Positions 1 to 64,000 of a stretch of DNA of 64,000 nucleotides are shown here, one piece after another. This DNA is from Streptomyces globisporus (GTDB lineage: Bacteria; Actinomycetota; Actinomycetes; Streptomycetales; Streptomycetaceae): positions 1 through 64,000 of the forward strand of contig BMTG01000008.1 of NCBI GenBank assembly GCA_014649555.1, given 5' to 3'. Position numbers and translations under genes: made by a program. Positions within the stretch are counted from its first letter, which is position 1; the number at the start of each line of letters is the position of its first letter. The notes under the pieces are model-generated. The model was given only the letters and a program-made list of their open reading frames with translations, searched no databases and had not been told where the DNA came from.

Positions 1-36
1 GAGCTGACTGGTACTAATAGGCCGAGGGCTTGTCCT
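1..36 (+). rRNA. 3' end of 23S rRNA (partial)
   Basis: The window opens inside a 23S rRNA gene. The stretch around 7-32 (ACTGGTACTAATAGGCCGAG followed by GGCTTG) is the conserved actinobacterial 23S 3' end, whose last bases pair with the 5' end of the molecule. The exact mature end is estimated. The 5S gene follows after roughly 110 bases of spacer, the usual 23S-5S order. Confidence 0.9.
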
Positions 37-149
37 CAGTTGCTCGCGTCCACTGTGTTGTTCCCGGGTTGCGAACAGTTATCGCACCGGTTGAACAGTT
101 TCACTACTTAATTGAAGAGTGTGCTTGTTCGCTAGAACCCGATAGGGTT

Positions 150-266
150 TCGGTGGTCATTGCGTTAGGGAAACGCCCGGTTACATTCCGAACCCGGAAG
201 CTAAGCCTTTCAGCGCCGATGGTACTGCAGGGGGGACCCTGTGGGAGAGTAGGACGCCGCCGAACA
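150..266 (+). rRNA. 5S rRNA
   Basis: A stretch of about 117-120 nt begins TTCGGTGGTCAT and ends GACGCCGCCGAAC. It carries the conserved 5S core CGAACCCGGAAGCTAAGCC, and the ends pair to form helix I. It sits directly downstream of the 23S end and upstream of a terminator, so it closes an rRNA operon. Confidence 0.95.
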
Positions 267-273
267 ATCTTTC

Positions 274-325
274 AAGGACCCCTGGTCCCAGCGTTCACGC
301 TGGGACCAGGGGTCCTTTTGTTTTT
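274..325 (+). terminator. rRNA operon terminator
   Basis: A perfect inverted repeat (left arm 274-292, right arm about 299-317, loop TTCACG) is followed by TTTTGTTTTT. A long GC-rich stem with a U-tract is the classic intrinsic terminator and closes the rrn operon. Confidence 0.93.
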
Positions 326-391
326 CCGAAGCGCGTCGGCCGGTCGGCTGCGCGAGAATGTCTGTGGTACCCGAAGACAGGAGTCACACCC

Positions 392-2311
392 ATGTCCACC
401 AACTCTCCCGACGACCGTCCGGAGCGCGAGCCGCGTCGCCGGGACGGCGGTGACAGGGGCGGTTACCGCGGTGGTCGTGACGACCGGTCCGGTTCCGGCG
501 CACCTCGACGCGACAACGACCGTGGCGGCTTCCGCCGCGACGACCGGGATCGCGACCGCGGTCCGCGCCGTGACGACAGCCGGCCGACCGGTGGCGGTTT
601 CCGTCGCGATGACAGCCGTGGCGGTGGCTCCGGTGGCGGTTTCCGTCGCGATGACAACCGTGGGGGCGGTTCCGGCGGCGGTTTCCGTCGGGACGACAGC
701 CGGCCTTCCGGTGGCGGCTTCCGCCGTGACGACCGGGACCGGGACCGTGGCCCTCGTCGTGAGGACGACCGTGGTGGGTACCGGGGTGGCCGCCCCAGCG
801 GCGGCTCCGATCGGCGTGATGACCGGGGTGGCCGGCCCAGCGGTGGTTTCGACCGGCGTGATGACCGTCCGCGCGGTCCCCGTCGCGATGACGACCGGCC
901 CTCCGGTGGCGGCTTCCGCCGCGATGACAGCCGTGGCGGTGGCTCCGGCGGTGGTTTCCGTCGGGACGACAGCCGTGGCGGTGGCTTCGACCGGCGTGAT
1001 GACCGTCCGCGCGGTCCTCGCCGTGACGACGACCGGCCCTCCGGTGGCGGCTTCCGCCGCGATGACAGCCGTGGCGGTGGCTCCGGCGGTGGTTTCCGTC
1101 GGGACGACAGCCGTGGCGGTGGCTTCGACCGGCGTGATGACCGTCCGCGCGGTCCCCGTCGCGATGACGACCGGCCCTCCGGTGGCGGCTTCCGCCGTGA
1201 CGACCGGGACCGGGACCGTGACCCCCGTCGTGAGGACGACCGTGGTGGGTACCGGGGTGGCCGCCCCAGCGGCGGCTCCGATCGGCGTGACGACCGAGGT
1301 GGCCGCCCCAGCGGTGGCTTCGACCGGCGTGACGACCGTCCGCGCGGTCCCCGTCGTGATGACGACCGGCCTTCCGGTGGCGGCTTCCGCCGCGACGACA
1401 GCCGCGGTGGCGGGTTCCGTCGGGACGACAACCGGGGTGGTGGGTTCCGGCGCGACGACCGGGGCGGGTACCGCGGTGGCCAGCGTGACGACCGGGACCG
1501 TGGCGGATTCCGGGGGCGCGATGACCGGGAGCGCGACCGCGAGCCGATCAAGCGGCTGCCGATTCCGGACGACGTCACGGGCGACGAGATCGACAAGGAC
1601 GTACGCCAGGAGCTCATGAGCCTGCCGAAGACCCTGGCCGAGGATGTCGCGCGCAACCTCGTCATGGTGGCCCGGCTGATCGACGAGGACCCCGAGGAGG
1701 CGTACGCGTACTCCCGGATCGCCCTCCGGCTCGCGTCCCGCGTCGCCGCCGTCCGTGAGGCGGCCGGGTTCGCGGCGTACGCGACGCAGAAGTACGCCGA
1801 GGCGCTCGCCGAGTTCCGGGCGGCCCGGCGGATGACCGGGTCCGTGGAGCTGTGGCCCGTCATGGCGGACTGCGAGCGCGGGCTCGGGAGGCCCGAGCGG
1901 GCGATGGCCATGGCCGGCGAGCCCGAGGTGCAGAAGTTGGACAAGGCCGGGCAGGTCGAGATGCGGCTCGTGGCCGCCGGGGCCCGACGTGACATGGGCC
2001 AGATCGACGCCGCCATCGTGACGCTCCAGAGCCCCGAGCTGGCGTCCAGCTCCGTGCAGCCGTGGACCCCGCGCCTGCGGTACGCGTACGCGGACGCCCT
2101 GCTGGAGGCCGGGCGCGAGGACGAGGCCCGCGAGTGGTTCGGGAAGGCGCTGGAGGCCGACAAGGACGGTGCCACGGACGCATCGGACCGGCTCGCCGAG
2201 CTGGACGGCGTGGAGTTCGTCGACGTCCTCGGTGACGACGAGGCGGACGCGGCCGGGGAAGCCGCGCCTCGTGACGAGGACGGCCCCGCGGACGGTTCCG
2301 CCAAGGCCTGA
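392..2311 (+). CDS. RGG-like repeat protein with C-terminal TPR-type helical domain
   Basis: A 639-residue protein in two parts. Residues about 10-385 are low complexity, rich in Arg, Asp and Gly, built from units such as GGGFRRDD and RGGYRGG that resemble RGG-box RNA-binding tails. Residues about 400-620 are helical with alternating small residues typical of tetratricopeptide repeats. AGGAG at 379-383 supports the ATG. The TPR half is a known Streptomyces family found just after an rRNA operon; a role in RNA or ribosome biology is inference from the tail and the location. The repeat region is open in several frames on both strands, so the length of the low-complexity part probably varies between strains. 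Confidence 0.85.
   Translation: MSTNSPDDRPEREPRRRDGGDRGGYRGGRDDRSGSGAPRRDNDRGGFRRDDRDRDRGPRRDDSRPTGGGFRRDDSRGGGSGGGFRRDDNRGGGSGGGFRRDDSRPSGGGFRRDDRDRDRGPRREDDRGGYRGGRPSGGSDRRDDRGGRPSGGFDRRDDRPRGPRRDDDRPSGGGFRRDDSRGGGSGGGFRRDDSRGGGFDRRDDRPRGPRRDDDRPSGGGFRRDDSRGGGSGGGFRRDDSRGGGFDRRDDRPRGPRRDDDRPSGGGFRRDDRDRDRDPRREDDRGGYRGGRPSGGSDRRDDRGGRPSGGFDRRDDRPRGPRRDDDRPSGGGFRRDDSRGGGFRRDDNRGGGFRRDDRGGYRGGQRDDRDRGGFRGRDDRERDREPIKRLPIPDDVTGDEIDKDVRQELMSLPKTLAEDVARNLVMVARLIDEDPEEAYAYSRIALRLASRVAAVREAAGFAAYATQKYAEALAEFRAARRMTGSVELWPVMADCERGLGRPERAMAMAGEPEVQKLDKAGQVEMRLVAAGARRDMGQIDAAIVTLQSPELASSSVQPWTPRLRYAYADALLEAGREDEAREWFGKALEADKDGATDASDRLAELDGVEFVDVLGDDEADAAGEAAPRDEDGPADGSAKA
851..1197 (+). repeat. 138-bp in-frame tandem repeat
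   Basis: The block beginning GACCGGCGTGATGACCGTCC recurs at 851, 989 and 1127, a 138-bp period equal to 46 codons. There are two complete copies and a third that diverges near 1197. A related copy starts near 1322. It lies inside the RGG-like tail and probably expands or contracts by slippage or recombination. Confidence 0.85.
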
Positions 2312-2323
2312 TCGCCGAAACGA

Positions 2324-2366
2324 GAAGAAGGGGGCGGCACTCCGACCGGAGTGCCGCCCCCTTCTT
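2324..2366. terminator. bidirectional terminator between convergent genes
   Basis: A 20-bp perfect stem reads GAAGAAGGGGGCGGCACTCC on the left and its complement on the right, with a short loop around GACC. It lies 12 bases after the TPR gene stop and 32 bases from the stop of the oppositely oriented DUF1015 gene, so it probably serves both. Confidence 0.85.
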
Positions 2367-2397
2367 CGTCGGCTTCGTCGGCTTCTTCAGCGGGTGG

Positions 2398-3678
2398 TCA
2401 GTCGAGGGCGAGACTCCGCATGACCAGACCCGTGGCCGGCTTCGGGCCGAACGACGTCGACTTGCGGGGCATCGTCACGCCCTGCCGGGCCAGGTCCCGG
2501 ACGACCTCTTCGCGTACGGGATGCATCAGGACCGCCGTGGCGTCGAGGCGTTCGGCCTGTTCGACGGCTGCCGCCGTGTCGTGGATGTAGCCGATGTGCT
2601 CGGGTGCGTCGGGGATCCGCCACACCTCGTCGAGCAGCGCGGAGTGGAGGACCGTCGCGTCCAGGGTGCGCCAGGCGTCTGGGCGGTCCGCCCGGACGGT
2701 GCGGGCCAGCAGGGCCGGGTCGGGGCGGTCCACCAGGTGGAAGGCTCCGTCGCCGGCGAGGAGGAACGCGTTGCCGGCGGCCGCCGCCTCGGCCAGGGCG
2801 TCGAGGGCCCGGGGAAGCGGCCCTTCGACCCGCTGGACACGGAAGTGGCCGGTGAGCGCCTTCAGGGCCCGGGAGACCGGCAGGCCGCGCAGGAGCCGGT
2901 GGATGGCGCGGACCTGGAGCGGGTGGCGGGTCGTGTCGACGAGGAGGACCAGGCCGTAGTCCCACGGTCCCGGGGCGGTCTGTTCCCGCTGGAGCCTGAG
3001 GTAGGTGGCCCAGCGGTGGTGGCCGTCCGCGATGAGTGCCTGGTTCCGGGCCAGGTCCGTCTCGATCTCGTGCCGGGCCGACGGGTCCGTCACCGCCCAC
3101 AGCCGGTGCCGGAAGCCGTCCTCCGTCGTCGTGGCGAGCAGCGGTTCCCGCAGAACCGTGCGGTCGATCACCGCGCCCGCACCCGTCGGCGTACCCCCGT
3201 CGCCGCGGTACGTCAGCAGCAGCGGCTCCAGGTGGGCCCCCGTCGTACGCATCAGCTCCGCGCGGTCCGCGACGACGTCGTCCATGACGTCCTCGTGGGG
3301 CAGCACGATGCCCTCGGCTGCGGGGGAGAGGGCCAGGGCGCCGATGAGGCCGCGCTGGAGGATCTCGTCGTTGCGCTGCTCGTAGACGTACAGCACCGGG
3401 TCCGGGTCCGGGGCGATGACCCCCTCGGCCAGCCAGCGGTCCAGCGTGTCGGCCGCCTGCCGGTGCCGGTCCCGGGCCGTGTCGGCCTGGGGGAGGATGA
3501 GGCGCACGATGTTGTGCGGATCCGCGGACTCCAGGTGGTGCAGCCCGTCCGGCCGGACGACCACGTCGTACGGGGGCGAGGTCACGGCGGCAAGGCTGCC
3601 GACCCGCTCGGGGACGTATCGCAGTCCGCGGAACGGGATCAGCCGCAGCCCCTGGTCGACGGGACCTGAAGTGTTCAT
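2398..3678 (-). CDS. DUF1015 family protein
   Basis: A 426-residue protein of the widespread DUF1015 family, which has no established biochemical role. Family signatures seen are the N-terminal PFRGLRY segment, SPPYDV at 34-39 and the GHHRWATYL motif starting at residue 219. The ATG at 3678 begins MNTSGPVDQ and puts the conserved PFRG segment at the expected N-terminus. The frame stays open further upstream but would run antisense through the HAD gene, so that extension is not used. It is divergent from the HAD gene, with 72 bases between them for promoters. Confidence 0.85.
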   Translation of the reverse strand: MNTSGPVDQGLRLIPFRGLRYVPERVGSLAAVTSPPYDVVVRPDGLHHLESADPHNIVRLILPQADTARDRHRQAADTLDRWLAEGVIAPDPDPVLYVYEQRNDEILQRGLIGALALSPAAEGIVLPHEDVMDDVVADRAELMRTTGAHLEPLLLTYRGDGGTPTGAGAVIDRTVLREPLLATTTEDGFRHRLWAVTDPSARHEIETDLARNQALIADGHHRWATYLRLQREQTAPGPWDYGLVLLVDTTRHPLQVRAIHRLLRGLPVSRALKALTGHFRVQRVEGPLPRALDALAEAAAAGNAFLLAGDGAFHLVDRPDPALLARTVRADRPDAWRTLDATVLHSALLDEVWRIPDAPEHIGYIHDTAAAVEQAERLDATAVLMHPVREEVVRDLARQGVTMPRKSTSFGPKPATGLVMRSLALD

Positions 3679-3750
3679 CAGGGCATCGTATGTGTGCGTG
3701 GGGCATAAGCGATGATCGGGGAAGACGCAGAGCGAAGAGGAGCGAACGAT

Positions 3751-4782
3751 ATGAGCCACCAGCAGGACGGCGTTCGGCCGTCGGGGAGCGTCACGGCGCT
3801 GAGCGAGGCGTACGACACGGCTCTCCTCGACCTCGACGGGGTGGTGTACGCGGGTGGCGAGGCCATCGTCCACGCCGTGGACTCGCTGGCCACCGCACGG
3901 GCCGGGGGCATGCACCTCGCGTACGTCACCAACAACGCCCTGCGGACGCCGGACGCGGTGGCGGAGCACCTGACGGAGCTCGGGGTGCCCGCCGAACCCT
4001 CCGACGTGATCACCTCCGCCCAGGCCGTCGCCCGGCTGGTGGCCGATCAACTGCCGCCCGGGGCACGGGTGCTGGCGATCGGCGGCGAAGGGCTGCGGGT
4101 CGCGTTGCGGGAGCGGGGGCTTGAGCCGGTGGAGTCGGCGGACGACGACCCGGCCGCCGTGGTCCAGGGGTACGGCGGGCCGGACATGGCGTGGGGGCGG
4201 TTCGCCGAGGCGAGTTACGCGATCCGGCGCGGGCTGCCGTGGTTCGCGTCCAACACCGACCTGACCATCCCGAGCGCCCGGGGCATCGCCCCCGGCAACG
4301 GCGCCGCGGTCGAGGTCGTCCGGATCGCCACCGGGGCCGAACCGCAGGTGGCGGGGAAGCCGCTGCCGCCGATGCACCGCGAGACCGTGCTGCGGACCGG
4401 GGCGAAGCGGCCGATCGTCGTCGGGGACCGGCTGGACACGGACATCGAGGGGGCGTTCAACGGGGGCGTGGACTCGCTGCTGGTGCTGACCGGCGTGACC
4501 GACGCGGCCCAGCTCCTCGCCGCCCCGCCGGAGCACCGGCCGACCTATGTGGACCGGGACCTGCGGGGGCTGCTGACCGGGCAGCCCGAGGTGACCCCGG
4601 ACGGGGACGCGTACCGCTGCGGGGGCTGGACGGCCGCTGTGCGCGGGGACGCGCTGGCCCTGGACGGGGAAGGCGACGCGCTCGACGGGCTGCGGGCGCT
4701 CTGCGCGGCGGCCTGGGCCTTCGCCGGTGCGGGTGTGTGCGGGCTGGAGTCGGGGAAGGCCCTCGCCGGGCTCCAGCTCTGA
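3751..4782 (+). CDS. HAD-superfamily phosphatase, NagD-like
   Basis: A 343-residue haloacid-dehalogenase-fold hydrolase. Motif I is LDLDGVVY at residues 26-33 (nucleophile and acid/base Asp pair), motif II is the VTNNAL segment, the Lys of motif III is in AGKPLPP, and motif IV is GDRLDTDIEG. This arrangement with a large C2 cap fits the NagD/p-nitrophenylphosphatase branch, which removes phosphate from sugar or glycolytic phosphates; the substrate cannot be read. An earlier in-frame ATG at 3712 exists, but GAGGAGCG just before 3751 favours the start MSHQQDG. The C-terminal 70 residues are a less conserved extension. Confidence 0.85.
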   Translation: MSHQQDGVRPSGSVTALSEAYDTALLDLDGVVYAGGEAIVHAVDSLATARAGGMHLAYVTNNALRTPDAVAEHLTELGVPAEPSDVITSAQAVARLVADQLPPGARVLAIGGEGLRVALRERGLEPVESADDDPAAVVQGYGGPDMAWGRFAEASYAIRRGLPWFASNTDLTIPSARGIAPGNGAAVEVVRIATGAEPQVAGKPLPPMHRETVLRTGAKRPIVVGDRLDTDIEGAFNGGVDSLLVLTGVTDAAQLLAAPPEHRPTYVDRDLRGLLTGQPEVTPDGDAYRCGGWTAAVRGDALALDGEGDALDGLRALCAAAWAFAGAGVCGLESGKALAGLQL

Positions 4783-4907
4783 ACCGGTCCCCGCTCCGAA
4801 CGGGCCTCCAGCTCCGGGCCGACCTCCGGTGCCGTCCGACACCCCTTTGCCCGTGAGGGTGTTGAGCGTGTGGGGCGGCCGCCGGGACCCGTGGCGCAAA
4901 GAGGAAG

Positions 4908-4923
4908 ATAGGTTAACCTAACC
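4908..4923. promoter_or_regulatory. iron box (DmdR/IdeR-type operator)
   Basis: TAGGTTAACCTA at 4909-4920 is a perfect 12-bp palindrome followed by ACC, giving overlapping TAGGTTA and TAACCTAACC half-sites. This resembles the DmdR/IdeR consensus TTAGGTTAGGCTAACCTAA. It lies 72 bases upstream of the ATG of a siderophore-type ABC ATPase, consistent with iron repression. Confidence 0.7.
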
Positions 4924-4994
4924 TGGTGTTGCCCGGAGGTTCGCCCGTGCCCCGCGCCGTACCGCTTCACCTCACCGACTCCGGGAGTACGACC

Positions 4995-5795
4995 ATGCAG
5001 CGCCTCACCGCAGAATCGGTGACCCTCGGCTACGACCAGCGGGTCATCACCGAGAACCTCTCGGTCGAGATTCCCGACAACTCCTTCACCGTGATCGTCG
5101 GGCCCAACGCCTGCGGCAAGTCGACCCTGCTGCGGGCCCTCGCCCGGATGCTGAAGCCGAGCCAGGGGCAGGTGCTGCTCGACGGGCAGACCATCCACCA
5201 GCTGCCCGCGAAGAAGGTCGCCCGGACGCTGGGACTGCTGCCGCAGTCCTCCATAGCCCCCGACGGGATCACCGTCGCCGACCTCGTCGCCCGTGGCCGC
5301 TACCCCCACCAGGGGCTGCTGCGGCAGTGGTCGCCGGAGGACGAGCGGGTGGTGGACGAGTCCATGGAGTCCACCGGCGTGGCCGAGCTGGCCGAGCGCT
5401 ATGTCGACGAGCTGTCCGGCGGTCAGCGCCAGCGGGTCTGGATCGCCATGGCGCTGGCCCAGCAGACGCCGCTGCTGCTGCTCGACGAGCCGACGACGTA
5501 TCTCGACATCCAGCACCAGATCGACGTACTGGACCTCTGTGCCGAGCTGCACGAGACCCAGGGGCGCACCCTGGTCGCCGTGCTCCACGACCTGAACCAC
5601 GCCGCGCGGTACGCCACGCATCTCATCGCGATGCGGGACGGGGCGATCGTCGCCGAGGGGGCGCCCTCGGACATCGTCGACGCGGAGCTCGTGGAGCGGG
5701 TGTTCGGGATGCGGTGCCAGGTGATCGACGATCCCGAGACGGGGACGCCGCTCGTCGTGCCTGCGGCACGTAAGGCGCGGAAGGTTGCCGCCTGA
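4995..5795 (+). CDS. siderophore/iron ABC transporter ATP-binding protein (FepC type)
   Basis: A 266-residue ATPase with Walker A GPNACGKST at 36-44, signature LSGGQRQRVW, Walker B LLLLDEPTTYLD and the switch His in VLHDLNHA. The TTYLD after Walker B and overall length match FepC/FhuC-type ATPases of ferric-siderophore importers. The frame is open from 4926, but the conserved MQRLTAESVTLGY start at 4995 is taken. No permease or binding-protein gene is adjacent, so it must energise membrane components encoded elsewhere. The iron box upstream suggests expression under iron limitation. Confidence 0.88.
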   Translation: MQRLTAESVTLGYDQRVITENLSVEIPDNSFTVIVGPNACGKSTLLRALARMLKPSQGQVLLDGQTIHQLPAKKVARTLGLLPQSSIAPDGITVADLVARGRYPHQGLLRQWSPEDERVVDESMESTGVAELAERYVDELSGGQRQRVWIAMALAQQTPLLLLDEPTTYLDIQHQIDVLDLCAELHETQGRTLVAVLHDLNHAARYATHLIAMRDGAIVAEGAPSDIVDAELVERVFGMRCQVIDDPETGTPLVVPAARKARKVAA

Positions 5796-5801
5796 AAAGG
5801 C

Positions 5802-5829
5802 TTTGTCCTCAATCGCCGGACGGGCTTGA
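5802..5829. repeat. Streptomyces intergenic repeat motif
   Basis: The segment around GTCCTCAATCGCCGGACGGG lies in the gap between two convergent genes. I recall closely similar sequences (CCTCAA-CGCCGGACGGGCT) at many gene ends in Streptomyces genomes, but cannot count copies here. It contains CCGG-centred dyad symmetry and may act as or near a terminator. Confidence 0.5.
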
Positions 5830-5833
5830 TCTT

Positions 5834-6181
5834 CTACAGCAACGATCTCAGCTTCAGCAGGTCCCTGAAGCCTGCCTCCAGGCGTACGCGGCCCGATGCC
5901 CACGCCTTCGCGAAGTTCAGGTCGCCGTCGACCAGGGCCACCAGGTCGTCGCTCGTCATCGCCAGCCTGATCTCGGCCTTCTCCCTGGGCGGTCCCTCGA
6001 CCGTGTCCGCCACCCGGATCCGGCCATCGGCCAGCCGGCCGGTGAACGTGATGTCGAGATCCTTGATGTGACAGCTCAGCGAGCGGTCGAGGGCAGCCGC
6101 GCTGCGCACGTCGCCCTCGGCGGCTGCGAGGTTGTCGGAGAGTTTGTCGAGTGCGCTGCGGCACTCCGCCATGGTCGCCAT
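5834..6181 (-). CDS. SCP2-like sterol-carrier domain protein
   Basis: A 115-residue protein beginning MATMAECRS. It has the alternating strand pattern of the SCP2 fold, including ITFTGRLADGRIRV and the helical segment LVALVDGDLNFAKAWASGRV, where the D-G-x-L-N/A-x-A-x-A-x-G-x-V pattern is the family hallmark. SCP2 proteins bind lipids in a hydrophobic tunnel; no ligand is known for this small stand-alone actinobacterial form. It is convergent with the ABC ATPase and divergent from the 118-residue gene, 42 bases away. Confidence 0.75.
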   Translation of the reverse strand: MATMAECRSALDKLSDNLAAAEGDVRSAAALDRSLSCHIKDLDITFTGRLADGRIRVADTVEGPPREKAEIRLAMTSDDLVALVDGDLNFAKAWASGRVRLEAGFRDLLKLRSLL

Positions 6182-6223
6182 CGTGCTCGACGGTACACCG
6201 GCCGGTCGCGGTAGCGTTTCGGC

Positions 6224-6580
6224 ATGAGCGACTGGACGCCGGAGGCGGGGAACCCGCCCGTGAGCACGCCCGATGAGCCGGTGGGCGGGGAGCCGGCCGC
6301 CGCGGCGCCCTCCTTCGAGCCCGCCGGGCCCGCGCCCCTCGGGGTCGTGCGCACCCCCACCGGCCATGCCGCGGTGGACGCCCGGCTGAAGCGGCTCGCC
6401 GACGCCGACCACCTCCCGGCGGACGGGCACATCGAGGTGTACGAGGATGTACACCGTGGGCTGCGGGCCGAGCTGACCTCGCTGGACGCCCGTCCGGCCG
6501 CCGTACCCGGGCCGCCCGGGACCGCGGCCGCACCCGGAGCCCCATCCGCGTACGACAACACGCACGACCACAGGAGCTGA
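6224..6580 (+). CDS. small conserved hypothetical protein upstream of tlyA
   Basis: A 118-residue protein with Pro/Ala-rich, probably disordered ends. A compact central segment at about residues 38-85 (VVRTPTGHAAVDARLKRL through EVYEDVHRGLRAEL) looks like two short helices. It ends 7 bases before tlyA and is probably co-transcribed with it. I do not recognise a function. Small proteins of this type precede tlyA in other actinobacteria, which supports it being real. Confidence 0.7.
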   Translation: MSDWTPEAGNPPVSTPDEPVGGEPAAAAPSFEPAGPAPLGVVRTPTGHAAVDARLKRLADADHLPADGHIEVYEDVHRGLRAELTSLDARPAAVPGPPGTAAAPGAPSAYDNTHDHRS

Positions 6581-6587
6581 ACCGAAC

Positions 6588-7399
<812 letters not shown>

Positions 7400-7403
<4 letters not shown>

Positions 7404-8317
7404 CGACGAATGTGACGACCGAGACGGCACGAACAGTCTTCCTTCTGGCGCACACCGGCCGCCCGGCCGCGATCCGCAGCGCGGAGCTCGTCGTGCAGGG
7501 ACTGCTGCGCAACGGGCTCGGCGTACGGGTCTCGGCGGCCGAGGCGGCCGATCTGCCGCTGCCGGACGCCGTGGAGACGGTCACCGACACCAGCCCCTCC
7601 GCCGTGGACGGCTGCGAGCTGCTGATCGTCCTCGGCGGTGACGGCACCCTGCTGCGCGGCGCGGAGTTCTCCCGCGCCTCCGGGGTGCCGATGCTCGGCG
7701 TCAACCTCGGACGCGTCGGCTTCCTCGCCGAGGCCGAGCGCGACGACCTCGACAAGGTGGTCTCCCGGGTCGTCACGCGCGACTACGAGGTCGAGGAGCG
7801 CATGACGATCGACGTCCTCGTGCACAGCAACGGCGATGTCGTGCACAGCGACTGGGCGCTCAACGAGGCGGCCGTGCAGAAGGTGTCGCCCGAGCGGATG
7901 CTCGAAGTCGTCCTGGAGATCGACGGGCGTCCCGTCACCGGGTTCGGCTGCGACGGGATCGTCTGCGCGACCCCGACCGGTTCGACGGCGTACGCCTTCT
8001 CGGCGGGCGGGCCCGTCGTCTGGCCGGAGGTCGAGGCGCTGCTGATGGTCCCGATCAGCGCCCACGCGCTGTTCGCCAAGCCCCTGGTGACCTCGCCCAC
8101 GTCCGTGCTCGCGGTCGAGGTCCAGCCGCACACCCCGCACGGGGTGCTGTGGTGCGACGGCCGGCGGACCGTGGAGCTGCCCGCCGGCGCCCGGGTCGAG
8201 GTGCGGCGCGGCGCGGTGCCCGTACGGCTGGCGCGGCTGCACCAGGCCTCGTTCACCGACCGCCTGGTGGCGAAGTTCGCGCTGCCCGTCTCGGGGTGGC
8301 GGGGGCTGCCGCACTGA
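7400..8317 (+). CDS. nadK: NAD kinase
   Basis: A 305-residue ATP-NAD kinase that makes NADP. It has the GGDGTLLRGAEF motif with the catalytic Asp, the NLGRVGFLAE segment and the glycine-rich TPTGSTAYAFSAGGP region, all diagnostic. The TTG at 7400 is chosen because GGAGGGG lies at optimal distance and it overlaps the tlyA stop; a GTG at 7412 is the alternative. The tlyA-nadK-recN order is conserved across actinobacteria. A weak stem-loop lies between this gene and recN. Confidence 0.93.
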
Positions 8318-8337
8318 CGGTCACCGGGAGCGCTCGT

Positions 8338-8380
8338 GGCCCCCGTCCTACCCGGGAGAGTGAATCCGGGAGCGGGGGCC
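8338..8380 (+). other. stem-loop between nadK and recN
   Basis: GGCCCCCG (8338-8345) pairs with CGGGGGCC (8373-8380), and CCCGG inside pairs with CCGGG. There is no U-tract, so it may be a weak or processing terminator that partly separates recN from the genes upstream. Confidence 0.45.
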
Positions 8381-8412
8381 GTCGCGCGTCCGGCCCGGGA
8401 CCTCGTAAGGTC

Positions 8413-10158
8413 ATGTCCGTGTTGGAGGAGATGCGGATACGGTCGCTCGGAGTCATCGACGACGCGGTGGTGGAACTGTCACCCGGTTTCACCGCGGTCA
8501 CGGGTGAGACCGGCGCGGGCAAGACCATGGTCGTCACGAGCCTCGGGCTGCTGCTCGGCGGGCGCGCGGACCCCGCTCTCGTACGGGTCGGGGCCAAGGC
8601 CGCGGTCGTCGAGGGCCGGATCACCGTGTCCGACGGCGACGCGGCGGCGCTGCGGGCCGAGGAGGCCGGGGCGGAACTCGACGACGGTGCGCTGCTCATC
8701 AGCCGTACCGTTTCGGCCGAAGGGCGCTCACGGGCCCACCTCGGCGGCAGATCCGTACCGGTGGGGGTCCTGACCGAGCTGGCGGACGAACTCGTCGCCG
8801 TGCACGGCCAGACCGACCAGCAGGGCCTGCTCAAGCCCGCCCGGCAGCGGGGCGCCCTGGACCGGTACGCCGGGGACGGTGTCGAGGTCCCGCACGCCAA
8901 GTACGCGGCCGCCTACCGGCGGCTGCGCGCCGTCGCCACGGAGCTGGAGGAGCTGACCACCCGGGCCCGGGAGCGGGCCCAGGAGGCGGATCTGCTGCGC
9001 TTCGGGCTGAACGAGGTCGCGGCCGTCGAGCCGTTGCCGGGGGAGGACGTCGAGCTGGCCGCCGAAGCGGAGCGGCTCGGGCACGCCGAGGCCCTCGCCT
9101 CCGCCGCCTCCCTCGCGCACACCGCGCTGGCGGGGAACCCGGAGGACCCGGAGAGCGTCGACGCCACCACCGTGGTCGCCGCCGCCGGGCAGGCCCTGGA
9201 CGGGGTCCGGGCCCACGACCCGGCGCTGGCCGCGCTGGCGGACCGGGTGGGCGAGATCTCGATCCTGCTCGCCGACGTCTCCGGCGAGCTGGCCGGGTAC
9301 GCCGATCAGCTCGACGCCGACCCGGTGCGGCTGGCCGTCGTGGAGGAGCGCCGGGCCGCCCTGACCGCCCTGACCCGCAAGTACGGCGAGGACATCGCTG
9401 CCGTGCTGGCCTGGGCCCAGGAGGGTGCGGGCCGGCTCACCGAGCTGGAGGGCGACGACGAGCGGATCGGCGAGCTGACCGCCGAGCGCGATGCGCTGCG
9501 GGCCGAACTCTCCGCCCTGGGGCAGGCCTTGACCGACGCGCGTACGGAGGCCGCCGCGCGGTTCGCCGATGCGGTGACCGAGGAGCTGGCCTCACTCGCC
9601 ATGCCGCACGCCCGGGTCTCCTTCGCCGTCCGGCAGACCGAGGCGGCGGACGAGGCGTCCGGTATCGACATCGGTGGGCGGAGCGTCCTCTACGGCCCTT
9701 CGGGCGCCGACGAGGTGGAACTGCTTCTCGCCCCGCACCCGGGCGCCCAGCCCCGGCCGATCGCCAAGGGCGCGTCGGGCGGTGAGCTGTCCCGGGTGAT
9801 GCTCGCGGTCGAGGTCGTCTTCGCGGGCTCCGACCCCGTACCGACGTATCTCTTCGACGAGGTCGACGCGGGCGTCGGCGGCAAGGCGGCGGTCGAGGTC
9901 GGCCGACGCCTCGCCAAGCTCGCCAAGTCCGCCCAGGTCGTGGTCGTGACCCACTTGCCGCAGGTGGCGGCCTTCGCAGACCGGCAGTTGCTGGTCGAGA
10001 AGACCGTGGACGGCTCGGTGACCCGCAGCGGCGTCACCGTCCTGGAGGGCGAGGACCGGGTCCGGGAGCTGTCCCGGATGCTGGCGGGCCAGGAGGACTC
10101 CGAGACGGCCCGCGCTCATGCCGAGGAGCTGCTGGCCACGGCGCGCGCCGACGGGTGA
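8413..10158 (+). CDS. recN: DNA repair protein RecN
   Basis: A 581-residue SMC-like ATPase for double-strand-break repair. Walker A is GETGAGKTM near residue 36. A long Glu/Arg/Ala-rich coiled-coil region spans about 150-380 with the hinge inside it. The C-terminal head carries the GGELSRVMLA signature and Walker B LFDEVDAGVGG. The ATG at 8413 is used; GTG 8419 and ATG 8431 lie in the same frame and only trim the N-terminus. I see no obvious LexA box in the short upstream gap. It is the last gene of the tlyA-nadK-recN group. Confidence 0.94.
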   Translation: MSVLEEMRIRSLGVIDDAVVELSPGFTAVTGETGAGKTMVVTSLGLLLGGRADPALVRVGAKAAVVEGRITVSDGDAAALRAEEAGAELDDGALLISRTVSAEGRSRAHLGGRSVPVGVLTELADELVAVHGQTDQQGLLKPARQRGALDRYAGDGVEVPHAKYAAAYRRLRAVATELEELTTRARERAQEADLLRFGLNEVAAVEPLPGEDVELAAEAERLGHAEALASAASLAHTALAGNPEDPESVDATTVVAAAGQALDGVRAHDPALAALADRVGEISILLADVSGELAGYADQLDADPVRLAVVEERRAALTALTRKYGEDIAAVLAWAQEGAGRLTELEGDDERIGELTAERDALRAELSALGQALTDARTEAAARFADAVTEELASLAMPHARVSFAVRQTEAADEASGIDIGGRSVLYGPSGADEVELLLAPHPGAQPRPIAKGASGGELSRVMLAVEVVFAGSDPVPTYLFDEVDAGVGGKAAVEVGRRLAKLAKSAQVVVVTHLPQVAAFADRQLLVEKTVDGSVTRSGVTVLEGEDRVRELSRMLAGQEDSETARAHAEELLATARADG

Positions 10159-10187
10159 GGTCCGGGGGCGCGGTGCGCTTCGGTGTG

Positions 10188-10233
10188 GTGGTGCGGGTGC
10201 GGGCGGAGGAATCCCCGCCCGCACCCGCACCAC
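10188..10233 (+). terminator. stem-loop terminator after recN
   Basis: A perfect 19-bp stem: GTGGTGCGGGTGCGGGCGG at 10188-10206 pairs with 10215-10233, with an 8-base loop. There is no U-tract, which is common for Streptomyces terminators. It starts 29 bases after the recN stop. Confidence 0.75.
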
Positions 10234-10408
10234 GCGGATGACGGCAACTCCGCGTACCGTCATTCACCCGTGAGGGTGATGCGGTGTGGTCGGTTGTCGC
10301 CGTGGACGCGGCAGCAACGTTCCGCCGGTGCCGGAACGTGCGTACGGGCTGGCATCCTTGGCGCTGTTCTTGTTCCGCCGACTCCGGAGCCCCGGGGAGC
10401 CAATCAAC

Positions 10409-11506
10409 GTGTCACAGCTGCGTACGGTCCAAGTCCTGGGCGGCGGCAGTGCGGGCAGCAGCGCGCACGTCGGTTCGCTGGCCGCCGGGCTGGTGGCGCG
10501 CGGGGTGCAGGTGACCGTCTGCGCGCCGGCCGCCGTGGACCGCGCCTACGACTTCACGGCGACCGGAGCCCGCTTCCTGCCGGTGCCCCGGCGCAGCGAC
10601 CCGGCTGCCGTCGCCGCGTTGCGGGCGGCCTGCACGGGGGCGGACGTCGTCCACGCCCACGGACTCCACGCGGCCGCCCGCACCGCCCTCGCGCTGAGCG
10701 GGCGCACCGTGCCCCTCGTGACGACCTGGCACACCCGGCGGTACGCGGAAGGCGCCCGCCGCCAGATCCTGCACCTGCTGGAACGGCGCGCCGCACGGGC
10801 GGCGGCCGTGGTCCTCGCCCCCTCCTCCGACCTGGTGGACCTGGCCCGGGAGCGGGGCGCCCGCGATGCCCGGCTCGCCCCCGCCGCCGCCCCGCCCGCG
10901 TACCCGGACGGAGCCGTCGACGAGGGTAAGGTGCGGGCCGAACTGGGTGCGGTGGACCGGCCGTTGCTGATGGCTGTCGGCAGTCTCGTACCGCATCGCG
11001 GCTTCGGCACCCTGCTGGACGCGGCCCGCGCCTGGCGGCGGCTGGACCCCGTGCCGCTGCTCGTCATCGCGGGGGAGGGGCGCGACCGGGAGTCCCTGCA
11101 GCGGCGGATCAGGGACGAGGAATTGCCGGTCTCCCTCATCGGATCCCGGGAGGATGTGGGGGAGTTGGTCGCCGCCGCCGATCTCGCCCTGCTGCCGAGC
11201 CGGTGGGAGGGTCGCTCCCTGCTGGCGCAGGAGGCGCTGCGGTCCGGGGTGCCGCTGGTGGCCGCCGCGCTCGGTGGTGTGCCCGAACTGGTAGGTGAGG
11301 CAGCTGAGTTGGTGCCGTACGGCAACGCCGAGGCCCTGGCCCGTACGGTCGTGAGGCTGCTCGGGGACCCGGCGGCGCGGACCCGGCTCGCCGAGGCCGG
11401 GCGGGCGCAGGCGGCGGGCTGGCCCACCGAGGACGACACGATCGCCCATGTGCTCAGCGTCTACGACGAGTTGGCGCAGCCGCTGGCGACCGGGCGCGGC
11501 CGCTGA
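10409..11506 (+). CDS. GT4-family glycosyltransferase
   Basis: A 365-residue GT-B enzyme. The N-terminal half has the glycine-rich GGGSAGSSAHVGSLAAGL loop and VVHAHGLHAA. The C-terminal half has LMAVGSLVPHRGFGTLLDA, the LPSRWEGRSLLAQEAL donor-site E-x7-E-like motif and GVPELVG. These place it in CAZy GT4. Acceptor and donor are unknown; a cytosolic or membrane-surface lipid glycosylation role is only inference. The GTG at 10409 follows GGGGAG at a good distance and begins at the first conserved strand; the frame is open 120 bases further upstream. It is convergent with the PucR gene, with 61 bases between them. Confidence 0.8.
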   Translation: MSQLRTVQVLGGGSAGSSAHVGSLAAGLVARGVQVTVCAPAAVDRAYDFTATGARFLPVPRRSDPAAVAALRAACTGADVVHAHGLHAAARTALALSGRTVPLVTTWHTRRYAEGARRQILHLLERRAARAAAVVLAPSSDLVDLARERGARDARLAPAAAPPAYPDGAVDEGKVRAELGAVDRPLLMAVGSLVPHRGFGTLLDAARAWRRLDPVPLLVIAGEGRDRESLQRRIRDEELPVSLIGSREDVGELVAAADLALLPSRWEGRSLLAQEALRSGVPLVAAALGGVPELVGEAAELVPYGNAEALARTVVRLLGDPAARTRLAEAGRAQAAGWPTEDDTIAHVLSVYDELAQPLATGRGR

Positions 11507-11567
11507 GCGGACCGGCGAGGCGGCTCAGGGCGTGTCCGGCGGATCAGGGCCGGTCAGGCCGGTGCCG

Positions 11568-13193
11568 TCAGGTCGTGTGGCGGCGGGCCCGTAGCGCCAG
11601 GCTCAGTGCCAGTACCGTCTGCGGGTCGTCCAGGTCCGTGCCCAGCAGCTCGCCGATCCGCGCCAGCCGGTTGTAGAGGGTCTGGCGGTTGAGGTGCAGC
11701 TCGCGGGCGGTCTCCGCCTTGCGGCCCGCGTGCGCCAGATAGGCCTGGAGCGTCGGCAGCAACGGCGGGCGCGAGGTGCGGTCGTGCTCGCGCAGCGGGC
11801 CGATCGCCCGGTTCACGAACGCCGCCAGGTCCGGATGGTCCCGCAGCCGCCACAGCAGCAGGTCGATGTCGAGCCGCCGGGCGTCGTACCAGGGCCGGTC
11901 GTCCAGGCCCTGCGCGGCCGTCGCCGTCTCCGACGCGTGCCGCAGCCCGGCGCCCGCCGCCGCCCAGCCGCCCGCGACGCCGACCACGACCACCGGGTGC
12001 TGCGATCCGGCCCGGTCGAGACCGGCCCGTTCCACTCCCGCCCGCAGCGCCGCCGCCACCCGGTCCGCGACCGCCGTACGCTCGCCCTCCGACCGCAGGC
12101 CCAAGAGCAGTGGAACCCGCCCCTCCACGGGGCGTACGCCGAGCAGCACCGGCACCCCGACCGAGGCCAGCTCCTCCAGCACCGCACGGGCCAGCAGCGC
12201 CCAGTTGCCCGACGGGGACAGCTCGGGGGCCAGCCGCATCACGACCGGGAGCAGCGGTGTCCCGCCGGGGCGGAAGCCGAGCACCCGAGCCTGGGCGGGG
12301 GCGTCCTCCGGGGCGATCCGGCCCTCCGCCAGGTCGGTCAAAAAGTCGCCCCTGCCCCGGGCGGCCAGCTCCTCCTCCTGCCGGGCCTGCATCAGCACGA
12401 CCGCCAGGAGGCCCGCCGCACGCTCCGCCGCCATCCGGTGCACGGTGGCCAGCGGCCCGGCCACCGCGAGCAGCACCAGCCGCGCCCGTACCGAACCGGT
12501 CTCGGGCCCGCCGCCGGGCACGTCCACCAGCAGCGCACCGGTCGGCGGGGACTCCCGGGCCGCCCGGTCGCCGCGCATGCCCTCCCAGACCTGGAGCGGG
12601 TCCGCGCCGACCGGTCCGGTCCCGGTGGACGCCGCGTACAGGAGCTGGCCGTCGGGGGTCTCCAGGAAGACGGGGTTGGCGGTGAAGTCGGCGAGGATCC
12701 CGAGGACCTGCGGCACCCCGCCCCCGTCGAGCAGCGCCCGGGTGGCGCGCCGGTGCACCTCCTCCGCCTGCTGGAGCAGTGCGTAGTGCCCGTTGACGAT
12801 CTCGGTGTGCACCTCCTCGGTCACCGCGACGAACGGCACCTCGCGGTGCAGCTGGACCAGCGGAAGACCGGCCGCGCGGGCGGCGTCCACGATGGAGGCG
12901 GGCAGCCGGCCGAAGCGCGGGCCCAGCTCCACCACCAGGGCCGCGATGCCCCGGTCGGCGAGGCGGCGGACGAAGGCGCGCTGTTCGGCGGGGCGGGCGC
13001 CCAGGCCGAGCCCGGTCGTCAGGAGCAGCTCGCCTCCTTTGAGGAGCGAGGCGATGTTCGGGACCTCGCCCGCGTGCACCCACCGCACCGTACGGTTCAG
13101 CCGGTCGGCGCCGGCCACCACCTCCGGGAGCCCGGCGCGCAGCCCCGGCAGCTCCAGCGCCCGCTGCACGGTGATCCCGCTGTGGCTCTCCAC
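11568..13193 (-). CDS. PucR family transcriptional regulator
   Basis: A 541-residue regulator. The N-terminal PucR domain covers about residues 8-125 (ITVQRALELPGLRAGLPEVVAG; GGELLLTTGLGLG). The middle is a GGDEF-like/GAF-like sensory region. A C-terminal PucR-type helix-turn-helix covers about 480-535 (LQAYLAHAGRKAETARELHLNRQTLYNRL). PucR proteins regulate purine or nitrogen catabolism in Bacillus, but the Streptomyces members are numerous and mostly uncharacterised. No purine gene is adjacent, so the target is open. The ATG at 13193 begins MESHSGITVQRAL, where the domain begins. Confidence 0.88.
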   Translation of the reverse strand: MESHSGITVQRALELPGLRAGLPEVVAGADRLNRTVRWVHAGEVPNIASLLKGGELLLTTGLGLGARPAEQRAFVRRLADRGIAALVVELGPRFGRLPASIVDAARAAGLPLVQLHREVPFVAVTEEVHTEIVNGHYALLQQAEEVHRRATRALLDGGGVPQVLGILADFTANPVFLETPDGQLLYAASTGTGPVGADPLQVWEGMRGDRAARESPPTGALLVDVPGGGPETGSVRARLVLLAVAGPLATVHRMAAERAAGLLAVVLMQARQEEELAARGRGDFLTDLAEGRIAPEDAPAQARVLGFRPGGTPLLPVVMRLAPELSPSGNWALLARAVLEELASVGVPVLLGVRPVEGRVPLLLGLRSEGERTAVADRVAAALRAGVERAGLDRAGSQHPVVVVGVAGGWAAAGAGLRHASETATAAQGLDDRPWYDARRLDIDLLLWRLRDHPDLAAFVNRAIGPLREHDRTSRPPLLPTLQAYLAHAGRKAETARELHLNRQTLYNRLARIGELLGTDLDDPQTVLALSLALRARRHTT

Positions 13194-13316
13194 GTACCCG
13201 GCCCGCTTTCCCCTTGTTCCACGCCCGTACCCCGGGCGTCCGTCCTGTTCAGGACGCTACCGCCCGGAGCCCGGGGTGCGCATGGCAGGGGAGGCCCGGA
13301 TGCCGTGGTGGGGCCG

Positions 13317-13661
13317 TCACCGCGCGGCCAGCAACCCCACCAGCGCCCCCCGGCTCCGCCGCAACGCCTCGATCTGCTCGTCCAGGTCCGCCAGTTCCCC
13401 GTCCAGGATCGCCCGCAGCTCCGCACACCAGTCGAAGCCCGCCTGCTCGCCCCGGGCACACGGCAGCACCTGACGGATCACCTCGGTGGAGAGCCCGGCC
13501 CGCAGCAGCGCCCGGATCTTCCGCACGGAGGCGACCGCGTCCTCGTCGTACGCGCGGTAGCCGTTCGTCCCCCGCCTCGCCTCCAGCAGCCCCTGCGCCT
13601 CGTAGTACCGCAACGACCGCGCGCTGACGCCCGTCCGCCGCGACAACTCCCCGATCAGCAT
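13317..13661 (-). CDS. MerR family transcriptional regulator
   Basis: A 114-residue MerR-type activator. The winged helix begins at once (MLIGELSRRTGVSARSLRYYEAQGLL), then NGYRAYDEDAV, then a dimerisation helix containing DEQIEALRRSRGALVGLL. The start at 13661 removes an unconserved upstream extension. Two Cys residues (LPCARGEQ, DWCAEL) lie where metal- or thiol-sensing relatives bind ligand, but spacing is not diagnostic. It is divergent from the class IV aminotransferase, and the 59-bp gap holds a textbook MerR-type promoter, so it very likely controls that gene. Confidence 0.88.
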   Translation of the reverse strand: MLIGELSRRTGVSARSLRYYEAQGLLEARRGTNGYRAYDEDAVASVRKIRALLRAGLSTEVIRQVLPCARGEQAGFDWCAELRAILDGELADLDEQIEALRRSRGALVGLLAAR

Positions 13662-13681
13662 GCCTGCCCCGCCTCCGACGC

Positions 13682-13712
13682 TTGACCTTGACACCGGTGT
13701 CAAGCCCTAACG
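13682..13712 (+). promoter_or_regulatory. MerR-type promoter with central palindrome
   Basis: CTTGACACCGGTGTCAAG at 13687-13704 is a perfect 18-bp palindrome. A -35 TTGACC (13682-13687) is separated by 19 bp from a -10-like CTAACG (13707-13712). The overlong spacer containing the dyad is the hallmark of MerR-activated promoters. The predicted transcript start, 7-9 bases later, falls at the aminotransferase ATG (13721), suggesting a leaderless mRNA. Confidence 0.75.
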
Positions 13713-13720
13713 TCCGGGCC

Positions 13721-14527
13721 ATGAACGAAGATTCCCCGCACATCGCGTACCTCGACGGCCGGCCGGCGACCACCGGCGACCTGGCGCCGCTCGCCTTCTC
13801 GGGCCATGCCCACTTCACCGCCCTGCAGATCCGCGACGGGCGGGCCCGGGGCCTGGACCTCCATCTGGAGCGGCTGCGGTCCGCGTCGGTGGAGCTGTTC
13901 GGCCGTGCCCTGCCCGACGACGTGGTCCGCGCCCGCCTCCGTACGGCACTTCAGGACGGGCCGGCCGACATGTCGCTGACGGCCACGGTGTTCTCCACGG
14001 CGGGGGAGTTCGCCGCGCCCGACGGCGACCTGACCGTCCTGGTGCGGACCGGACCGCCGTCGTCCGGCCCCGACGGCCCGCTCGCCCTGGCGGCGGTGGA
14101 ACACGAACGGTTCCTGCCGCACGTCAAGCACGTCGGCGAGGTCGCCAAGACGCACCTGCTCCGGCAGGCCGTCGCCGACGGCTTCGACGACGCCGCCTTC
14201 CTGGACCGCGAGGGCCGCTTCAGCGAGGCGACCATCTGGAACCTGGTGTTCTGGGACGGCGAGTCGGTGGTGTGGCCCGAGGCCCGGATCCTGACCGGTA
14301 CGACACTGGGCATCGTCCGCAGGCAACTGGACGCGCTCGGCATCGGCCAGCGGGTCGCCCCGGTCACCCCGGCCGACCTGCCCTCCCTCGCCGGTGCGGC
14401 CGTCATGAACTCCTGGACCCCGGGGATCGCCGTCCACCGCATCGGCTCCACCGACCTGCCCGCCGCGCCGCAGTTCCTTCAGACGCTCCACCGGGCCTAC
14501 ACAGCCGAACCGCCCACCGCGCCCTGA
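13721..14527 (+). CDS. class IV aminotransferase / aminodeoxychorismate-lyase-like PLP enzyme
   Basis: A 268-residue fold-type IV PLP enzyme. Family features are the likely PLP Lys in VGEVAKTHLLRQ or the preceding HVKHVGE, the SEATIWNLVFW segment and the phosphate-binding TGTTLGIVRRQL turn. The family includes branched-chain and D-amino-acid aminotransferases and 4-amino-4-deoxychorismate lyase; the length fits the last two better, but the substrate cannot be fixed. The ATG at 13721 has no Shine-Dalgarno sequence and coincides with the predicted transcript start of the MerR-type promoter. Control by the divergent MerR protein is strongly suggested. Confidence 0.85.
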   Translation: MNEDSPHIAYLDGRPATTGDLAPLAFSGHAHFTALQIRDGRARGLDLHLERLRSASVELFGRALPDDVVRARLRTALQDGPADMSLTATVFSTAGEFAAPDGDLTVLVRTGPPSSGPDGPLALAAVEHERFLPHVKHVGEVAKTHLLRQAVADGFDDAAFLDREGRFSEATIWNLVFWDGESVVWPEARILTGTTLGIVRRQLDALGIGQRVAPVTPADLPSLAGAAVMNSWTPGIAVHRIGSTDLPAAPQFLQTLHRAYTAEPPTAP

Positions 14528-14548
14528 GAAGCGCGATGGGCGGTTCGG
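14505..14548. terminator. bidirectional terminator overlapping a stop codon
   Basis: CCGAACCGCCCACCGCGC (14505-14522) pairs with 14531-14548 with one mismatch, and the aminotransferase TGA (14525-14527) sits in the loop. The next gene is convergent and ends 15 bases later, so the hairpin probably serves both. Confidence 0.75.
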
Positions 14549-14562
14549 TGGCGCCCTCAGCC

Positions 14563-16389
14563 TCAGCCCACGTACGCGCCGCTCGCCGTCAGCCGCAGAG
14601 CCGTGTCGATCAGCGGGACGTGGCTGAACGCCTGCGGGAAGTTCCCCACCTGGCGCTGGAGGTTCGAGTCCCACTCCTCGGCCAGCAGGCCCAGGTCGTT
14701 GCGGAGCGACAGCAGCTTCTCGAACAGCTGGCGTGCCTCGTCGACCCGGCCGATCATCGCGAGGTCGTCGGCCATCCAGAAGGAGCAGGCCAGGAACGCA
14801 CCCTCATCGCCCTCCAGACCGTCGACGCCCGCGTCCTCGCCCTCGGTCGGGTAGCGCAGGATGAAGCCGTCCTCCGTGGACAGCTCCCGCTGGATCGCCT
14901 CGATCGTGCCGATGACCCGCTTGTCGTCCGGCGGCAGGAAGCCCATCTGCGGGATGAGCAGCAGGGAGGCGTCCAGCTCCTTCGACCCGTAGGACTGGGT
15001 GAAGGTGTTGCGCTCCTTGTCGTAGCCGCGCTCGCAGACGTCCCGGTGGATGTCGTCGCGGAGCTCGTACCACCGCTCCAGCGGGCCCTCGACGTCACCG
15101 GACTCGACCAGCTTGATCGTCCGGTCGACCGCGACCCACGCCATCACCTTCGAGTGCACGAAGTGGCGGCGCGGGCCGCGCACCTCCCAGATGCCCTCGT
15201 CGGGCTCCTCCCAGTGCTTCTCCAGATACTCGATCAGCTTCAGCTGGAGGCCCATGGCGTAGTCGTTGCGGGTCAGACCCGTCATGTGCGCCAGGTGCAG
15301 TGCCTCGGTGACCTCGCCGTACACGTCCAGCTGGAGCTGGTTGGCCGCGCCGTTGCCGACGCGGACCGGGGTGGAGTTCTCGTAACCGGGCAGCCAGTCC
15401 AGCTCCGCCTCGCCGAGCTCGCGCTCACCGGCGATGCCGTACATGATCTGGAGGTTCTCCGGGTCGCCCGCCACCGCCCGCAGCAGCCACTCGCGCCACG
15501 CGCGGGCCTCTTCCCGGTAGCCGGTGCGCAGCAGCGAGGAGAGGGTGATCGCGGCGTCCCGCAGCCAGGTGTAGCGGTAGTCCCAGTTCCGTACGCCCCC
15601 GATCTCCTCGGGCAGCGACGTCGTCGGCGCGGCGACGATGCCGCCGGTCGGCGCGTACGTGAGGGCCTTGAGCGTGATCAGGGAGCGGACGACCGCCTCC
15701 CGGTAGGGCCCGTGGTACGTGCACTGCTCGACCCATTCGCGCCAGAAGCTCTCCGTCGCCTCCAGCGAGTTCTCCGGTTCGGGGAGGGCGGGCGGCTCGT
15801 GGTGCGAGGGCTGCCAGCTGATCGTGAACGCCACCCGGTCGCCGGGGCCCACAGTGAAGTCGGAGTACGTGGTCAGATTCTGGCCATACGTTTCCGCTTC
15901 GGTGTCCAGCCAGACCGAGTCGGGCCCGGCGACCGCGACCGTACGGTTGTCGACCTTGTGCACCCACGGCGTCACCCGGCCGTAGCTGAACCGCATCCGC
16001 AGCTCCGAGCGCATCGGGACCCGGCCGCTGACACCCTCCACGATCCGGATGAGCTGGGGCGCGCCGTCACGCGGGGGCATGAAATCGGTCACCCGTACGG
16101 TGCCGCGCGGTGTGTCCCACTCCGATTCCAGGATGAGGGAGTCACCGCGGTAGCGCCGCCGGTCGGCGGAGGCTGGTTCCGTTCCCTCCGCTCTCGCGGG
16201 GCCCAGGCGCCAGAAGCCGTGCTCCTCGGTGCCCAGCAGCCCCGCGAAGACGGCGTGTGAGTCGAAGCGGGGGAGGCACAGCCAGTCCGCCGTGCCGTCC
16301 CGGCAGACCAGGGCTGCGGTCTGCATGTCTCCGATGAGTGCGTAATCCTCGATGCGCCCGGCCACGTGCGTCTCCAGTCGAACGGCCAT
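14563..16389 (-). CDS. glycoside hydrolase family 15 enzyme (glucoamylase/trehalase-like)
   Basis: A 608-residue protein. The N-terminal beta-sandwich contains IEDYALIGDMQTAALVCRDGTADWLCLPRFDS, typical of the actinobacterial GH15 group. The (alpha/alpha)6 barrel contains NWDYRYTWLRDAAITLSSLL with a catalytic Glu candidate near WREWLL, and a second acidic region at DEGIWEVRGPRRHFVHSKVMAWVAVDR. Mycobacterial relatives of this architecture hydrolyse trehalose; others are glucoamylases, so the substrate is not settled. There is no signal peptide, so it acts in the cytosol, fitting turnover of storage trehalose or glycogen. Confidence 0.88.
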   Translation of the reverse strand: MAVRLETHVAGRIEDYALIGDMQTAALVCRDGTADWLCLPRFDSHAVFAGLLGTEEHGFWRLGPARAEGTEPASADRRRYRGDSLILESEWDTPRGTVRVTDFMPPRDGAPQLIRIVEGVSGRVPMRSELRMRFSYGRVTPWVHKVDNRTVAVAGPDSVWLDTEAETYGQNLTTYSDFTVGPGDRVAFTISWQPSHHEPPALPEPENSLEATESFWREWVEQCTYHGPYREAVVRSLITLKALTYAPTGGIVAAPTTSLPEEIGGVRNWDYRYTWLRDAAITLSSLLRTGYREEARAWREWLLRAVAGDPENLQIMYGIAGERELGEAELDWLPGYENSTPVRVGNGAANQLQLDVYGEVTEALHLAHMTGLTRNDYAMGLQLKLIEYLEKHWEEPDEGIWEVRGPRRHFVHSKVMAWVAVDRTIKLVESGDVEGPLERWYELRDDIHRDVCERGYDKERNTFTQSYGSKELDASLLLIPQMGFLPPDDKRVIGTIEAIQRELSTEDGFILRYPTEGEDAGVDGLEGDEGAFLACSFWMADDLAMIGRVDEARQLFEKLLSLRNDLGLLAEEWDSNLQRQVGNFPQAFSHVPLIDTALRLTASGAYVG

Positions 16390-16806
16390 GTCGCCCCGTC
16401 AAAGGGCGCTTACTGCGGGTCAAGGGGGTCGTAGGGTCTTTCACCCGGGAAGATCCGACGAGTTCCTGTACCGGTGGGCGGCCTGGGTGGTGCCGCCGCC
16501 CGGCCGTCTCGGCAGCGAGTGTTTGAGCAGGATACGACGCACGATGAAGATCCGCGCGCCGGTGCCCGCAAGATCTCTGAGCTGATCGGGTGGGACGTGA
16601 AATGACTGGGGTGAAGCTGTGACGCCCTTGTGCAGGGTGTGGCCGGAAGCAGCCTCCCGCCGTCGCTGTTACCCTGGTAGCCCGTGGACGGTGGTCGTCT
16701 CTGACAGCGGACGAGGCCCCCGAACCGCAGCGACGGCACCCCCGGAATCCCCGGTTCGGCTGCCGTTCGCACCTCAGAATCGCGACCACGGGAGCCCCCT
16801 TTGGCT
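16390..16806. other. intergenic region between GH15 and pyrG
   Basis: About 415 bases separate divergent genes, so promoters for both should lie here. TTACCCT near 16669-16675 is a possible -10 for pyrG, with no convincing -35. GGGAG at 16790-16794 is the pyrG ribosome site. I see no pyrimidine-responsive C-run initiation site or leader hairpin, and no small gene I can support. Confidence 0.4.
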
Positions 16807-18474
<1,668 letters not shown>

Positions 18475-18494
18475 CACCGAGGCATTACGGTTGA

Positions 18495-18538
18495 CCGGGG
18501 TACGGATCCGCAACGGATCGGTACCCCGGTTTCCTTTT
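18495..18538 (+). terminator. pyrG intrinsic terminator
   Basis: CCGGGGTACGGATCCG (18495-18510) pairs with 18514-18529 across a CAA loop with one mismatch, then TTTCCTTTT. It begins 20 bases after the pyrG stop. Confidence 0.88.
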
Positions 18539-18561
18539 GGTTCGTGGGAGGACGTAGGCAC

Positions 18562-19188
18562 ATGGGTATCCAGGACACGCCCGAGGAGTGGCAGGTCACC
18601 GCGACGGTGACCCCCTTCACCGGCAACAAGACCAGCGTCCGCACCGACCAGGTGGTGATGCCCGACGGTTCCGTCCACGGCCGTGACTACCAGGTCCACC
18701 CGGGCTCCGTCGCCGTCCTCGCGATCGACGACGAGGACCGGGTCCTCGTGCTGCGCCAGTACCGCCACCCGGTACGCCACCGGCTCTGGGAGATCCCGGC
18801 CGGACTGCTCGACATCCCCGGCGAGAACCCCCTGCACGCCGCCCAGCGCGAGCTGTACGAGGAGGCGCACGTCAAGGCCGAGGACTGGCGGGTGCTGACC
18901 GACGTCTACACCACGCCCGGCGGCTGCGACGAGGCCGTGCGGATCTTCCTGGCCCGGGATCTCTCCGAGGCGGAGGGCGAGCGGTACGCGGTCGCGGAGG
19001 AAGAGGCCGACATGGAGCAGGCCCGGGTGCCGCTGGACGAGCTGGTCCGCTCGGTCATCGCGGGGGACCTGCACAACAACTGCCTGGTCGTCGGGGTGCT
19101 CGCGCTCACCGCCGTCCGCGCGGGCGACGGCGTCGACGCGCTGCGCCCCGCCGAAGCGCCCTGGCCGGCCCGGCCCTTCGAGGCCTGA
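18562..19188 (+). CDS. Nudix hydrolase, ADP-ribose pyrophosphatase type
   Basis: A 208-residue Nudix enzyme of the ADPRase group. The Nudix box runs from AGLLDIPGENPLHAAQ to RELYEEAHV: the REL-x-EE catalytic core is intact, but there is one extra residue before the first Glu, and the usual Gly after EEx is His. The LRQYRHPVRHRLWEIPAG segment upstream of the box is typical of ADP-ribose pyrophosphatases, which split ADP-ribose to AMP and ribose 5-phosphate. The start MGIQDTPEEW at 18562 follows GGGAGGACG. It may link with the ADP-ribose-sensing NAD operon further on, but that is inference. Confidence 0.87.
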   Translation: MGIQDTPEEWQVTATVTPFTGNKTSVRTDQVVMPDGSVHGRDYQVHPGSVAVLAIDDEDRVLVLRQYRHPVRHRLWEIPAGLLDIPGENPLHAAQRELYEEAHVKAEDWRVLTDVYTTPGGCDEAVRIFLARDLSEAEGERYAVAEEEADMEQARVPLDELVRSVIAGDLHNNCLVVGVLALTAVRAGDGVDALRPAEAPWPARPFEA

Positions 19189-19205
19189 CAGCCCGTCCGG
19201 TGCCC

Positions 19206-19241
19206 CCCGCCCCTGATCGGTCACCCGCCCCTGGTCGGTCA
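19206..19241 (+). repeat. two tandem 18-bp direct repeats
   Basis: CCCGCCCCTGATCGGTCA at 19206-19223 is followed at once by a copy with one mismatch (19224-19241). They lie 144 bases upstream of the STAND-like ATPase GTG and could be a binding site for a regulator with two direct half-sites; nothing else supports this. Confidence 0.55.
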
Positions 19242-19384
19242 TACGAGATGCTGATCCGATCGGGGGATATCGGGGGCGGTCCCGCCTTGCTCCGCAGTGA
19301 TCGTCCCCGCCGCTGAACTACGCTCGAACCGCGCCCGACCGGAGTTCCGGCGGGCATCGCGTGCAGCGAAGTGGAGCGTGGCTC

Positions 19385-21517
19385 GTGACCGATCAGGCGG
19401 TGGACACCAGCGGCCCGGCGAAGGCCCCGGGGGCCGAGGAGCCGCCCGGCGCGACCCCACCCCGATTCTTCGGCCGCGAACGGGAGTTGAAGGAACTGCG
19501 CGCGGACATCGAGCGCGCGGGACTGGACACCCTGGCCGGCCGCAAGGCCCCCCGCGCCCGGGTCCTGCTCATCGCGGGTCGGCCCGGCTCGGGCCGTAGC
19601 GCACTCGCCGAGGAGCTGGCCGGGGCGCTCACCGGAACCGAAGCCGCCGACGCCGCCCGGGCCGCCACGGGCGCCCTGCCCTGGACCGTCGCGGGCACGG
19701 GCTCCGGCGACTACCCCGACGGGGTGCTCCGGGTCGGCCTCACCGACCCCGACGGCGAGCGGGTCCCCACCGAACGCACCGCCGGCGAGATCCTCGGCCT
19801 CCTCGGGATCGCGGTCCCGCCCGGCGCCGACCAGGACGAGCTGTCCGAGCTGGTCCGCGAGGCCCTGGCCGGGCGCCGCCTCGTCCTGGTCCTCGACGAC
19901 GCGGCCGACGCCGAACAGGTCGACCCGCTGCTCCCGGAGAACCACGACTGCCTGGTCGTCGCCACCGCGACCGGACCGCTGACCGGCATCCCCGACGTAC
20001 GGCCCTGCACCCTCGGCGGACTGGAGAAGGGCGCGGCGGTGCGGCTGCTGGCCCGCGCCATCGGCCAGGTCCGCATCACCGTCGACCCCCGCACCGCGGA
20101 GCGGCTGGCCGAGGAGTGCGGGGGACAGCCCGCGGCGCTGGCCCTGGTGGGCGGCCTGCTCGCCGCCCACCCCATGGCCTCGGTCGCCGATGTCGCGGGG
20201 CAGCTGGACGAGCTGCCCGACCCCGATGAGCAGCAGCCCGTCGGCGCCCGCCCGCTGGCCCGCGCCTTCCGCCTCGTCCACGACTCCCTGCCGCAGACCG
20301 CCGCCCGGATACTGCGTCTGCTGGCCCTCGCCCCGGCCGGACTGGCCGACGCCCACACCGCCTCCGCGCTGGCCGGCTGCTCGGTCTCCGCCGCCCGCGC
20401 CACCCTCGACGACTTCGTGAAGCTCGGGCTGCTCCGGACGGACGGCGCGGCCCACCCCCAGTACGCGGTGCCCGGCTGCCTCGCCCCGATGCTGCGGGCT
20501 CTCCTGGAGGACCGGGACCGCCCGGCCGAGATCCAGCTCGCCCGCGCCCGGATGCTGGAGCGGACCGTGCGTCGGCTCCAGGCCTGCCATGCGATCGCCG
20601 AGCCCGAGGGGTCCACCGCCCGGGGCAAGGTCGCCGGACTGCCCCGCTCGCTGCGCTTCCCGAACGCCGAGGAAGCCGGCGCCTGGCTGCGGGTCCGCCA
20701 GCCCGCCCTGCTCGCCTCGGCCCGGCTCGCCGTGGCCGACGGCGAGCTGGACACCCTGGCGCGCCGCCTGGTCGCGGCCCTGGTGCGGGCGCTGGCCGCG
20801 CACCGGGGCACGGAGGAGGCCGCCCCCGAGCTGTACGGGCTGCACGGCCTCGTCCTGGACGTGGCGCTCCGCCGCGAGCTGCCCCGCGAACAGGCGGCCG
20901 CCCTGCTCAACCTCGCCGACCTGGACGCCCGCACCGGCCGCACCCGGGACGCGCTGACCCGCTACCGGGCCGCGCTGGACGCCGGAAAGGCCGCGAAGGA
21001 CCTGTACGCCACCGGCCGCGCCATGGAATCCGTAGGCGGCGCGTACGAGGAGCTGGGGGACTACCACCGGGCCGCCGACTGGTACGGCCGGGCGCTCTCC
21101 CAGCGCCTCACCCAGGGGCAGCGGGCCGACGAGGCCCGGCTCTACGGGCGGCTCGGGGCGGTCCACACGTACGCCGGGCGCTACGGCGAGGCGCTGCGGA
21201 ACTGGCGCGCCGCCGCCTCCGGCCACCGCAGGCTCGGCGACCCGGCCGCCCAGGCGCGCTCGCTCAGCGAGGCGGCCCGGGTCCAGGAGTACGCGGGCCG
21301 GCCGCACGACTCGCTCCAGACCTGCCGGGAGGCGGTCGAGCTGGCCCGGAGCGCCGGTGACGTGCGGCTTCAGGCCGCGCTCCAGCTGCGGCTGGCGGAC
21401 ACGCTGGACCGGCTCGGGGATCCCGCGGCGGCCCGGTTGCACCGGGGCGCAGCCGATAGATTGCTGGGCGAGGAGGCCTCAGCCTACGAAATCCGTAGTG
21501 CTTCGACAGAAAATTAA
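19385..21517 (+). CDS. STAND-like ATPase with C-terminal TPR repeats
   Basis: A 710-residue protein. A P-loop region at about 30-250 starts PRFFGRERELKEL and carries GRPGSGRS at 65-72, LVLVLDDAAD near 170 as Walker B and GGQPAALALVGGLLA as the NB-ARC-type GLPLA motif. A winged-helix-like middle follows, then at least four tetratricopeptide repeats at about 510-690. The layout is that of NB-ARC/STAND switches related to AfsR, but without a DNA-binding domain. The Walker A Lys is replaced by Arg71. The GTG at 19385 follows GTGGAG by 7 bases. Its position between the Nudix gene and ald is, as I recall, conserved in Streptomyces; the partner is unknown. Confidence 0.85.
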   Translation: MTDQAVDTSGPAKAPGAEEPPGATPPRFFGRERELKELRADIERAGLDTLAGRKAPRARVLLIAGRPGSGRSALAEELAGALTGTEAADAARAATGALPWTVAGTGSGDYPDGVLRVGLTDPDGERVPTERTAGEILGLLGIAVPPGADQDELSELVREALAGRRLVLVLDDAADAEQVDPLLPENHDCLVVATATGPLTGIPDVRPCTLGGLEKGAAVRLLARAIGQVRITVDPRTAERLAEECGGQPAALALVGGLLAAHPMASVADVAGQLDELPDPDEQQPVGARPLARAFRLVHDSLPQTAARILRLLALAPAGLADAHTASALAGCSVSAARATLDDFVKLGLLRTDGAAHPQYAVPGCLAPMLRALLEDRDRPAEIQLARARMLERTVRRLQACHAIAEPEGSTARGKVAGLPRSLRFPNAEEAGAWLRVRQPALLASARLAVADGELDTLARRLVAALVRALAAHRGTEEAAPELYGLHGLVLDVALRRELPREQAAALLNLADLDARTGRTRDALTRYRAALDAGKAAKDLYATGRAMESVGGAYEELGDYHRAADWYGRALSQRLTQGQRADEARLYGRLGAVHTYAGRYGEALRNWRAAASGHRRLGDPAAQARSLSEAARVQEYAGRPHDSLQTCREAVELARSAGDVRLQAALQLRLADTLDRLGDPAAARLHRGAADRLLGEEASAYEIRSASTEN

Positions 21518-21530
21518 GGCTTTGTAAGGC

Positions 21531-21558
21531 TAGACAGCGCGAAGTCCTTCATTAGACT
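21531..21558 (+). promoter_or_regulatory. candidate ald promoter
   Basis: TAGACA (21531-21536, five of six matches to TTGACA), a 16-bp spacer and TAGACT (21553-21558). The predicted start near 21565 leaves a leader of about 95 bases before ald. Confidence 0.5.
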
Positions 21559-21660
21559 GGCTCTGCCGCGTTCCTCCGTGGCGTCTCCATTTATGCTGTA
21601 TATGTCCGGGTGTGCACCGTTGTGCCCGGGTAACCCTCCGAGCCAAGGACCGTGATCGAC

Positions 21661-22776
21661 GTGAAGGTCGGCATCCCCCGCGAAGTCAAGAACAACGAGT
21701 TCCGGGTGGCGATCACCCCCGCCGGAGTGCATGAGCTCGTCCGCCACGGCCACCAGGTCGTCATCGAGCACGACGCCGGCGTCGGCTCGTCCATCCCCGA
21801 CGCGGAGTACGTCGCCGCCGGTGCACAGATCCTGGCCACCGCCGACGAGGTCTGGGCCGCCGCCGACCTGCTGCTCAAGGTCAAGGAGCCGGTCGCCGAG
21901 GAGTACCACCGCCTCCGCAAGGACCAGACGCTCTTCACCTACCTGCACCTCGCCGCCTCCCGCGAGTGCACCGACGCGCTGCTGGCCTCCGGCACCACCG
22001 CCATCGCCTACGAGACGGTCGAGACCGCGGGCCGCGCCCTCCCGCTGCTCGCCCCGATGTCCGAGGTCGCGGGCCGCCTCGCCCCGCAGGTCGGCGCGTA
22101 CCACCTGATGCGCTCGGTCGGCGGCCGCGGCGTGCTCCCCGGCGGTGTCCCCGGCACCCACGCCGGCGAGGCCGTCGTCATCGGCGGCGGTGTCTCCGGC
22201 TGGAACGCCACGCAGATCGCCGTGGGCCTCGGCTTCCACGTCACGCTGCTCGACCGCGACATCAACAAGCTCCGCGAGGCCGACAAGATCTTCGGCACCA
22301 AGGTGAAGACCGTCGTCTCCAACGCCTTCGAACTGGAGAAGGCCGTCGTCGAGGCCGACCTCGTCATCGGCGCCGTGCTGATCCCCGGAGCCAAGGCCCC
22401 GAAGCTGGTCACCAACGAGCTCGTCGCCAAGATGAAGCCCGGAAGTGTACTTGTCGACATTGCAATCGATCAGGGCGGCTGCTTCGAGGACTCGCGTCCG
22501 ACGACCCACGCGGAGCCGACCTTCCTGGTCCACGACTCGGTCTTCTACTGCGTCGCCAACATGCCCGGCGCGGTCCCGAACACCTCCACCTACGCGCTCA
22601 CCAACGCGACGCTTCCCTACATCGTGGAGCTCGCCAACCGTGGCTGGGCCGACGCCCTGCGCCGCGACGCCGCGCTGGCCAAGGGCCTCAACACCCATGA
22701 GGGACAGGTGGTTTACCGCGAGGTGGCCGAGGCGCACGGTCTCCCGCACGTCGAGCTGAGCACGCTCCTCGGCTGA
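21661..22776 (+). CDS. ald: L-alanine dehydrogenase
   Basis: A 371-residue enzyme interconverting L-alanine and pyruvate plus ammonia with NAD. The N-terminal signature MKVGIPREVKNNEFRVAIT, the catalytic Lys and His in LLKVKEPV and TYLHLAA, the NAD loop VIGGGVSGWNATQIA and the C-terminal NMPGAVPNTSTYAL are all typical. GTG 21661 gives the standard 371 residues and 11 bases from AAGGA. The GTG at 21652 would add three residues but is only 2 bases from AAGGA. Ald in actinobacteria is induced by alanine and in low-oxygen growth; no operator for that is evident here. Confidence 0.95.
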   Translation: MKVGIPREVKNNEFRVAITPAGVHELVRHGHQVVIEHDAGVGSSIPDAEYVAAGAQILATADEVWAAADLLLKVKEPVAEEYHRLRKDQTLFTYLHLAASRECTDALLASGTTAIAYETVETAGRALPLLAPMSEVAGRLAPQVGAYHLMRSVGGRGVLPGGVPGTHAGEAVVIGGGVSGWNATQIAVGLGFHVTLLDRDINKLREADKIFGTKVKTVVSNAFELEKAVVEADLVIGAVLIPGAKAPKLVTNELVAKMKPGSVLVDIAIDQGGCFEDSRPTTHAEPTFLVHDSVFYCVANMPGAVPNTSTYALTNATLPYIVELANRGWADALRRDAALAKGLNTHEGQVVYREVAEAHGLPHVELSTLLG

Positions 22777-22806
22777 CGGGTCAACCGACTTCGTCAACAT
22801 CGGGAC

Positions 22807-22841
22807 TCCGGCCGGACCTTGCCGCGCAAGGTCCGGCCGGA
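22807..22841 (+). terminator. ald terminator
   Basis: TCCGGCCGGACCTTG at 22807-22821 pairs perfectly with 22827-22841 across CCGCG. It begins 31 bases after the ald stop; no U-tract follows. Confidence 0.8.
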
Positions 22842-22997
22842 CGTGTATCGGGCCCTGTGAGGCCCTTGCGCAACTCGCGCCGAACGTAACCCTTTACCCG
22901 TTTCGTGCAGCGGTGAAATGTGCGGCTTGGTCGCTGTGCACCCTTGACAGCGAGGCGTTCGATTGCCGACACATCGGGCCGGGTCCGGCGGATTGTG

Positions 22998-23027
22998 TTG
23001 CTGCGGACCGGTGACACGCCATAGAGT
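22998..23027 (+). promoter_or_regulatory. candidate promoter of the parA-like/scpAB operon
   Basis: TTGCTG (22998-23003), an 18-bp spacer and TAGAGT (23022-23027). A TTGACA further upstream (22944-22949) has no good -10. The predicted start near 23034 gives a leader of about 70 bases. AAGGAGG at 23084-23090 is the ribosome site. Confidence 0.5.
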
Positions 23028-23102
23028 CGCCAATCGTCGGCATGGTGCCACGCTGACCTATCGATAAGTTTCCTGGTCACATCCAAGGAGGTAAGACGAC
23101 TT

Positions 23103-24263
23103 GTGAATGAGTCGACAATTACTCCTGGGGGTGGTCAACCAGGGATGCCTGTACGGGGTCTGAGCCCGACCGGGCTCGAAGCTGTCGGCTCCGTCGCGGT
23201 CCGCACCTTCGCCACCCAACAGCACATGACGACAGCCCCCCAGATGATGGACGGCCCACACGTGAACGCCACGGCCGGCAACGAGAGCAGCCGGGACACC
23301 GACCGCTTCGCCGACTTCGCCGAGGTGCCCGAGGGGCACTTCTACGACCCCGACGCCGAGTACGAACCCGATCCGGAGTACGCGGCCACCCTCGCGCCCG
23401 ACGCCGCGCGTCAGCGCCGCGAGCGCATCGGCCCGACCGGACGGCCCCTGCCGTACTTCCCGATCCCGGGTCCCCTGACCGACCACGGCCCCGCGAAGAT
23501 CATCGCGATGTGCAACCAGAAGGGCGGCGTCGGCAAGACCACGTCGACCATCAACCTGGGTGCCGCCCTCGCGGAGTACGGACGCCGGGTCCTGCTCGTC
23601 GACTTCGACCCGCAGGGCGCGCTCTCCGTCGGCCTCGGGGTCAATCCGATGGAGCTGGACCTCACCGTCTACAACCTGCTCATGGAGCGGGGCATGGCGG
23701 CCGACGACGTCCTGCTCAAGACGGCGGTCCCCAACATGGACCTGCTGCCCAGCAACATCGACCTCTCCGCGGCCGAGGTGCAGCTCGTCAGCGAGGTGGC
23801 CCGCGAGTCCACGCTCCAGCGCGCCCTGAAGCCGCTGATGGCCGACTACGACTACATCGTGATCGACTGTCAGCCCTCCCTCGGCCTGCTCACCGTGAAC
23901 GCCCTGACGGCCGCTCACAAGGTCATAGTGCCGCTGGAGTGCGAGTTCTTCGCGCTGCGCGGGGTGGCGCTGCTCACCGAGACCATCGAGAAGGTCCAGG
24001 AGCGGCTGAACCCGGAGCTGGAGCTCGACGGCATCCTCGCCACCATGTACGACTCCCGTACGGTGCACAGCCGCGAGGTCCTGGCGCGCGTCGTCGAGGC
24101 CTTCGACGAGCACGTCTACCACACGGTCATCGGGCGCACGGTCCGCTTCCCGGAGACCACGGTCGCCGGTGAGCCCATCACCACCTACGCCTCCAACTCG
24201 GTCGGCGCCGCCGCCTATCGCCAGCTCGCCAGGGAGGTGCTCGCCCGGTGTCACGCCGAGTGA
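23103..24263 (+). CDS. ParA-like ATPase
   Basis: A 386-residue Walker-type ATPase. The deviant Walker A KGGVGKTT lies at residues 140-147, followed by LVDFDPQGALSVGLG and the IDCQPSLGLLTVNAL motif. A 130-residue Asp/Glu/Pro-rich extension precedes the ATPase, so it is much longer than chromosomal ParA near oriC. This is the ParA-like protein that precedes scpAB in Streptomyces and Mycobacterium, distinct from the parAB locus. The GTG at 23103 follows AAGGAGG; internal Met residues at 15 and 42 are less likely starts. It ends overlapping the next gene by 16 bases. A role in placing or loading the condensin is inference from context. Confidence 0.92.
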   Translation: MNESTITPGGGQPGMPVRGLSPTGLEAVGSVAVRTFATQQHMTTAPQMMDGPHVNATAGNESSRDTDRFADFAEVPEGHFYDPDAEYEPDPEYAATLAPDAARQRRERIGPTGRPLPYFPIPGPLTDHGPAKIIAMCNQKGGVGKTTSTINLGAALAEYGRRVLLVDFDPQGALSVGLGVNPMELDLTVYNLLMERGMAADDVLLKTAVPNMDLLPSNIDLSAAEVQLVSEVARESTLQRALKPLMADYDYIVIDCQPSLGLLTVNALTAAHKVIVPLECEFFALRGVALLTETIEKVQERLNPELELDGILATMYDSRTVHSREVLARVVEAFDEHVYHTVIGRTVRFPETTVAGEPITTYASNSVGAAAYRQLAREVLARCHAE

Positions 24264-24823
24264 GTCTGCCGGGGGCCGACGAACTGTTCCGTACCACCGG
24301 AGGCGGGATGGGCCTCCAGCCGTCCTCCCCCGCGGAGCGGCGGCGCAAGGCGAACGGCGAGCCGCGGGTGCCCGCGCCCGCCGGGGAGAGCGATCCCTCC
24401 GGCCCGGCCCCGTCGTCCGCCGACCGTGAGGAGCACACCGCGGCCGACGCCGACGGCGGCGACTCGCGCGGCCGCGGCGGCGAGGGCGAGCGAGCCCCGT
24501 CCGCCAAGGCCGCCGGTGAGCGCCCCGCCGCCTCCGCACCGGCCGAGCCGCAACCGGCGGTCCAGCCCCAGCGCCGGCGCGGCGGCACACGCGGTGCGAA
24601 CCGCCGCCCCAGCGGCCGGGAACGCCACGACGAGAAGATCACGGTCTACGTCTCCGCCGAGGAGCTGATGGACCTCGAACACGCCCGGCTCGTCCTGCGC
24701 GGCGAACACGGCCTCGCCGTCGACCGCGGCCGTATCGTCCGCGAGGCGGTGGCGGTCGTCCTCGCCGACCTGGAGTCCCGGGGCGACGCGAGCATCCTCG
24801 TACGGCGGCTGCGCGGCCGCTGA
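24248..24823 (+). CDS. basic disordered protein with C-terminal ribbon-helix-helix-like domain
   Basis: A 191-residue protein. Residues 1-125 are Pro/Ala/Gly/Arg-rich and probably disordered, ending in a very basic stretch (QRRRGGTRGANRR). Residues about 128-180 read as one strand (KITVYVSA), a helix (EELMDLEHARLVLRG) and a second helix (DRGRIVREAVAVVLADLE). This order is that of ribbon-helix-helix DNA-binding proteins such as the ParG/omega partners of plasmid ParA. The GTG at 24248 has GGGAGG 10 bases upstream and overlaps parA by 16 bases; a GTG at 24260 would give a 4-base overlap. Function is not known; a DNA-binding partner of the ParA-like ATPase is a reasonable guess. Confidence 0.75.
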   Translation: MSRRVSLPGADELFRTTGGGMGLQPSSPAERRRKANGEPRVPAPAGESDPSGPAPSSADREEHTAADADGGDSRGRGGEGERAPSAKAAGERPAASAPAEPQPAVQPQRRRGGTRGANRRPSGRERHDEKITVYVSAEELMDLEHARLVLRGEHGLAVDRGRIVREAVAVVLADLESRGDASILVRRLRGR

Positions 24824-24888
24824 ACGGCACGGCGCGGGTAGCCTGCACCGCAGGACCTCCCGACCGCCGGCCCCACCCCTGGACCCCC

Positions 24889-26013
24889 ATGCCCACGCCC
24901 GACGACCCCACCGCCCCGCGCCGCCGCGCCCTGGGCCGGGGACCGGGCGTGGCGGCGCTCCCGGAGCCGGAACTCGTACCCGAGCCGGAGGCCCTACGAG
25001 AGCCGGAGCCCGAGCCCGTACCGGGGCCGGAAGCCGTGCCGGAGACCGCAGAAGCTCCGGAGCCGAGGTCCGATGCGGCCGAGCCTCAAGCGGCCGAACC
25101 CGAAGCGGCCGAACCCGAAGCGGCCGAACCCGAAGCGGCCGAACCCGAAGCGGCCGAACCCGAAGCGGCCGAGCCCGAGACGGCTCCGGAAGCGGACGAC
25201 AAGCGGTTCACCGTCCGCCTCGTGAACTTCGAGGGCCCCTTCGACCTCCTCCTCCAGCTGATCTCCAAGCACAAGCTGGACGTGACCGAGGTCGCCCTCT
25301 CCAAGGTCACCGACGAGTTCATGGCGTACATCCGCGCCATGGGCCCCGACTGGGACCTCGACCAGACCACCGAGTTCCTCGTCGTCGCCGCCACCCTGCT
25401 CGATCTCAAGGCCGCCCGGCTGCTGCCCGCCGCCGAGGTGGAGGACGAGGCGGACCTGGCGCTCCTGGAGGCGCGGGACCTGCTCTTCGCGCGGCTGCTC
25501 CAGTACCGCGCGTACAAGCGGATCGCCGAGATCTTCCAGGGCCGCCTGGAGTCGGAGGCCCGCCGCCATCCGCGTACGGTCGGCCTGGAGGACCAGCACG
25601 CCGAGCTGCTGCCCGAGGTGGTCATCAGCATCGGGCCCGAGGGCTTCGCGAAGCTCGCGGTGAAGGCGATGCAGCCGAAGCCGAAGCCCCAGGTGTACGT
25701 GGACCACATCCACGCCCCCCTGGTCAGCGTCCGGGAGCAGGCGGGCCTGGTGGTGGAGCGGCTGCGCGCGGCCGGGGCGGCGGTCAGCTTCCGGACGCTG
25801 ACCGAGGACGCCCCGGACACCCTGACCGTGGTGGCCCGGTTCCTGGCCCTGCTGGAGCTGTACCGCGAGAAGGCCGTAACCCTGGACCAGGACGAGGCGC
25901 TGGGCTACCTGCTGGTGGCCTGGTGCGGTGGGGAGGGCGCGGAGCCGGTGGTGACGGACGAGTTCGACCAGGAGCTGAACGGTGGAAAGGACGAGGAGGG
26001 CGTACGGGAATGA
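24889..26013 (+). CDS. scpA: segregation and condensation protein A (kleisin)
   Basis: A 374-residue kleisin subunit of the SMC-ScpAB condensin. The conserved core starts near residue 105 (FTVRLVNFEGPFDLLLQLISKHKLDVTE) and continues through TEFLVVAATLLDLKAARLLP, which binds the SMC neck, to a C-terminal winged helix (VTLDQDEALGYLLV) that binds the SMC cap. The first 100 residues are an acidic Pro/Glu/Ala tail with AEPEA repeats, absent from the Bacillus protein. Its stop overlaps scpB as ATGA, so equal translation with ScpB is likely. Confidence 0.94.
   Translation: MPTPDDPTAPRRRALGRGPGVAALPEPELVPEPEALREPEPEPVPGPEAVPETAEAPEPRSDAAEPQAAEPEAAEPEAAEPEAAEPEAAEPEAAEPETAPEADDKRFTVRLVNFEGPFDLLLQLISKHKLDVTEVALSKVTDEFMAYIRAMGPDWDLDQTTEFLVVAATLLDLKAARLLPAAEVEDEADLALLEARDLLFARLLQYRAYKRIAEIFQGRLESEARRHPRTVGLEDQHAELLPEVVISIGPEGFAKLAVKAMQPKPKPQVYVDHIHAPLVSVREQAGLVVERLRAAGAAVSFRTLTEDAPDTLTVVARFLALLELYREKAVTLDQDEALGYLLVAWCGGEGAEPVVTDEFDQELNGGKDEEGVRE
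25075..25179 (+). repeat. 15-bp tandem repeat encoding AEPEA
   Basis: Five perfect copies of GCGGCCGAACCCGAA (25090-25164), flanked on each side by a degenerate copy (25075-25089, 25165-25179). The period is five codons, so copy-number change lengthens the acidic ScpA tail without a frameshift. Confidence 0.92.
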
Positions 26014-26666
26014 GCGAGCAGCCGGATCAGGAGCGGGACGAGGGCGCGGTCGCCTCGCTCGACCTCAAGCCCGCCCTGGAGGCGGTCCTCATGGTCGTCG
26101 ACGAGCCCGCCACCGTCGACCACCTCGCCAAGGTGCTCCAGCGGTCCCGCAGGGCCGTGGCGGACGCGCTGCGGGAGCTGGCCGACGAGTACACCGTGCA
26201 GCGCCGGGGCTTCGATCTGCGGCTCGTGGCGGGCGGCTGGCGGTTCTACACCCGGCCCGAGTACGCGGCGGCCGTGGAGGGCTTCGTCCTGGACGGCCAG
26301 CACGCCCGGCTCACCCAGGCCGCGCTGGAGACCCTGGCGGTCGTCGCGTACCGGCAGCCGGTGAGCCGCTCGCGGGTCTCGGCGGTCCGCGGAGTCAACT
26401 GCGACGGGGTCATGCGGACCCTCCTCCAGAGGGGCCTGGTGGCCGAGGCGGGCGCGGAACCCGAAACAGGTGCGATCCTGTACAGGACGACGAACTACTT
26501 TCTGGAGCGAATGGGCCTGCGCGGCCTGGACGAGCTCCCGGAGCTCGCGCCCTTCCTCCCGGAGGCGGACGCGATCGAGGCTGAGACGCTAGAGGGTGTG
26601 CCGTCGTTCGATCCGGACGCACCGGACACCCCGGATACTCACGCAGACGACAAGACGGAATTTTGA
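26010..26666 (+). CDS. scpB: segregation and condensation protein B
   Basis: A 218-residue winged-helix protein that dimerises and binds the middle of ScpA. Two winged helices are seen: LDLKPALEAVLMVVDEPATVDHLAKVL with GGWRFYTRPEYA, then LTQAALETLAVVAYRQPVSRSRVSAVRGVNCDGVMRTLLQRGLV, which is the best-conserved ScpB segment. A short acidic Asp/Pro-rich tail ends the protein. It starts inside the scpA stop (ATGA) and its own TGA overlaps the ATG of the pseudouridine synthase. Confidence 0.94.
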   Translation: MSEQPDQERDEGAVASLDLKPALEAVLMVVDEPATVDHLAKVLQRSRRAVADALRELADEYTVQRRGFDLRLVAGGWRFYTRPEYAAAVEGFVLDGQHARLTQAALETLAVVAYRQPVSRSRVSAVRGVNCDGVMRTLLQRGLVAEAGAEPETGAILYRTTNYFLERMGLRGLDELPELAPFLPEADAIEAETLEGVPSFDPDAPDTPDTHADDKTEF

Positions 26667-27973
26667 TGCGAAGCAGTGGCAGGAACAGCGGAAGCGGCAG
26701 CGGCGGTCAGGGCGGCCGGAGCGGCGGCCCGGGCGGTCGCCCCGGCGGTCAGGGCGGCGGCGGTCGCGGCCAGGGCGGCCGCAGCGGCGGCGGATCCTTC
26801 CGCCAGGGCCAGGGCCAGGGCCAGGGCGGCGGCCAGGGCGGACGCTCCGGCGGTCAGGGTGGCGGCGGACGCGGCGGCAGCGGCCAGGGCGGGCGTTCCG
26901 GCGGCCAGGGCGGCCAGAGCGGCCGTCAGGGCTTCCAGGGCGGGCGCGACGAGCAGCAGGACCAGCGCCCCCGCCGTCCCCGCCCGGAGGAGCGCCGCTA
27001 CGACGTCGGCAACGACGCCCCCGGCGCCCGGGGCGGCCAGGACGGCCCCCGCAAGGGGCGTGGCACGGCGGCCCGCGGCGGCGCCAAGGGCGGCCCGAAG
27101 TCCGCGCAGGGCGGCAGCGGCGGCGGCTTCCGGCGCGGCGGCTCCCCCTCGCGGCCCCGTGAGCTGGACGCCAAGATCGAGCAGCGCAACCGCGACCGGT
27201 ACGCGAACAAGCCCGACATCCAGCTGCCCAAGACCCACCCGGGCGCCGAGCAGGAGGGTGAGCGGCTGCAGAAGGTCCTCGCCCGGGCCGGCATGGGCTC
27301 GCGCCGCGCGTGCGAGGAGCTGATCGAGCAGGCCCGCGTCGAGGTCAACGGCGAGATCGTCGTCGAGCAGGGCATGCGCGTCGACGTCCACAAGGACGAG
27401 ATCAAGGTCGACGGCCTGACCGTCGCCGCCCAGTCGTATCTCTTCTTCGCGCTGAACAAGCCCGCAGGCGTCGTCTCCTCGATGGAGGACCCGGACGGCC
27501 GCCAGTGCCTCGGCGACTACGTGACCAACCGCGAGACGCGGCTGTTCCACGTGGGCCGGCTCGACACCGAGACGGAGGGCATCATCATGCTCACCAACCA
27601 TGGTGAGCTGGCCCACCGCCTCACGCACCCGAAGTACGGCGTGAAGAAGACCTACCTGGCCGCCATCCAGGGCCCGCTGCCGCGCGACCTCGGCAAGCGA
27701 CTGAAGGACGGCATCCAGCTGGAGGACGGCTACGCCCGCGCCGACCACTTCCGCGTCGTCGAGAACACCGGCAAGAACTACCTGGTCGAGGTCACCCTCC
27801 ACGAGGGCCGCAAGCACATCGTGCGCCGGATGCTGGCCGAGGCCGGCTTCCCGGTCGAGCGGCTCGTGCGGACGTCCTTCGGGCCGATCCCGCTGGGCGA
27901 CCAGAAGTCCGGCTGGCTGCGCCGCCTCACCAACACCGAGGTCGGCATGCTGATGCGCGAGGTCGGCCTCTAG
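26666..27973 (+). CDS. RsuA/RluB-family rRNA pseudouridine synthase with long Gly-rich tail
   Basis: A 435-residue protein. The first 150 residues are Gly/Gln/Arg/Ser-rich repeats such as GGQGG and GRSGG, an RGG-like RNA-binding tail. Then come an S4 domain (ERLQKVLARAGMGSRRACEELIEQARVEVNG, about 195-255) and the pseudouridine-synthase domain with catalytic Asp in HVGRLDTETEGIIMLTNHGEL. The enzyme converts uridine to pseudouridine in 16S or 23S rRNA; which site is not readable. The ATG at 26666 shares a base with the scpB stop. The scpA-scpB-pseudouridine synthase order is conserved in Gram-positive bacteria. A terminator follows. Confidence 0.92.
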   Translation: MRSSGRNSGSGSGGQGGRSGGPGGRPGGQGGGGRGQGGRSGGGSFRQGQGQGQGGGQGGRSGGQGGGGRGGSGQGGRSGGQGGQSGRQGFQGGRDEQQDQRPRRPRPEERRYDVGNDAPGARGGQDGPRKGRGTAARGGAKGGPKSAQGGSGGGFRRGGSPSRPRELDAKIEQRNRDRYANKPDIQLPKTHPGAEQEGERLQKVLARAGMGSRRACEELIEQARVEVNGEIVVEQGMRVDVHKDEIKVDGLTVAAQSYLFFALNKPAGVVSSMEDPDGRQCLGDYVTNRETRLFHVGRLDTETEGIIMLTNHGELAHRLTHPKYGVKKTYLAAIQGPLPRDLGKRLKDGIQLEDGYARADHFRVVENTGKNYLVEVTLHEGRKHIVRRMLAEAGFPVERLVRTSFGPIPLGDQKSGWLRRLTNTEVGMLMREVGL

Positions 27974-27986
27974 CCGCTCGTCCCCG

Positions 27987-28044
27987 AGGCCCGCGGCCGG
28001 TATCCGTTCGGAAAGTTCGAACGGAACCGGCCGCGGGCCTTTTG
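27987..28044 (+). terminator. terminator of the parA-scpAB operon
   Basis: AGGCCCGCGGCCGG (27987-28000) pairs with CCGGCCGCGGGCCT (28027-28040). An inner CCGTTCG/CGAACGG stem and a small internal loop extend it. TTTT follows, so it acts as an intrinsic terminator just before the NAD-salvage promoter. Confidence 0.85.
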
Positions 28045-28060
28045 CTGCCTTCGTCCACCC

Positions 28061-28083
28061 TTTATAGTCAGAGTGACTATTAA
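28061..28083 (+). promoter_or_regulatory. candidate NrtR operator overlapping the pnuC -10
   Basis: ATAGTCAGAGTGACTAT (28064-28080) is a perfect 7-3-7 palindrome, extendable by three pairs with one mismatch. TATAGT (28063-28068) inside it would serve as -10, so binding would block transcription. Known NrtR sites are A/T-flanked palindromes with TAGTC/GACTA half-sites, and nrtR itself is the third gene of the operon. AAGGAGG at 28085-28091 is the ribosome site. Confidence 0.72.
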
Positions 28084-28098
28084 GAAGGAGGCGGGCCC

Positions 28099-28755
28099 GT
28101 GAGCCTCGCGGAGATACTCGATCCCCTGCAGCAGCCCCTGGTGACGGTCCTGGACACCCCGGTCAGCTGGACCGAGGTGCTGGGCTTCGGCAGCGGGGCG
28201 CTCTGCGTCTGGCTCGTGGCCCGCCAGCACCTCGCCAACTGGCCGATCGGCATCGCCAACAACCTCTTCTTCATCCTGCTGTTCACCCAGGCCGGTCTGT
28301 ACGCCGACGCCGGTCTCCAGATCGTCTTCATCACCCTCGCCGCGTACGGCTGGTGGACCTGGACCCACGGGGGTGGACCAGGGGCCTCGGTCCTGCCGGT
28401 GCGCAGGACGACCCGCACCGAATGGGTCTGGCTGCTCGCGGCGGGGGTGGTGGGGGCCGCCGCGATCACGCTGCTGCTGTCCCGGGCCACCGACTCCACC
28501 GTCCCGTTCTGGGATGCCCTGACGACCTCGCTCTCGCTGATGGCGACGTACGGGCAGTGCCGGAAGCGGCTGGAGTCCTGGTGGCTGTGGATCGCCGCCG
28601 ACGTGGTCTACATCCCGCTCTACGCCCACAAGGGGCTGTATCTGACCTCGCTGCTGTACGCCGGGTTCCTCGCGCTCTGCATCGTCGGCCTGCGCAACTG
28701 GCACCGCGACCTGACCGCCCGCACGTCGCGTCCGGTGGAGGTGGCGGCCGCGTGA
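28099..28755 (+). CDS. pnuC: PnuC-type nicotinamide riboside transporter
   Basis: A 218-residue membrane protein with about seven hydrophobic segments. It contains the family motif WPIGIANNLFFILLF, the aromatic stretch YGWWTWTHGG and the C-terminal WWLWIAADVVYIPLY segment. PnuC proteins carry nicotinamide riboside by facilitated diffusion, with uptake driven by intracellular phosphorylation. That kinase is the next gene, overlapping by GTGA. The GTG at 28099 has an ideal AAGGAGG 7 bases upstream. The operator in front suggests repression when NAD is plentiful. Confidence 0.93.
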   Translation: MSLAEILDPLQQPLVTVLDTPVSWTEVLGFGSGALCVWLVARQHLANWPIGIANNLFFILLFTQAGLYADAGLQIVFITLAAYGWWTWTHGGGPGASVLPVRRTTRTEWVWLLAAGVVGAAAITLLLSRATDSTVPFWDALTTSLSLMATYGQCRKRLESWWLWIAADVVYIPLYAHKGLYLTSLLYAGFLALCIVGLRNWHRDLTARTSRPVEVAAA

Positions 28756-29831
28756 AGCGCTACGAACACGGCCTGGTCCTCGGCAAGTTCTACCCGCCGC
28801 ACGCCGGCCACCACCATCTCGTCCGGACCGCCCAGGACCGCTGCGAACGGCTGACCGTGCTCGTCTGCGCGGCCTCCGTCGAGTCCGTCCCTCTGGCGGA
28901 CCGGGTCGCCTGGATGGGCGAGATCCACCCGGACGTCACGGTGGTGGGCGCCGTCGACGACACGCACATGGACGTGCATGATCCGGCTGTCTGGGACGCG
29001 CACATGGCTGTCTTCAGGGCGGCCGTGCCCGAGCGCGTGGACGCGGTCTTCACGTCGGAGGCGTACGGGGAGGAGCTGGGCCGCCGCTTCGGCGCCGCCT
29101 CCGTGCTCGTCGATCCCGACCGCACCCTCTTCCCGGTCTCCGGCACCGCCGTGCGCAAGGACCCCGTCGGCTGCTGGGACTTCCTCCAGCCGCCCGTACG
29201 GGCCGGCCTCGCGCGCCGCGTCGTGGTCCTCGGCGCGGAGTCCACGGGCACCACCACCCTCGCCCGGGCGCTCGCCGCCCACTACCGGGCGCGCGGCGGG
29301 GTGTGGGCACGTACGGGGTACGTCGCCGAGTACGGGCGCGAGTACAGCGAGGACAAGCTCGCCGACCTGCGCGGACGGTGGCCCGGGGCCGCCTGGGAGG
29401 ACGTCACCTTCACCACCGACGACTTCCCGCTCATCGCGAAGACCCAGAACGGCCGCGAGGAGGCCGCCGCCCGCGCCGGGTCCCCGGTGCTCTTCTGCGA
29501 CACCGACTCCTTCGCCACCACCGTCTGGCACGAGCGGTACGTCGGCGGACGCAACCCCCTCGTCGAGGAGATCGCCGACCGGGTCGACCACCACCTGTGG
29601 CTGCTCACCGACCACGAGGGCGTCGCCTTCGAGGACGACGGACTGCGCGACGGCGAGGAGCTGCGCCCCTGGATGACCGACCGTTTCCGCGCCGAACTCA
29701 CCCGTACCGGACGCCGGTTCATCGAGATGACCGGACCGCCCGAGGCGCGGCTCGCCGCAGCCGTCGCCGCCGTCGACGAACTCCTCGCCACCGGCTGGGA
29801 CTTCGCCGCACCTCTCCCGGAGAAACGATGA
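28752..29831 (+). CDS. nadR: bifunctional NMN adenylyltransferase / nicotinamide riboside kinase
   Basis: A 359-residue protein of two domains. Residues 1-150 form a nucleotidyltransferase with GKFYPPHAGHHHLV, the H17-x-G-H20 site, and a late SGTAVRKDP substrate motif. Residues 155-355 form a ribosylnicotinamide kinase domain with VVVLGAESTGTTTLARAL as P-loop, a DTDSF segment and DHHLWLL. The P-loop Lys expected after G166 is Thr167, unlike the GESSGKS of Haemophilus NadR. It lacks the DNA-binding domain of enterobacterial NadR. It starts inside the pnuC stop and ends inside the nrtR start. Confidence 0.9.
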   Translation: MKRYEHGLVLGKFYPPHAGHHHLVRTAQDRCERLTVLVCAASVESVPLADRVAWMGEIHPDVTVVGAVDDTHMDVHDPAVWDAHMAVFRAAVPERVDAVFTSEAYGEELGRRFGAASVLVDPDRTLFPVSGTAVRKDPVGCWDFLQPPVRAGLARRVVVLGAESTGTTTLARALAAHYRARGGVWARTGYVAEYGREYSEDKLADLRGRWPGAAWEDVTFTTDDFPLIAKTQNGREEAAARAGSPVLFCDTDSFATTVWHERYVGGRNPLVEEIADRVDHHLWLLTDHEGVAFEDDGLRDGEELRPWMTDRFRAELTRTGRRFIEMTGPPEARLAAAVAAVDELLATGWDFAAPLPEKR

Positions 29832-30592
29832 CCACCCCCGTCCCCGAGGGCTACGACCCGCACGCCTACGCCCCGTTCGCCGTCACCGTCGACCTCGCCG
29901 TCTTCACCGTTCGCGAGGCCCGGCTGCACGTGCTGCTCGTCGAACGCGGCCAGGAGCCCTTTCGGGGGCGGTGGGCGCTGCCCGGCGGTTTCCTGCTGCC
30001 CCGCGAGTCCGCGGGCGACGCCGCCCGCCGCGAACTGGCCGAGGAGACCGGCCTCGGCCCCGGCACCGTCGGCGCCCTCCACCTCGAACAGCTGCGCACC
30101 TACACCGACCCGGACCGCGACCCGAGGATGCGGGTCGTCTCCGTCGCCTACGCCGCTCTCCTGCCGGACCTCCCCGAACCGCGCGGCGGTGGCGACGCGG
30201 CGAGCGCCCGGTGGTGGGACGCGGACGCGGCCGGACCCCTCGCCTTCGACCACGACACGATCCTCGCCGACGCCCGCGACCGGATCGGCGCCAAGCTCGA
30301 ATACACCTGCCTGGCCACCGCGTTCTGCCCCGCCGAATTCACCCTCGGCGAGCTCCAGCAGGTCTACGAGACCGTCTGGGGCGTCGAGCTGGACCGCCCC
30401 AACTTCCGGCGCAAGGTGCTGAGCGCGCCGGGCTTCGTCCAGCCGGTCGGCGGCCCGCCCCGCCGCACCGGCGGCCGGGGCAAACCCGCCGCCCTCTACC
30501 GGGCGGGCGACGCCACCGCCCTGCACCCGCCGCTCCTGCGCCCGCCGCGCACCGACGCCTCCCCCTCCGCAACGGAAGGACACGACCGATGA
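29828..30592 (+). CDS. nrtR: NrtR, Nudix-related transcriptional regulator of NAD metabolism
   Basis: A 254-residue protein. The N-terminal Nudix domain covers about residues 10-145, with box GGFLLPRESAGDAARRELAE followed by ETGL. It has every canonical catalytic residue, unlike many NrtR proteins. The C-terminal winged helix covers about 160-225 (FTLGELQQVYETVWGVELDRPNFRRKVL), the NrtR DNA-binding signature. NrtR repressors release DNA on binding ADP-ribose, a product of NAD breakdown. It is the third gene of the cluster, with ATGA overlaps on both sides. The palindrome at 28061-28083 is its likely target, giving autoregulation. Confidence 0.9.
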   Translation: MTTPVPEGYDPHAYAPFAVTVDLAVFTVREARLHVLLVERGQEPFRGRWALPGGFLLPRESAGDAARRELAEETGLGPGTVGALHLEQLRTYTDPDRDPRMRVVSVAYAALLPDLPEPRGGGDAASARWWDADAAGPLAFDHDTILADARDRIGAKLEYTCLATAFCPAEFTLGELQQVYETVWGVELDRPNFRRKVLSAPGFVQPVGGPPRRTGGRGKPAALYRAGDATALHPPLLRPPRTDASPSATEGHDR

Positions 30593-31614
30593 CTCTCGCC
30601 ATCCCGCCCCTCACCAAGCAGGCCGCGACCGGCGTCCTGACCGGGCTCGCCCTCGGGGACGCGCTCGGCTTCCCCACCGAGTTCAACGACGTGCCCTCCA
30701 TTCTCTCCAAGTTCGGCCCCTGGCGGCATATGCCCCTCCTGGACCCCGCCGTCGTCTCCGACGACACCCAGATGACGATCGCGCTGGGCCGGGGCATCCG
30801 TACCGCCATGGACAGCGGGCTGCTCACCCCCGAACGGATGGTGGGCCCGGTCAGCGCCGAGTTCGTCGCCTGGTACCACGCGCCGGACAACAACCGCGCC
30901 CCCGGCAACACCTGCCTCACCGCCTGCCGCCTGCTCGAACACACCCGGATCTGGCAGGAGGCCAGCCAGACGGACTCCAAGGGCTGCGGCGCCGACATGC
31001 GGGTCGCCCCCGTCGGCCTGGTCCCCGGCCTCAGCGAGGAGCAGCGGGCCGGCGCCGCCCAGCTCCAGGCCGCCCTCACCCACGGCCACCCCACCGCCCT
31101 GGCCGCCTCCGACCTGCTGGCCCGTGCGGTGTTCCTGCTCGCCCAGGGCGCCGAACCCCTCGGTCTGATCGGCCAGCTGCGCAGCTACGCCCTGGAGAAC
31201 CGGGGCCGCTACCACACCCGCTGGCTCGGCAACCTCTGGCACCACGCGGGCGACGCCACCCCGCAGGCGTACATCCAGCGCGGCTGGGACGAGTGCCTGG
31301 CGGCCCTGGAGACCGTCCGGGACGCCCTGCGCGACCCGTCGCCGGAGACCGACCCGTGCGAGCGGACCGGCGACGGCTGGATCGCCGAGGAGGCCCTCGC
31401 CACCGCCCTGCACTGCTTCCTGCTCTTCCCCGAGGAGCCCGTCACCGCCCTGCGCCGGGCCGCCTGCACCCGCGGCGACTCCGACTCCATCGCCTGCCTG
31501 ACCGGCGCGCTGGCCGGGGCGCACCTGGGCGCGGCGGCCTGGCCCAAGGAGTGGTCCGAGCGCATCGAGTACCGCAGCGACCTGCTGTCCCTGGCGGCAC
31601 TCTGGGACGCCTGA
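30589..31614 (+). CDS. ADP-ribosylglycohydrolase (DraG/ARH family)
   Basis: A 341-residue protein with the family metal-site motifs: GLALGDALGFPTEF near residue 20, SDDTQMT near 60 and the C-terminal RGDSDSIACLTGALAGAHLG, which coordinates the second metal. Family members remove ADP-ribose from proteins, O-acetyl-ADP-ribose or DNA. Inside an NrtR operon the likely job is to produce or recycle free ADP-ribose, which is also the effector of NrtR. The ATG overlaps the nrtR stop. It closes the operon. Confidence 0.9.
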   Translation: MTLAIPPLTKQAATGVLTGLALGDALGFPTEFNDVPSILSKFGPWRHMPLLDPAVVSDDTQMTIALGRGIRTAMDSGLLTPERMVGPVSAEFVAWYHAPDNNRAPGNTCLTACRLLEHTRIWQEASQTDSKGCGADMRVAPVGLVPGLSEEQRAGAAQLQAALTHGHPTALAASDLLARAVFLLAQGAEPLGLIGQLRSYALENRGRYHTRWLGNLWHHAGDATPQAYIQRGWDECLAALETVRDALRDPSPETDPCERTGDGWIAEEALATALHCFLLFPEEPVTALRRAACTRGDSDSIACLTGALAGAHLGAAAWPKEWSERIEYRSDLLSLAALWDA

Positions 31615-31667
31615 GCGGCGGGGGAGGGGGTACGAGAGGGCGGAACCCGTTCCCGTACGAAGGCCTG

Positions 31668-32120
31668 GTGGTATCCGTGTCCTCCTCACTCGTCGAGACT
31701 GTCGACATCAAGGCCCCGGTGGCCGTCACCTGGTCCCTGTGGAGCGACGTCACCCAGTGGCCGCGGTTCCTGAGCCACGTCCAGCGCGTCGATCCGATCG
31801 ACGAGCGGCGCTTCGCCTGGCAGCTCTCGCTGCCCGGCGCGGACAAGAACTTCGTCGCCGAACTCACCGAGGTGGTCCCCGAGGACCGCATCGCCTGGAA
31901 GACGGTCGAAGGGGTCCATCACGCGGGTGTGGTCACCTTCCACCGGCTCGACGACACGTCGAGCCGCGTCGCCCTGCAGATCGAGTACGACCCCCAGGGC
32001 TTCATCGAGCGCCTCGGGGCGCTGACCAACCTCGACTCCACGCTGGCCAACTACGACCTGGGCGAGTTCCAGAAGCTGGCCGAGCTCACGGCCGAGGCGG
32101 GCGGTCCCCGGACGCTCTGA
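31668..32120 (+). CDS. SRPBCC-fold polyketide cyclase/dehydrase-like protein
   Basis: A protein of about 150 residues with the START/SRPBCC pattern: an opening strand SLVETVDIKAPVAVTWSLWSDVTQWPRFL, a VEGVHHAGVVTFHRLDD hairpin and a long C-terminal helix (LGEFQKLAELTAEAG). This fold binds hydrophobic ligands in many unrelated roles, so no substrate is proposed. GTG 31668 lies 4 bases from GAAGG; GTG 31677 is the alternative and removes three residues. The last 35 bases overlap the convergent nucleotidyltransferase gene. Confidence 0.75.
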   Translation: MVSVSSSLVETVDIKAPVAVTWSLWSDVTQWPRFLSHVQRVDPIDERRFAWQLSLPGADKNFVAELTEVVPEDRIAWKTVEGVHHAGVVTFHRLDDTSSRVALQIEYDPQGFIERLGALTNLDSTLANYDLGEFQKLAELTAEAGGPRTL

Positions 32121-32826
32121 GCCCGTCAGGGGCCTCGGCGCGTGCCGAGGCCCGCCGGGTCCGGACGAGGAAGTCCTCCACGGCCCCCCGGTCCGGCCCC
32201 GCCGGCAGCGGGGAGCGGGCCGCCGCCTCGTCGTTCTCCTCGCCGAGGCGGTCCATCCGGCGCTCCACCTCCGCCCAGGAGACCTCGCCCCGCTTCACCG
32301 CCAGCAGCTCGTCCCGGGCACCGCCGACGTCGATGCGCAGCTCGCCCGTACGCAGCAGATCCCGGCTGCTCGCCAGCAGTCGCAGCAGATGCATCGCGTG
32401 CTTCCAGCGCGGCGCGCCATGCACCCGTACGTCCGCCTCCAGCTTTCTCCGCTGGCCCAGCGCGTACCGGACGAACGTGCCGTGGGCGAGCCGCGACAGG
32501 AACGCCCCGCGCAGCGCCAGCAGCTCCCGGCCGGTGTCGTCCACGGACTCCACCAGCGGGGAGTGCAGGCACTCCAGCACGTTCGGATTGGCCCGGAGCG
32601 CCAGCTCGCAGAAGCGCTCCAGCTCCCAGGAGAACTGCTCCGGCTCGGGCCCGTCGACATGCGTCGGCGGCTTCTCGAACCGCCAGAACAGCGGGGTGGG
32701 TGCCAGGAACACACCCCGCCGGTCGATGTCGCTGTCCTCCGTGGCCAGTCCGAACGCGCGCGAACCCATCACACAGGCGTAGACCGTGTGGTCGCGTACG
32801 AGTGCCTCATCGGTGGCGGAGATCAT
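32086..32826 (-). CDS. predicted nucleotidyltransferase (YcgL/COG3541 type)
   Basis: A 246-residue member of the DNA-polymerase-beta superfamily. The signature GSRAFGLATEDSDIDRRGVF near residue 20 holds the GS and D-x-D catalytic motif. A C-terminal helical region follows (HAMHLLRLLASSRDLL; SWAEVERRMDRL). The family is uncharacterised biochemically. The start MISATDEALV at 32826 lies before the conserved motif. The gene overlaps the 3' end of the SRPBCC gene by 35 bases tail to tail. Confidence 0.8.
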   Translation of the reverse strand: MISATDEALVRDHTVYACVMGSRAFGLATEDSDIDRRGVFLAPTPLFWRFEKPPTHVDGPEPEQFSWELERFCELALRANPNVLECLHSPLVESVDDTGRELLALRGAFLSRLAHGTFVRYALGQRRKLEADVRVHGAPRWKHAMHLLRLLASSRDLLRTGELRIDVGGARDELLAVKRGEVSWAEVERRMDRLGEENDEAAARSPLPAGPDRGAVEDFLVRTRRASARAEAPDGLRASGDRPPRP

Positions 32827-32882
32827 GGCCGCGAGCGTACGGGGGAGCGGGCCGCGGCGCCCCTGGGATTTCGGGTCCGCCC

Positions 32883-33308
32883 TCAGCCCAGCCGGATCGC
32901 CCCGCCCGAGACGCTGATCTCCTCGGCGGGCAGCGGCCGGGTCGCCGGGCCGGCCTCGACCGCCGCGTCCGTGATGCTGAACTTGCTGCCGTGGCACGGG
33001 CAGTTGATGGTGCCGTCGCTCACCGTCGAGACGAGGCAGCTCGCATGGGTGCAGACGGCGGAGAACGCCTTGAAGTCGCCCTCCGTCGGCTGGGTCACCA
33101 CGATCTTCCGCTCCTTGAAGATGGTGCCCCCGCCGACCGGGATGTCCCCGGTCCTGGCCAGCTCCGCCCCGCCCGTGGCGTCCCCCGGGGCGCTCGGCGT
33201 CGGGCTCGCGTCGTCGCCGCCGTCCCCGTCGGAGGATCCGCAGCCGGTGGCCAGGGCGGCGGCGCCCGCCGCGCCCGCGGCCAGCACCGTCCTTCGCCGT
33301 GCGTTCAT
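32883..33308 (-). CDS. Rieske (2Fe-2S) lipoprotein
   Basis: A 141-residue exported protein. The N-terminus MNARRRTVLAAGAAG resembles a Tat signal, and LATGC with Cys23 is a lipobox, so it is probably a Tat-exported lipoprotein. The Rieske centre is CTHASC plus CPCHGSKF, with the Cys-His pairs correctly spaced by 16 residues. Stand-alone Rieske lipoproteins of this size are common in Streptomyces and have no assigned partner. It ends 57 bases downstream of the nucleotidyltransferase ATG, so the two may be co-transcribed. Confidence 0.88.
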   Translation of the reverse strand: MNARRRTVLAAGAAGAAALATGCGSSDGDGGDDASPTPSAPGDATGGAELARTGDIPVGGGTIFKERKIVVTQPTEGDFKAFSAVCTHASCLVSTVSDGTINCPCHGSKFSITDAAVEAGPATRPLPAEEISVSGGAIRLG

Positions 33309-33443
33309 GAGGCTCTCCTTCGGTGACGGGACGGTGCGGGCGGTGCTGGCCATGGTGACGGCGGAAGGGTGCCGGTCGAAGCAACCGGGCGCACAGATTT
33401 TCTGTACAGTTGTCCAGGAAGTCGGCCCGGGAGGACATCGGTC

Positions 33444-33806
33444 ATGCAGGTAGCAGCTCAGGTTCTGGTGGCGCTGGTCGCCGTCATCCACGTCTACTTC
33501 CTGATCCTGGAGATGTTCCTCTGGGACACCGAACGCGGCCGCAAGGCCTTCGGCACGACCGCCGCCTTCTCCCGCGAGAGCGCCACGCTCGCCGCCAACC
33601 AGGGCCTCTACAACGGCTTCATGGCCGCCGGGCTGATCTGGAGCCTCTTCGAGAGCGATCCGGTCCGGCACCAGATCCAGATCTTCTTCCTCCTCTGCCT
33701 GATCGTGGCCGGCGTCTACGGGGCCGTCACCGTGAGCCGGAAGATCCTCTTCGTCCAGGCCGGGCCCGCCGCGCTCGCGCTCGTTCTCGTCCTCGTGGCG
33801 GGCTGA
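33444..33806 (+). CDS. DUF1304 membrane protein
   Basis: A 120-residue integral membrane protein with four hydrophobic helices and the DUF1304 signature EMFLWDTERGRKAFG in the first loop, then ANQGLYNGFMAAGLIWSL. Function is unknown. The ATG at 33444 has GGGAGG 12 bases upstream. It is followed five bases later by a TetR-type gene. Confidence 0.85.
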   Translation: MQVAAQVLVALVAVIHVYFLILEMFLWDTERGRKAFGTTAAFSRESATLAANQGLYNGFMAAGLIWSLFESDPVRHQIQIFFLLCLIVAGVYGAVTVSRKILFVQAGPAALALVLVLVAG

Positions 33807-33811
33807 GGCGG

Positions 33812-34414
33812 ATGGGGCCCGCGGTCACGGACGGCAGCGCCGATCCACGCACCGCGCGGACCAGGGCCAGGCTCCGCGCCGCCCTGCTCGCCGCCTGCGA
33901 GGAACGGCCGCTCGACCGGGTCGGCGTCGCCCAGGTGGCCCGGGGCGCCGGGGTCGGCCGGGCCACGTTCTACCTGCACTACGACGACCTGCACGCCCTC
34001 GCCGTCGACGCCTGCGCCGAGATCGTCACCCGGGCCGTCGACGCCCTGCACGCCTGGGACGGTGCGCCCCCGGGACCGGACGATCCCCCCGCCCCGCTCG
34101 GCGCGCTGCTCGTGGAGATCGAGGCCCGCGCGCCCGTCTACCGGAGTCTGCTGAGGGAGGGCGGTGGCGGTCCGCTCGGCGAACTCCTCCATGCCGAACT
34201 CCGGCAGCGCAGTCTCGGTGAACTGCGCGCCCGGCGTCCGGCGGATCCGGGCCAGGACCTCACGGCGAGCGCCGTGGCGGCACTCTTCACCGGGGTCCTC
34301 GCCGACTGGGTGCACGGGCGGACCAGCGCCACCCCCGCCCTGCTCGCCGCCCGGATCTGGCGGATGCTCCTGGCCGTGCACGCCACCGCCCGTCTCACGG
34401 ACGGAACACCGTGA
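33812..34414 (+). CDS. TetR family transcriptional regulator
   Basis: A 200-residue regulator. The N-terminal helix-turn-helix covers about residues 15-60 (TRARLRAALLAACEERPLDRVGVAQVARGAGVGRATFYLHYDD), with the GRATFYLHY recognition helix typical of TetR. The C-terminal ligand domain is divergent and of the TetR_C_8-like short type. It lies five bases after DUF1304 and may control it. A Shine-Dalgarno site is poor (GAGGCG), which fits coupling to the upstream gene. Confidence 0.83.
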   Translation: MGPAVTDGSADPRTARTRARLRAALLAACEERPLDRVGVAQVARGAGVGRATFYLHYDDLHALAVDACAEIVTRAVDALHAWDGAPPGPDDPPAPLGALLVEIEARAPVYRSLLREGGGGPLGELLHAELRQRSLGELRARRPADPGQDLTASAVAALFTGVLADWVHGRTSATPALLAARIWRMLLAVHATARLTDGTP

Positions 34415-34515
34415 TCACGTCCGGCCCGGCCGATCTAGGCTGAGGAGAGCAGCGGGCCGCGCCGGAAGGCGCCGGGCCCGGGCACCGAAGAGCAGCGAAG
34501 AACGAGGAGTGCGAC

Positions 34516-34878
34516 GTGGCGGTACGAGCGGTCCGGGGCGCCGTCCAGCTGGAGCGGGACGAGGCCGGGCACATGGACGAGCGGGTCGGCGAGCTGCTGA
34601 CCGCCGTCCTGGAACGCAACGAACTCGTCGCCGACGACCTGATCAGCATCTGGTTCACCGCCACCCCGGACCTGCACAGCGACTTCCCGGCCGCCGCCGC
34701 GCGCGGCCTCGGGATCGTCGACGTACCCCTGATCTGCGCCCAGGAGCTGGACATCGACGGGGCGATGCCCCGGGTCGTCCGTATCCTCGTGCATGTCGAG
34801 ACCTACCTCTCGCGCGCCGAGATCAGCCACGTCTACCTCGGCGCCACCGCCGCCCTGCGCAAGGACATCGCCCAGTGA
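34516..34878 (+). CDS. aroH: chorismate mutase, AroH class
   Basis: A 120-residue monofunctional chorismate mutase making prephenate. It has the trimeric alpha/beta AroH fold signatures: AVRAVRGAVQLERDE at the N-terminus, ISIWFTATPDLHSDFPAAAAR in the middle and ISHVYLGATAALR with the catalytic Arg and Tyr near the C-terminus. The GTG start follows GAGGAG. The stop overlaps the tyrA GTG by four bases, pairing two consecutive steps of tyrosine synthesis. Confidence 0.94.
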   Translation: MAVRAVRGAVQLERDEAGHMDERVGELLTAVLERNELVADDLISIWFTATPDLHSDFPAAAARGLGIVDVPLICAQELDIDGAMPRVVRILVHVETYLSRAEISHVYLGATAALRKDIAQ

Positions 34879-35960
34879 GAACCGCCCTCGTCATCGGAAC
34901 CGGGCTCGTCGGCACCTCCGCCGCCCTCGCACTGGCCGGCCGCGGCATCCACGTGCACCTCGTCGACCACGACCCCGAGTCGGCCCGCACCGCCGCCGCG
35001 CTCGGCGCCGGGACCGAGGAGCCGCCCGCCGGGCCGGTCGACCTCGCCGTCGTCGCCGTGCCGCCCGCGCACACCGCCACCGTCCTCGCCACCGCCATGC
35101 GCGACGGGGTGGCCCGCGGCTACCTGGACGTCGCCAGCGTCAAGGGCGGCCCGCGCCGTGAGCTGGAGGCGCTCGGCCTCGACCTCACCCCGTACATCGG
35201 TACGCATCCGATGGCGGGCAAGGAGCGGTCCGGTCCGCTGGCCGCCACCGCCGACCTCTTCGAGGGGCGCCCCTGGGTCCTCACCCCGACCCGGGACACC
35301 GACACCGAGGTGCTCAACCTCGCGCTGGAGCTGGTCGCCCTGTGCCGGGCCGTCCCCGTCGTCATGGACGCCGACGCCCACGACCGGGCCGTCGCCCTGG
35401 TCTCGCACACCCCGCAGCTGATCTCCTCGATGGTCGCCGCCCGGCTGGAGGAGGCCGACGAGACCGCCGTACGCCTGTGCGGCCAGGGCATCCGTGACGT
35501 CACCCGGATCGCCGCGTCCGACCCCCGGATGTGGGTGGAGATCCTCTCCGCCAACCCCGGCCCGGTCGCCGAGGTGCTCGCCGGGGTCGCCGCCGACCTG
35601 GAGGAGACCGTGACCGCACTGCGCGGGATCGGCTCGGCCGACGCGGAGAAGCGGAGCGCGGGCACCCACGCCATCGAGGACGTCCTGCGGCGCGGCAACG
35701 CCGGCCGCGTCCGGGTCCCCGGCAAGCACGGCGCCGCCCCCACCGCGTACGAGACCGTCGCCGTCCTCATCGGCGACAAGCCGGGCGAGCTGGCCGCGAT
35801 CTTCGCCGACGCCGGGCGGGCCGGGGTCAACATCGAGGACATCCGCATCGAGCACGCCACCGGCCAGCAGGCGGGCCTCGTCCAGATCATGGTCGAGCCC
35901 AGCGCCGCCCCGGTCCTCGGCGCGGCCCTCCAGGAACGGGGCTGGTCGATCCGCGGCTGA
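34875..35960 (+). CDS. tyrA: prephenate dehydrogenase
   Basis: A 361-residue enzyme converting prephenate to 4-hydroxyphenylpyruvate with NAD(P). The N-terminal Rossmann loop is VIGTGLVGTSAALALAGRG. The catalytic THPMAGKERSGP follows near residue 110, then SHTPQLISSMVAA with the second His. A C-terminal ACT domain (about 290-360, VAVLIGDKPGELAAIFADAG) suggests allosteric control, most likely by tyrosine. It is coupled to aroH and followed after 146 bases by cmk. Confidence 0.93.
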   Translation: MRTALVIGTGLVGTSAALALAGRGIHVHLVDHDPESARTAAALGAGTEEPPAGPVDLAVVAVPPAHTATVLATAMRDGVARGYLDVASVKGGPRRELEALGLDLTPYIGTHPMAGKERSGPLAATADLFEGRPWVLTPTRDTDTEVLNLALELVALCRAVPVVMDADAHDRAVALVSHTPQLISSMVAARLEEADETAVRLCGQGIRDVTRIAASDPRMWVEILSANPGPVAEVLAGVAADLEETVTALRGIGSADAEKRSAGTHAIEDVLRRGNAGRVRVPGKHGAAPTAYETVAVLIGDKPGELAAIFADAGRAGVNIEDIRIEHATGQQAGLVQIMVEPSAAPVLGAALQERGWSIRG

Positions 35961-36106
35961 GCCCGATGCCCGGCGCGCCCGTGCGGGGTGGCGGGCGCCT
36001 CCCCCGTACGGGGTACAAGGGCACCTCCCGCACTCGGTAACCTGGTACGAGGCCGTTCCCTGGCCCGTCCGTCCCCACCCCGTGTACCAGGAAGGTGTCC
36101 ACCACC

Positions 36107-36790
36107 GTGGAAACCGCACGCTCCTCCGTGATCGTCGCCATCGACGGGCCCTCGGGCACCGGCAAGTCGAGCACCTCCAAGGCCGTCGCCGCCGCGCTCG
36201 GCCTGAGCTACCTGGACACGGGCGCGCAGTACCGGGCCATCACCTGGTGGATGCTGACCAACGGCATCGACGTGAGCAACCCGGAGGAGATCGCCACCGC
36301 CGCCGCCAAGCCCGTGATCGTCTCCGGCACCGACCCCGCCGCCCCGACGATCACCGTGGACGGCGAGGACGCCTCGGGCCCGATCCGCACCCAGGAGGTC
36401 ACCTCCAAGGTCAGCGCCGTCAGCGCGGTCCCCGAAGTGCGCACGCTCATCACCGCGCTCCAGCGCTCCATCGCCGCGGCCGCCACCGGCGGCATCGTCG
36501 TCGAGGGCCGGGACATCGGCACCACCGTGCTGCCCGACGCCGACCTCAAGATCTTCCTCACCGCCTCCCCGGAGGCCCGCGCCGCCCGCCGCAGCGGCGA
36601 GGTCAAGGGCTCCGACCTGACCGCCACGCGGGAGGCCCTGATCAAGCGGGACGCCGCCGACTCCGGCCGCAAGACCTCCCCGCTCGCCAAGGCGGACGAC
36701 GCCGTCGAGGTGGACACCACCGAGCTGACCCTCCAGCAGGTCATCGAGTGCGTCGTCACCCTCGTCGAGGGGAAGCGGGTCGCCGCGTGA
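36107..36790 (+). CDS. cmk: cytidylate kinase
   Basis: A 227-residue (d)CMP kinase. P-loop DGPSGTGKSS, the CMP-binding YLDTGAQYRAITWW, EGRDIGTTVLPDADLKIFL and the LID Arg pair around KRDAADSGRKTSPL are diagnostic. The GTG at 36107 lies 11 bases from AGGAAGG; the GTG at 36095 lies inside that ribosome site and is unlikely. The stop overlaps the acyltransferase GTG. Confidence 0.94.
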   Translation: METARSSVIVAIDGPSGTGKSSTSKAVAAALGLSYLDTGAQYRAITWWMLTNGIDVSNPEEIATAAAKPVIVSGTDPAAPTITVDGEDASGPIRTQEVTSKVSAVSAVPEVRTLITALQRSIAAAATGGIVVEGRDIGTTVLPDADLKIFLTASPEARAARRSGEVKGSDLTATREALIKRDAADSGRKTSPLAKADDAVEVDTTELTLQQVIECVVTLVEGKRVAA

Positions 36791-37443
36791 GCGATGCCAC
36801 AGGCGCGCCCACGCTGCGCGGAGCGGCCGTCGGGCGCACCATCGGCATCGGCCTGATGTACGGGCTGTGGAAGCCCCGGGTCCTCGGCGCCTGGCGGGTG
36901 CCCGCCACCGGACCTGTCATCCTGGCGGTGAACCACTCCCACAACATCGACGGACCGATGCTGATGGGCACCGCACCCCGGCCGGTGCACTTCCTGATCA
37001 AGAAGGAGGCGTTCGTCGGCCCCCTCGACCCGTTCCTGCACGGGATCGGCCAGATCGAGGTGGATCGTACGACCGTCGACCGCACCGCCATCGGCCACGC
37101 CCTCGGCGTGCTGGCGGACGGCGGAGCCCTCGGGATCTTCCCGGAGGGCACCCGGGGCGAAGGAGACTTCGCCTCGCTGCGCGCCGGGCTCGCCTATTTC
37201 GCGGTACGGGGCGGGGCCCCGATCGTCCCCGTGGCCGTCCTGGGAAGCACGGAGCGCCGCGGACGGTTGATACGGGGGCTGCCCCCGCTGCGCAGCCGGG
37301 TCGACGTCGTCTTCGGCGACGCGTTCGACCCGAGCGCGGGCGACGGGCGGCGTACGCGCAAGGCGCTGGACGAGGCGACCCTGCGGATCCAGGCGAAGCT
37401 GACCGCCCACCTGGAAAGCGCCAAGCGCCTCACCGGGCGATAG
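36787..37443 (+). CDS. PlsC-like 1-acyl-glycerol-3-phosphate acyltransferase
   Basis: A 218-residue acyltransferase. The catalytic H-x4-D is in AVNHSHNIDGPML, the glycerol-phosphate motif is GALGIFPEGTRGEG, and PIVPVAVLGS follows. There is no long N-terminal membrane helix, so it is probably membrane-associated through the conserved hydrophobic face. PlsC makes phosphatidic acid; some relatives acylate other lipids. The cmk-plsC-der order is, as I recall, conserved in Streptomyces. Confidence 0.88.
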   Translation: MSDATGAPTLRGAAVGRTIGIGLMYGLWKPRVLGAWRVPATGPVILAVNHSHNIDGPMLMGTAPRPVHFLIKKEAFVGPLDPFLHGIGQIEVDRTTVDRTAIGHALGVLADGGALGIFPEGTRGEGDFASLRAGLAYFAVRGGAPIVPVAVLGSTERRGRLIRGLPPLRSRVDVVFGDAFDPSAGDGRRTRKALDEATLRIQAKLTAHLESAKRLTGR

Positions 37444-37521
37444 GCGAGACTTGACCTGACTTGAGTAGTGGGCCGCGCTGATCGTGGTCCATCGATGATG
37501 ATGCAAAGAGGAACGGACTTC

Positions 37522-38991
37522 ATGAACGACCAGATTCACTCCGGCGGCTCGGGCCACGAGCACGGAGAACTTGGCGACGCCGAGTACGCGGAGTTCATGG
37601 AGCTCGCCGCGCAGGAGGGCTTCGACCCCGAGGAGGTCGAGGGCGCCCTCGGCGAGGCCGGTCACGGCCCGCTCCCCGTGCTCGCCGTCGTCGGCCGCCC
37701 CAATGTCGGCAAGTCGACCCTGGTGAACCGGATCATCGGCCGCCGCGAGGCCGTCGTGCAGGACAAGCCCGGCGTCACCCGCGACCGCGTCAGCTACGAG
37801 GCCGAATGGGCCGGCCGCCGCTTCAAGGTCGTCGACACCGGCGGCTGGGAGCAGGACGTGCTGGGCCTGGACGCCTCCGTCGCCGCCCAGGCCGAGTACG
37901 CCATCGAAACCGCCGACGCGGTCGTCTTCGTCGTCGACTCCACCGTCGGCGCCACCGACACCGACGAGGCCGTCGTCAAGCTGCTGCGCCGGGCCGGCAA
38001 GCCCGTCGTCCTCTGCGCCAACAAGGTCGACGGCCAGAGCGGCGAGGCCGACGCCACCGCCCTGTGGTCCCTCGGCCTCGGCGAGCCCTACCCGGTCTCC
38101 TCGCTGCACGGCCGCGGCACCGGCGACATGCTCGACGCGGTCCTGGAGGCACTGCCGGACGCCCCGGCCCAGAAGTTCGGCACGGCGCTCGGCGGACCCC
38201 GCCGGATCGCCCTGATCGGCCGCCCGAACGTCGGCAAGTCCTCCCTGCTGAACAAGGTCGCGGGCGAGGACCGGGTCGTCGTCAACGAGCTGGCGGGCAC
38301 CACCCGTGACCCGGTCGACGAGCTGATCAACCTCGGCGGCATCACCTGGAAGTTCATCGACACGGCCGGTATCCGCCGCCGCGTCCACCTCCAGGAAGGC
38401 GCGGACTACTACGCCTCGCTGCGTACGGCCGCCGCCGTCGAGAAGGCCGAGGTCGCCGTCGTCCTGATCGACTCCAGCGAGTCCATCAGCGTCCAGGACC
38501 AGCGCATCATCACCATGGCCGTGGAGGCCGGGCGCGCCATCGTCGTCGCCTTCAACAAGTGGGACACCCTCGACGAGGAGCGCCGCTACTACCTGGAGCG
38601 CGAGATCGAGACGGAGCTCGCGCAGATCGCCTGGGCCCCGCGCGTCAACGTCTCCGCCGTCACCGGCCGCCACATGGAGAAGCTGGTCCCGGCCATCGAG
38701 ACCGCGCTGGAGGGCTGGGAGACCCGCGTCCCCACCGGCCGGCTCAACGCGTTCCTCGGTGAGATCGTCGCCTCCAACCCGCACCCGATCCGCGGCGGCA
38801 AGCAGCCGCGCATCCTCTTCGGCACCCAGGCGGGCACCAAGCCCCCGCGCTTCGTGCTCTTCTCCTCCGGCTTCCTGGAGCACGGCTACCGCCGCTTCGT
38901 CGAGCGCCGGCTGCGTGAGGAGTTCGGCTTCGAAGGCACCCCGATCCACATCTCCGTCCGGGTCCGCGAGAAGCGCGGCCGCAACAAGTAG
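37522..38991 (+). CDS. der: ribosome-assembly GTPase Der (EngA)
   Basis: A 489-residue double GTPase needed for 50S maturation. A 50-residue acidic, His-rich N-terminal extension precedes G domain 1 ([27 protein letters not shown]) and G domain 2 ([26 protein letters not shown]), then the KH-like C-terminal domain ending in a basic tail (VREKRGRNK). The start MNDQIHSGG at 37522 follows GAGGAACG; upstream in-frame Met codons lack sites. A very long hairpin begins at the last base of the stop codon. Confidence 0.95.
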
Positions 38992-39062
38992 CACTGGTGG
39001 TACGACGAAGCCCTGGGCCGCTCTCGCGAGAACGGCCCAGGGCTTCGTCGTACCACCAGTGC
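38991..39062. terminator. 30-bp perfect hairpin, bidirectional terminator
   Basis: The left arm (38991-39020, starting GCACTGGTGGTACGACGAAG) is perfectly complementary to 39033-39062 across a 12-base loop. The last base of the der TAG is its first base. The next gene is convergent and ends 12 bases beyond, so both strands use it. Confidence 0.9.
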
Positions 39063-39073
39063 CCGTCCGGGCT

Positions 39074-39544
39074 TCAGGAGTCCCGCGACCCCGGCGGCAG
39101 CGCTGCGGGACGGGGCCGCCCCGCATGCCGCCCGACCCGCTGCCAGGAGCCGAGACCGCCGGTCGTGTGCTGGCTCTGCCCGCCGCTCCCGCCGTGGCCG
39201 TGGTGTCCGCCGTGCGAGGTGGAGGCGGAGTGACCGCTCAGCGGGGCCCTGGAGGCGAAGAGACCGGCGCCGAAGGCCGAGAAGGAGAGATTCTCCTCGC
39301 CGCTCCGGTCGCCCGGCAACGCCCGGAACGAGCGCCGGTACTCGGAGTACAGCGCGTCGTAGATCGGGGTGGGGGACGGGCCCCCCGACGGATCCTGCGA
39401 CGGACGCATGGCAGGGATCTGACTCTGATGCTGGCGGGGGGAGTCGTATGAGTGCACGTAGGTGCCAACGACCTCACGGCCCGTCGGATGCGGCCCCGCC
39501 GGAGAAATCGCTGTTCGGCGGGGGTGGCCGAGCCGGCCGGACAT
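39074..39544 (-). CDS. hypothetical Streptomyces protein
   Basis: A protein of up to 156 residues that I do not recognise. A central segment PTPIYDALYSEYRRSFRALPGDRSGEE looks conserved and helical; the flanks are Ser/Gly/His-rich (STSHGGHHGHGGSGGQ) and probably disordered. The ATG at 39544 lies two bases after the stop of the gene upstream, so coupling is likely. A Met near MRPSQDPSGG is a later possible start. Similar PIYD...SEYRR...LPGDR segments occur in other Streptomyces proteins as I recall. Confidence 0.6.
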   Translation of the reverse strand: MSGRLGHPRRTAISPAGPHPTGREVVGTYVHSYDSPRQHQSQIPAMRPSQDPSGGPSPTPIYDALYSEYRRSFRALPGDRSGEENLSFSAFGAGLFASRAPLSGHSASTSHGGHHGHGGSGGQSQHTTGGLGSWQRVGRHAGRPRPAALPPGSRDS

Positions 39545-39546
39545 GA

Positions 39547-40329
39547 TCAGGTCCCGGCCAGCGGCATCGAGGCGGCGACCAGCAGCCCGTTGACCGCGGC
39601 CTTCTCCAGGGCGTCCCGGAGCAGGTCCTCGCGCGGCTGCTGGCCGATGGTGCCGGCCGGGGCGGCGAAGACGAGGACCGTGTGCGACTTGTTGACCGCC
39701 GCCCGCCAGCCTTCGGTCACCTGGAGCGGCTGGTGGGCCTGCCACCAGGCGACCGGGTTGCCGCCGCCGGCGCTCGGCTGCAGCACGGCGTGCAGCTGAC
39801 CCACCGCCAGCAGCACGGACCAGCCGGCGAGGACCTCCGGCAGCCGGTTCATGTCGGGGGCCGGGCGGAAGCCCTGCTCCAGCAGCAGCTGGAGGAACTC
39901 GTCGCCCCCGCTGCCGTCGGTGCCGGGCCGGGCGACCGGGCCGGTCGGTTCGACGACCAGGGCCGGGCGCAGATCGTCCTCGATGAGGACGAGTCCGCTG
40001 GTGATGCCGAGGACGGCCTGTTCGGGCATGAGCCCCTCCGTGTCCTTCTGCTCGCTTCCGGTGATGCTGCGCACCGCGCCCTGGAGCTGGTCCTCCGCGA
40101 CCCTCACGACCTGCGAGGGGATGCACGTCGCGTGGGCGAACGCGAGGACGGCGGTCTCGTCGCCGATGAACAGCACCGTGCTGGTGCGTTCCTGGTCGGA
40201 GTCGCCGGGGGTCCGGCAGGAGGTGCAGTCGTAACTGCCCGGGGCGTTGTCGCCGACGAGCAGCCGGTCGGCTTCGTCGTCGCCGATCTCGGCGCGTACG
40301 TCCTGGCTGACGTCGAGCATGCGCGGCAC
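39547..40329 (-). CDS. conserved hypothetical protein
   Basis: A 260-residue protein of mixed alpha/beta composition, not recognised. Two segments look structured: VRAEIGDDEADRLLVGDNAPGSYDCTSCRTPGD, with three Cys in CTSCRT-like spacing, and VLFIGDETAVLAFAHATCIPSQVV, with a further Cys. CxxC plus later Cys/His suggest a possible metal site in the first third. The GTG at 40329 has GAGGAG five bases upstream and is preferred over the ATG at 40320. It reads into the hypothetical gene downstream with a 2-base gap. Confidence 0.75.
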   Translation of the reverse strand: MPRMLDVSQDVRAEIGDDEADRLLVGDNAPGSYDCTSCRTPGDSDQERTSTVLFIGDETAVLAFAHATCIPSQVVRVAEDQLQGAVRSITGSEQKDTEGLMPEQAVLGITSGLVLIEDDLRPALVVEPTGPVARPGTDGSGGDEFLQLLLEQGFRPAPDMNRLPEVLAGWSVLLAVGQLHAVLQPSAGGGNPVAWWQAHQPLQVTEGWRAAVNKSHTVLVFAAPAGTIGQQPREDLLRDALEKAAVNGLLVAASMPLAGT

Positions 40330-40462
40330 GGGGGCTCCTCGAACTCGGTGCGTGGGCCGGGTGGTTCCCGGCTCATGAAGAGACAACGCGGGATCCGTGG
40401 CCGGGGTCACGCACCTGGGCGGACGGAAGTGCGGTCAGGTCGACACATCGGTACATCGACTG

Positions 40463-40565
40463 TTCGGCGTACAGCCCCGGCGTGTCCGGTGAACGGCCCC
40501 AGCGCGTTTCGGCGTACGGCCCCGGCGTGTCCGGTGAACGGCCCCGGCGCGTTTCGGCGTACGGC
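40463..40565. repeat. 45-bp tandem repeat
   Basis: Units beginning TTCGGCGTAC start at 40463, 40508 and 40553: two full 45-bp copies with few mismatches plus 13 bases of a third. The period is a multiple of three, and both strands stay open through it, so it may be a relic of a repeat-encoding gene or a non-coding element. Confidence 0.8.
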
Positions 40566-40820
40566 TTCCGCGTCCCGCCCGGAATTTTTACCGGGACGCG
40601 GGCAACCTCCCGGCATTTTCCTTCGTCAGGCTGGGAGGAAAGCATTGGCGAACGGGTGGCGGGTAGACGCCGGTTTACCGCATCGATGGGCCCGCGGTCG
40701 CGGTCCCGTCACTTCCGGGCCCGCAGGAAAACGGATGGGCAGCTTCCGGAACCCGCAGGTCAGTGGGGGTCCGGCGGGGAACCGGGGACCTCGTGCGCCA
40801 TGTCGCGGATGCTCCGGGAT

Positions 40821-40855
40821 TTCCCGGCTTATTTCGGGCAGAAATCCGCCGGGAA
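40821..40855 (+). other. nested hairpin upstream of glycosyltransferase
   Basis: TTCCCGGC (40821-40828) pairs with GCCGGGAA (40848-40855). Inside, ATTTC (40831-40835) pairs with GAAAT (40841-40845) across GGGCA, leaving a 2-by-2 internal loop. It ends 46 bases before the ATG and may be a leader structure or an operator. Confidence 0.5.
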
Positions 40856-40901
40856 GTTACAGTTTTGACAAGGTCGGGTCGACAGGGGAAACAGCGACAC
40901 C

Positions 40902-42185
40902 ATGCATATTTCTTTTCTTCTGCACAATGCCTACGGAATCGGAGGAACGATCCGGACGACGTTCACGCTCGCCCGTACGCTCGCCGAGCAGCACGACGTC
41001 GAGATCGTGTCCGTCTTCCGGCACCGTGACGCCCCCGTCCTCGGCGCACCCGAGGGCGCGACGCTGCGCCACCTCGTCGATCTGCGGAAGAAGAGCGCGA
41101 CCTACGACGGCGAGAGTGCCGAACACGCCCGGCCCGCCACCGTGTTCCCGCGCGGCGACAGCAGGCACAAGCAGTACAGCCGGCTCACCGACGCCCGGAT
41201 CGCCGCCCATCTCCAGGGCATCGAGGCGGACGTCGTCGTCGGCACCCGCCCCGGACTCAACGTGCACATCAGCCGGCAGACCCGCCGCGGACCGGTGCGC
41301 GTCGGGCAGGAGCACCTGACGCTCGACAGCCACGGATACCGGCTGCGCCGCGAGATCGCCCACCGCTACACGCTGCTCGACGCGCTCACCACCGTCACCC
41401 GCGCCGACGCGGACGACTACCGCAGCCGGCTGAAGCTCCCCGGCGTACGGATCGAGGCCATCCCCAACGCCGTCCCCGAGCCCTCCTGCCCGCCCGCGGA
41501 CGGCGACCTGAAGTGGGTCGTCGCGGCGGGCCGGCTGCACCGGGTCAAGCGCTACGACCACCTGGTGCGGGCCTTCGCCCAAGTGTCCGCGGCCCGCCCC
41601 GACTGGCGGCTGCGCATCTACGGCGGCGGCGACGCGACCGGGAACGAAGAAGCGGCGCTGCGCACCCTCGTCGACGAACTCGGCCTGCACAACCATGTGT
41701 TCCTGATGGGCTCGGCCAACCCGATGGAGGCCGAGTGGCCCAAGGGGTCGATCGCCGCCGTCACATCGGAGCGCGAGTCGTTCGGCATGACGATCGTCGA
41801 GGCGATGCGCGGCGGACTGCCGGTCGTCGCCACCGACTGCCCGCACGGACCGGCCGAGATCATCGAGGACGGCGTCGACGGCCGCCTGGTGCCGGTCGGC
41901 GACCCGGACGCGATCGCCGCGGCCCTGCTCCAGCTGGTCGAGGACGACGGACTGCGGCACCGGATGGGCGCCGCCGCGCTGAAGGCCTCGGCCCGCTTCG
42001 ACCCCGCCCGGATCGCCGAACAGCACGAGAGCCTCTTCGCCGAACTCGTCACGCGCGGCAGCCAGGGACACGGGCACGGCGCCCTGCGCACCGCGCTGCA
42101 CCGCACCCGGGGCAGCGTCCTCGACGGGGCCTACGCCCTGCGCTACAAGGCCGCCGACGTGCTCCGCAAGGGAAGGACCTCATGA
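40902..42185 (+). CDS. GT4-family glycosyltransferase
   Basis: A 427-residue GT-B enzyme. The N-terminus MHISFLLHNAYGIGGTIRTTFTLA holds the GGT acceptor-side loop. The C-terminal half has VVAAGRLHRVKRYDHLVRAF, the donor-site SERESFGMTIVEAMRGGLPVVATDCPHGPAEII with the E-x7-E motif, and a further helical tail. These features resemble teichoic-acid and polysaccharide glycosyltransferases of GT4. The stop overlaps the next gene (ATGA), so the two work as a pair. Cell-wall glycopolymer synthesis is a plausible but unproven role. Confidence 0.85.
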   Translation: MHISFLLHNAYGIGGTIRTTFTLARTLAEQHDVEIVSVFRHRDAPVLGAPEGATLRHLVDLRKKSATYDGESAEHARPATVFPRGDSRHKQYSRLTDARIAAHLQGIEADVVVGTRPGLNVHISRQTRRGPVRVGQEHLTLDSHGYRLRREIAHRYTLLDALTTVTRADADDYRSRLKLPGVRIEAIPNAVPEPSCPPADGDLKWVVAAGRLHRVKRYDHLVRAFAQVSAARPDWRLRIYGGGDATGNEEAALRTLVDELGLHNHVFLMGSANPMEAEWPKGSIAAVTSERESFGMTIVEAMRGGLPVVATDCPHGPAEIIEDGVDGRLVPVGDPDAIAAALLQLVEDDGLRHRMGAAALKASARFDPARIAEQHESLFAELVTRGSQGHGHGALRTALHRTRGSVLDGAYALRYKAADVLRKGRTS

Positions 42186-43018
42186 ACTCCACCGTTGTAC
42201 GGGCCGACTGCGCCGCCGACCGCGCCGGAACGCTCACCTTCGACCTGACCGCCCCGGCCCCCGCCCCCGACTCCGTGCTGCTCCTGCGGCGCCGGGGCGC
42301 GGCGGGCAGGAAGCCCGGCGGCACGGTGCGCATACCGCTCAGCAGGCCGGCGCCCGGGCGGCTGCGGGCGGTGCTCCCGGCCGCCGCCGAACTGGCCGAG
42401 GGGCGCTGGGACGCGTATGTCGAGGAGCCCGGGGACGAGCCCGCCGAGGCCGTCGTCGAACCGGGGCTGCGCGACCTGCGGGCCCTCGTCGACCGCTGCC
42501 CGGACACCGGAGCCGCGAGCGTCAGCGCCCGGGTCCCGTACCCGACCCTCGACGGCCGGCTCGCCGTGCGCTCCTGGGTCCGCGCCCCGCACGCCGAGGC
42601 GGGCCACGTCCTCGCGGGCCCGGCCGGCATGACGGTTCAGGGCGTGCTGTACGGCGTCGGGACGGGGGAGGGGGCCGCGGTGGAGGCCCGGCTGCGGGGG
42701 GAGCCGGACCGGGTGCACGGCGTCCCGCTCACCGCCCCGGACCCGGACGGACCTGCCGGGTCCTTCGCCTTCACCCTGCCCTACGCCCCACCGGCCGCCG
42801 GACCGGTGCCCGAGGCGCAGCTCTGGCAGCTGTGGCTGGTCCCGGCGGCGGGCGCGGACGGGGTCAGGATCTCCCGGATCCTGGACGACGTCTGGTCCCG
42901 GAACAAGTCCTTCGTCTACCCGGGCCACCCGGCGGCCCCCGGGGTGCTCGCCACTCCCTGCTACACCGCCGACAACGACCTCTGCCTGCGTCTGGAGCCC
43001 GCACCCGCGGACCGCTGA
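42182..43018 (+). CDS. hypothetical protein coupled to glycosyltransferase
   Basis: A 278-residue protein with many short beta strands and few helices, no signal peptide and no membrane segment. It seems to contain two similar beta-sandwich halves: TLTFDLTAPAPAPDSVLLLRRRG near the start and MTVQGVLYGVGTGEGAAVEARLRG in the middle. I do not recognise it. Overlap with the glycosyltransferase by ATGA suggests an accessory or acceptor-binding role. Similar beta-sandwich partners accompany Streptomyces teichoic-acid-type transferases, by memory only. Confidence 0.75.
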   Translation: MNSTVVRADCAADRAGTLTFDLTAPAPAPDSVLLLRRRGAAGRKPGGTVRIPLSRPAPGRLRAVLPAAAELAEGRWDAYVEEPGDEPAEAVVEPGLRDLRALVDRCPDTGAASVSARVPYPTLDGRLAVRSWVRAPHAEAGHVLAGPAGMTVQGVLYGVGTGEGAAVEARLRGEPDRVHGVPLTAPDPDGPAGSFAFTLPYAPPAAGPVPEAQLWQLWLVPAAGADGVRISRILDDVWSRNKSFVYPGHPAAPGVLATPCYTADNDLCLRLEPAPADR

Positions 43019-43071
43019 GGAAGGACGCTTGCGGACGGGGGCTGTCCGCTAGCCCTGACGGACTCGCCCCC

Positions 43072-43787
43072 ATGTTGGAGACCTCGGCACGTCTGCTGCG
43101 CCTGCTCTCACTGCTGCAGACCCACGGCGACTGGTCCGGCGCCGATCTGGCCGACCGGCTCGGCGTCACCCCGCGCACCGTCCGCCGGGACGTCGACAAG
43201 CTGCGCGAACTGGGCTACCCGGTGAACGCCGCCCGGGGCACCGGCGGCGGCTACCGGCTCGGGGCGGGCGCCGAGCTGCCGCCGCTGCTGCTGGACGACG
43301 AGGAGGCCGTCGCGGTCGCCGTCGGCCTGCGCACGCGGCCGCGGGAAACGGCATCGAGGGCATCGGCGAGTCCTCCGTACGCGCGCTGGCCAAGCTGGAG
43401 CGGGAGGACTGGCGCACCTTCCGGGCGGACCGGATCACTCCGACCCCGCCCCACGGCCCCCGCTTCGTCCCGCGCCCCCCGCCCGCCGAGGATCTGGCGG
43501 CGTACGTCTCGCGAGGCGTCGCGGTCTCCGTCTACGCGCGACGCGCCGTGATCCGGCTGAAGGCGCCCCTGGCGGAGGCGGCCCGGCGGGTCTCGCCCTC
43601 GGCCGGGGTCCTGGAGGCCGAGAGCGCGGAATCCTGCCGGCTCACCGCGGGGGCGTCGAGCCTCGACGAGTTGTCGGTCCACGTCCTGTTGATGGGGATC
43701 GATTTCGAGGTGATCGAACCGCCCGAGCTGACCGAGGTCCTGAGGGAAGCGAGGGACCGGCTCACACGGGCGCTCGACGGACCGTGA
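43072..43787 (+). pseudogene. broken HTH/WYL-domain transcriptional regulator
   Basis: The first 85 codons read as a normal DeoR-type start: MLETSARLLRLLSLL, the helix-turn-helix WSGADLADRLGVTPRTVRRDVDKL, then GTGGGYRLGAGAELPPLLLDDEEAVAVAVGL. Near 43334 one base seems missing; shifting frame restores the family sequence AAGNGIEGIGESSVRALAKLE. At about 43404 that sequence jumps directly to REDWRTFRADRITP, skipping some 80 residues that in intact relatives hold the WYL-domain core. The shifted frame then stays open to 43787 through a normal C-terminus (LTEVLREARDRL). So there are two lesions, a frameshift and an internal deletion. Confidence 0.85.
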
Positions 43788-44058
43788 GTCAGCGGAGCGA
43801 TAAGGAAATGAAGGTTTACGGGGAGGGAAATTCCGGTGCCCCGGACATTCTGAAGATCTGCCTCTCCGATCGTAAAAGAAGCAGGTCACCCCATGATTTC
43901 GCGATGCTTCCCGCCGGTCCGTTCGGGTGAATGGAAGCGCGTATAGGCGTGTGGGGATCTTGTGACACAAGCGTGACCGCCCCGGCATGTGGAGATGCAA
44001 CGGAACGCCCTGACGGCCCCGCCTTCCGTCACGGTCCGGGGCCGCCTACGGTGAGGGC

Positions 44059-44274
44059 ATGGCATCTCTACCGACCCCTCCAGCACAGCCGGACGACGAC
44101 ACCGACGCGTATGTCGGCCTCGCCTCCGACGCCGCCGACCGGCAGGCCAGAAGCCGTGGCTGGGACACGGTCCGGGCTGTTCCCCCGGGCACGTTCCTGA
44201 CCATGGAGTTCCGCCACGGCCGCATCAACTTCCAGGTCGAGGACGGCACCGTGACACGCTGCTGGGTGGGCTGA
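44059..44274 (+). CDS. I78-like small protein (peptidase-inhibitor fold)
   Basis: A 71-residue protein without a signal peptide. The pattern AYVGLASDAADRQARSRGW, then RAVPPGTFLTMEFRHGRIN, then VEDGTVTRCWVG follows the I78 inhibitor family: a helix with Y-x-G, a T-x-D/E strand, R-x-N and a closing C. Members inhibit serine proteases or are of unknown role. An upstream perfect palindrome CTTGTGACACAAG (43959-43971) may be an operator. A terminator follows at 44288. Confidence 0.75.
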   Translation: MASLPTPPAQPDDDTDAYVGLASDAADRQARSRGWDTVRAVPPGTFLTMEFRHGRINFQVEDGTVTRCWVG

Positions 44275-44287
44275 ACCGCTCGCCCCG

Positions 44288-44329
44288 CAACGTCGAAGGC
44301 CCCGACCACGGTCGGGGCCTTCGACGTTG
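44288..44329. terminator. bidirectional terminator
   Basis: CAACGTCGAAGGCCCCGAC (44288-44306) pairs perfectly with 44311-44329 across a CACG loop. It lies 13 bases after one stop and 13 bases from the stop of the convergent PAP2 gene. Confidence 0.88.
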
Positions 44330-44342
44330 CCACGGGCTCGTG

Positions 44343-45359
44343 TCAGCCGCCGGTCATCGGGCGGGCCGGGCTGCCCGCGCGCGGGCCCCGCTCGGTGTGC
44401 GGCGGCGGGCGGCGGACGCCCGCCGGGGCCACCGGCATGGAGCCCGGGCGCGCGGGGTGCCCGCCGTGGGCCCGCGCCCTGGTGGCCGCCGCCGGATGCC
44501 CGGCGGGAAGCACCGGTTCGGCCGGGGCCGTCACGGCCTCGGCGGTCAGGCCGTCGGTGGCCATCGACTGCGGCAGCAGCACCGGCTGCGGCCCGGCATC
44601 GGCCACGGGTGCCGGACGGGCCCGGCCGCGACGCTCCCGCCACCGCTCGCGCATCGCGAAGATCCACTCCTCGGTCCGGGCGATCAGCGGCTCGAACCAC
44701 GGCAGCGCCAGCAGGATGAGCAGCCCGGCCGCCCATCCCAGCAGGACATCGCTGAGCCAGTGCGTACCGATGTAGACGGTGGTGAGGCCGACCCCCAGCG
44801 AGACCGTCGCGGAGACCGCCGACAGATAGCGCCTGGCCCGTGGAGTGGTGGCCAGATAGGCGAGGATTCCCCAGGTCACGACGGCGTTGGCGGTGTGCCC
44901 GGAGGGAAATATATCGCCGCCGGCGAACATCTCGGCCGAGCCGATCTGCGTCGCGTAGTGCGGGCCCAGCCGCCCGAGCCCCAGCTTGACCGCGCCCACC
45001 GTCACATTGAGCAGCAGCAGGGACGTGCCGAGGACCAGCAGCGGCCGGAGCGTGTGCTGACGCCAGGAGCGCCAGCCCAGCCAGCAGGCGACCATCACCG
45101 CCGTGGGGCCGCGCTGGCCGAGCACGACGTAGTAGTCCAGGAAGGGGTGCAGCTCGGGCCACTGCTGGTAGGGCCGGAACAGCATGACCTTCCAGTCCAG
45201 GGCCACGAGCCAGGACGTGATCAGCACCGCCCAGACGATGGCGAGATAGAACGCCAACGTCCCGCCGAAGAGGGCGATGCGGTGACGGCTCATCCGCGGT
45301 GCCTCTATCTTCGGCGGTTCCGGCTCCCGGTCCAGCCGGGCAAAGATGTCGGTACGCAC
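44343..45359 (-). CDS. PAP2-family membrane phosphatase
   Basis: A 338-residue integral membrane protein with six hydrophobic segments between residues 30 and 230, and a Pro/Ala/Arg-rich cytosolic tail of about 90 residues. Phosphatase motif 2 is FPSGHTANAVV and motif 3 is YIGTHWLSDVLLGW. Motif 1 is a variant, KLGLGRLGPHY, rather than K-x6-R-P, and the Arg usually before motif 3 is Thr (TTVYIG). The family dephosphorylates phosphatidic acid or undecaprenyl pyrophosphate. GTG 45359 (MRTDIFARLD) has no ribosome site; TAACGT lies just upstream, so it may be leaderless. The open frame continues to 45494, without support. Confidence 0.83.
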   Translation of the reverse strand: MRTDIFARLDREPEPPKIEAPRMSRHRIALFGGTLAFYLAIVWAVLITSWLVALDWKVMLFRPYQQWPELHPFLDYYVVLGQRGPTAVMVACWLGWRSWRQHTLRPLLVLGTSLLLLNVTVGAVKLGLGRLGPHYATQIGSAEMFAGGDIFPSGHTANAVVTWGILAYLATTPRARRYLSAVSATVSLGVGLTTVYIGTHWLSDVLLGWAAGLLILLALPWFEPLIARTEEWIFAMRERWRERRGRARPAPVADAGPQPVLLPQSMATDGLTAEAVTAPAEPVLPAGHPAAATRARAHGGHPARPGSMPVAPAGVRRPPPHTERGPRAGSPARPMTGG

Positions 45360-45857
45360 CCAATCGACGTTACAGCGAGTGAGTGTGTGAGCAGGCCAAT
45401 CCGGCCGCTTTGTGATGACGATGTGATGTGGACTTTGTCTCGGGACGACGTCTTTTCCGAGCGCCGGGAAGAATCCTCGTGATCTTGGCCCCAATAGCGT
45501 GCGGGTTCCGTTCGTAAACGTGTTTGATCTCTCGGAAAATGCCGCGCACCGGAATCAGCGGTATTCGATCCCGCCATTCGGGGGAGGCGCGCGCCGCCCC
45601 GCCGTCTCCGCGCCGGCCGTCCGCAGCCCCGCCGCGACGGGGCTGCCGGGCCCTCCGGAGGGCCCCCACGACCGGGCCCGGCATGGCGTACGCCACACTG
45701 TGCGACGGACCGGGGTATGACGTGGACCACGTGTGACCACCCCGAACTCGCGTACGCTGGCGAATCACTCGCCCGTCGATGCCGGGCCCGAGGGACGCAC
45801 ACCCCACACGTCACCGTCGGTCCGCCGAGCGCGAGGGACTCATCGGGAGGTACGTAG
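45360..45857. other. intergenic region between PAP2 and MFS genes
   Basis: About 500 bases between divergent genes. GGGCCCTCCGGAGGGCCC (45648-45665) is a perfect palindrome. GGGAGG at 45845-45850 is the ribosome site of the exporter. ACGTTA at 45367-45372 could be a -10 (minus strand) for the PAP2 gene. I see no supported small gene. Confidence 0.4.
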
Positions 45858-47552
45858 ATGTCCGGGACGACCACGGCCGGGGTCCGGCTGCGCAAAGCCG
45901 CCGACGACGTCAACCGCTGGGTCGTCCTCGTCGTCCTCTGTCTCAGTCTTCTGGTCGTCGCCCTCGACGCGACCGTGCTCCACGTCGCGGTTCCGTCCCT
46001 CACCGAGGACCTGCGCCCGAGCGGTACGGCCCTCCTGTGGATCGTCGACGCGTACCCCCTCGTCTGCGCCTCGCTGCTCATCCTCTTCGGCACGCTGGGT
46101 GACCGGATCGGCAGACGACGTGTGCTCCTGATCGGTTACGCGCTGTTCGGCCTGGCCTCCCTGCTCGCCGCGACGGCCGACACCTCCGGCGTCCTGATAG
46201 CCGCCCGGGCCCTTCTCGGTGTCGGCGGCGCGATGATCATGCCCGCCACGCTGTCGATCCTGCGCCAGGTCTTTCCCGACCGCCGGGAGCGGGCGCTCGC
46301 CATCGGCGTGTGGACCGCGGTCGCCGCGGTCGGCGCCGCCACCGGTCCGGTCGTCGGCGGCTTCCTGGTCGAGCACTTCTGGTGGGGCTCGGTCTTTCTG
46401 ATCAACATCCCGCTGATGGCCGTGATCCTGCCGCTCGGCCGCTGGCTGCTGCCCGAATCGCGCGGCGGCGACGACGGCCCGTGGGACGTGCTGGGTGCGC
46501 TGATGGCCGCGGCCGGGGTGCTCGGTGTGGTCCTGGGCGTCAAGCGCCTGGGCGGCGGCGCGGGGCTCCTGGATCCGGTCGCGCTCGGCCCGCCGGCCTT
46601 CGGTCTCGCTCTCCTGATCCTCTTCGTCCGGCGGCAGAAGCGCCGCAGGCATCCGCTGATCGACGTCGCGATGTTCGCCCGCCCCGCCTTCTCCACGGCC
46701 GTCGGCTGCATCGTGCTGGCCATGCTGGCGCTGGTCGGCCTTCAACTGATCGCCGTCCAGTACCTCCAGCTGGTGCTGGGGCTCACCCCGCTGGAGACCG
46801 GGCTGCGCCTGTTGCCGCTGACCTTCGCGGCGATGGCCGCGGGCGCCACCGGCTCGTACACCCTGCGCCGATTCGGCCCCCGGCGCATGGTCGGCTGGGG
46901 CTTCGTCCTCACCGCGTCCTCGGTCCTGGTGCTCACCGCGATGGGCCAGCACGACCGGCCCGCCCTGCTGACCGTCGCGTTCGTCCTGCTCGGCTTCGGA
47001 CTGCAGACCACGCTCTTCGGCGCGTACGAGTCGATGCTCAGCGACGCCCCGCCGGAGCGGGCGGGCGGCGCGGCGGCGATCGGCGAGACCTCCTACCAGC
47101 TGGGCGCGGGCCTCGGTATCGCCCTGCTCGGCAGCGTCATGAACGCCGCCTACGCCCCCGGCCTCGCCTCCCTCGGCGACAAGGGCGTCCCCGCCCGCGC
47201 CGGGGCCGAGGCCTCCCACTCGCTGGGCGAGGCCTACCAGGTCGCCGCGCAGCTCGGCGGCCCGATGGGCGACCTGCTGCGCTCCACGGCCCGGCACGCC
47301 TTCATCGACGGACTCCACATCACGCTCTTCGTCAGCGCCGGGCTCCTGCTGCTCGGGGCGCTGGCCGCGCTGCGCCTGCCGAAGGTCATGGACTGCCCGC
47401 CGCAGGAACCCTGCCGCCGGAGCGCAGCCGAGCCGGCCGACGTCGCCGAGGCCGTCCGTCCGGCCGCGCGGAACCGCCGGGTCCCGCGCCCGATGGTGCC
47501 CGCGCGCCGCGAACCGGCCGAGGCGGCCGGCTCTGGACGAGCGGCACACTGA
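45858..47552 (+). CDS. MFS multidrug exporter, DHA2 (14-TMS) family
   Basis: A 564-residue drug:proton antiporter with about 14 membrane helices. Motif A is GTLGDRIGRRRVLLIGYALFG, the antiporter motif C-like segment is GAATGPVVGGFLVEHFWWGSVFLINIP, and LDATVLHVAVPSL in helix 1 is motif D1 of the DHA2 branch. The Arg/Pro-rich C-terminus (about 515-564) is cytosolic. GGGAGGT eight bases upstream supports the ATG. No TetR or MarR gene is adjacent. The substrate is unknown; relatives expel antibiotics and quaternary ammonium dyes. Confidence 0.9.
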   Translation: MSGTTTAGVRLRKAADDVNRWVVLVVLCLSLLVVALDATVLHVAVPSLTEDLRPSGTALLWIVDAYPLVCASLLILFGTLGDRIGRRRVLLIGYALFGLASLLAATADTSGVLIAARALLGVGGAMIMPATLSILRQVFPDRRERALAIGVWTAVAAVGAATGPVVGGFLVEHFWWGSVFLINIPLMAVILPLGRWLLPESRGGDDGPWDVLGALMAAAGVLGVVLGVKRLGGGAGLLDPVALGPPAFGLALLILFVRRQKRRRHPLIDVAMFARPAFSTAVGCIVLAMLALVGLQLIAVQYLQLVLGLTPLETGLRLLPLTFAAMAAGATGSYTLRRFGPRRMVGWGFVLTASSVLVLTAMGQHDRPALLTVAFVLLGFGLQTTLFGAYESMLSDAPPERAGGAAAIGETSYQLGAGLGIALLGSVMNAAYAPGLASLGDKGVPARAGAEASHSLGEAYQVAAQLGGPMGDLLRSTARHAFIDGLHITLFVSAGLLLLGALAALRLPKVMDCPPQEPCRRSAAEPADVAEAVRPAARNRRVPRPMVPARREPAEAAGSGRAAH

Positions 47553-47654
47553 CCCGTAACGTCAGCACGACGCCCTGACTACCACTGCTAGTTTTCGGAG
47601 GGCGGGCGTCTCCCGGTCCCTCCGAGCACCGTGCGAGCCGCCGGAGGCACCCTC

Positions 47655-48875
47655 ATGTCCAGCACCGAGTCCGCGAAGCCGTCGAAGCTCCCGCCGTTCG
47701 ACGCCGCCGATCCCCTCGGTATCGACGACCTGCTCGGCCCGGACGACCTCGCGATCCGCGACACCGTCCGCACCTGGGCCACCGACCGCGTCCTGCCGCA
47801 CATCGCCGAGTGGTACGAGAAGGGCGAGCTGCCCGGCATCCGGGAGCTGGCTCGCGAGCTCGGCGCCCTGGGCGCGCTCGGCATGTCGCTGGACGGCTAC
47901 GGCTGCGCCGGGGCGAGCGCCGTCCAGTACGGGCTGGCCTGCCTGGAGCTGGAGGCCGCCGACTCCGGGATCCGCTCGCTCGTCTCCGTACAGGGATCGC
48001 TCGCCATGTACGCGATCCACCGCTTCGGCTCCGAGGAGCAGAAGCAGCGGTGGCTGCCCGGCATGGCGTCCGGCGAGATCATCGGCTGCTTCGGCCTGAC
48101 CGAGCCCGACCACGGCTCGGACCCGGCCGGGATGCGGACGTACGCCAAGCGCGACGGGGCGGACTGGATCCTCACCGGCCGCAAGATGTGGATCACCAAC
48201 GGATCGGTCGCCGGGGTCGCCGTCGTCTGGGCGCAGACCGACGAGGGCGAGGACGGCCGGGGCATCCGGGGCTTCGTCGTGCCGACCGACGCCCCCGGCC
48301 TCGAAGCGCCGGAGATCCACCACAAGTGGTCGCTGCGCGCCTCGGTCACCAGCGAGCTGGTCATGGACGAGGTCCGGCTGCCGGCCGACGCGGTGCTGCC
48401 GGACGCGAAGGGGCTGCGCGGCCCGCTCAGCTGTCTGAGCCATGCGCGCTACGGCATCGTCTGGGGGTCCATGGGCGCGGCCCGGGCCAGCTTCGAGTCG
48501 GCCCTCGACTACGCGAGGAGCCGGGAGCAGTTCGGCCGCCCGATCGGCGGTTTCCAGCTCACCCAGGCCAAGCTGGCGGACATGGCCCTGGAGCTGCACA
48601 AGGGCATCCTGCTCGCCCACCACCTGGGCCGCCGGATGGACGCGGGCGGGCTCCGGCCGGAGCAGGTCAGTTTCGGCAAGCTCAACAACGTGCGGGAGGC
48701 GATCGAGATCTGCCGGACCTCGCGCACGATCCTCGGGGCCAACGGAATCTCGCTGGAGTACCCGGTGATGCGGCACGCGACGAACCTGGAGTCGGTGCTC
48801 ACCTACGAGGGAACTGTGGAGATGCACCAGCTGGTACTGGGCAAGGCGCTCACCGGTCTCGACGCCTTCCGGTGA
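47655..48875 (+). CDS. acyl-CoA dehydrogenase, glutaryl-CoA-dehydrogenase-like
   Basis: A 406-residue flavoprotein. FAD-binding FGLTEPDHGSDPAGM and WITNGSVAG are clear, and the catalytic Glu lies in LTYEGTVEMHQLVLGKALTG near the C-terminus, the position used by glutaryl-CoA dehydrogenase and short-chain enzymes. SLMSVQGSLAMYAIHRFGSEEQKQRWLP-type residues also match the glutaryl-CoA group. It would act in lysine/tryptophan breakdown (glutaryl-CoA to crotonyl-CoA). The ATG at 47655 follows GGAGGC; an upstream start at 47631 is less likely. Confidence 0.87.
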   Translation: MSSTESAKPSKLPPFDAADPLGIDDLLGPDDLAIRDTVRTWATDRVLPHIAEWYEKGELPGIRELARELGALGALGMSLDGYGCAGASAVQYGLACLELEAADSGIRSLVSVQGSLAMYAIHRFGSEEQKQRWLPGMASGEIIGCFGLTEPDHGSDPAGMRTYAKRDGADWILTGRKMWITNGSVAGVAVVWAQTDEGEDGRGIRGFVVPTDAPGLEAPEIHHKWSLRASVTSELVMDEVRLPADAVLPDAKGLRGPLSCLSHARYGIVWGSMGAARASFESALDYARSREQFGRPIGGFQLTQAKLADMALELHKGILLAHHLGRRMDAGGLRPEQVSFGKLNNVREAIEICRTSRTILGANGISLEYPVMRHATNLESVLTYEGTVEMHQLVLGKALTGLDAFR

Positions 48876-48942
48876 CGGAGGTGCGCCGTGACGCACACGC
48901 CGACCGGCGGCGTTGACCGGAACTTTCCGGCGAGCGCCCTGC

Positions 48943-49389
48943 TCAGCTCTGGTTGAAGAAGCCGTCGGCCTTCCGGCCGGCGGCTTCGCCCGCCACCACC
49001 TGGGTGTCGGCGGGGGAGAGCAGGAAGACCCGGGTGGCCACCCGGTCGATCGAGCCGCGCAGGCCGAAGATCAGCCCGGCGGCGAAGTCCACCACGCGCT
49101 TGGCGTCAGCGGGGTCCATGGCCGTGAGGTTGACGATCACCGGGACGCCGTCCCGGAACAGCTCGCCGATGGCCCGGGCGTCCCGGAAGCTGTCCGGGGT
49201 CACCGTCGCGATCCGGCGGTCCTGCTCCTCGGCCGCCTCGGCGGCCACCTGCACCCGCGGGTCGGTGGCCCAGGCCGCCTGGTGGCCCGTGCCGGTCTCC
49301 GCGCCCTCGTTGTATTCGTCCTCGTAGTACCGCTCGTCGTTGTTCTCCACGAGGCCCAGCCAGGCACTCGCCTTGCGCACCGATCCCAT
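48943..49389 (-). CDS. sflA: SepF-like protein (SflA type)
   Basis: A 148-residue protein with a short amphipathic N-terminus ([14 protein letters not shown]), an acidic linker ([10 protein letters not shown]) and the SepF/DUF552 domain at about 58-140: [48 protein letters not shown]. Streptomyces has a true SepF in the division cluster plus paralogues SflA and SflB, which restrain ectopic Z-ring formation; this locus matches the position I recall for sflA (SCO1749). Membrane targeting by the first helix is expected. GAGGAGG precedes the ATG. Confidence 0.85.
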
Positions 49390-49698
49390 GGACGCCTCCT
49401 CTCACCGCGGTTCTGTGGCGTTCCGCATCTCTTTGGTATCCCTATGGTCGTCCATGATGCGGATAGCGCGCCAAGTAGATAGTCGGCTCGCAGGCGATTC
49501 GTGACGCTACTGGTGCAGAGGATGTGGCGATTCGTCAGGGTTCGTCCCGCATAAGGGGGGTTGCGAAAAGAAAATATGATGCGTCGAGCCGTACGGGTGA
49601 TCCTGCCGACGGACGGGTGAACGGATGGCTGGATACGATGCACGACGCCCCGGTGCGCGAGCGTCGCGCACCGGCTGAACGGCTCCCGGGGGATCGTC
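49390..49698. other. intergenic region between sflA and DUF5685 gene
   Basis: About 309 bases between divergent genes. TATGAT at 49575-49580 in an A/T-rich patch (GAAAAGAAAATATGAT) is a good -10 for the DUF5685 gene, but no matching -35 is visible. GGGGGAT before the GTG is the likely ribosome site. Nothing else is supported. Confidence 0.4.
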
Positions 49699-50913
49699 GT
49701 GTTCGGAATCGTCAGGCCCTGCACCCACCGCCTCTCCGAAGGCCTCAGAGTCGAGTGGATGGCCCATCTCTGCGGTCTCTGCCTGGCCCTGAGGGCGGAT
49801 CACGGACAGTTCGCCCGTATCGTGACGAACTATGACGGCCTCATCGTCTCGGTCCTGACGGAGGCTCAGACGGGCCTCGCCGTCGGCGGACGGCGCACCG
49901 CGGGCCCCTGCCCGCTGCGGGCCATGCGCACCGCGCCGGTCGCCCAGGGCGAAGGGGCCAGGCTCGCCGCCGCCGTCTCGCTCGTCCTCGCCTCGGCCAA
50001 GGTGCGCGACCACGTCGCCGACCGGGACGGGCTGTTGGCCCGCCGCCCGGTCGCCGCCGCCGCACGCCGGGTCGCCGCCGGATGGGACCGGGCGGGTGCG
50101 CGGACCGGGGCGGCCCTCGGTTTCGACACCGCGATCCTGGTCGACGCGGTCGACCGGCAGACCGGCATCGAGACACTCGCCGGGCCCGGCACCCCGCTGC
50201 TGACGGTCACCGAACCCACCGAGACCGCCACCGCCGCCGCCTTCGCCCACACCGCCCACCTCGCCGGGAAGCCGCAGAACGCCGCGCCCCTCGCGGAGGC
50301 CGGCCGGCTCTTCGGGCGGCTCGCCCATCTGCTGGACGCGGTCGAGGACCAGGAGGCGGACGCCGCGTCGGGCGCCTGGAACCCGCTGACGGCCACCGGC
50401 ACCCCGCTCGCCGAGGCGCGCCGGCTCTGCGACGACGCGCTGCACGGCGTGCGGCTCGCCCTGCGCGAGGTGGAGTTCACCGACGGCAAGCTCGTCCACG
50501 TCCTGCTCGCCCATGAACTCCGGCGCTCGGTCGACCGGGCGTTCGGCACCTCCTCCTGCTCGCACCAGGAGGGTCAGGGGCCGTTGACCCCGGACGGCTC
50601 CTTCGGGCCCCCGCCCGGCAATCCGTACGGTGCGCCGCCCGGCAGCCCGTACGCCCCCGGCGGTCCCGGATCGCCGCCGCCTCCGCCGCGGCCGCCCCGC
50701 GACCGGCGTGGGCTGATCGCCGGCTGTCTGGTCTGGGCCGGGCTCGCCTGCACCTGCCAGATGTGCTGCGGGAGCTTCGAGGACCCCTGGAGCAGGGAGC
50801 AGCGGCAGTCGCCGTGCCAGAGCTGCGGCGACTGCTGCGAGGCGTGCAACTGCTGCGGTCAGTGCGGCGAGGGCTGCTGCTGTTGCGGCGATTCCTGCGG
50901 CTGCGACTGCTGA
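49699..50913 (+). CDS. DUF5685 protein with Cys-rich tail
   Basis: A 404-residue protein. The N-terminus MFGIVRPCTHRLSEGLRVEW, the CGLC motif near residue 25 and QFARIVTNYDGLIVSVL match DUF5685. Related firmicute proteins share the same CGLC and N-Y/S-D core, suggesting a metal or Fe-S centre. The middle is all-helical. After a Pro/Gly-rich linker (about 295-335) comes a hydrophobic segment (GLIAGCLVWAGLACTC) and a tail in which about 20 of the last 65 residues are Cys, often in CC or CxxC pairs. Function is unknown. The GTG at 49699 aligns with the family start. Confidence 0.85.
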   Translation: MFGIVRPCTHRLSEGLRVEWMAHLCGLCLALRADHGQFARIVTNYDGLIVSVLTEAQTGLAVGGRRTAGPCPLRAMRTAPVAQGEGARLAAAVSLVLASAKVRDHVADRDGLLARRPVAAAARRVAAGWDRAGARTGAALGFDTAILVDAVDRQTGIETLAGPGTPLLTVTEPTETATAAAFAHTAHLAGKPQNAAPLAEAGRLFGRLAHLLDAVEDQEADAASGAWNPLTATGTPLAEARRLCDDALHGVRLALREVEFTDGKLVHVLLAHELRRSVDRAFGTSSCSHQEGQGPLTPDGSFGPPPGNPYGAPPGSPYAPGGPGSPPPPPRPPRDRRGLIAGCLVWAGLACTCQMCCGSFEDPWSREQRQSPCQSCGDCCEACNCCGQCGEGCCCCGDSCGCDC

Positions 50914-50947
50914 GGCCTGCCTGCCTCCCCGCCTCGCTGACGCCGGG

Positions 50948-51886
50948 TCATTTCAGCTCGGGCGGGGAGATCTCGGAGGTGTCGATCGCGGACTCGGCGG
51001 TGCCCCACTTCTTCAGGATGCGGTCGTAGGTCCCGTCCTCCTTGAGCCGGTTGACAGCGGCCTGGAAAGCGGGGGTCAGCGGGCTGCCCTTCTTGAAGGC
51101 GAAGCCGACGTCGAGCCGCTTGAACTCGTTGAGGAAGCGCAGCCCCTCCTGCTGGGTCACCGCGTAGCGCAGCCCGTTGATGGTCGACATCACCACGTCG
51201 GAGCGGTTCTGCTGGAGCGAGATCCAGACCGCCGCCTGGTCGGCGTAGGTCTTGACCTTGTACGGCTTCTTTCCCGCCTCCGCGCACCGGGGCAGATTCT
51301 CCTGGAGCGTCACCTCGAAGGTGGTGCCCGCCCCGGTCGCCACGTCCAGGCCGCAGAGCTGGACGAGGTCGTCGACCTTCTTCAGCTCGCTGTCCTCGCG
51401 GACCGCGAAGCCCTGGCCGTCGTTGATGTAGGTCACGAAGTCGATGGTCCTGCGGCGTTCGTCGGTGACGCCGAAGTTCCCCGTGCCCAGGTCGTACTTC
51501 CCGCTGCCGAGCGCCGGAAGGATCGCCTCGAAGGACGCCACTTCGCGCGTCAGCTTCAGACCCAGTACCCGGGCCACCGCATCCGCGAAGTCGATGTCGG
51601 CGCCGGCCACCGTGGAGCCGTCCTCCTCGTGGAACGCGCCGGGCGGCGCGCCGACGGACGAGGCGATCCGCAGCGTGCCCGCCTCCCGCACCCCGGCGGG
51701 CAGCAGCTTCGCGGCGGCCTCGTCCTTGCGGACCTTCGAGACGACGTCGGTCGTCGGGGTCTTCCCCTTGGCGGCGGCCCGGCCGGACCCGCCGCCCGCC
51801 GCGTCCGTGGGCTCCGCGCATCCGGCGAGCGTCAGGGCGGTCACGGTGAACAGGGCGAACAGGGCGGTATGCCGGGATCGGGACAT
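50948..51886 (-). CDS. amino-acid-type ABC transporter substrate-binding lipoprotein
   Basis: A 312-residue secreted lipoprotein: signal peptide with lipobox LAGC (Cys23), a short linker, then the SBP_bac_3 fold (REAGTLRIASSVGAPPGAF; ADIDFADAVARVLGLK; YDLGTGNFGVTDERRRTIDFVTY; AAVNRLKEDGTYDRILKKWG). This family binds polar amino acids. Its C-terminus (TSEISPPELK) resembles that of the second binding protein at 56890-57864, so the two are paralogues. GGAGAAG precedes the ATG. It is divergent from the permease operon and probably feeds the same permeases. Confidence 0.88.
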   Translation of the reverse strand: MSRSRHTALFALFTVTALTLAGCAEPTDAAGGGSGRAAAKGKTPTTDVVSKVRKDEAAAKLLPAGVREAGTLRIASSVGAPPGAFHEEDGSTVAGADIDFADAVARVLGLKLTREVASFEAILPALGSGKYDLGTGNFGVTDERRRTIDFVTYINDGQGFAVREDSELKKVDDLVQLCGLDVATGAGTTFEVTLQENLPRCAEAGKKPYKVKTYADQAAVWISLQQNRSDVVMSTINGLRYAVTQQEGLRFLNEFKRLDVGFAFKKGSPLTPAFQAAVNRLKEDGTYDRILKKWGTAESAIDTSEISPPELK

Positions 51887-52155
51887 GGGGGTGCTTCTCC
51901 GGGTTCGTCGGGGGATGCCGACCGCCCCCGGGCCGCGGCGGCACGGAGCCGGGCGGCACGGGGGGACGGCGAAAGTCTTCAGCGGTGCGGAAGAGCGTTC
52001 AGCAAGGCGAGGGGAGGGTGGAGCGGTGTGGCGGAGGTGAAGGTGAAGTCACGCGGGGAACGGGGCTCGAACGCCGGAAAGAGGGGCGTGAGCAGGGAAA
52101 ACCGGACAGCAGAGGGTCAGCTCAACAGGAAGAGGACCACACGCGACCGAAGTCG

Positions 52156-52314
52156 ATGTGGGAGCGGGTGACCAGCCACTGCTGCGGATGCATGGGCCAA
52201 GTGGAACAGGCATCCGAGTGCGCGTCAACCGAGGTGAGATCTACGGCTCACAGTGTGGACAGGCTTGACAACTCCCCGCACACGCCGCTTATCTCGGAGC
52301 AGGACCGGCGCTGA
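52156..52314 (+). CDS. possible short Cys-rich peptide upstream of ABC operon
   Basis: A 52-codon frame from ATG 52156 (or GTG 52168, three bases after GGGAG) begins MWERVTSHCCGCMGQVEQ and contains three nearly adjacent Cys codons plus one later Cys. It ends in the loop of the GGACCGG/CCGGTCC stem, 78 bases before the permease. Short Cys-rich leader peptides sense cysteine in mycobacteria, so a leader role is possible. Against it, a better promoter lies inside the frame. Coding status is uncertain. Confidence 0.3.
   Translation: MWERVTSHCCGCMGQVEQASECASTEVRSTAHSVDRLDNSPHTPLISEQDRR
52265..52294 (+). promoter_or_regulatory. candidate promoter of permease operon
   Basis: A perfect -35 TTGACA (52265-52270), an 18-bp spacer and TTATCT (52289-52294). 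The start would be near 52301, about 90 bases before the first permease gene. The -10 is imperfect. Confidence 0.45.
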
Positions 52315-52391
52315 GGGGCCCGGTCCACGTGTGGTTCTTCCGGTGTGAAGGCACGCCCCGTGTTCGATCTGAGCATCCACGGAGCTCCCGC

Positions 52392-53270
52392 ATGCCCCCG
52401 CAGACCGTCTCGCCGCCCTCCTCCTCGCCTCCCCCCGCCTCACCGTCTCTCGTCAAGGACGCCGCCGACGCGGTGCCCCGCATCGTCCCCGTACGCCGAA
52501 CCGGCCGCTGGGCAGCGGCTGTTGCCGTGCTCGTGCTGCTCGCGCTCGCGATGGATTCCGTCATCCGCAACGACGCCTTCCAGTGGGACGTCGTGCTCGC
52601 CTACTTCGCCACCGTGCCCGTTCTGCGCGGGCTTTGGCTCACCCTCTGGCTCACCGCGGTGGTCATGGTGCTCGGCTTCGCACTGGGCGCGCTGCTCGCG
52701 GTCCTCCGCCTCTCCGGCAACCCGGTTCTCCAGGCGGTCAGTTGGGGGTACGTCTGGCTCTTCCGGTCCACCCCGATCCTGGTCCAGCTGCTGTTCTGGT
52801 TCAACATCGGCGCCCTGTACCCGCAGATCCTCGGCGTCTCCACTGTCAGCCTGCTCGGCCCCGTCACCATCGCCGTCATCGGGCTCACCCTGCACGAGGC
52901 CGCGTACGCCGCCGAGGTGGTGCGCGGCGGCATCCTCTCCGTCGAACGCGGACAGATCGAGGCCGCCCAGTCCCTCGGTCTCGGCCCCTGGCGGCGGTTC
53001 CGGCGCATCGTGCTGCCGCAGGCGATGCGCTCCATCGTGCCGCCCGCCGGGAACATGCTGATCGGCACCCTCAAGGGCACCTCCATCGTCAGCATCATCG
53101 CCGTGCAGGACCTGCTGTACTCCGTCCAGCTGGTCTACCACCGCACCTACCAGGTCATCCCGCTGCTTCTCGTCGCCACCATCTGGTACGCGGCCGTCAC
53201 CACCCTGCTGAGCATCGGCCAGCGCTACGTCGAGCGGCACTACGCCCGTGGCACGGCGGGTGCGCGATGA
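52392..53270 (+). CDS. polar amino acid ABC transporter permease
   Basis: A 292-residue permease of the His/Glu/Gln (PAAT) group. A 45-residue Pro/Ser-rich leader is followed by about five helices, TLWLTAVVMVLGFALGALLA, the [17 protein letters not shown] segment typical of this group, and the ATPase-contact EAA loop [26 protein letters not shown] precedes the ATG by eight bases. The TGA overlaps the FAD-protein ATG. It forms a heterodimer candidate with the second permease, 1.9 kb downstream. Confidence 0.9.
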   Translation: MPPQTVSPPSSSPPPASPSLVKDAADAVPRIVPVRRTGRWAAAVAVLVLLALAMDSVIRNDAFQWDVVLAYFATVPVLRGLWLTLWLTAVVMVLGFALGALLAVLRLSGNPVLQAVSWGYVWLFRSTPILVQLLFWFNIGALYPQILGVSTVSLLGPVTIAVIGLTLHEAAYAAEVVRGGILSVERGQIEAAQSLGLGPWRRFRRIVLPQAMRSIVPPAGNMLIGTLKGTSIVSIIAVQDLLYSVQLVYHRTYQVIPLLLVATIWYAAVTTLLSIGQRYVERHYARGTAGAR

Positions 53271-55108
53271 CCCCCGCACCCAGCATCGTGGTGATCGGCG
53301 GCGGCCCCCGGGGAACCGGCGTGATCGAGCGCATCGCCGCCAGTGCCGTCGAGCTGTACGGGGACCGGCCCCTGGACCTCCATGTCGTCGACCCCCACCC
53401 GGCGGGCGGCGGCCGGATCTGGCGGCCCGACCAGTCGCCGCTGCTGTGGATGAACTCCATGGCCGAGGACGTCACCATGTTCACCGACGAGACGGTGGAG
53501 CTGGCCGGACCCGTCGTGGCGGGACCGGCCCTGGACGCCTGGGCCGAGGACGTCCGCGCGGGGCGCATCACCCCGGACGCGGACCCCGCCGTGCTGGCCG
53601 AGATCCACGGCCTCGCCGGAGCGGACTTCCCCACCCGGCGCCTCCAGAGCGCCTATCTGCGCTGGACCTACGAGCGCGCGCTGGCCGCCCTGCCGCCCGG
53701 CATCACCGTGCACGAGCACCGCACCACCGCCCTCGCCGTCACCGGACCGCGCGGCGGCCGTCAGCGCGTCCGGCTCCAGGGCCGCCCCGAACCCCTGCCC
53801 GCCGACCTCGTCGTCCTCACCGTGGGCCACCTCGACGCCGAACAGGACCCCGAACAGAGGGAGCTGACAGACTTCGCCCGACGGCACGCCCTGGTCCACC
53901 TGCCGCCCGACTTCACCGCCGACAGCGACCTCGACGCCCTCCGCCCCGGGGAGCCCGTCATCGTCCGGGGCTTCGGCCTCGCCTTCGTCGACCTGATGGT
54001 CCTGCTCACCGAAGGCCGCGGCGGGCGGTACGAGAACGGGGAGTACCTGCCCTCCGGCCGTGAACCCGTGCTGTACGTCGGATCGCGGCGCGGCGTCCCG
54101 TACCACGCGAAGATCGGCTACGCCTGGACCGGCGAACGGCCGCCCCTGCCGCAGCACTTGGGGCCCGCGTGGACCGAGGAACTGCTGAGCGGAACCGGGC
54201 CGCTCGACTTCCGGCGCGACATCTGGCCGGCGGTCGAGAAGGAGCTGGGCCACGCCCACTACCACCGGCTGTTCACCGCCCACCCCGAGCGCACCGCCCT
54301 GGCCCACGAGGTCTTCGCCGAGAAGTACGCCGCCGCCGACCCGGGCAGCCCCGAACTGGCCGGGCTGATCGCCGAGGCCGTGCCCGACCCCGCCGACCGG
54401 CTCGACCTGGACGCGCTGGACCGGCCCCTGGACGGCGTCCGCCACGACTCGCCCGAGGCCCTCCAGGAAGCCCTGCGCGCCTACATCACCGACGACCTGG
54501 CCCGCCGTCACGACCTGGAACACAGCGAGGACCTCGCGGTCTTCCTCGGGCTGCTCTCCGCCTACGCGCAGCTCATCCGGCTCGGCGACATCGGCTCCTG
54601 GTGGCACGGCTTCTTCAGCTATCTGGCCTCCGGTCCGCCGGGCCCCCGCCTCCAGCAGCTCCTCGCCCTCTCCCGGGCCGGGGTGGTCCGTTTCCTCGGC
54701 GCCGACCTCACCGTGGAGACCGACGAGGAGCAGGGCCTCTTCCGGGCCCGCAGCGCCACCGTCCCCGGTGCGCACACCGAGTCCCGCGCGCTGGTCGAGG
54801 CCCGGCTCCCCGACCCCTCGCTCCGGCACACCGCGAGCCCCCTGCTCCGGGCCCTGCGCGACGGCGGGGCCGCCGTCACCGACGACGGGCTGCTCGCCGT
54901 GGACCCGGCGGACGGCCGGGTCCTGGACGACGAGGGCCGCCCGCACCCGCGCCGCTTCGCGCTCGGCCCGTTCACCACCGCTCGCTCCAGCGGGGCCTTC
55001 ACCCGGCCGGGTACCGGCGGACCCGCGTTCCGGCAGAACGACGCCGCCGCCCGCGCAGCGCTGACCTTCCTGCGCGACCTCTCCTGTCGCGGCCGCCTCG
55101 CCTCCTGA
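53267..55108 (+). CDS. FAD/NAD(P)-binding protein
   Basis: A 613-residue protein of the NAD_binding_9 type (FAD-NAD(P)-binding, uncharacterised). The dinucleotide fold starts at once ([19 protein letters not shown]), with [18 protein letters not shown] and [14 protein letters not shown] following. A second Rossmann-like region lies near [23 protein letters not shown]. The C-terminal third is helical. It has no signal peptide, so it acts in the cytosol. Insertion between two permease genes, with an ATGA overlap, implies a role on the transported compound. Family members often neighbour LLM monooxygenases; the reaction is unknown. Confidence 0.82.
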
Positions 55109-55191
55109 GCGCCGCCCGGCCCCCTTCCGTACAGCCGGTCCCTCAGCACCTCCCTCCCGTACCAACGCTTCAGCGCCCAAGGACTCCTCTC

Positions 55192-56085
55192 ATGTCACTG
55201 ACCAGCGACCCACCCATCGATCCGCCCGCCGTCAAGGAGGCCCCAAGCGGTGCGGGCCCCGACGAGCTGACCGTCGTGCCCGTACGCCACCCCTGGCGGT
55301 GGGTCGCCATCGCCGCGACGGCCGTGCTGCTCGCCCAGTTCCTCAACGGGCTGATCACCAACCCCGGCTGGGAATGGGACGTCTTCGCGCAGTTCTTCAC
55401 CGCGCCGACCATCCTCAAGGCCGTCTGGGTCACCCTCCAGCTGACCTTCTACGGCACGGCGATCGGCTTCGCCCTGGGGGTCGTCCTGGCCTTCATGCGG
55501 CTGTCGGCGAGCGGGTTCCTGAGGACCGTCGCGTACGGCTACATCTGGGCGTTCCGCTCGATCCCGCTCATCGTGCAGCTGCTGTTCTGGTTCAACCTCG
55601 CCTATCTCTACAAGGAGTTGACCTTCGGCATTCCGTTCGGTCCGGGGTTCTTCTCCTTCGACACGATGAACCTGGTCGGGGCGATGAGCGCCGCCGTCCT
55701 CGGCCTCGCACTGCACCAGGCGGCCTACGCGGCGGAGATCGTACGAGGCGGCGTCCTGGCCGTCGGAAGCGGCCAGTTGGAGGCGGCGGCCGCGCTCGGC
55801 ATCCCCAAGTTCCGGCAGCTGCGTCGGATCGTCCTCCCGCAGGCCATGCGCTCGATCCTGCCCAACGCAGCCAACGAGATCATCTCGCTCTTCAAGGGCA
55901 CCTCGATCGTCTCCGTCATGGCGATCGGCGAACTCTTCTACCAGGTGCAGGTGGTCTACGGCCGCAACGGCCGGGTGGTGCCGCTGCTGATGGTTGCCAC
56001 CGTCTGGTACATCCTCCTCACCACCGTGCTCTCCGTCCTCCAGCACTACGTCGAACGTCACTACGCCAAGGGGGCCGTGCGATGA
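55192..56085 (+). CDS. polar amino acid ABC transporter permease
   Basis: A 297-residue paralogue of the permease at 52392. A 35-residue leader is followed by five to six helices, [20 protein letters not shown], the [21 protein letters not shown] segment and the EAA loop [29 protein letters not shown] lies before the ATG. Its TGA overlaps the ATPase ATG. Two non-identical permeases with one ATPase is the normal layout of PAAT importers. Confidence 0.9.
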
Positions 56086-56855
56086 GCGCACCCAGCGATG
56101 CCATGGTCGAAATCCGCTCCGTGCACAAGAAGTTCGGCTCCCTGGAGGTGCTGCGCGGGATCGACCTGTCGGTCCGCCCCGGCGAGGTCACCGTCGTCCT
56201 CGGCCCCTCCGGCTCCGGCAAGTCCACCCTGCTGCGCACCATCAACCACCTGGAGAAGGTCGACCAGGGCTGGATCAGCGTGGACGGCACCCTGGTCGGC
56301 TACCGCAGGGACGGCAACAAGCTCTACGAGCTGCGCGAACGCGAGGTGCTGCGCCAGCGCACCAAGATCGGCTTCGTCTTCCAGAACTTCAATCTCTTCC
56401 CGCACCTCACCGTCCTGGAGAACATCATCGAGGCACCGGTCTCGGCGCTGGGCCGCCCCCGCAAGACGGCCGTGGCGGCGGCGGAGAAGCTGCTCGAACG
56501 GGTCGGCCTCACCGACAAGGCGACGGCCTACCCCGCCCAGCTCTCCGGCGGCCAGCAGCAGCGCGTCGCCATCGCCCGCGCCCTGGCCCTGGAACCCCGG
56601 CTGCTGCTCTTCGACGAGCCGACCTCCGCGCTCGACCCCGAACTCGTCGGCGAGGTCCTCGACGTCATGAAGGACCTGGCCCACGTCGGCACCACGATGA
56701 TCGTCGTCACCCATGAGATCGGCTTCGCCCGCGAGGTCGCCGACACCGTCGTGTTCATGGACGAGGGCCGCATCGTCGAACAGGGCCCGCCCGCCGACGT
56801 ACTCGACCACCCCACCCAGGAGCGCACCCGCGCGTTCCTCTCGAAGGTCCTCTGA
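56082..56855 (+). CDS. amino acid ABC transporter ATP-binding protein
   Basis: A 257-residue ATPase with Walker [12 protein letters not shown], the Q-loop in [18 protein letters not shown], signature [15 protein letters not shown], Walker [15 protein letters not shown] and the switch His in [21 protein letters not shown] and [13 protein letters not shown] are hallmarks of the GlnQ/HisP/TcyN branch. It starts within the stop of the second permease and is followed after 34 bases by the second binding protein. Confidence 0.93.
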
Positions 56856-56889
56856 AACCCCGCCTCTCTTCCACGCAAGGAGCACGTAC

Positions 56890-57864
56890 GTGTCCGTCCG
56901 CCGCAGCATCACCCTCGCCCTCGCCACTCTCACCGCCACCGGTCTGCTCACCGCCTGCGGCACCTCCGACCCCGCCACCGACCTGGCGGCCCCGAAGGGC
57001 CACAAGGACGCCGGGGTCAACATCGGGCCCGACCAGGACCGGATCAGAGGCAAGAAGGTGGCGGCCGCCGCCGATCTCGTCCCCGAGGCGATCCGCAAGC
57101 GCGGCACGCTGCGGATCGGAGCCAGCGCCGACGCCTCACCGCCGCTCGGCTTCTACGCCACCGACGACAAGACCCGGATCGGCTCCGAGATCGACATCGC
57201 CACCCTCGTCGCCGACACCCTCGGTCTGAAGCCGCAGTTCGAGGAGGTCTCCTGGGAGAACCTCTTCGTCGGCCTGGACAGCTCCAAGTTCGACGCCGTC
57301 CTGTCCAACGTCACCGTGACCGAGGAGCGCAAGGAGAAGTACGACTTCGCCACCTACCGGCTCGACAACATCGCCTTCGAGGCCAAGAAGGGCTCCGGCT
57401 GGAAGGTGAAGGAGCCCGCCGACGTCGCCGGGAAGACGATTTCGGTCTCCTCCGGCACCAACCAGGAGAAGATCCTCGTCGAGTGGAGCGAGGAGAACGT
57501 CAAGGCCGGGCGCGAGCCGGTGGACATCAAGTACTTCCAGAAGGACACCGACTACTACCTGGCCCTCCAGTCCGGCCGTATCGACGCCCACCTCGGCCCG
57601 AGCCCCACCGCCGCCTACCACGTCGCCACGGCCGGCCAGTCCGAGATCATCGGCCAGCTCTCCGGCGCCGGCGGCGACCTCCAGGGCAAGATCGCCGCCA
57701 CCACCAAGAAGGACAGCGGCCTGGTGAAGGCGTATGCCGCCGCGATCGACCACATCGTGCAGGACGGCTCCTACGGCAAGGTCCTGGGGCGCTGGGGGCT
57801 CGGTGGCGAAGCCGTCGAGACGTCGGAGATCAACCCGCCCGGCCTGCCCAAGACCAAGAGCTGA
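56890..57864 (+). CDS. amino-acid-type ABC transporter substrate-binding lipoprotein
   Basis: A 324-residue lipoprotein: lipobox LLTAC (Cys23), then the SBP_bac_3 fold (IRKRGTLRIGASADASPPLGFYA; SEIDIATLVADTLGLK; LSNVTVTEERKEKYDFATY; YYLALQSGRIDAHLGPSPTAAYHVA). The ligand Arg/Asp pair typical of the family cannot be fixed without a model. AAGGAG precedes the GTG by about eight bases. It is more like a cystine or polar amino acid binder than a sugar binder, but the ligand is unknown. Confidence 0.9.
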   Translation: MSVRRSITLALATLTATGLLTACGTSDPATDLAAPKGHKDAGVNIGPDQDRIRGKKVAAAADLVPEAIRKRGTLRIGASADASPPLGFYATDDKTRIGSEIDIATLVADTLGLKPQFEEVSWENLFVGLDSSKFDAVLSNVTVTEERKEKYDFATYRLDNIAFEAKKGSGWKVKEPADVAGKTISVSSGTNQEKILVEWSEENVKAGREPVDIKYFQKDTDYYLALQSGRIDAHLGPSPTAAYHVATAGQSEIIGQLSGAGGDLQGKIAATTKKDSGLVKAYAAAIDHIVQDGSYGKVLGRWGLGGEAVETSEINPPGLPKTKS

Positions 57865-57963
57865 CGCCCGGGCCGTGCAGGGGTCGTGGCCGGGCTCCGT
57901 CCGGCCCGGCCACGACCGCCCCGCGAGGCCCCCGACCTACCGCAGACCCGAGAGGTCCCCGAT

Positions 57964-59040
57964 ATGTCCGCCCGTACATCCCTCCATCTGGCCGCCGAGA
58001 TCGGCGGCCCGCCGCACTACGACGCCGGGCACTACCTCCGGCTGGCGGGGCTCGCCGAGGACGGCGCGCTCGACTACGTCACCCTCGGCGACTCCTTCGC
58101 CCGCCCCGGGCTCGACGCGCTCGCCGCACTCGCCCGCGTCGCCCCCGCCACCGACCGCATCGGCCTCGTCCCGGCCGTCACCACCACCCACACCGAGCCC
58201 TTCCACGTCTCCTCGGCCGTCGCCACCCTGGACTGGGTGAGCCGGGGCCGCGCGGGCTGGCAGGCCGACGTCTCCACCACCGAGGCGGAGGCCCGGCTCT
58301 TCGGCCGGCGTCCCGCCGCGCCGCCCGCCGCGCTCTGGCAGGAGGCCGGTGAGGTCGCCGACGTCTCCGGGCGGCTCTGGGACAGCTGGGAGGACGACGC
58401 CGAGATCCGGGACACCGCCACCGGCCGCTTCATCGACCGGGACAAGCTGCACTACGTCGACTTCGAGGGCTCCACCTTCACGGTGAAGGGCCCCGCGATC
58501 GTCCCGCGTCCGCCGCAGGGCCGCCCGGTCACTGTCATCGACGCGACCACCGCCCCGGCCCGCGAGGCGGCCGCCCGGCACGCCGATGTCGTCCACATCC
58601 GGGCCACCACCCCCGAGCAGGCGGCCGCCGTCCGCGACGAGGTGCTCCGCACGGCCGCCGCCCACGGACGCGACCCCGGGTCCCTGCGCGTCCTGGTCGC
58701 GCTCACCGTCGACCTCGGGGACGTGGAGACCGCGCCGGAACCCGGTCTGGAGAGCGGACCGCAGCTCGCCGGGCGCGGCACCTACTTCCGGGGCGGCCCG
58801 GTCGACCTCGCCGACCTCATCGCCCAGTGGCACCGGGCGGGCGCGGCCGACGGCTTCCACCTCACGCCCATCACCCCCGAACGCGACCTCGAAAGGATCG
58901 TCAACGGCACCGTGGCCCTCCTCCAGCACCGCAGCCTCTTCCGTACCTTCCACCCCGGCGGCACCCTGCGCGAACACCTGGGCCTCGTACGTCCCGCGAG
59001 CTGCTACTCCGCCGCCAGGACCGCCGCGAAGGAGGCATGA
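57964..59040 (+). CDS. LLM-class flavin-dependent monooxygenase
   Basis: A 358-residue TIM-barrel flavoprotein of the bacterial luciferase-like (LLM) group. Conserved parts are an opening strand SLHLAAEIGG, DYVTLGDSFA, LVPAVTTTHTEPFHVSSAVATLDWVSRGRAGWQADVS and the late FHLTPITPERDLERIV. These enzymes use FMNH2 from a partner reductase and oxidise carbon-sulfur or carbon-nitrogen compounds. It is a shorter, more divergent paralogue of the next protein. GAGAGG precedes the ATG. The stop overlaps the second LLM gene. Confidence 0.85.
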   Translation: MSARTSLHLAAEIGGPPHYDAGHYLRLAGLAEDGALDYVTLGDSFARPGLDALAALARVAPATDRIGLVPAVTTTHTEPFHVSSAVATLDWVSRGRAGWQADVSTTEAEARLFGRRPAAPPAALWQEAGEVADVSGRLWDSWEDDAEIRDTATGRFIDRDKLHYVDFEGSTFTVKGPAIVPRPPQGRPVTVIDATTAPAREAAARHADVVHIRATTPEQAAAVRDEVLRTAAAHGRDPGSLRVLVALTVDLGDVETAPEPGLESGPQLAGRGTYFRGGPVDLADLIAQWHRAGAADGFHLTPITPERDLERIVNGTVALLQHRSLFRTFHPGGTLREHLGLVRPASCYSAARTAAKEA

Positions 59041-60335
59041 CCGTGCCCCGTCCGATGCATCTCGCCGCCCACTTCCCGGGCGTCAACAACACCACCGTGT
59101 GGGCCGATCCGCGCTCCCGCAGCCAGATCGACTTCTCCTCCTTCGAGCAGTTGGCGAGAACGGCGGAGCGCGGGAAGTTCGACTTCTTCTTCCTCGCCGA
59201 GGGGCTGCGGCTGCGCGAGCACAACGGCCGCATCCACGACCTCGACGTGGTCGGCCGGCCCGAGTCGCTGACCTTGCTGAACGCGCTGGCCGCCGTCACC
59301 GAACGGCTCGGCCTCGCCGCCACCGTGAACGCCACCTTCAACGAGCCCTACGAACTGGCCCGCCGGATCGCCACCCTCGACCACCTCAGCGGGGGCCGCG
59401 CCGCCTGGAACGTGGTGACCTCGTCCGACGCCTTCACCGGGGAGAACTTCCGCCGGGGCGGCTATCTGGACCGGGCCGACCGGTACACCCGGGCCGCCGA
59501 GTTCGTCGCCACCGCCCGGGAACTGTGGGACTCCTGGACGCCCGACGGCGAATCGCGGCCGTTCGCCCACGAGGGGCCGCAGTTCACGATCTCCGGGGAG
59601 TTCACCGTCCCGCGCTCGCCGCAGGGACACCCCGTCGTCATCCAGGCCGGAGACTCCTCCGAGGGCAGGGAGTTCGCCGCATCCGCCGCCGACATCATCT
59701 TCACCCGGCACGGCACCCTGGAGGCGGGCCGGGATTTCTACGCCGACGTCAAGGGCCGCCTCGCGGCGTCCGGCAGGGAGGCCGACAGCCTCAAGATCAT
59801 GCCCGGGGTCACCGTGGTCGTCGGCGACAACGATGCCGAGGCCCAGGAGAAGGCCGCCGAGATCCGCCGTCAGCAGGTCTCCCCGCAGAACGCGATCCTC
59901 GCCGCCGAGCAGATCTGGGGCACCGACCTCTCCGCGTACGACCCCGACGGGCCGCTCCCCGCCATCGACCCGGTCACCGACTCCGGGATCACCCGGGGCC
60001 GGGTCCTGCACGGTGACCCCTCCGCGGTCGCCGCCCGCTGGCGAGCGCTCGCCGAGGCCAAAGGGCTCTCCCTGCGCGGGACCGTCATCGAGACGACCAC
60101 CCGGCAGTCGTTCATCGGCTCGCCCAGCACCGTCGCGGCGGAGCTGACGGCCTTCGTCGACCAGCGGGCCGCCGACGGCTTCATCCTCGTCCCCCATCTC
60201 ACCCCCGGCGGCCTGGACGACGTCGTGGACCGGGTCGTCCCGCTCCTCCAGGAGAGCGGCGCGTTCCGCTCCGAATACACCGGCTCCACCCTGCGGTCGC
60301 ACCTCGGCCTCCCGGAGCCGGTATGGAAAGGTTGA
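59037..60335 (+). CDS. NtaA/SnaA/DszA-family FMN-dependent monooxygenase
   Basis: A 432-residue flavin monooxygenase of the nitrilotriacetate/dibenzothiophene-sulfone monooxygenase branch. Signatures are MHLAAHFPGVNNTTVWADPRS, FFFLAEGLRLRE, NEPYELARRIATLDHLSGGRAAWNVVTS, SPQGHPVVIQAGDSSEGREFAA and FTRHGTLEAGRDFY. Length and motifs fit the family well. It needs reduced FMN from a reductase, but no flavin reductase is encoded nearby. The ATG overlaps the stop of the first LLM gene, so a heteromeric or sequential pair is likely. Bacillus relatives with PAAT transporters act on S-modified cysteines. Confidence 0.9.
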   Translation: MTVPRPMHLAAHFPGVNNTTVWADPRSRSQIDFSSFEQLARTAERGKFDFFFLAEGLRLREHNGRIHDLDVVGRPESLTLLNALAAVTERLGLAATVNATFNEPYELARRIATLDHLSGGRAAWNVVTSSDAFTGENFRRGGYLDRADRYTRAAEFVATARELWDSWTPDGESRPFAHEGPQFTISGEFTVPRSPQGHPVVIQAGDSSEGREFAASAADIIFTRHGTLEAGRDFYADVKGRLAASGREADSLKIMPGVTVVVGDNDAEAQEKAAEIRRQQVSPQNAILAAEQIWGTDLSAYDPDGPLPAIDPVTDSGITRGRVLHGDPSAVAARWRALAEAKGLSLRGTVIETTTRQSFIGSPSTVAAELTAFVDQRAADGFILVPHLTPGGLDDVVDRVVPLLQESGAFRSEYTGSTLRSHLGLPEPVWKG

Positions 60336-60339
60336 CCGC

Positions 60340-62293
<1,954 letters not shown>

Positions 62294-62334
62294 CCGGCCC
62301 CGCCGATCAGGTACGGAGCTGTCCGTACATACGT

Positions 62335-62362
62335 GCCCCCGTCCGGAATTCCGGACGGGGGC
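62335..62362 (+). terminator. sprB terminator
   Basis: A perfect 28-bp palindrome, GCCCCCGTCCGG / AATT / CCGGACGGGGGC. It begins 42 bases after the protease stop and lacks a U-tract. Confidence 0.8.
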
Positions 62363-62480
62363 TCCCGCTCGCCGGGGGGCTCTTGAGAGGATGTCGCCAC
62401 GACGGATCGTCGTGACGGGGCGGCAGGGGGCGGGGGCGCTCCCGGGGTGCGCTCCGCTGGCATCAGGGGGTAGCAGGTCC

Positions 62481-62960
62481 GTGTATCGCATCGGAGTGAC
62501 CGGTCACCGCTCCATCCCCGCCGAGGCGGAGGCCCATGTGCTCGCCGGAATGCGAGCCGCTCTCTGCGGCCTCGACCGCCCCAGCCAGGCCCTCTCCAGC
62601 CTGGCGGTCGGCGCCGACCAGCTCTTCGCCGACCTCGCCCTCACCTGCGGCGCCGAACTGACCGCCGTGATCCCCAGCCGCGACTACGAGGCCTGTTTCG
62701 ACAACGCCGCCGACCTCGCCCGCTACCGGACGCTCAAGGCGCGCGCGGCACGGGAGGTCCGGCTCGACTTCCCGCACTCCACCGACGAGGCGTACTACGC
62801 GGCGGGCGCCTACATCGCCGACCACTGCGACCGGCTGCTCGCGGTCTGGGACGGGCTCCCCGCCCGGGGCCTCGGCGGTACGGGCGACATCGTGACGTAC
62901 GCCCGCACGCTCGGCCGCCCCGTCACCGTGATCTGGCGCGACGGGGTGCTGCGCGGCTGA
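62481..62960 (+). CDS. SLOG-like Rossmann-fold nucleotide-binding protein
   Basis: A 159-residue cytosolic protein. The first strand and loop YRIGVTGHRS match the G-x-T/S-G-H-R start of the SLOG/DprA-like superfamily. ALSSLAVGADQLFADLAL is the GADxLA motif, and AVWDGLPARGLGGTGDIVTYART is the terminal G-x-G-G-T loop. SLOG domains bind or cleave nucleotides. GTG 62481 follows GGTAGCAGG weakly; a CACGACG/CGTCGTG hairpin (62398-62414) lies upstream. It is convergent, 24 bases from a SLATT-type membrane protein, a pairing known for predicted nucleotide-signalling effectors. Confidence 0.82.
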   Translation: MYRIGVTGHRSIPAEAEAHVLAGMRAALCGLDRPSQALSSLAVGADQLFADLALTCGAELTAVIPSRDYEACFDNAADLARYRTLKARAAREVRLDFPHSTDEAYYAAGAYIADHCDRLLAVWDGLPARGLGGTGDIVTYARTLGRPVTVIWRDGVLRG

Positions 62961-62984
62961 CCCGGGCCACGGCGGGGGAGAGGG

Positions 62985-63953
62985 TCACACGCGGTGTCTG
63001 ACCAGCCAGTCGGTGTGCTCGGGCGACACGATCCGCTCGGTCTCGAACACCGCCGCCGGCCAGTGACGTTCGGTCAAGGTCGTCTCCATGGCGGCCTGCA
63101 TCGACTCCAGGTCCTCCTCCACCAGCGAGTGCGCCGAGATCAGCGGATGGTGCCGGCGCATCTCGTTCCAGGCGAGACAGGCCGCCGCCGCCGCGGACAG
63201 CGCCCCCGTCAGACCGAACGACCGGCCCACCCCGAAGGCCTGGAGCACACTCAGCGCCAGCGCCGGGAGCGTCAGCGCGACAATGGCGCCCGACCACATG
63301 AGCGCCCCACGCCGGGACGCCTGCTGACGTCGGCGGTACCAACGGCGCTGTTCGATGAGCCGGTCCCGTACGTACGTCTCCTTGCGGACCGTGTACGCCT
63401 TGTTCCGCAAGGCGCGCATGGACTCCGTGATGAGCCCGCCGGAATCCGGCAGCTCCTCGCGGGGGTCGGCCCAGCCCACCTTCCGCAGCTCCTGCAGACC
63501 GTCCTCCAGACGATTGGCGAACAGCGCCTCCGGGTGCTCGGACGCGCTGTCGAACGGAGCGCCGTGCACCGCGTAGCGCCAGCAGTTCGATTTGATGAAC
63601 TCCGCTGCGGAGCGGTTGAGTTGCCAATGCGACTTTGCTTTGCGCTGGGAGGCGAGGAAGGTCGTGAAGAGCACGCCCAGATAGGCCAGCACCGCCGCGC
63701 CGTACAGCGCCCGGGCCGCGGGACCGTCGTCGGCGTGCCAGGGGAGCGCCGCGGGCACCGTGCCGGCCACGAGCAGCGCCAGCTGCACCCGGGTGGTGTT
63801 CACGGCCTCGCGCTGGCGGGCCACGGCGACCGCGTCCGTGTGATGGAACAGCTCGGGCAGGTCGTCGTTCCTGAAGACCATGGATCTCAGCGGCTCGGGC
63901 AGCGCCGTCACGGTCGCCTCCGTCTGCAGTTGTCGTATGACCCGGCCGACCAT
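62985..63953 (-). CDS. DUF4231/SLATT-type four-helix membrane protein
   Basis: A protein of about 323 residues with two paired membrane segments: VQLALLVAGTVPAALPW with ALYGAAVLAYLGVLFTTFL, and later GALMWSGAIVALTLPALALSV with GLTGALSAAAAACLAW. Between them lies a long charged helical region (KSHWQLNRSAAEFIKSNCWRYAVHGAPF; RKETYVRDRLIEQRRWYRRRQQASRR). This is the DUF4231/SLATT layout, 2-TM effectors next to SLOG or SMODS genes. ATG 63953 is used; GTG 63956 and GTG 63977 are alternatives and the ribosome site is poor. The promoter lies at or beyond the window edge. Confidence 0.75.
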   Translation of the reverse strand: MVGRVIRQLQTEATVTALPEPLRSMVFRNDDLPELFHHTDAVAVARQREAVNTTRVQLALLVAGTVPAALPWHADDGPAARALYGAAVLAYLGVLFTTFLASQRKAKSHWQLNRSAAEFIKSNCWRYAVHGAPFDSASEHPEALFANRLEDGLQELRKVGWADPREELPDSGGLITESMRALRNKAYTVRKETYVRDRLIEQRRWYRRRQQASRRGALMWSGAIVALTLPALALSVLQAFGVGRSFGLTGALSAAAAACLAWNEMRRHHPLISAHSLVEEDLESMQAAMETTLTERHWPAAVFETERIVSPEHTDWLVRHRV

Positions 63954-64000
63954 CACGCCTGACCCGCCCGGGGCCACGAGAGTAGGTGGGAGGGAGGGGC

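What the first reader, a model, noticed from the sequence alone, without database searches (positions are those of the whole stretch)
62481..63953. SLOG-like protein convergent with a DUF4231/SLATT membrane protein
The sequence shows a GxTGHR...GADxLA...GLGGTGD Rossmann protein facing a four-helix membrane protein with a charged cytosolic helix. SLOG and SLATT domains are established members of predicted nucleotide-centred conflict systems, where SLOG senses or makes a nucleotide and SLATT forms pores. Here the genes are on opposite strands, tail to tail 24 bases apart, which is unlike the usual operon. A stand-alone stress or phage-response module is inferred.
Basis: partly seen in the sequence, partly recalled or inferred. 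Interest (0 to 1): 0.75.

Follow-up and report, generated by a model that had tools for sequence, protein, structure and literature searches.

The report
SLOG–SLATT effector arm of Fxs systems
In Streptomyces a gene whose product is predicted to have a nucleotide-binding SLOG fold faces, tail to tail, a gene for a double-SLATT membrane protein, and the two sit beside the genes of a modified-peptide (FxSxx-COOH) conflict system, for which they likely act as a nucleotide-triggered membrane effector.

The parts
62481..62960 (+). SLOG protein gene (159 aa, GTG start), predicted YpsA/DprA-type Rossmann fold; GHR at residues 8-10, GAD 44-46, GGTGD 132-136
62961..62984 (.). 24-base gap between the two stop codons; no terminator-like site found
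62985..63911 (-). double-SLATT membrane protein gene (308 aa from GTG 63911; in-frame alternatives ATG 63953 and GTG 63977)
63381..63857 (-). SLATT_3 domain (residues 33-191 of the 322-aa form)
   Evidence: PF18184 124.8 bits, cut-off 26.3; NF033610 182.2 bits; same place
63006..63374 (-). SLATT_1 domain (residues 194-316 of the 322-aa form)
   Evidence: PF18181 116.3 bits, cut-off 26.3; NF033634 98.5 bits
63912..64000 (.). start of the intergenic stretch between the SLATT gene and the Fxs operon, which lies past the window end in L003 (window = L003 + 54999): fxsA L003 9543-9707, fxsB 9738-12068, fxsC 12118-13482, fxsT to 17414, hydrolase 17462-18349 (-)

Best explanation
The convergent SLOG–SLATT pair is likely the optional, nucleotide-triggered membrane-effector arm of the FxSxx-COOH (Fxs) conflict system whose operon begins about 0.5 kb beyond the window. 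Proposed order of events, all inferred: FxsB, named by NCBIfam as a cyclophane-forming maturase, modifies the FxsA peptide; the peptide and the STAND/TPR protein FxsT set a trigger; the TIR protein FxsC makes an NAD-derived nucleotide; the YpsA-type SLOG protein binds that nucleotide and releases or activates the four-helix SLATT protein, which breaches the membrane and stops the cell. Shown here: genes, domains, predicted folds, motif conservation and linkage. Not shown: ligand, interaction, pore activity or any phenotype.
For: Pairing: 42 of 42 genus genomes, all convergent. Linkage: FxsB beside 51 of 53 pair loci examined; 89 of 150 listed family SLATT hits within 10 kb of FxsC, 121 within 20 kb, about 0.45 expected at 10 kb. 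It holds with unrelated flanks, with an inverted operon in 11 loci, and with divergent Fxs classes in L100, L138 and L149. Dependence: 42 of 42 pair genomes have FxsB over its cut-off, against 52 of 108 others. FxsC keeps the TIR-motif Glu in 48 of 49 aligned pair loci (one gap); the FxsT TIR has V or L there in 46 of 49. SLOG is YpsA-like with invariant G44 and D46. Distant double-SLATT proteins sit beside TIR genes in L129, L105, L108 and L139. Print predicts SLATT to be a nucleotide-responsive effector (PMC7159879, PMC9503650, passages).
Against: No biochemical or genetic evidence. SLOG is on the opposite strand and not in the operon. In G057 the pair stands without Fxs within the fetched 16 kb. 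In genus g249 SLATT lies by FxsC with no SLOG adjacent. 29 of 150 listed SLATT hits have no listed FxsC within 20 kb. Many genomes have FxsB without the pair. SLATT orphans occur beside genes with no TIR (L140, L142, L136 neighbours). The SLATT model has no PDB match at E <= 0.001. Counts are not corrected for phylogeny.
Confidence: 0.45

Rival explanations
1. SLATT, with SLOG as its nucleotide-sensing regulator, is an immunity or export protein that protects the producer from, or moves, the modified FxsA peptide rather than an effector.
For: SLATT is the one membrane protein conserved beside the precursor and maturase genes; in 11 loci it is co-directional behind fxsT.
Against: 52 of 108 genomes without the pair have FxsB, so immunity would have to be dispensable; relatives sit beside TIR genes with no Fxs peptide system found by tblastn (L129, L139).
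Confidence: 0.15
2. SLOG is the enzyme that makes or destroys the nucleotide signal (or acts as brake on SLATT), and FxsC/FxsT act otherwise.
For: SLOG proteins are predicted in print as sensors or as signal-making enzymes (PMC6459960, PMC9503650, passages). The GGT(G/A)(D/E) loop is strongly conserved.
Against: The Glu that ends the LOG motif PGGxGTxxE (recalled) is not kept: residue 139 is variable in 29 sequences. Closest folds are YpsA and DprA, ahead of LOG. FxsC carries a better-kept catalytic motif.
Confidence: 0.2
3. SLOG–SLATT is a self-contained module, that merely shares an island with Fxs.
For: The pair persists without nearby Fxs in G057 (L078), and lies 17 kb from FxsC in G596; SLOG–SLATT modules are known elsewhere (recalled, and named in PMC7159879 passages).
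Against: 51 of 53 pair loci have FxsB alongside; arrangement changes keep the link.
Confidence: 0.15
4. The adjacency is inherited chromosome order without functional meaning.
For: In the window's own lineage the trypsin-like flank is conserved too (family F0, 33 member genes).
Against: Other lineages have unrelated flanks around the same cassette; co-presence and co-absence are exact in 150 genomes at the cut-offs used; SLATT–FxsC linkage is family-wide in other gene orders.
Confidence: 0.05

Closest known systems
SLOG/SLATT nucleotide-centred conflict systems (Burroughs et al. 2015; paper not held, known here through later papers)
   Same: A SLOG protein paired with a SLATT membrane protein predicted to respond to a nucleotide signal.
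   Different: Here the pair is convergent, SLATT is a SLATT_3+SLATT_1 tandem, and the pair belongs to Fxs loci.
FxSxx-COOH peptide-processing systems (Fxs; stand-alone actinobacterial type in PMC7159879, section 24 read)
   Same: FxSxx precursor, radical-SAM/SPASM maturase, AP-ATPase with TIR, TPR and MinD/ParA-like domain.
   Different: That text names SLATT only with GAP1 systems; here a SLATT protein, in Streptomyces with a SLOG partner, is a frequent neighbour.
Thoeris (ThsB TIR with ThsA SLOG)
   Different: SLOG is a free 159-aa protein and the effector is a separate SLATT protein; a peptide and STAND protein sit upstream in the proposed chain.
TIR–SLATT gene pairs of some firmicute phages (PMC9503650, passages)
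   Same: A TIR gene beside a SLATT effector; L129, from another family of the phylum, holds such an overlapping pair.
   Different: Here the TIR is FxsC inside a peptide system and a SLOG protein is added.
YpsA (DUF1273) of Bacillus subtilis
   Different: 18% identity; YpsA is studied in cell division and oxidative stress, not beside SLATT.

Membership tests
SLOG superfamily | SLOG-type Rossmann fold | tested here: met
SLOG superfamily | match to a curated sequence profile | tested here: inconclusive
   0 families in Pfam, NCBIfam and PADLOC; a paralog (L111) gives only a weak YpsA match, E 0.015
SLOG, YpsA clade | GxD/E substrate-binding motif | tested here: met
   G44 and D46 invariant in 29 sequences; motif from PMC6459960 passages; residue correspondence inferred
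SLOG, LOG-type phosphoribohydrolase | PGGxGTxxE motif (recalled) | tested here: not met
   GGT(G/A)(D/E) followed by variable residue 139
SLATT | SLATT profile over curated cut-off | tested here: met
   SLATT_3 124.8 bits, SLATT_1 116.3 bits; NCBIfam 182.2 and 98.5 bits
SLATT | two transmembrane segments per domain | tested here: met
   Four hydrophobic segments; two strong (1.86, 2.06), two weaker (1.31, 1.25)
SLATT | membrane pore activity | not testable with these tools
   needs expression and membrane assays
Fxs (FxSxx-COOH) system, neighbouring operon | FxsA, FxsB, FxsC, FxsT together | tested here: met
   FxsA ends FNSAL; FxsB 601.3/370, FxsC 266.8/55, FxsT 1048.6/300 bits over cut-off
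Fxs system with the SLOG–SLATT pair as a component | conserved linkage beyond synteny | tested here: met
   51 of 53 pair loci with FxsB; varied flanks and orders; not tree-corrected
Fxs system with the SLOG–SLATT pair as a component | shared function | not testable with these tools
   needs genetics and biochemistry
Thoeris | ThsA with its effector domain fused to SLOG, beside ThsB (definition recalled) | tested here: not met
   SLOG is a single-domain 159-aa protein

The most novel reading that the evidence does not exclude
A cyclophane-peptide immune system that fires through a nucleotide-gated membrane effector: the Fxs peptide/STAND trigger drives the TIR protein FxsC to make an NAD-derived messenger, a free-standing YpsA-type SLOG protein reads it, and a tandem SLATT protein opens the membrane, joining a RiPP system and cyclic-ADP-ribose-type signalling in one bacterial cassette.
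Probability: 0.35. Interest if true: 0.8.

Novelty: new variant of a known kind. Interest (0 to 1): 0.62.

Why it matters
FxsB is common in Streptomyces (over its cut-off in 94 of 150 genomes), but I found no tested role for Fxs systems in the papers I could search. Tying them to a TIR–SLOG–SLATT chain would make that question directly testable: does FxsC make a nucleotide, does SLOG bind it, does SLATT permeabilise the membrane? It would also give SLATT proteins, described in the passages I read as predicted effectors, a defined trigger in genetically tractable bacteria.

Tried and rejected
Sequence profiles for the SLOG protein (Pfam, NCBIfam, PADLOC) gave nothing; for SLATT, PADLOC gave only PDC-M09A at E 0.019. 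A profile search of PDB sequences gave E 0.08 or worse for SLOG, with elongation factor P first and DprA third, and nothing for SLATT. The SLATT model against PDB: no match at E <= 0.001; helical pore-forming toxins rank first but at TM 0.25 or less and rmsd of 28 or more over the top rows, so I draw nothing from them. No terminator-like or sigma-70-like site was found in L003 7300-9800, and the 71-base stretch over the gap folds worse than most shuffles (191 of 200 fold at least as well).

Phylum survey: 5 of 396 genomes with SLATT and 5 of 396 with FxsC, but at most 5 and 7 candidates per genome were scored, so absences are weak evidence.

Considered and set aside: the trypsin-like neighbour as part of the system (conserved mainly in the window's own flank type); SLOG as a LOG-type enzyme (motif not kept); the FxsT TIR as signal maker (V or L at the Glu position in 46 of 49).

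Errors of mine: the FxsA and trypsin queries were translated in the wrong frame. Their hits are not used; fxsA was found again and the flank genes. The gene caller is crude. No chance control was run for the FxSxx-ending peptides.

Papers: in searches I saw listings only, apart from PMC7159879, PMC9503650 and PMC6459960, which I opened. Some listed papers that mention SLATT or DUF4231 were not opened.

Full report
What is in the window. The + strand ORF 62481-62960 encodes 159 aa and the - strand ORF ending at 62985 encodes a membrane protein; 24 bases lie between the stops. The closest named homologs of the first protein in the list are Streptomyces proteins called hypothetical. The membrane protein is a tandem of two different SLATT domains, SLATT_3 and SLATT_1, each well over its cut-off. 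Its start is more likely GTG 63911 than 63953: GGAGG stands 5 bases upstream, some orthologs start there, and the model is of low confidence before it.

Is the pairing real? In 150 genomes of the genus, 84 have any SLOG match and 49 any SLATT_3 match. Taking orthologs at cut-offs that I chose (SLOG E <= 2.4e-42; SLATT_3 at 120 bits or more), 42 genomes have SLOG and 46 have SLATT, and all 42 SLOG genomes are among the 46. The other four (G064, G077, G086, G118) have divergent SLATT proteins, 26-30% identical to the window's. All 42 pairs are convergent and 39 have their domain hits within 1.2 kb; in G075, G028 and G079 the distance is 1.9, 4.4 and 11.1 kb. The Fisher p of 5e-33 ignores phylogeny. 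Among 41 loci with both genes in the fetched stretch, 39 have gaps of 4 to 204 bases between stops; the other two have 1490 and 3989.

What lies next door. In L003 (window position = L003 + 54999) a 54-codon ORF ending FNSAL (9543-9707; a longer in-frame start gives 68 codons) fits the FxSxx-COOH precursor FxsA. Then come FxsB (601.3 bits, cut-off 370, with the 'inactivated beta-hydroxylase extension' NF040587), FxsC (266.8, cut-off 55), FxsT (1048.6, cut-off 300) and an alpha/beta-hydrolase on the other strand. FxsC has a TIR_2 domain; FxsT has AAA_31, TIR_2, NB-ARC and TPR. NCBIfam calls FxsB a cyclophane-forming maturase.

Is the pair tied to Fxs? I fetched stretches around all 42 genus pairs. 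FxsB is beside the pair or its SLATT gene in 41 of 42, the exception being G057 (L078); in G028 and G139 short contigs cut the operon, and in G079 the SLOG gene lies outside the stretch. Beyond that set I fetched 23 loci: 21 chosen from the 150 listed family hits, plus two phylum hits. Of these 23, 11 hold SLATT and SLOG together, and 10 of the 11 have FxsB alongside. For the eleventh, G596, FxsC lies 17 kb away. So FxsB is beside 51 of 53 pair loci examined. A pattern search found a peptide ending FxSxx within 700 bases upstream of FxsB in 47 of the 51 (no chance control).

Not just synteny. Genes on the SLOG side fall into several unrelated sets: a trypsin-like gene region in the window's own lineage (family F0, 33 member genes), another set in L094, L098, L099, L101 and L103, and unmatched flanks in L102, L104, L132, L133, L134, L136, L137 and L149. 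In 11 loci the Fxs operon is inverted and SLATT is co-directional behind fxsT: 50-80 bases after its stop in nine, overlapping by alignment in two. In L100, L138 and L149 the Fxs proteins belong to other classes (FxsT best identity 0.46 or less, FxsC 0.32 or less) while SLOG and SLATT remain 0.59-0.70 identical to those of other lineages.

Across 200 family genomes (17 genera), 112 have SLATT, 118 FxsC and 148 some SLOG. Of 150 listed SLATT hits (103 genomes), 89 are within 10 kb of a listed FxsC hit and 121 within 20 kb, against about 0.45 expected at 10 kb; 29 are not. At least one of those 29 (G619) does have FxsC beside it by tblastn, so the truncated list undercounts. In genus g249 I read five fetched SLATT loci: L141 has SLATT by FxsC and FxsT, L142, L143 and L144 do not, and none of them has an adjacent SLOG (L141 and L142 are one genome). 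By coordinates, 14 SLATT hits of g249 have a SLOG 21-28 kb away, 13 of them with FxsC about 6 kb away. L145-L148, from other genera, have SLATT beside the hydrolase and FxsT.

Direction of dependence. All 42 pair genomes have FxsB over its cut-off, but so do 52 of the 108 genomes without the pair (counted). The pair therefore looks like an accessory of Fxs, not the reverse. TIGR04269 covers more than one type of FxsB, so this is a loose measure.

A candidate signal chain. In FxsC the S-x-x-C-x-x-E motif of TIR NADases (motif recalled) keeps its Glu in 48 of 49 aligned pair loci (the other is a gap) and in 10 of 10 other Fxs loci. In the FxsT TIR the Cys position is Ala in 47 of 49 and the Glu position is V or L in 46 of 49 (registered on the motif by me). 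So FxsC is the likelier enzyme. Distant double-SLATT proteins elsewhere sit beside TIR genes: overlapping with one in L129, and beside TIR–WD40 genes in L105, L108 and L139; in L140, L142 and L136 the neighbours scanned had no TIR. Print already predicts SLATT to respond to nucleotide signals, and YpsA-clade SLOG domains to sense or act on ADP-ribose derivatives (PMC7159879 and PMC9503650, passages). Hence the proposed order FxsC, nucleotide, SLOG, SLATT. Every link in that chain is inference.

Novelty. SLOG–SLATT modules and Fxs systems are both described. In PMC7159879 I read section 24 and the three places that name SLATT: stand-alone FxS systems are described with an AP-ATPase bearing a MinD/ParA-like domain, and SLATT only with GAP1 systems. 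Searches for FxSxx-COOH, FxsB with cyclophane, FxsA/B/C with SLATT, SLATT with radical SAM, and DUF4231 showed no title or abstract on the union (listings). I call it a new variant of a known kind.

Limits.

Noticed in passing
window 61364-62293 (+): Secreted trypsin/alpha-lytic-type protease gene (PF02983, PF00089) just upstream of SLOG on the same strand; its family is a frequent flank in the window's own lineage.
   Followed up: partly
L111 8625-9113 and 9532-10008; L115 8964-9449 and 10145-10621: Two different SLOG paralogs in tandem, about 35-42% identical to the window's SLOG, with no SLATT or Fxs nearby by tblastn.
   Followed up: no
L129 7277-9282 (another family of the phylum): A double-SLATT gene overlaps a downstream TIR gene (TIR_2 64.8 bits): a two-gene TIR–SLATT unit.
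   Followed up: partly
L105, L108, L139: Double-SLATT genes beside genes for TIR–WD40 proteins; in L108 and L139 divergent and about 120 bases apart, in L105 the crude gene call overlaps.
   Followed up: partly
G651:C1:4925393-4964308 (parts in L141, L142): Two SLATT genes pointing inward bracket about 38 kb that holds two FxsC hits, in a genome of genus g249; other g249 genomes have similar spacings.
   Followed up: no
L078 (G057): SLOG–SLATT kept without Fxs in the fetched 16 kb; a trypsin-like gene lies on the SLATT side instead.
   Followed up: no
G028 (L084), G075 (L070), G079: SLOG and SLATT still face each other but are 4.4, 1.9 and 11.1 kb apart; L084 has several other genes between them.
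   Followed up: partly
G000:C4:420003-420290 (L002): The window's own genome has a second, more distant DUF4231 match (29.1 bits) elsewhere.
   Followed up: no
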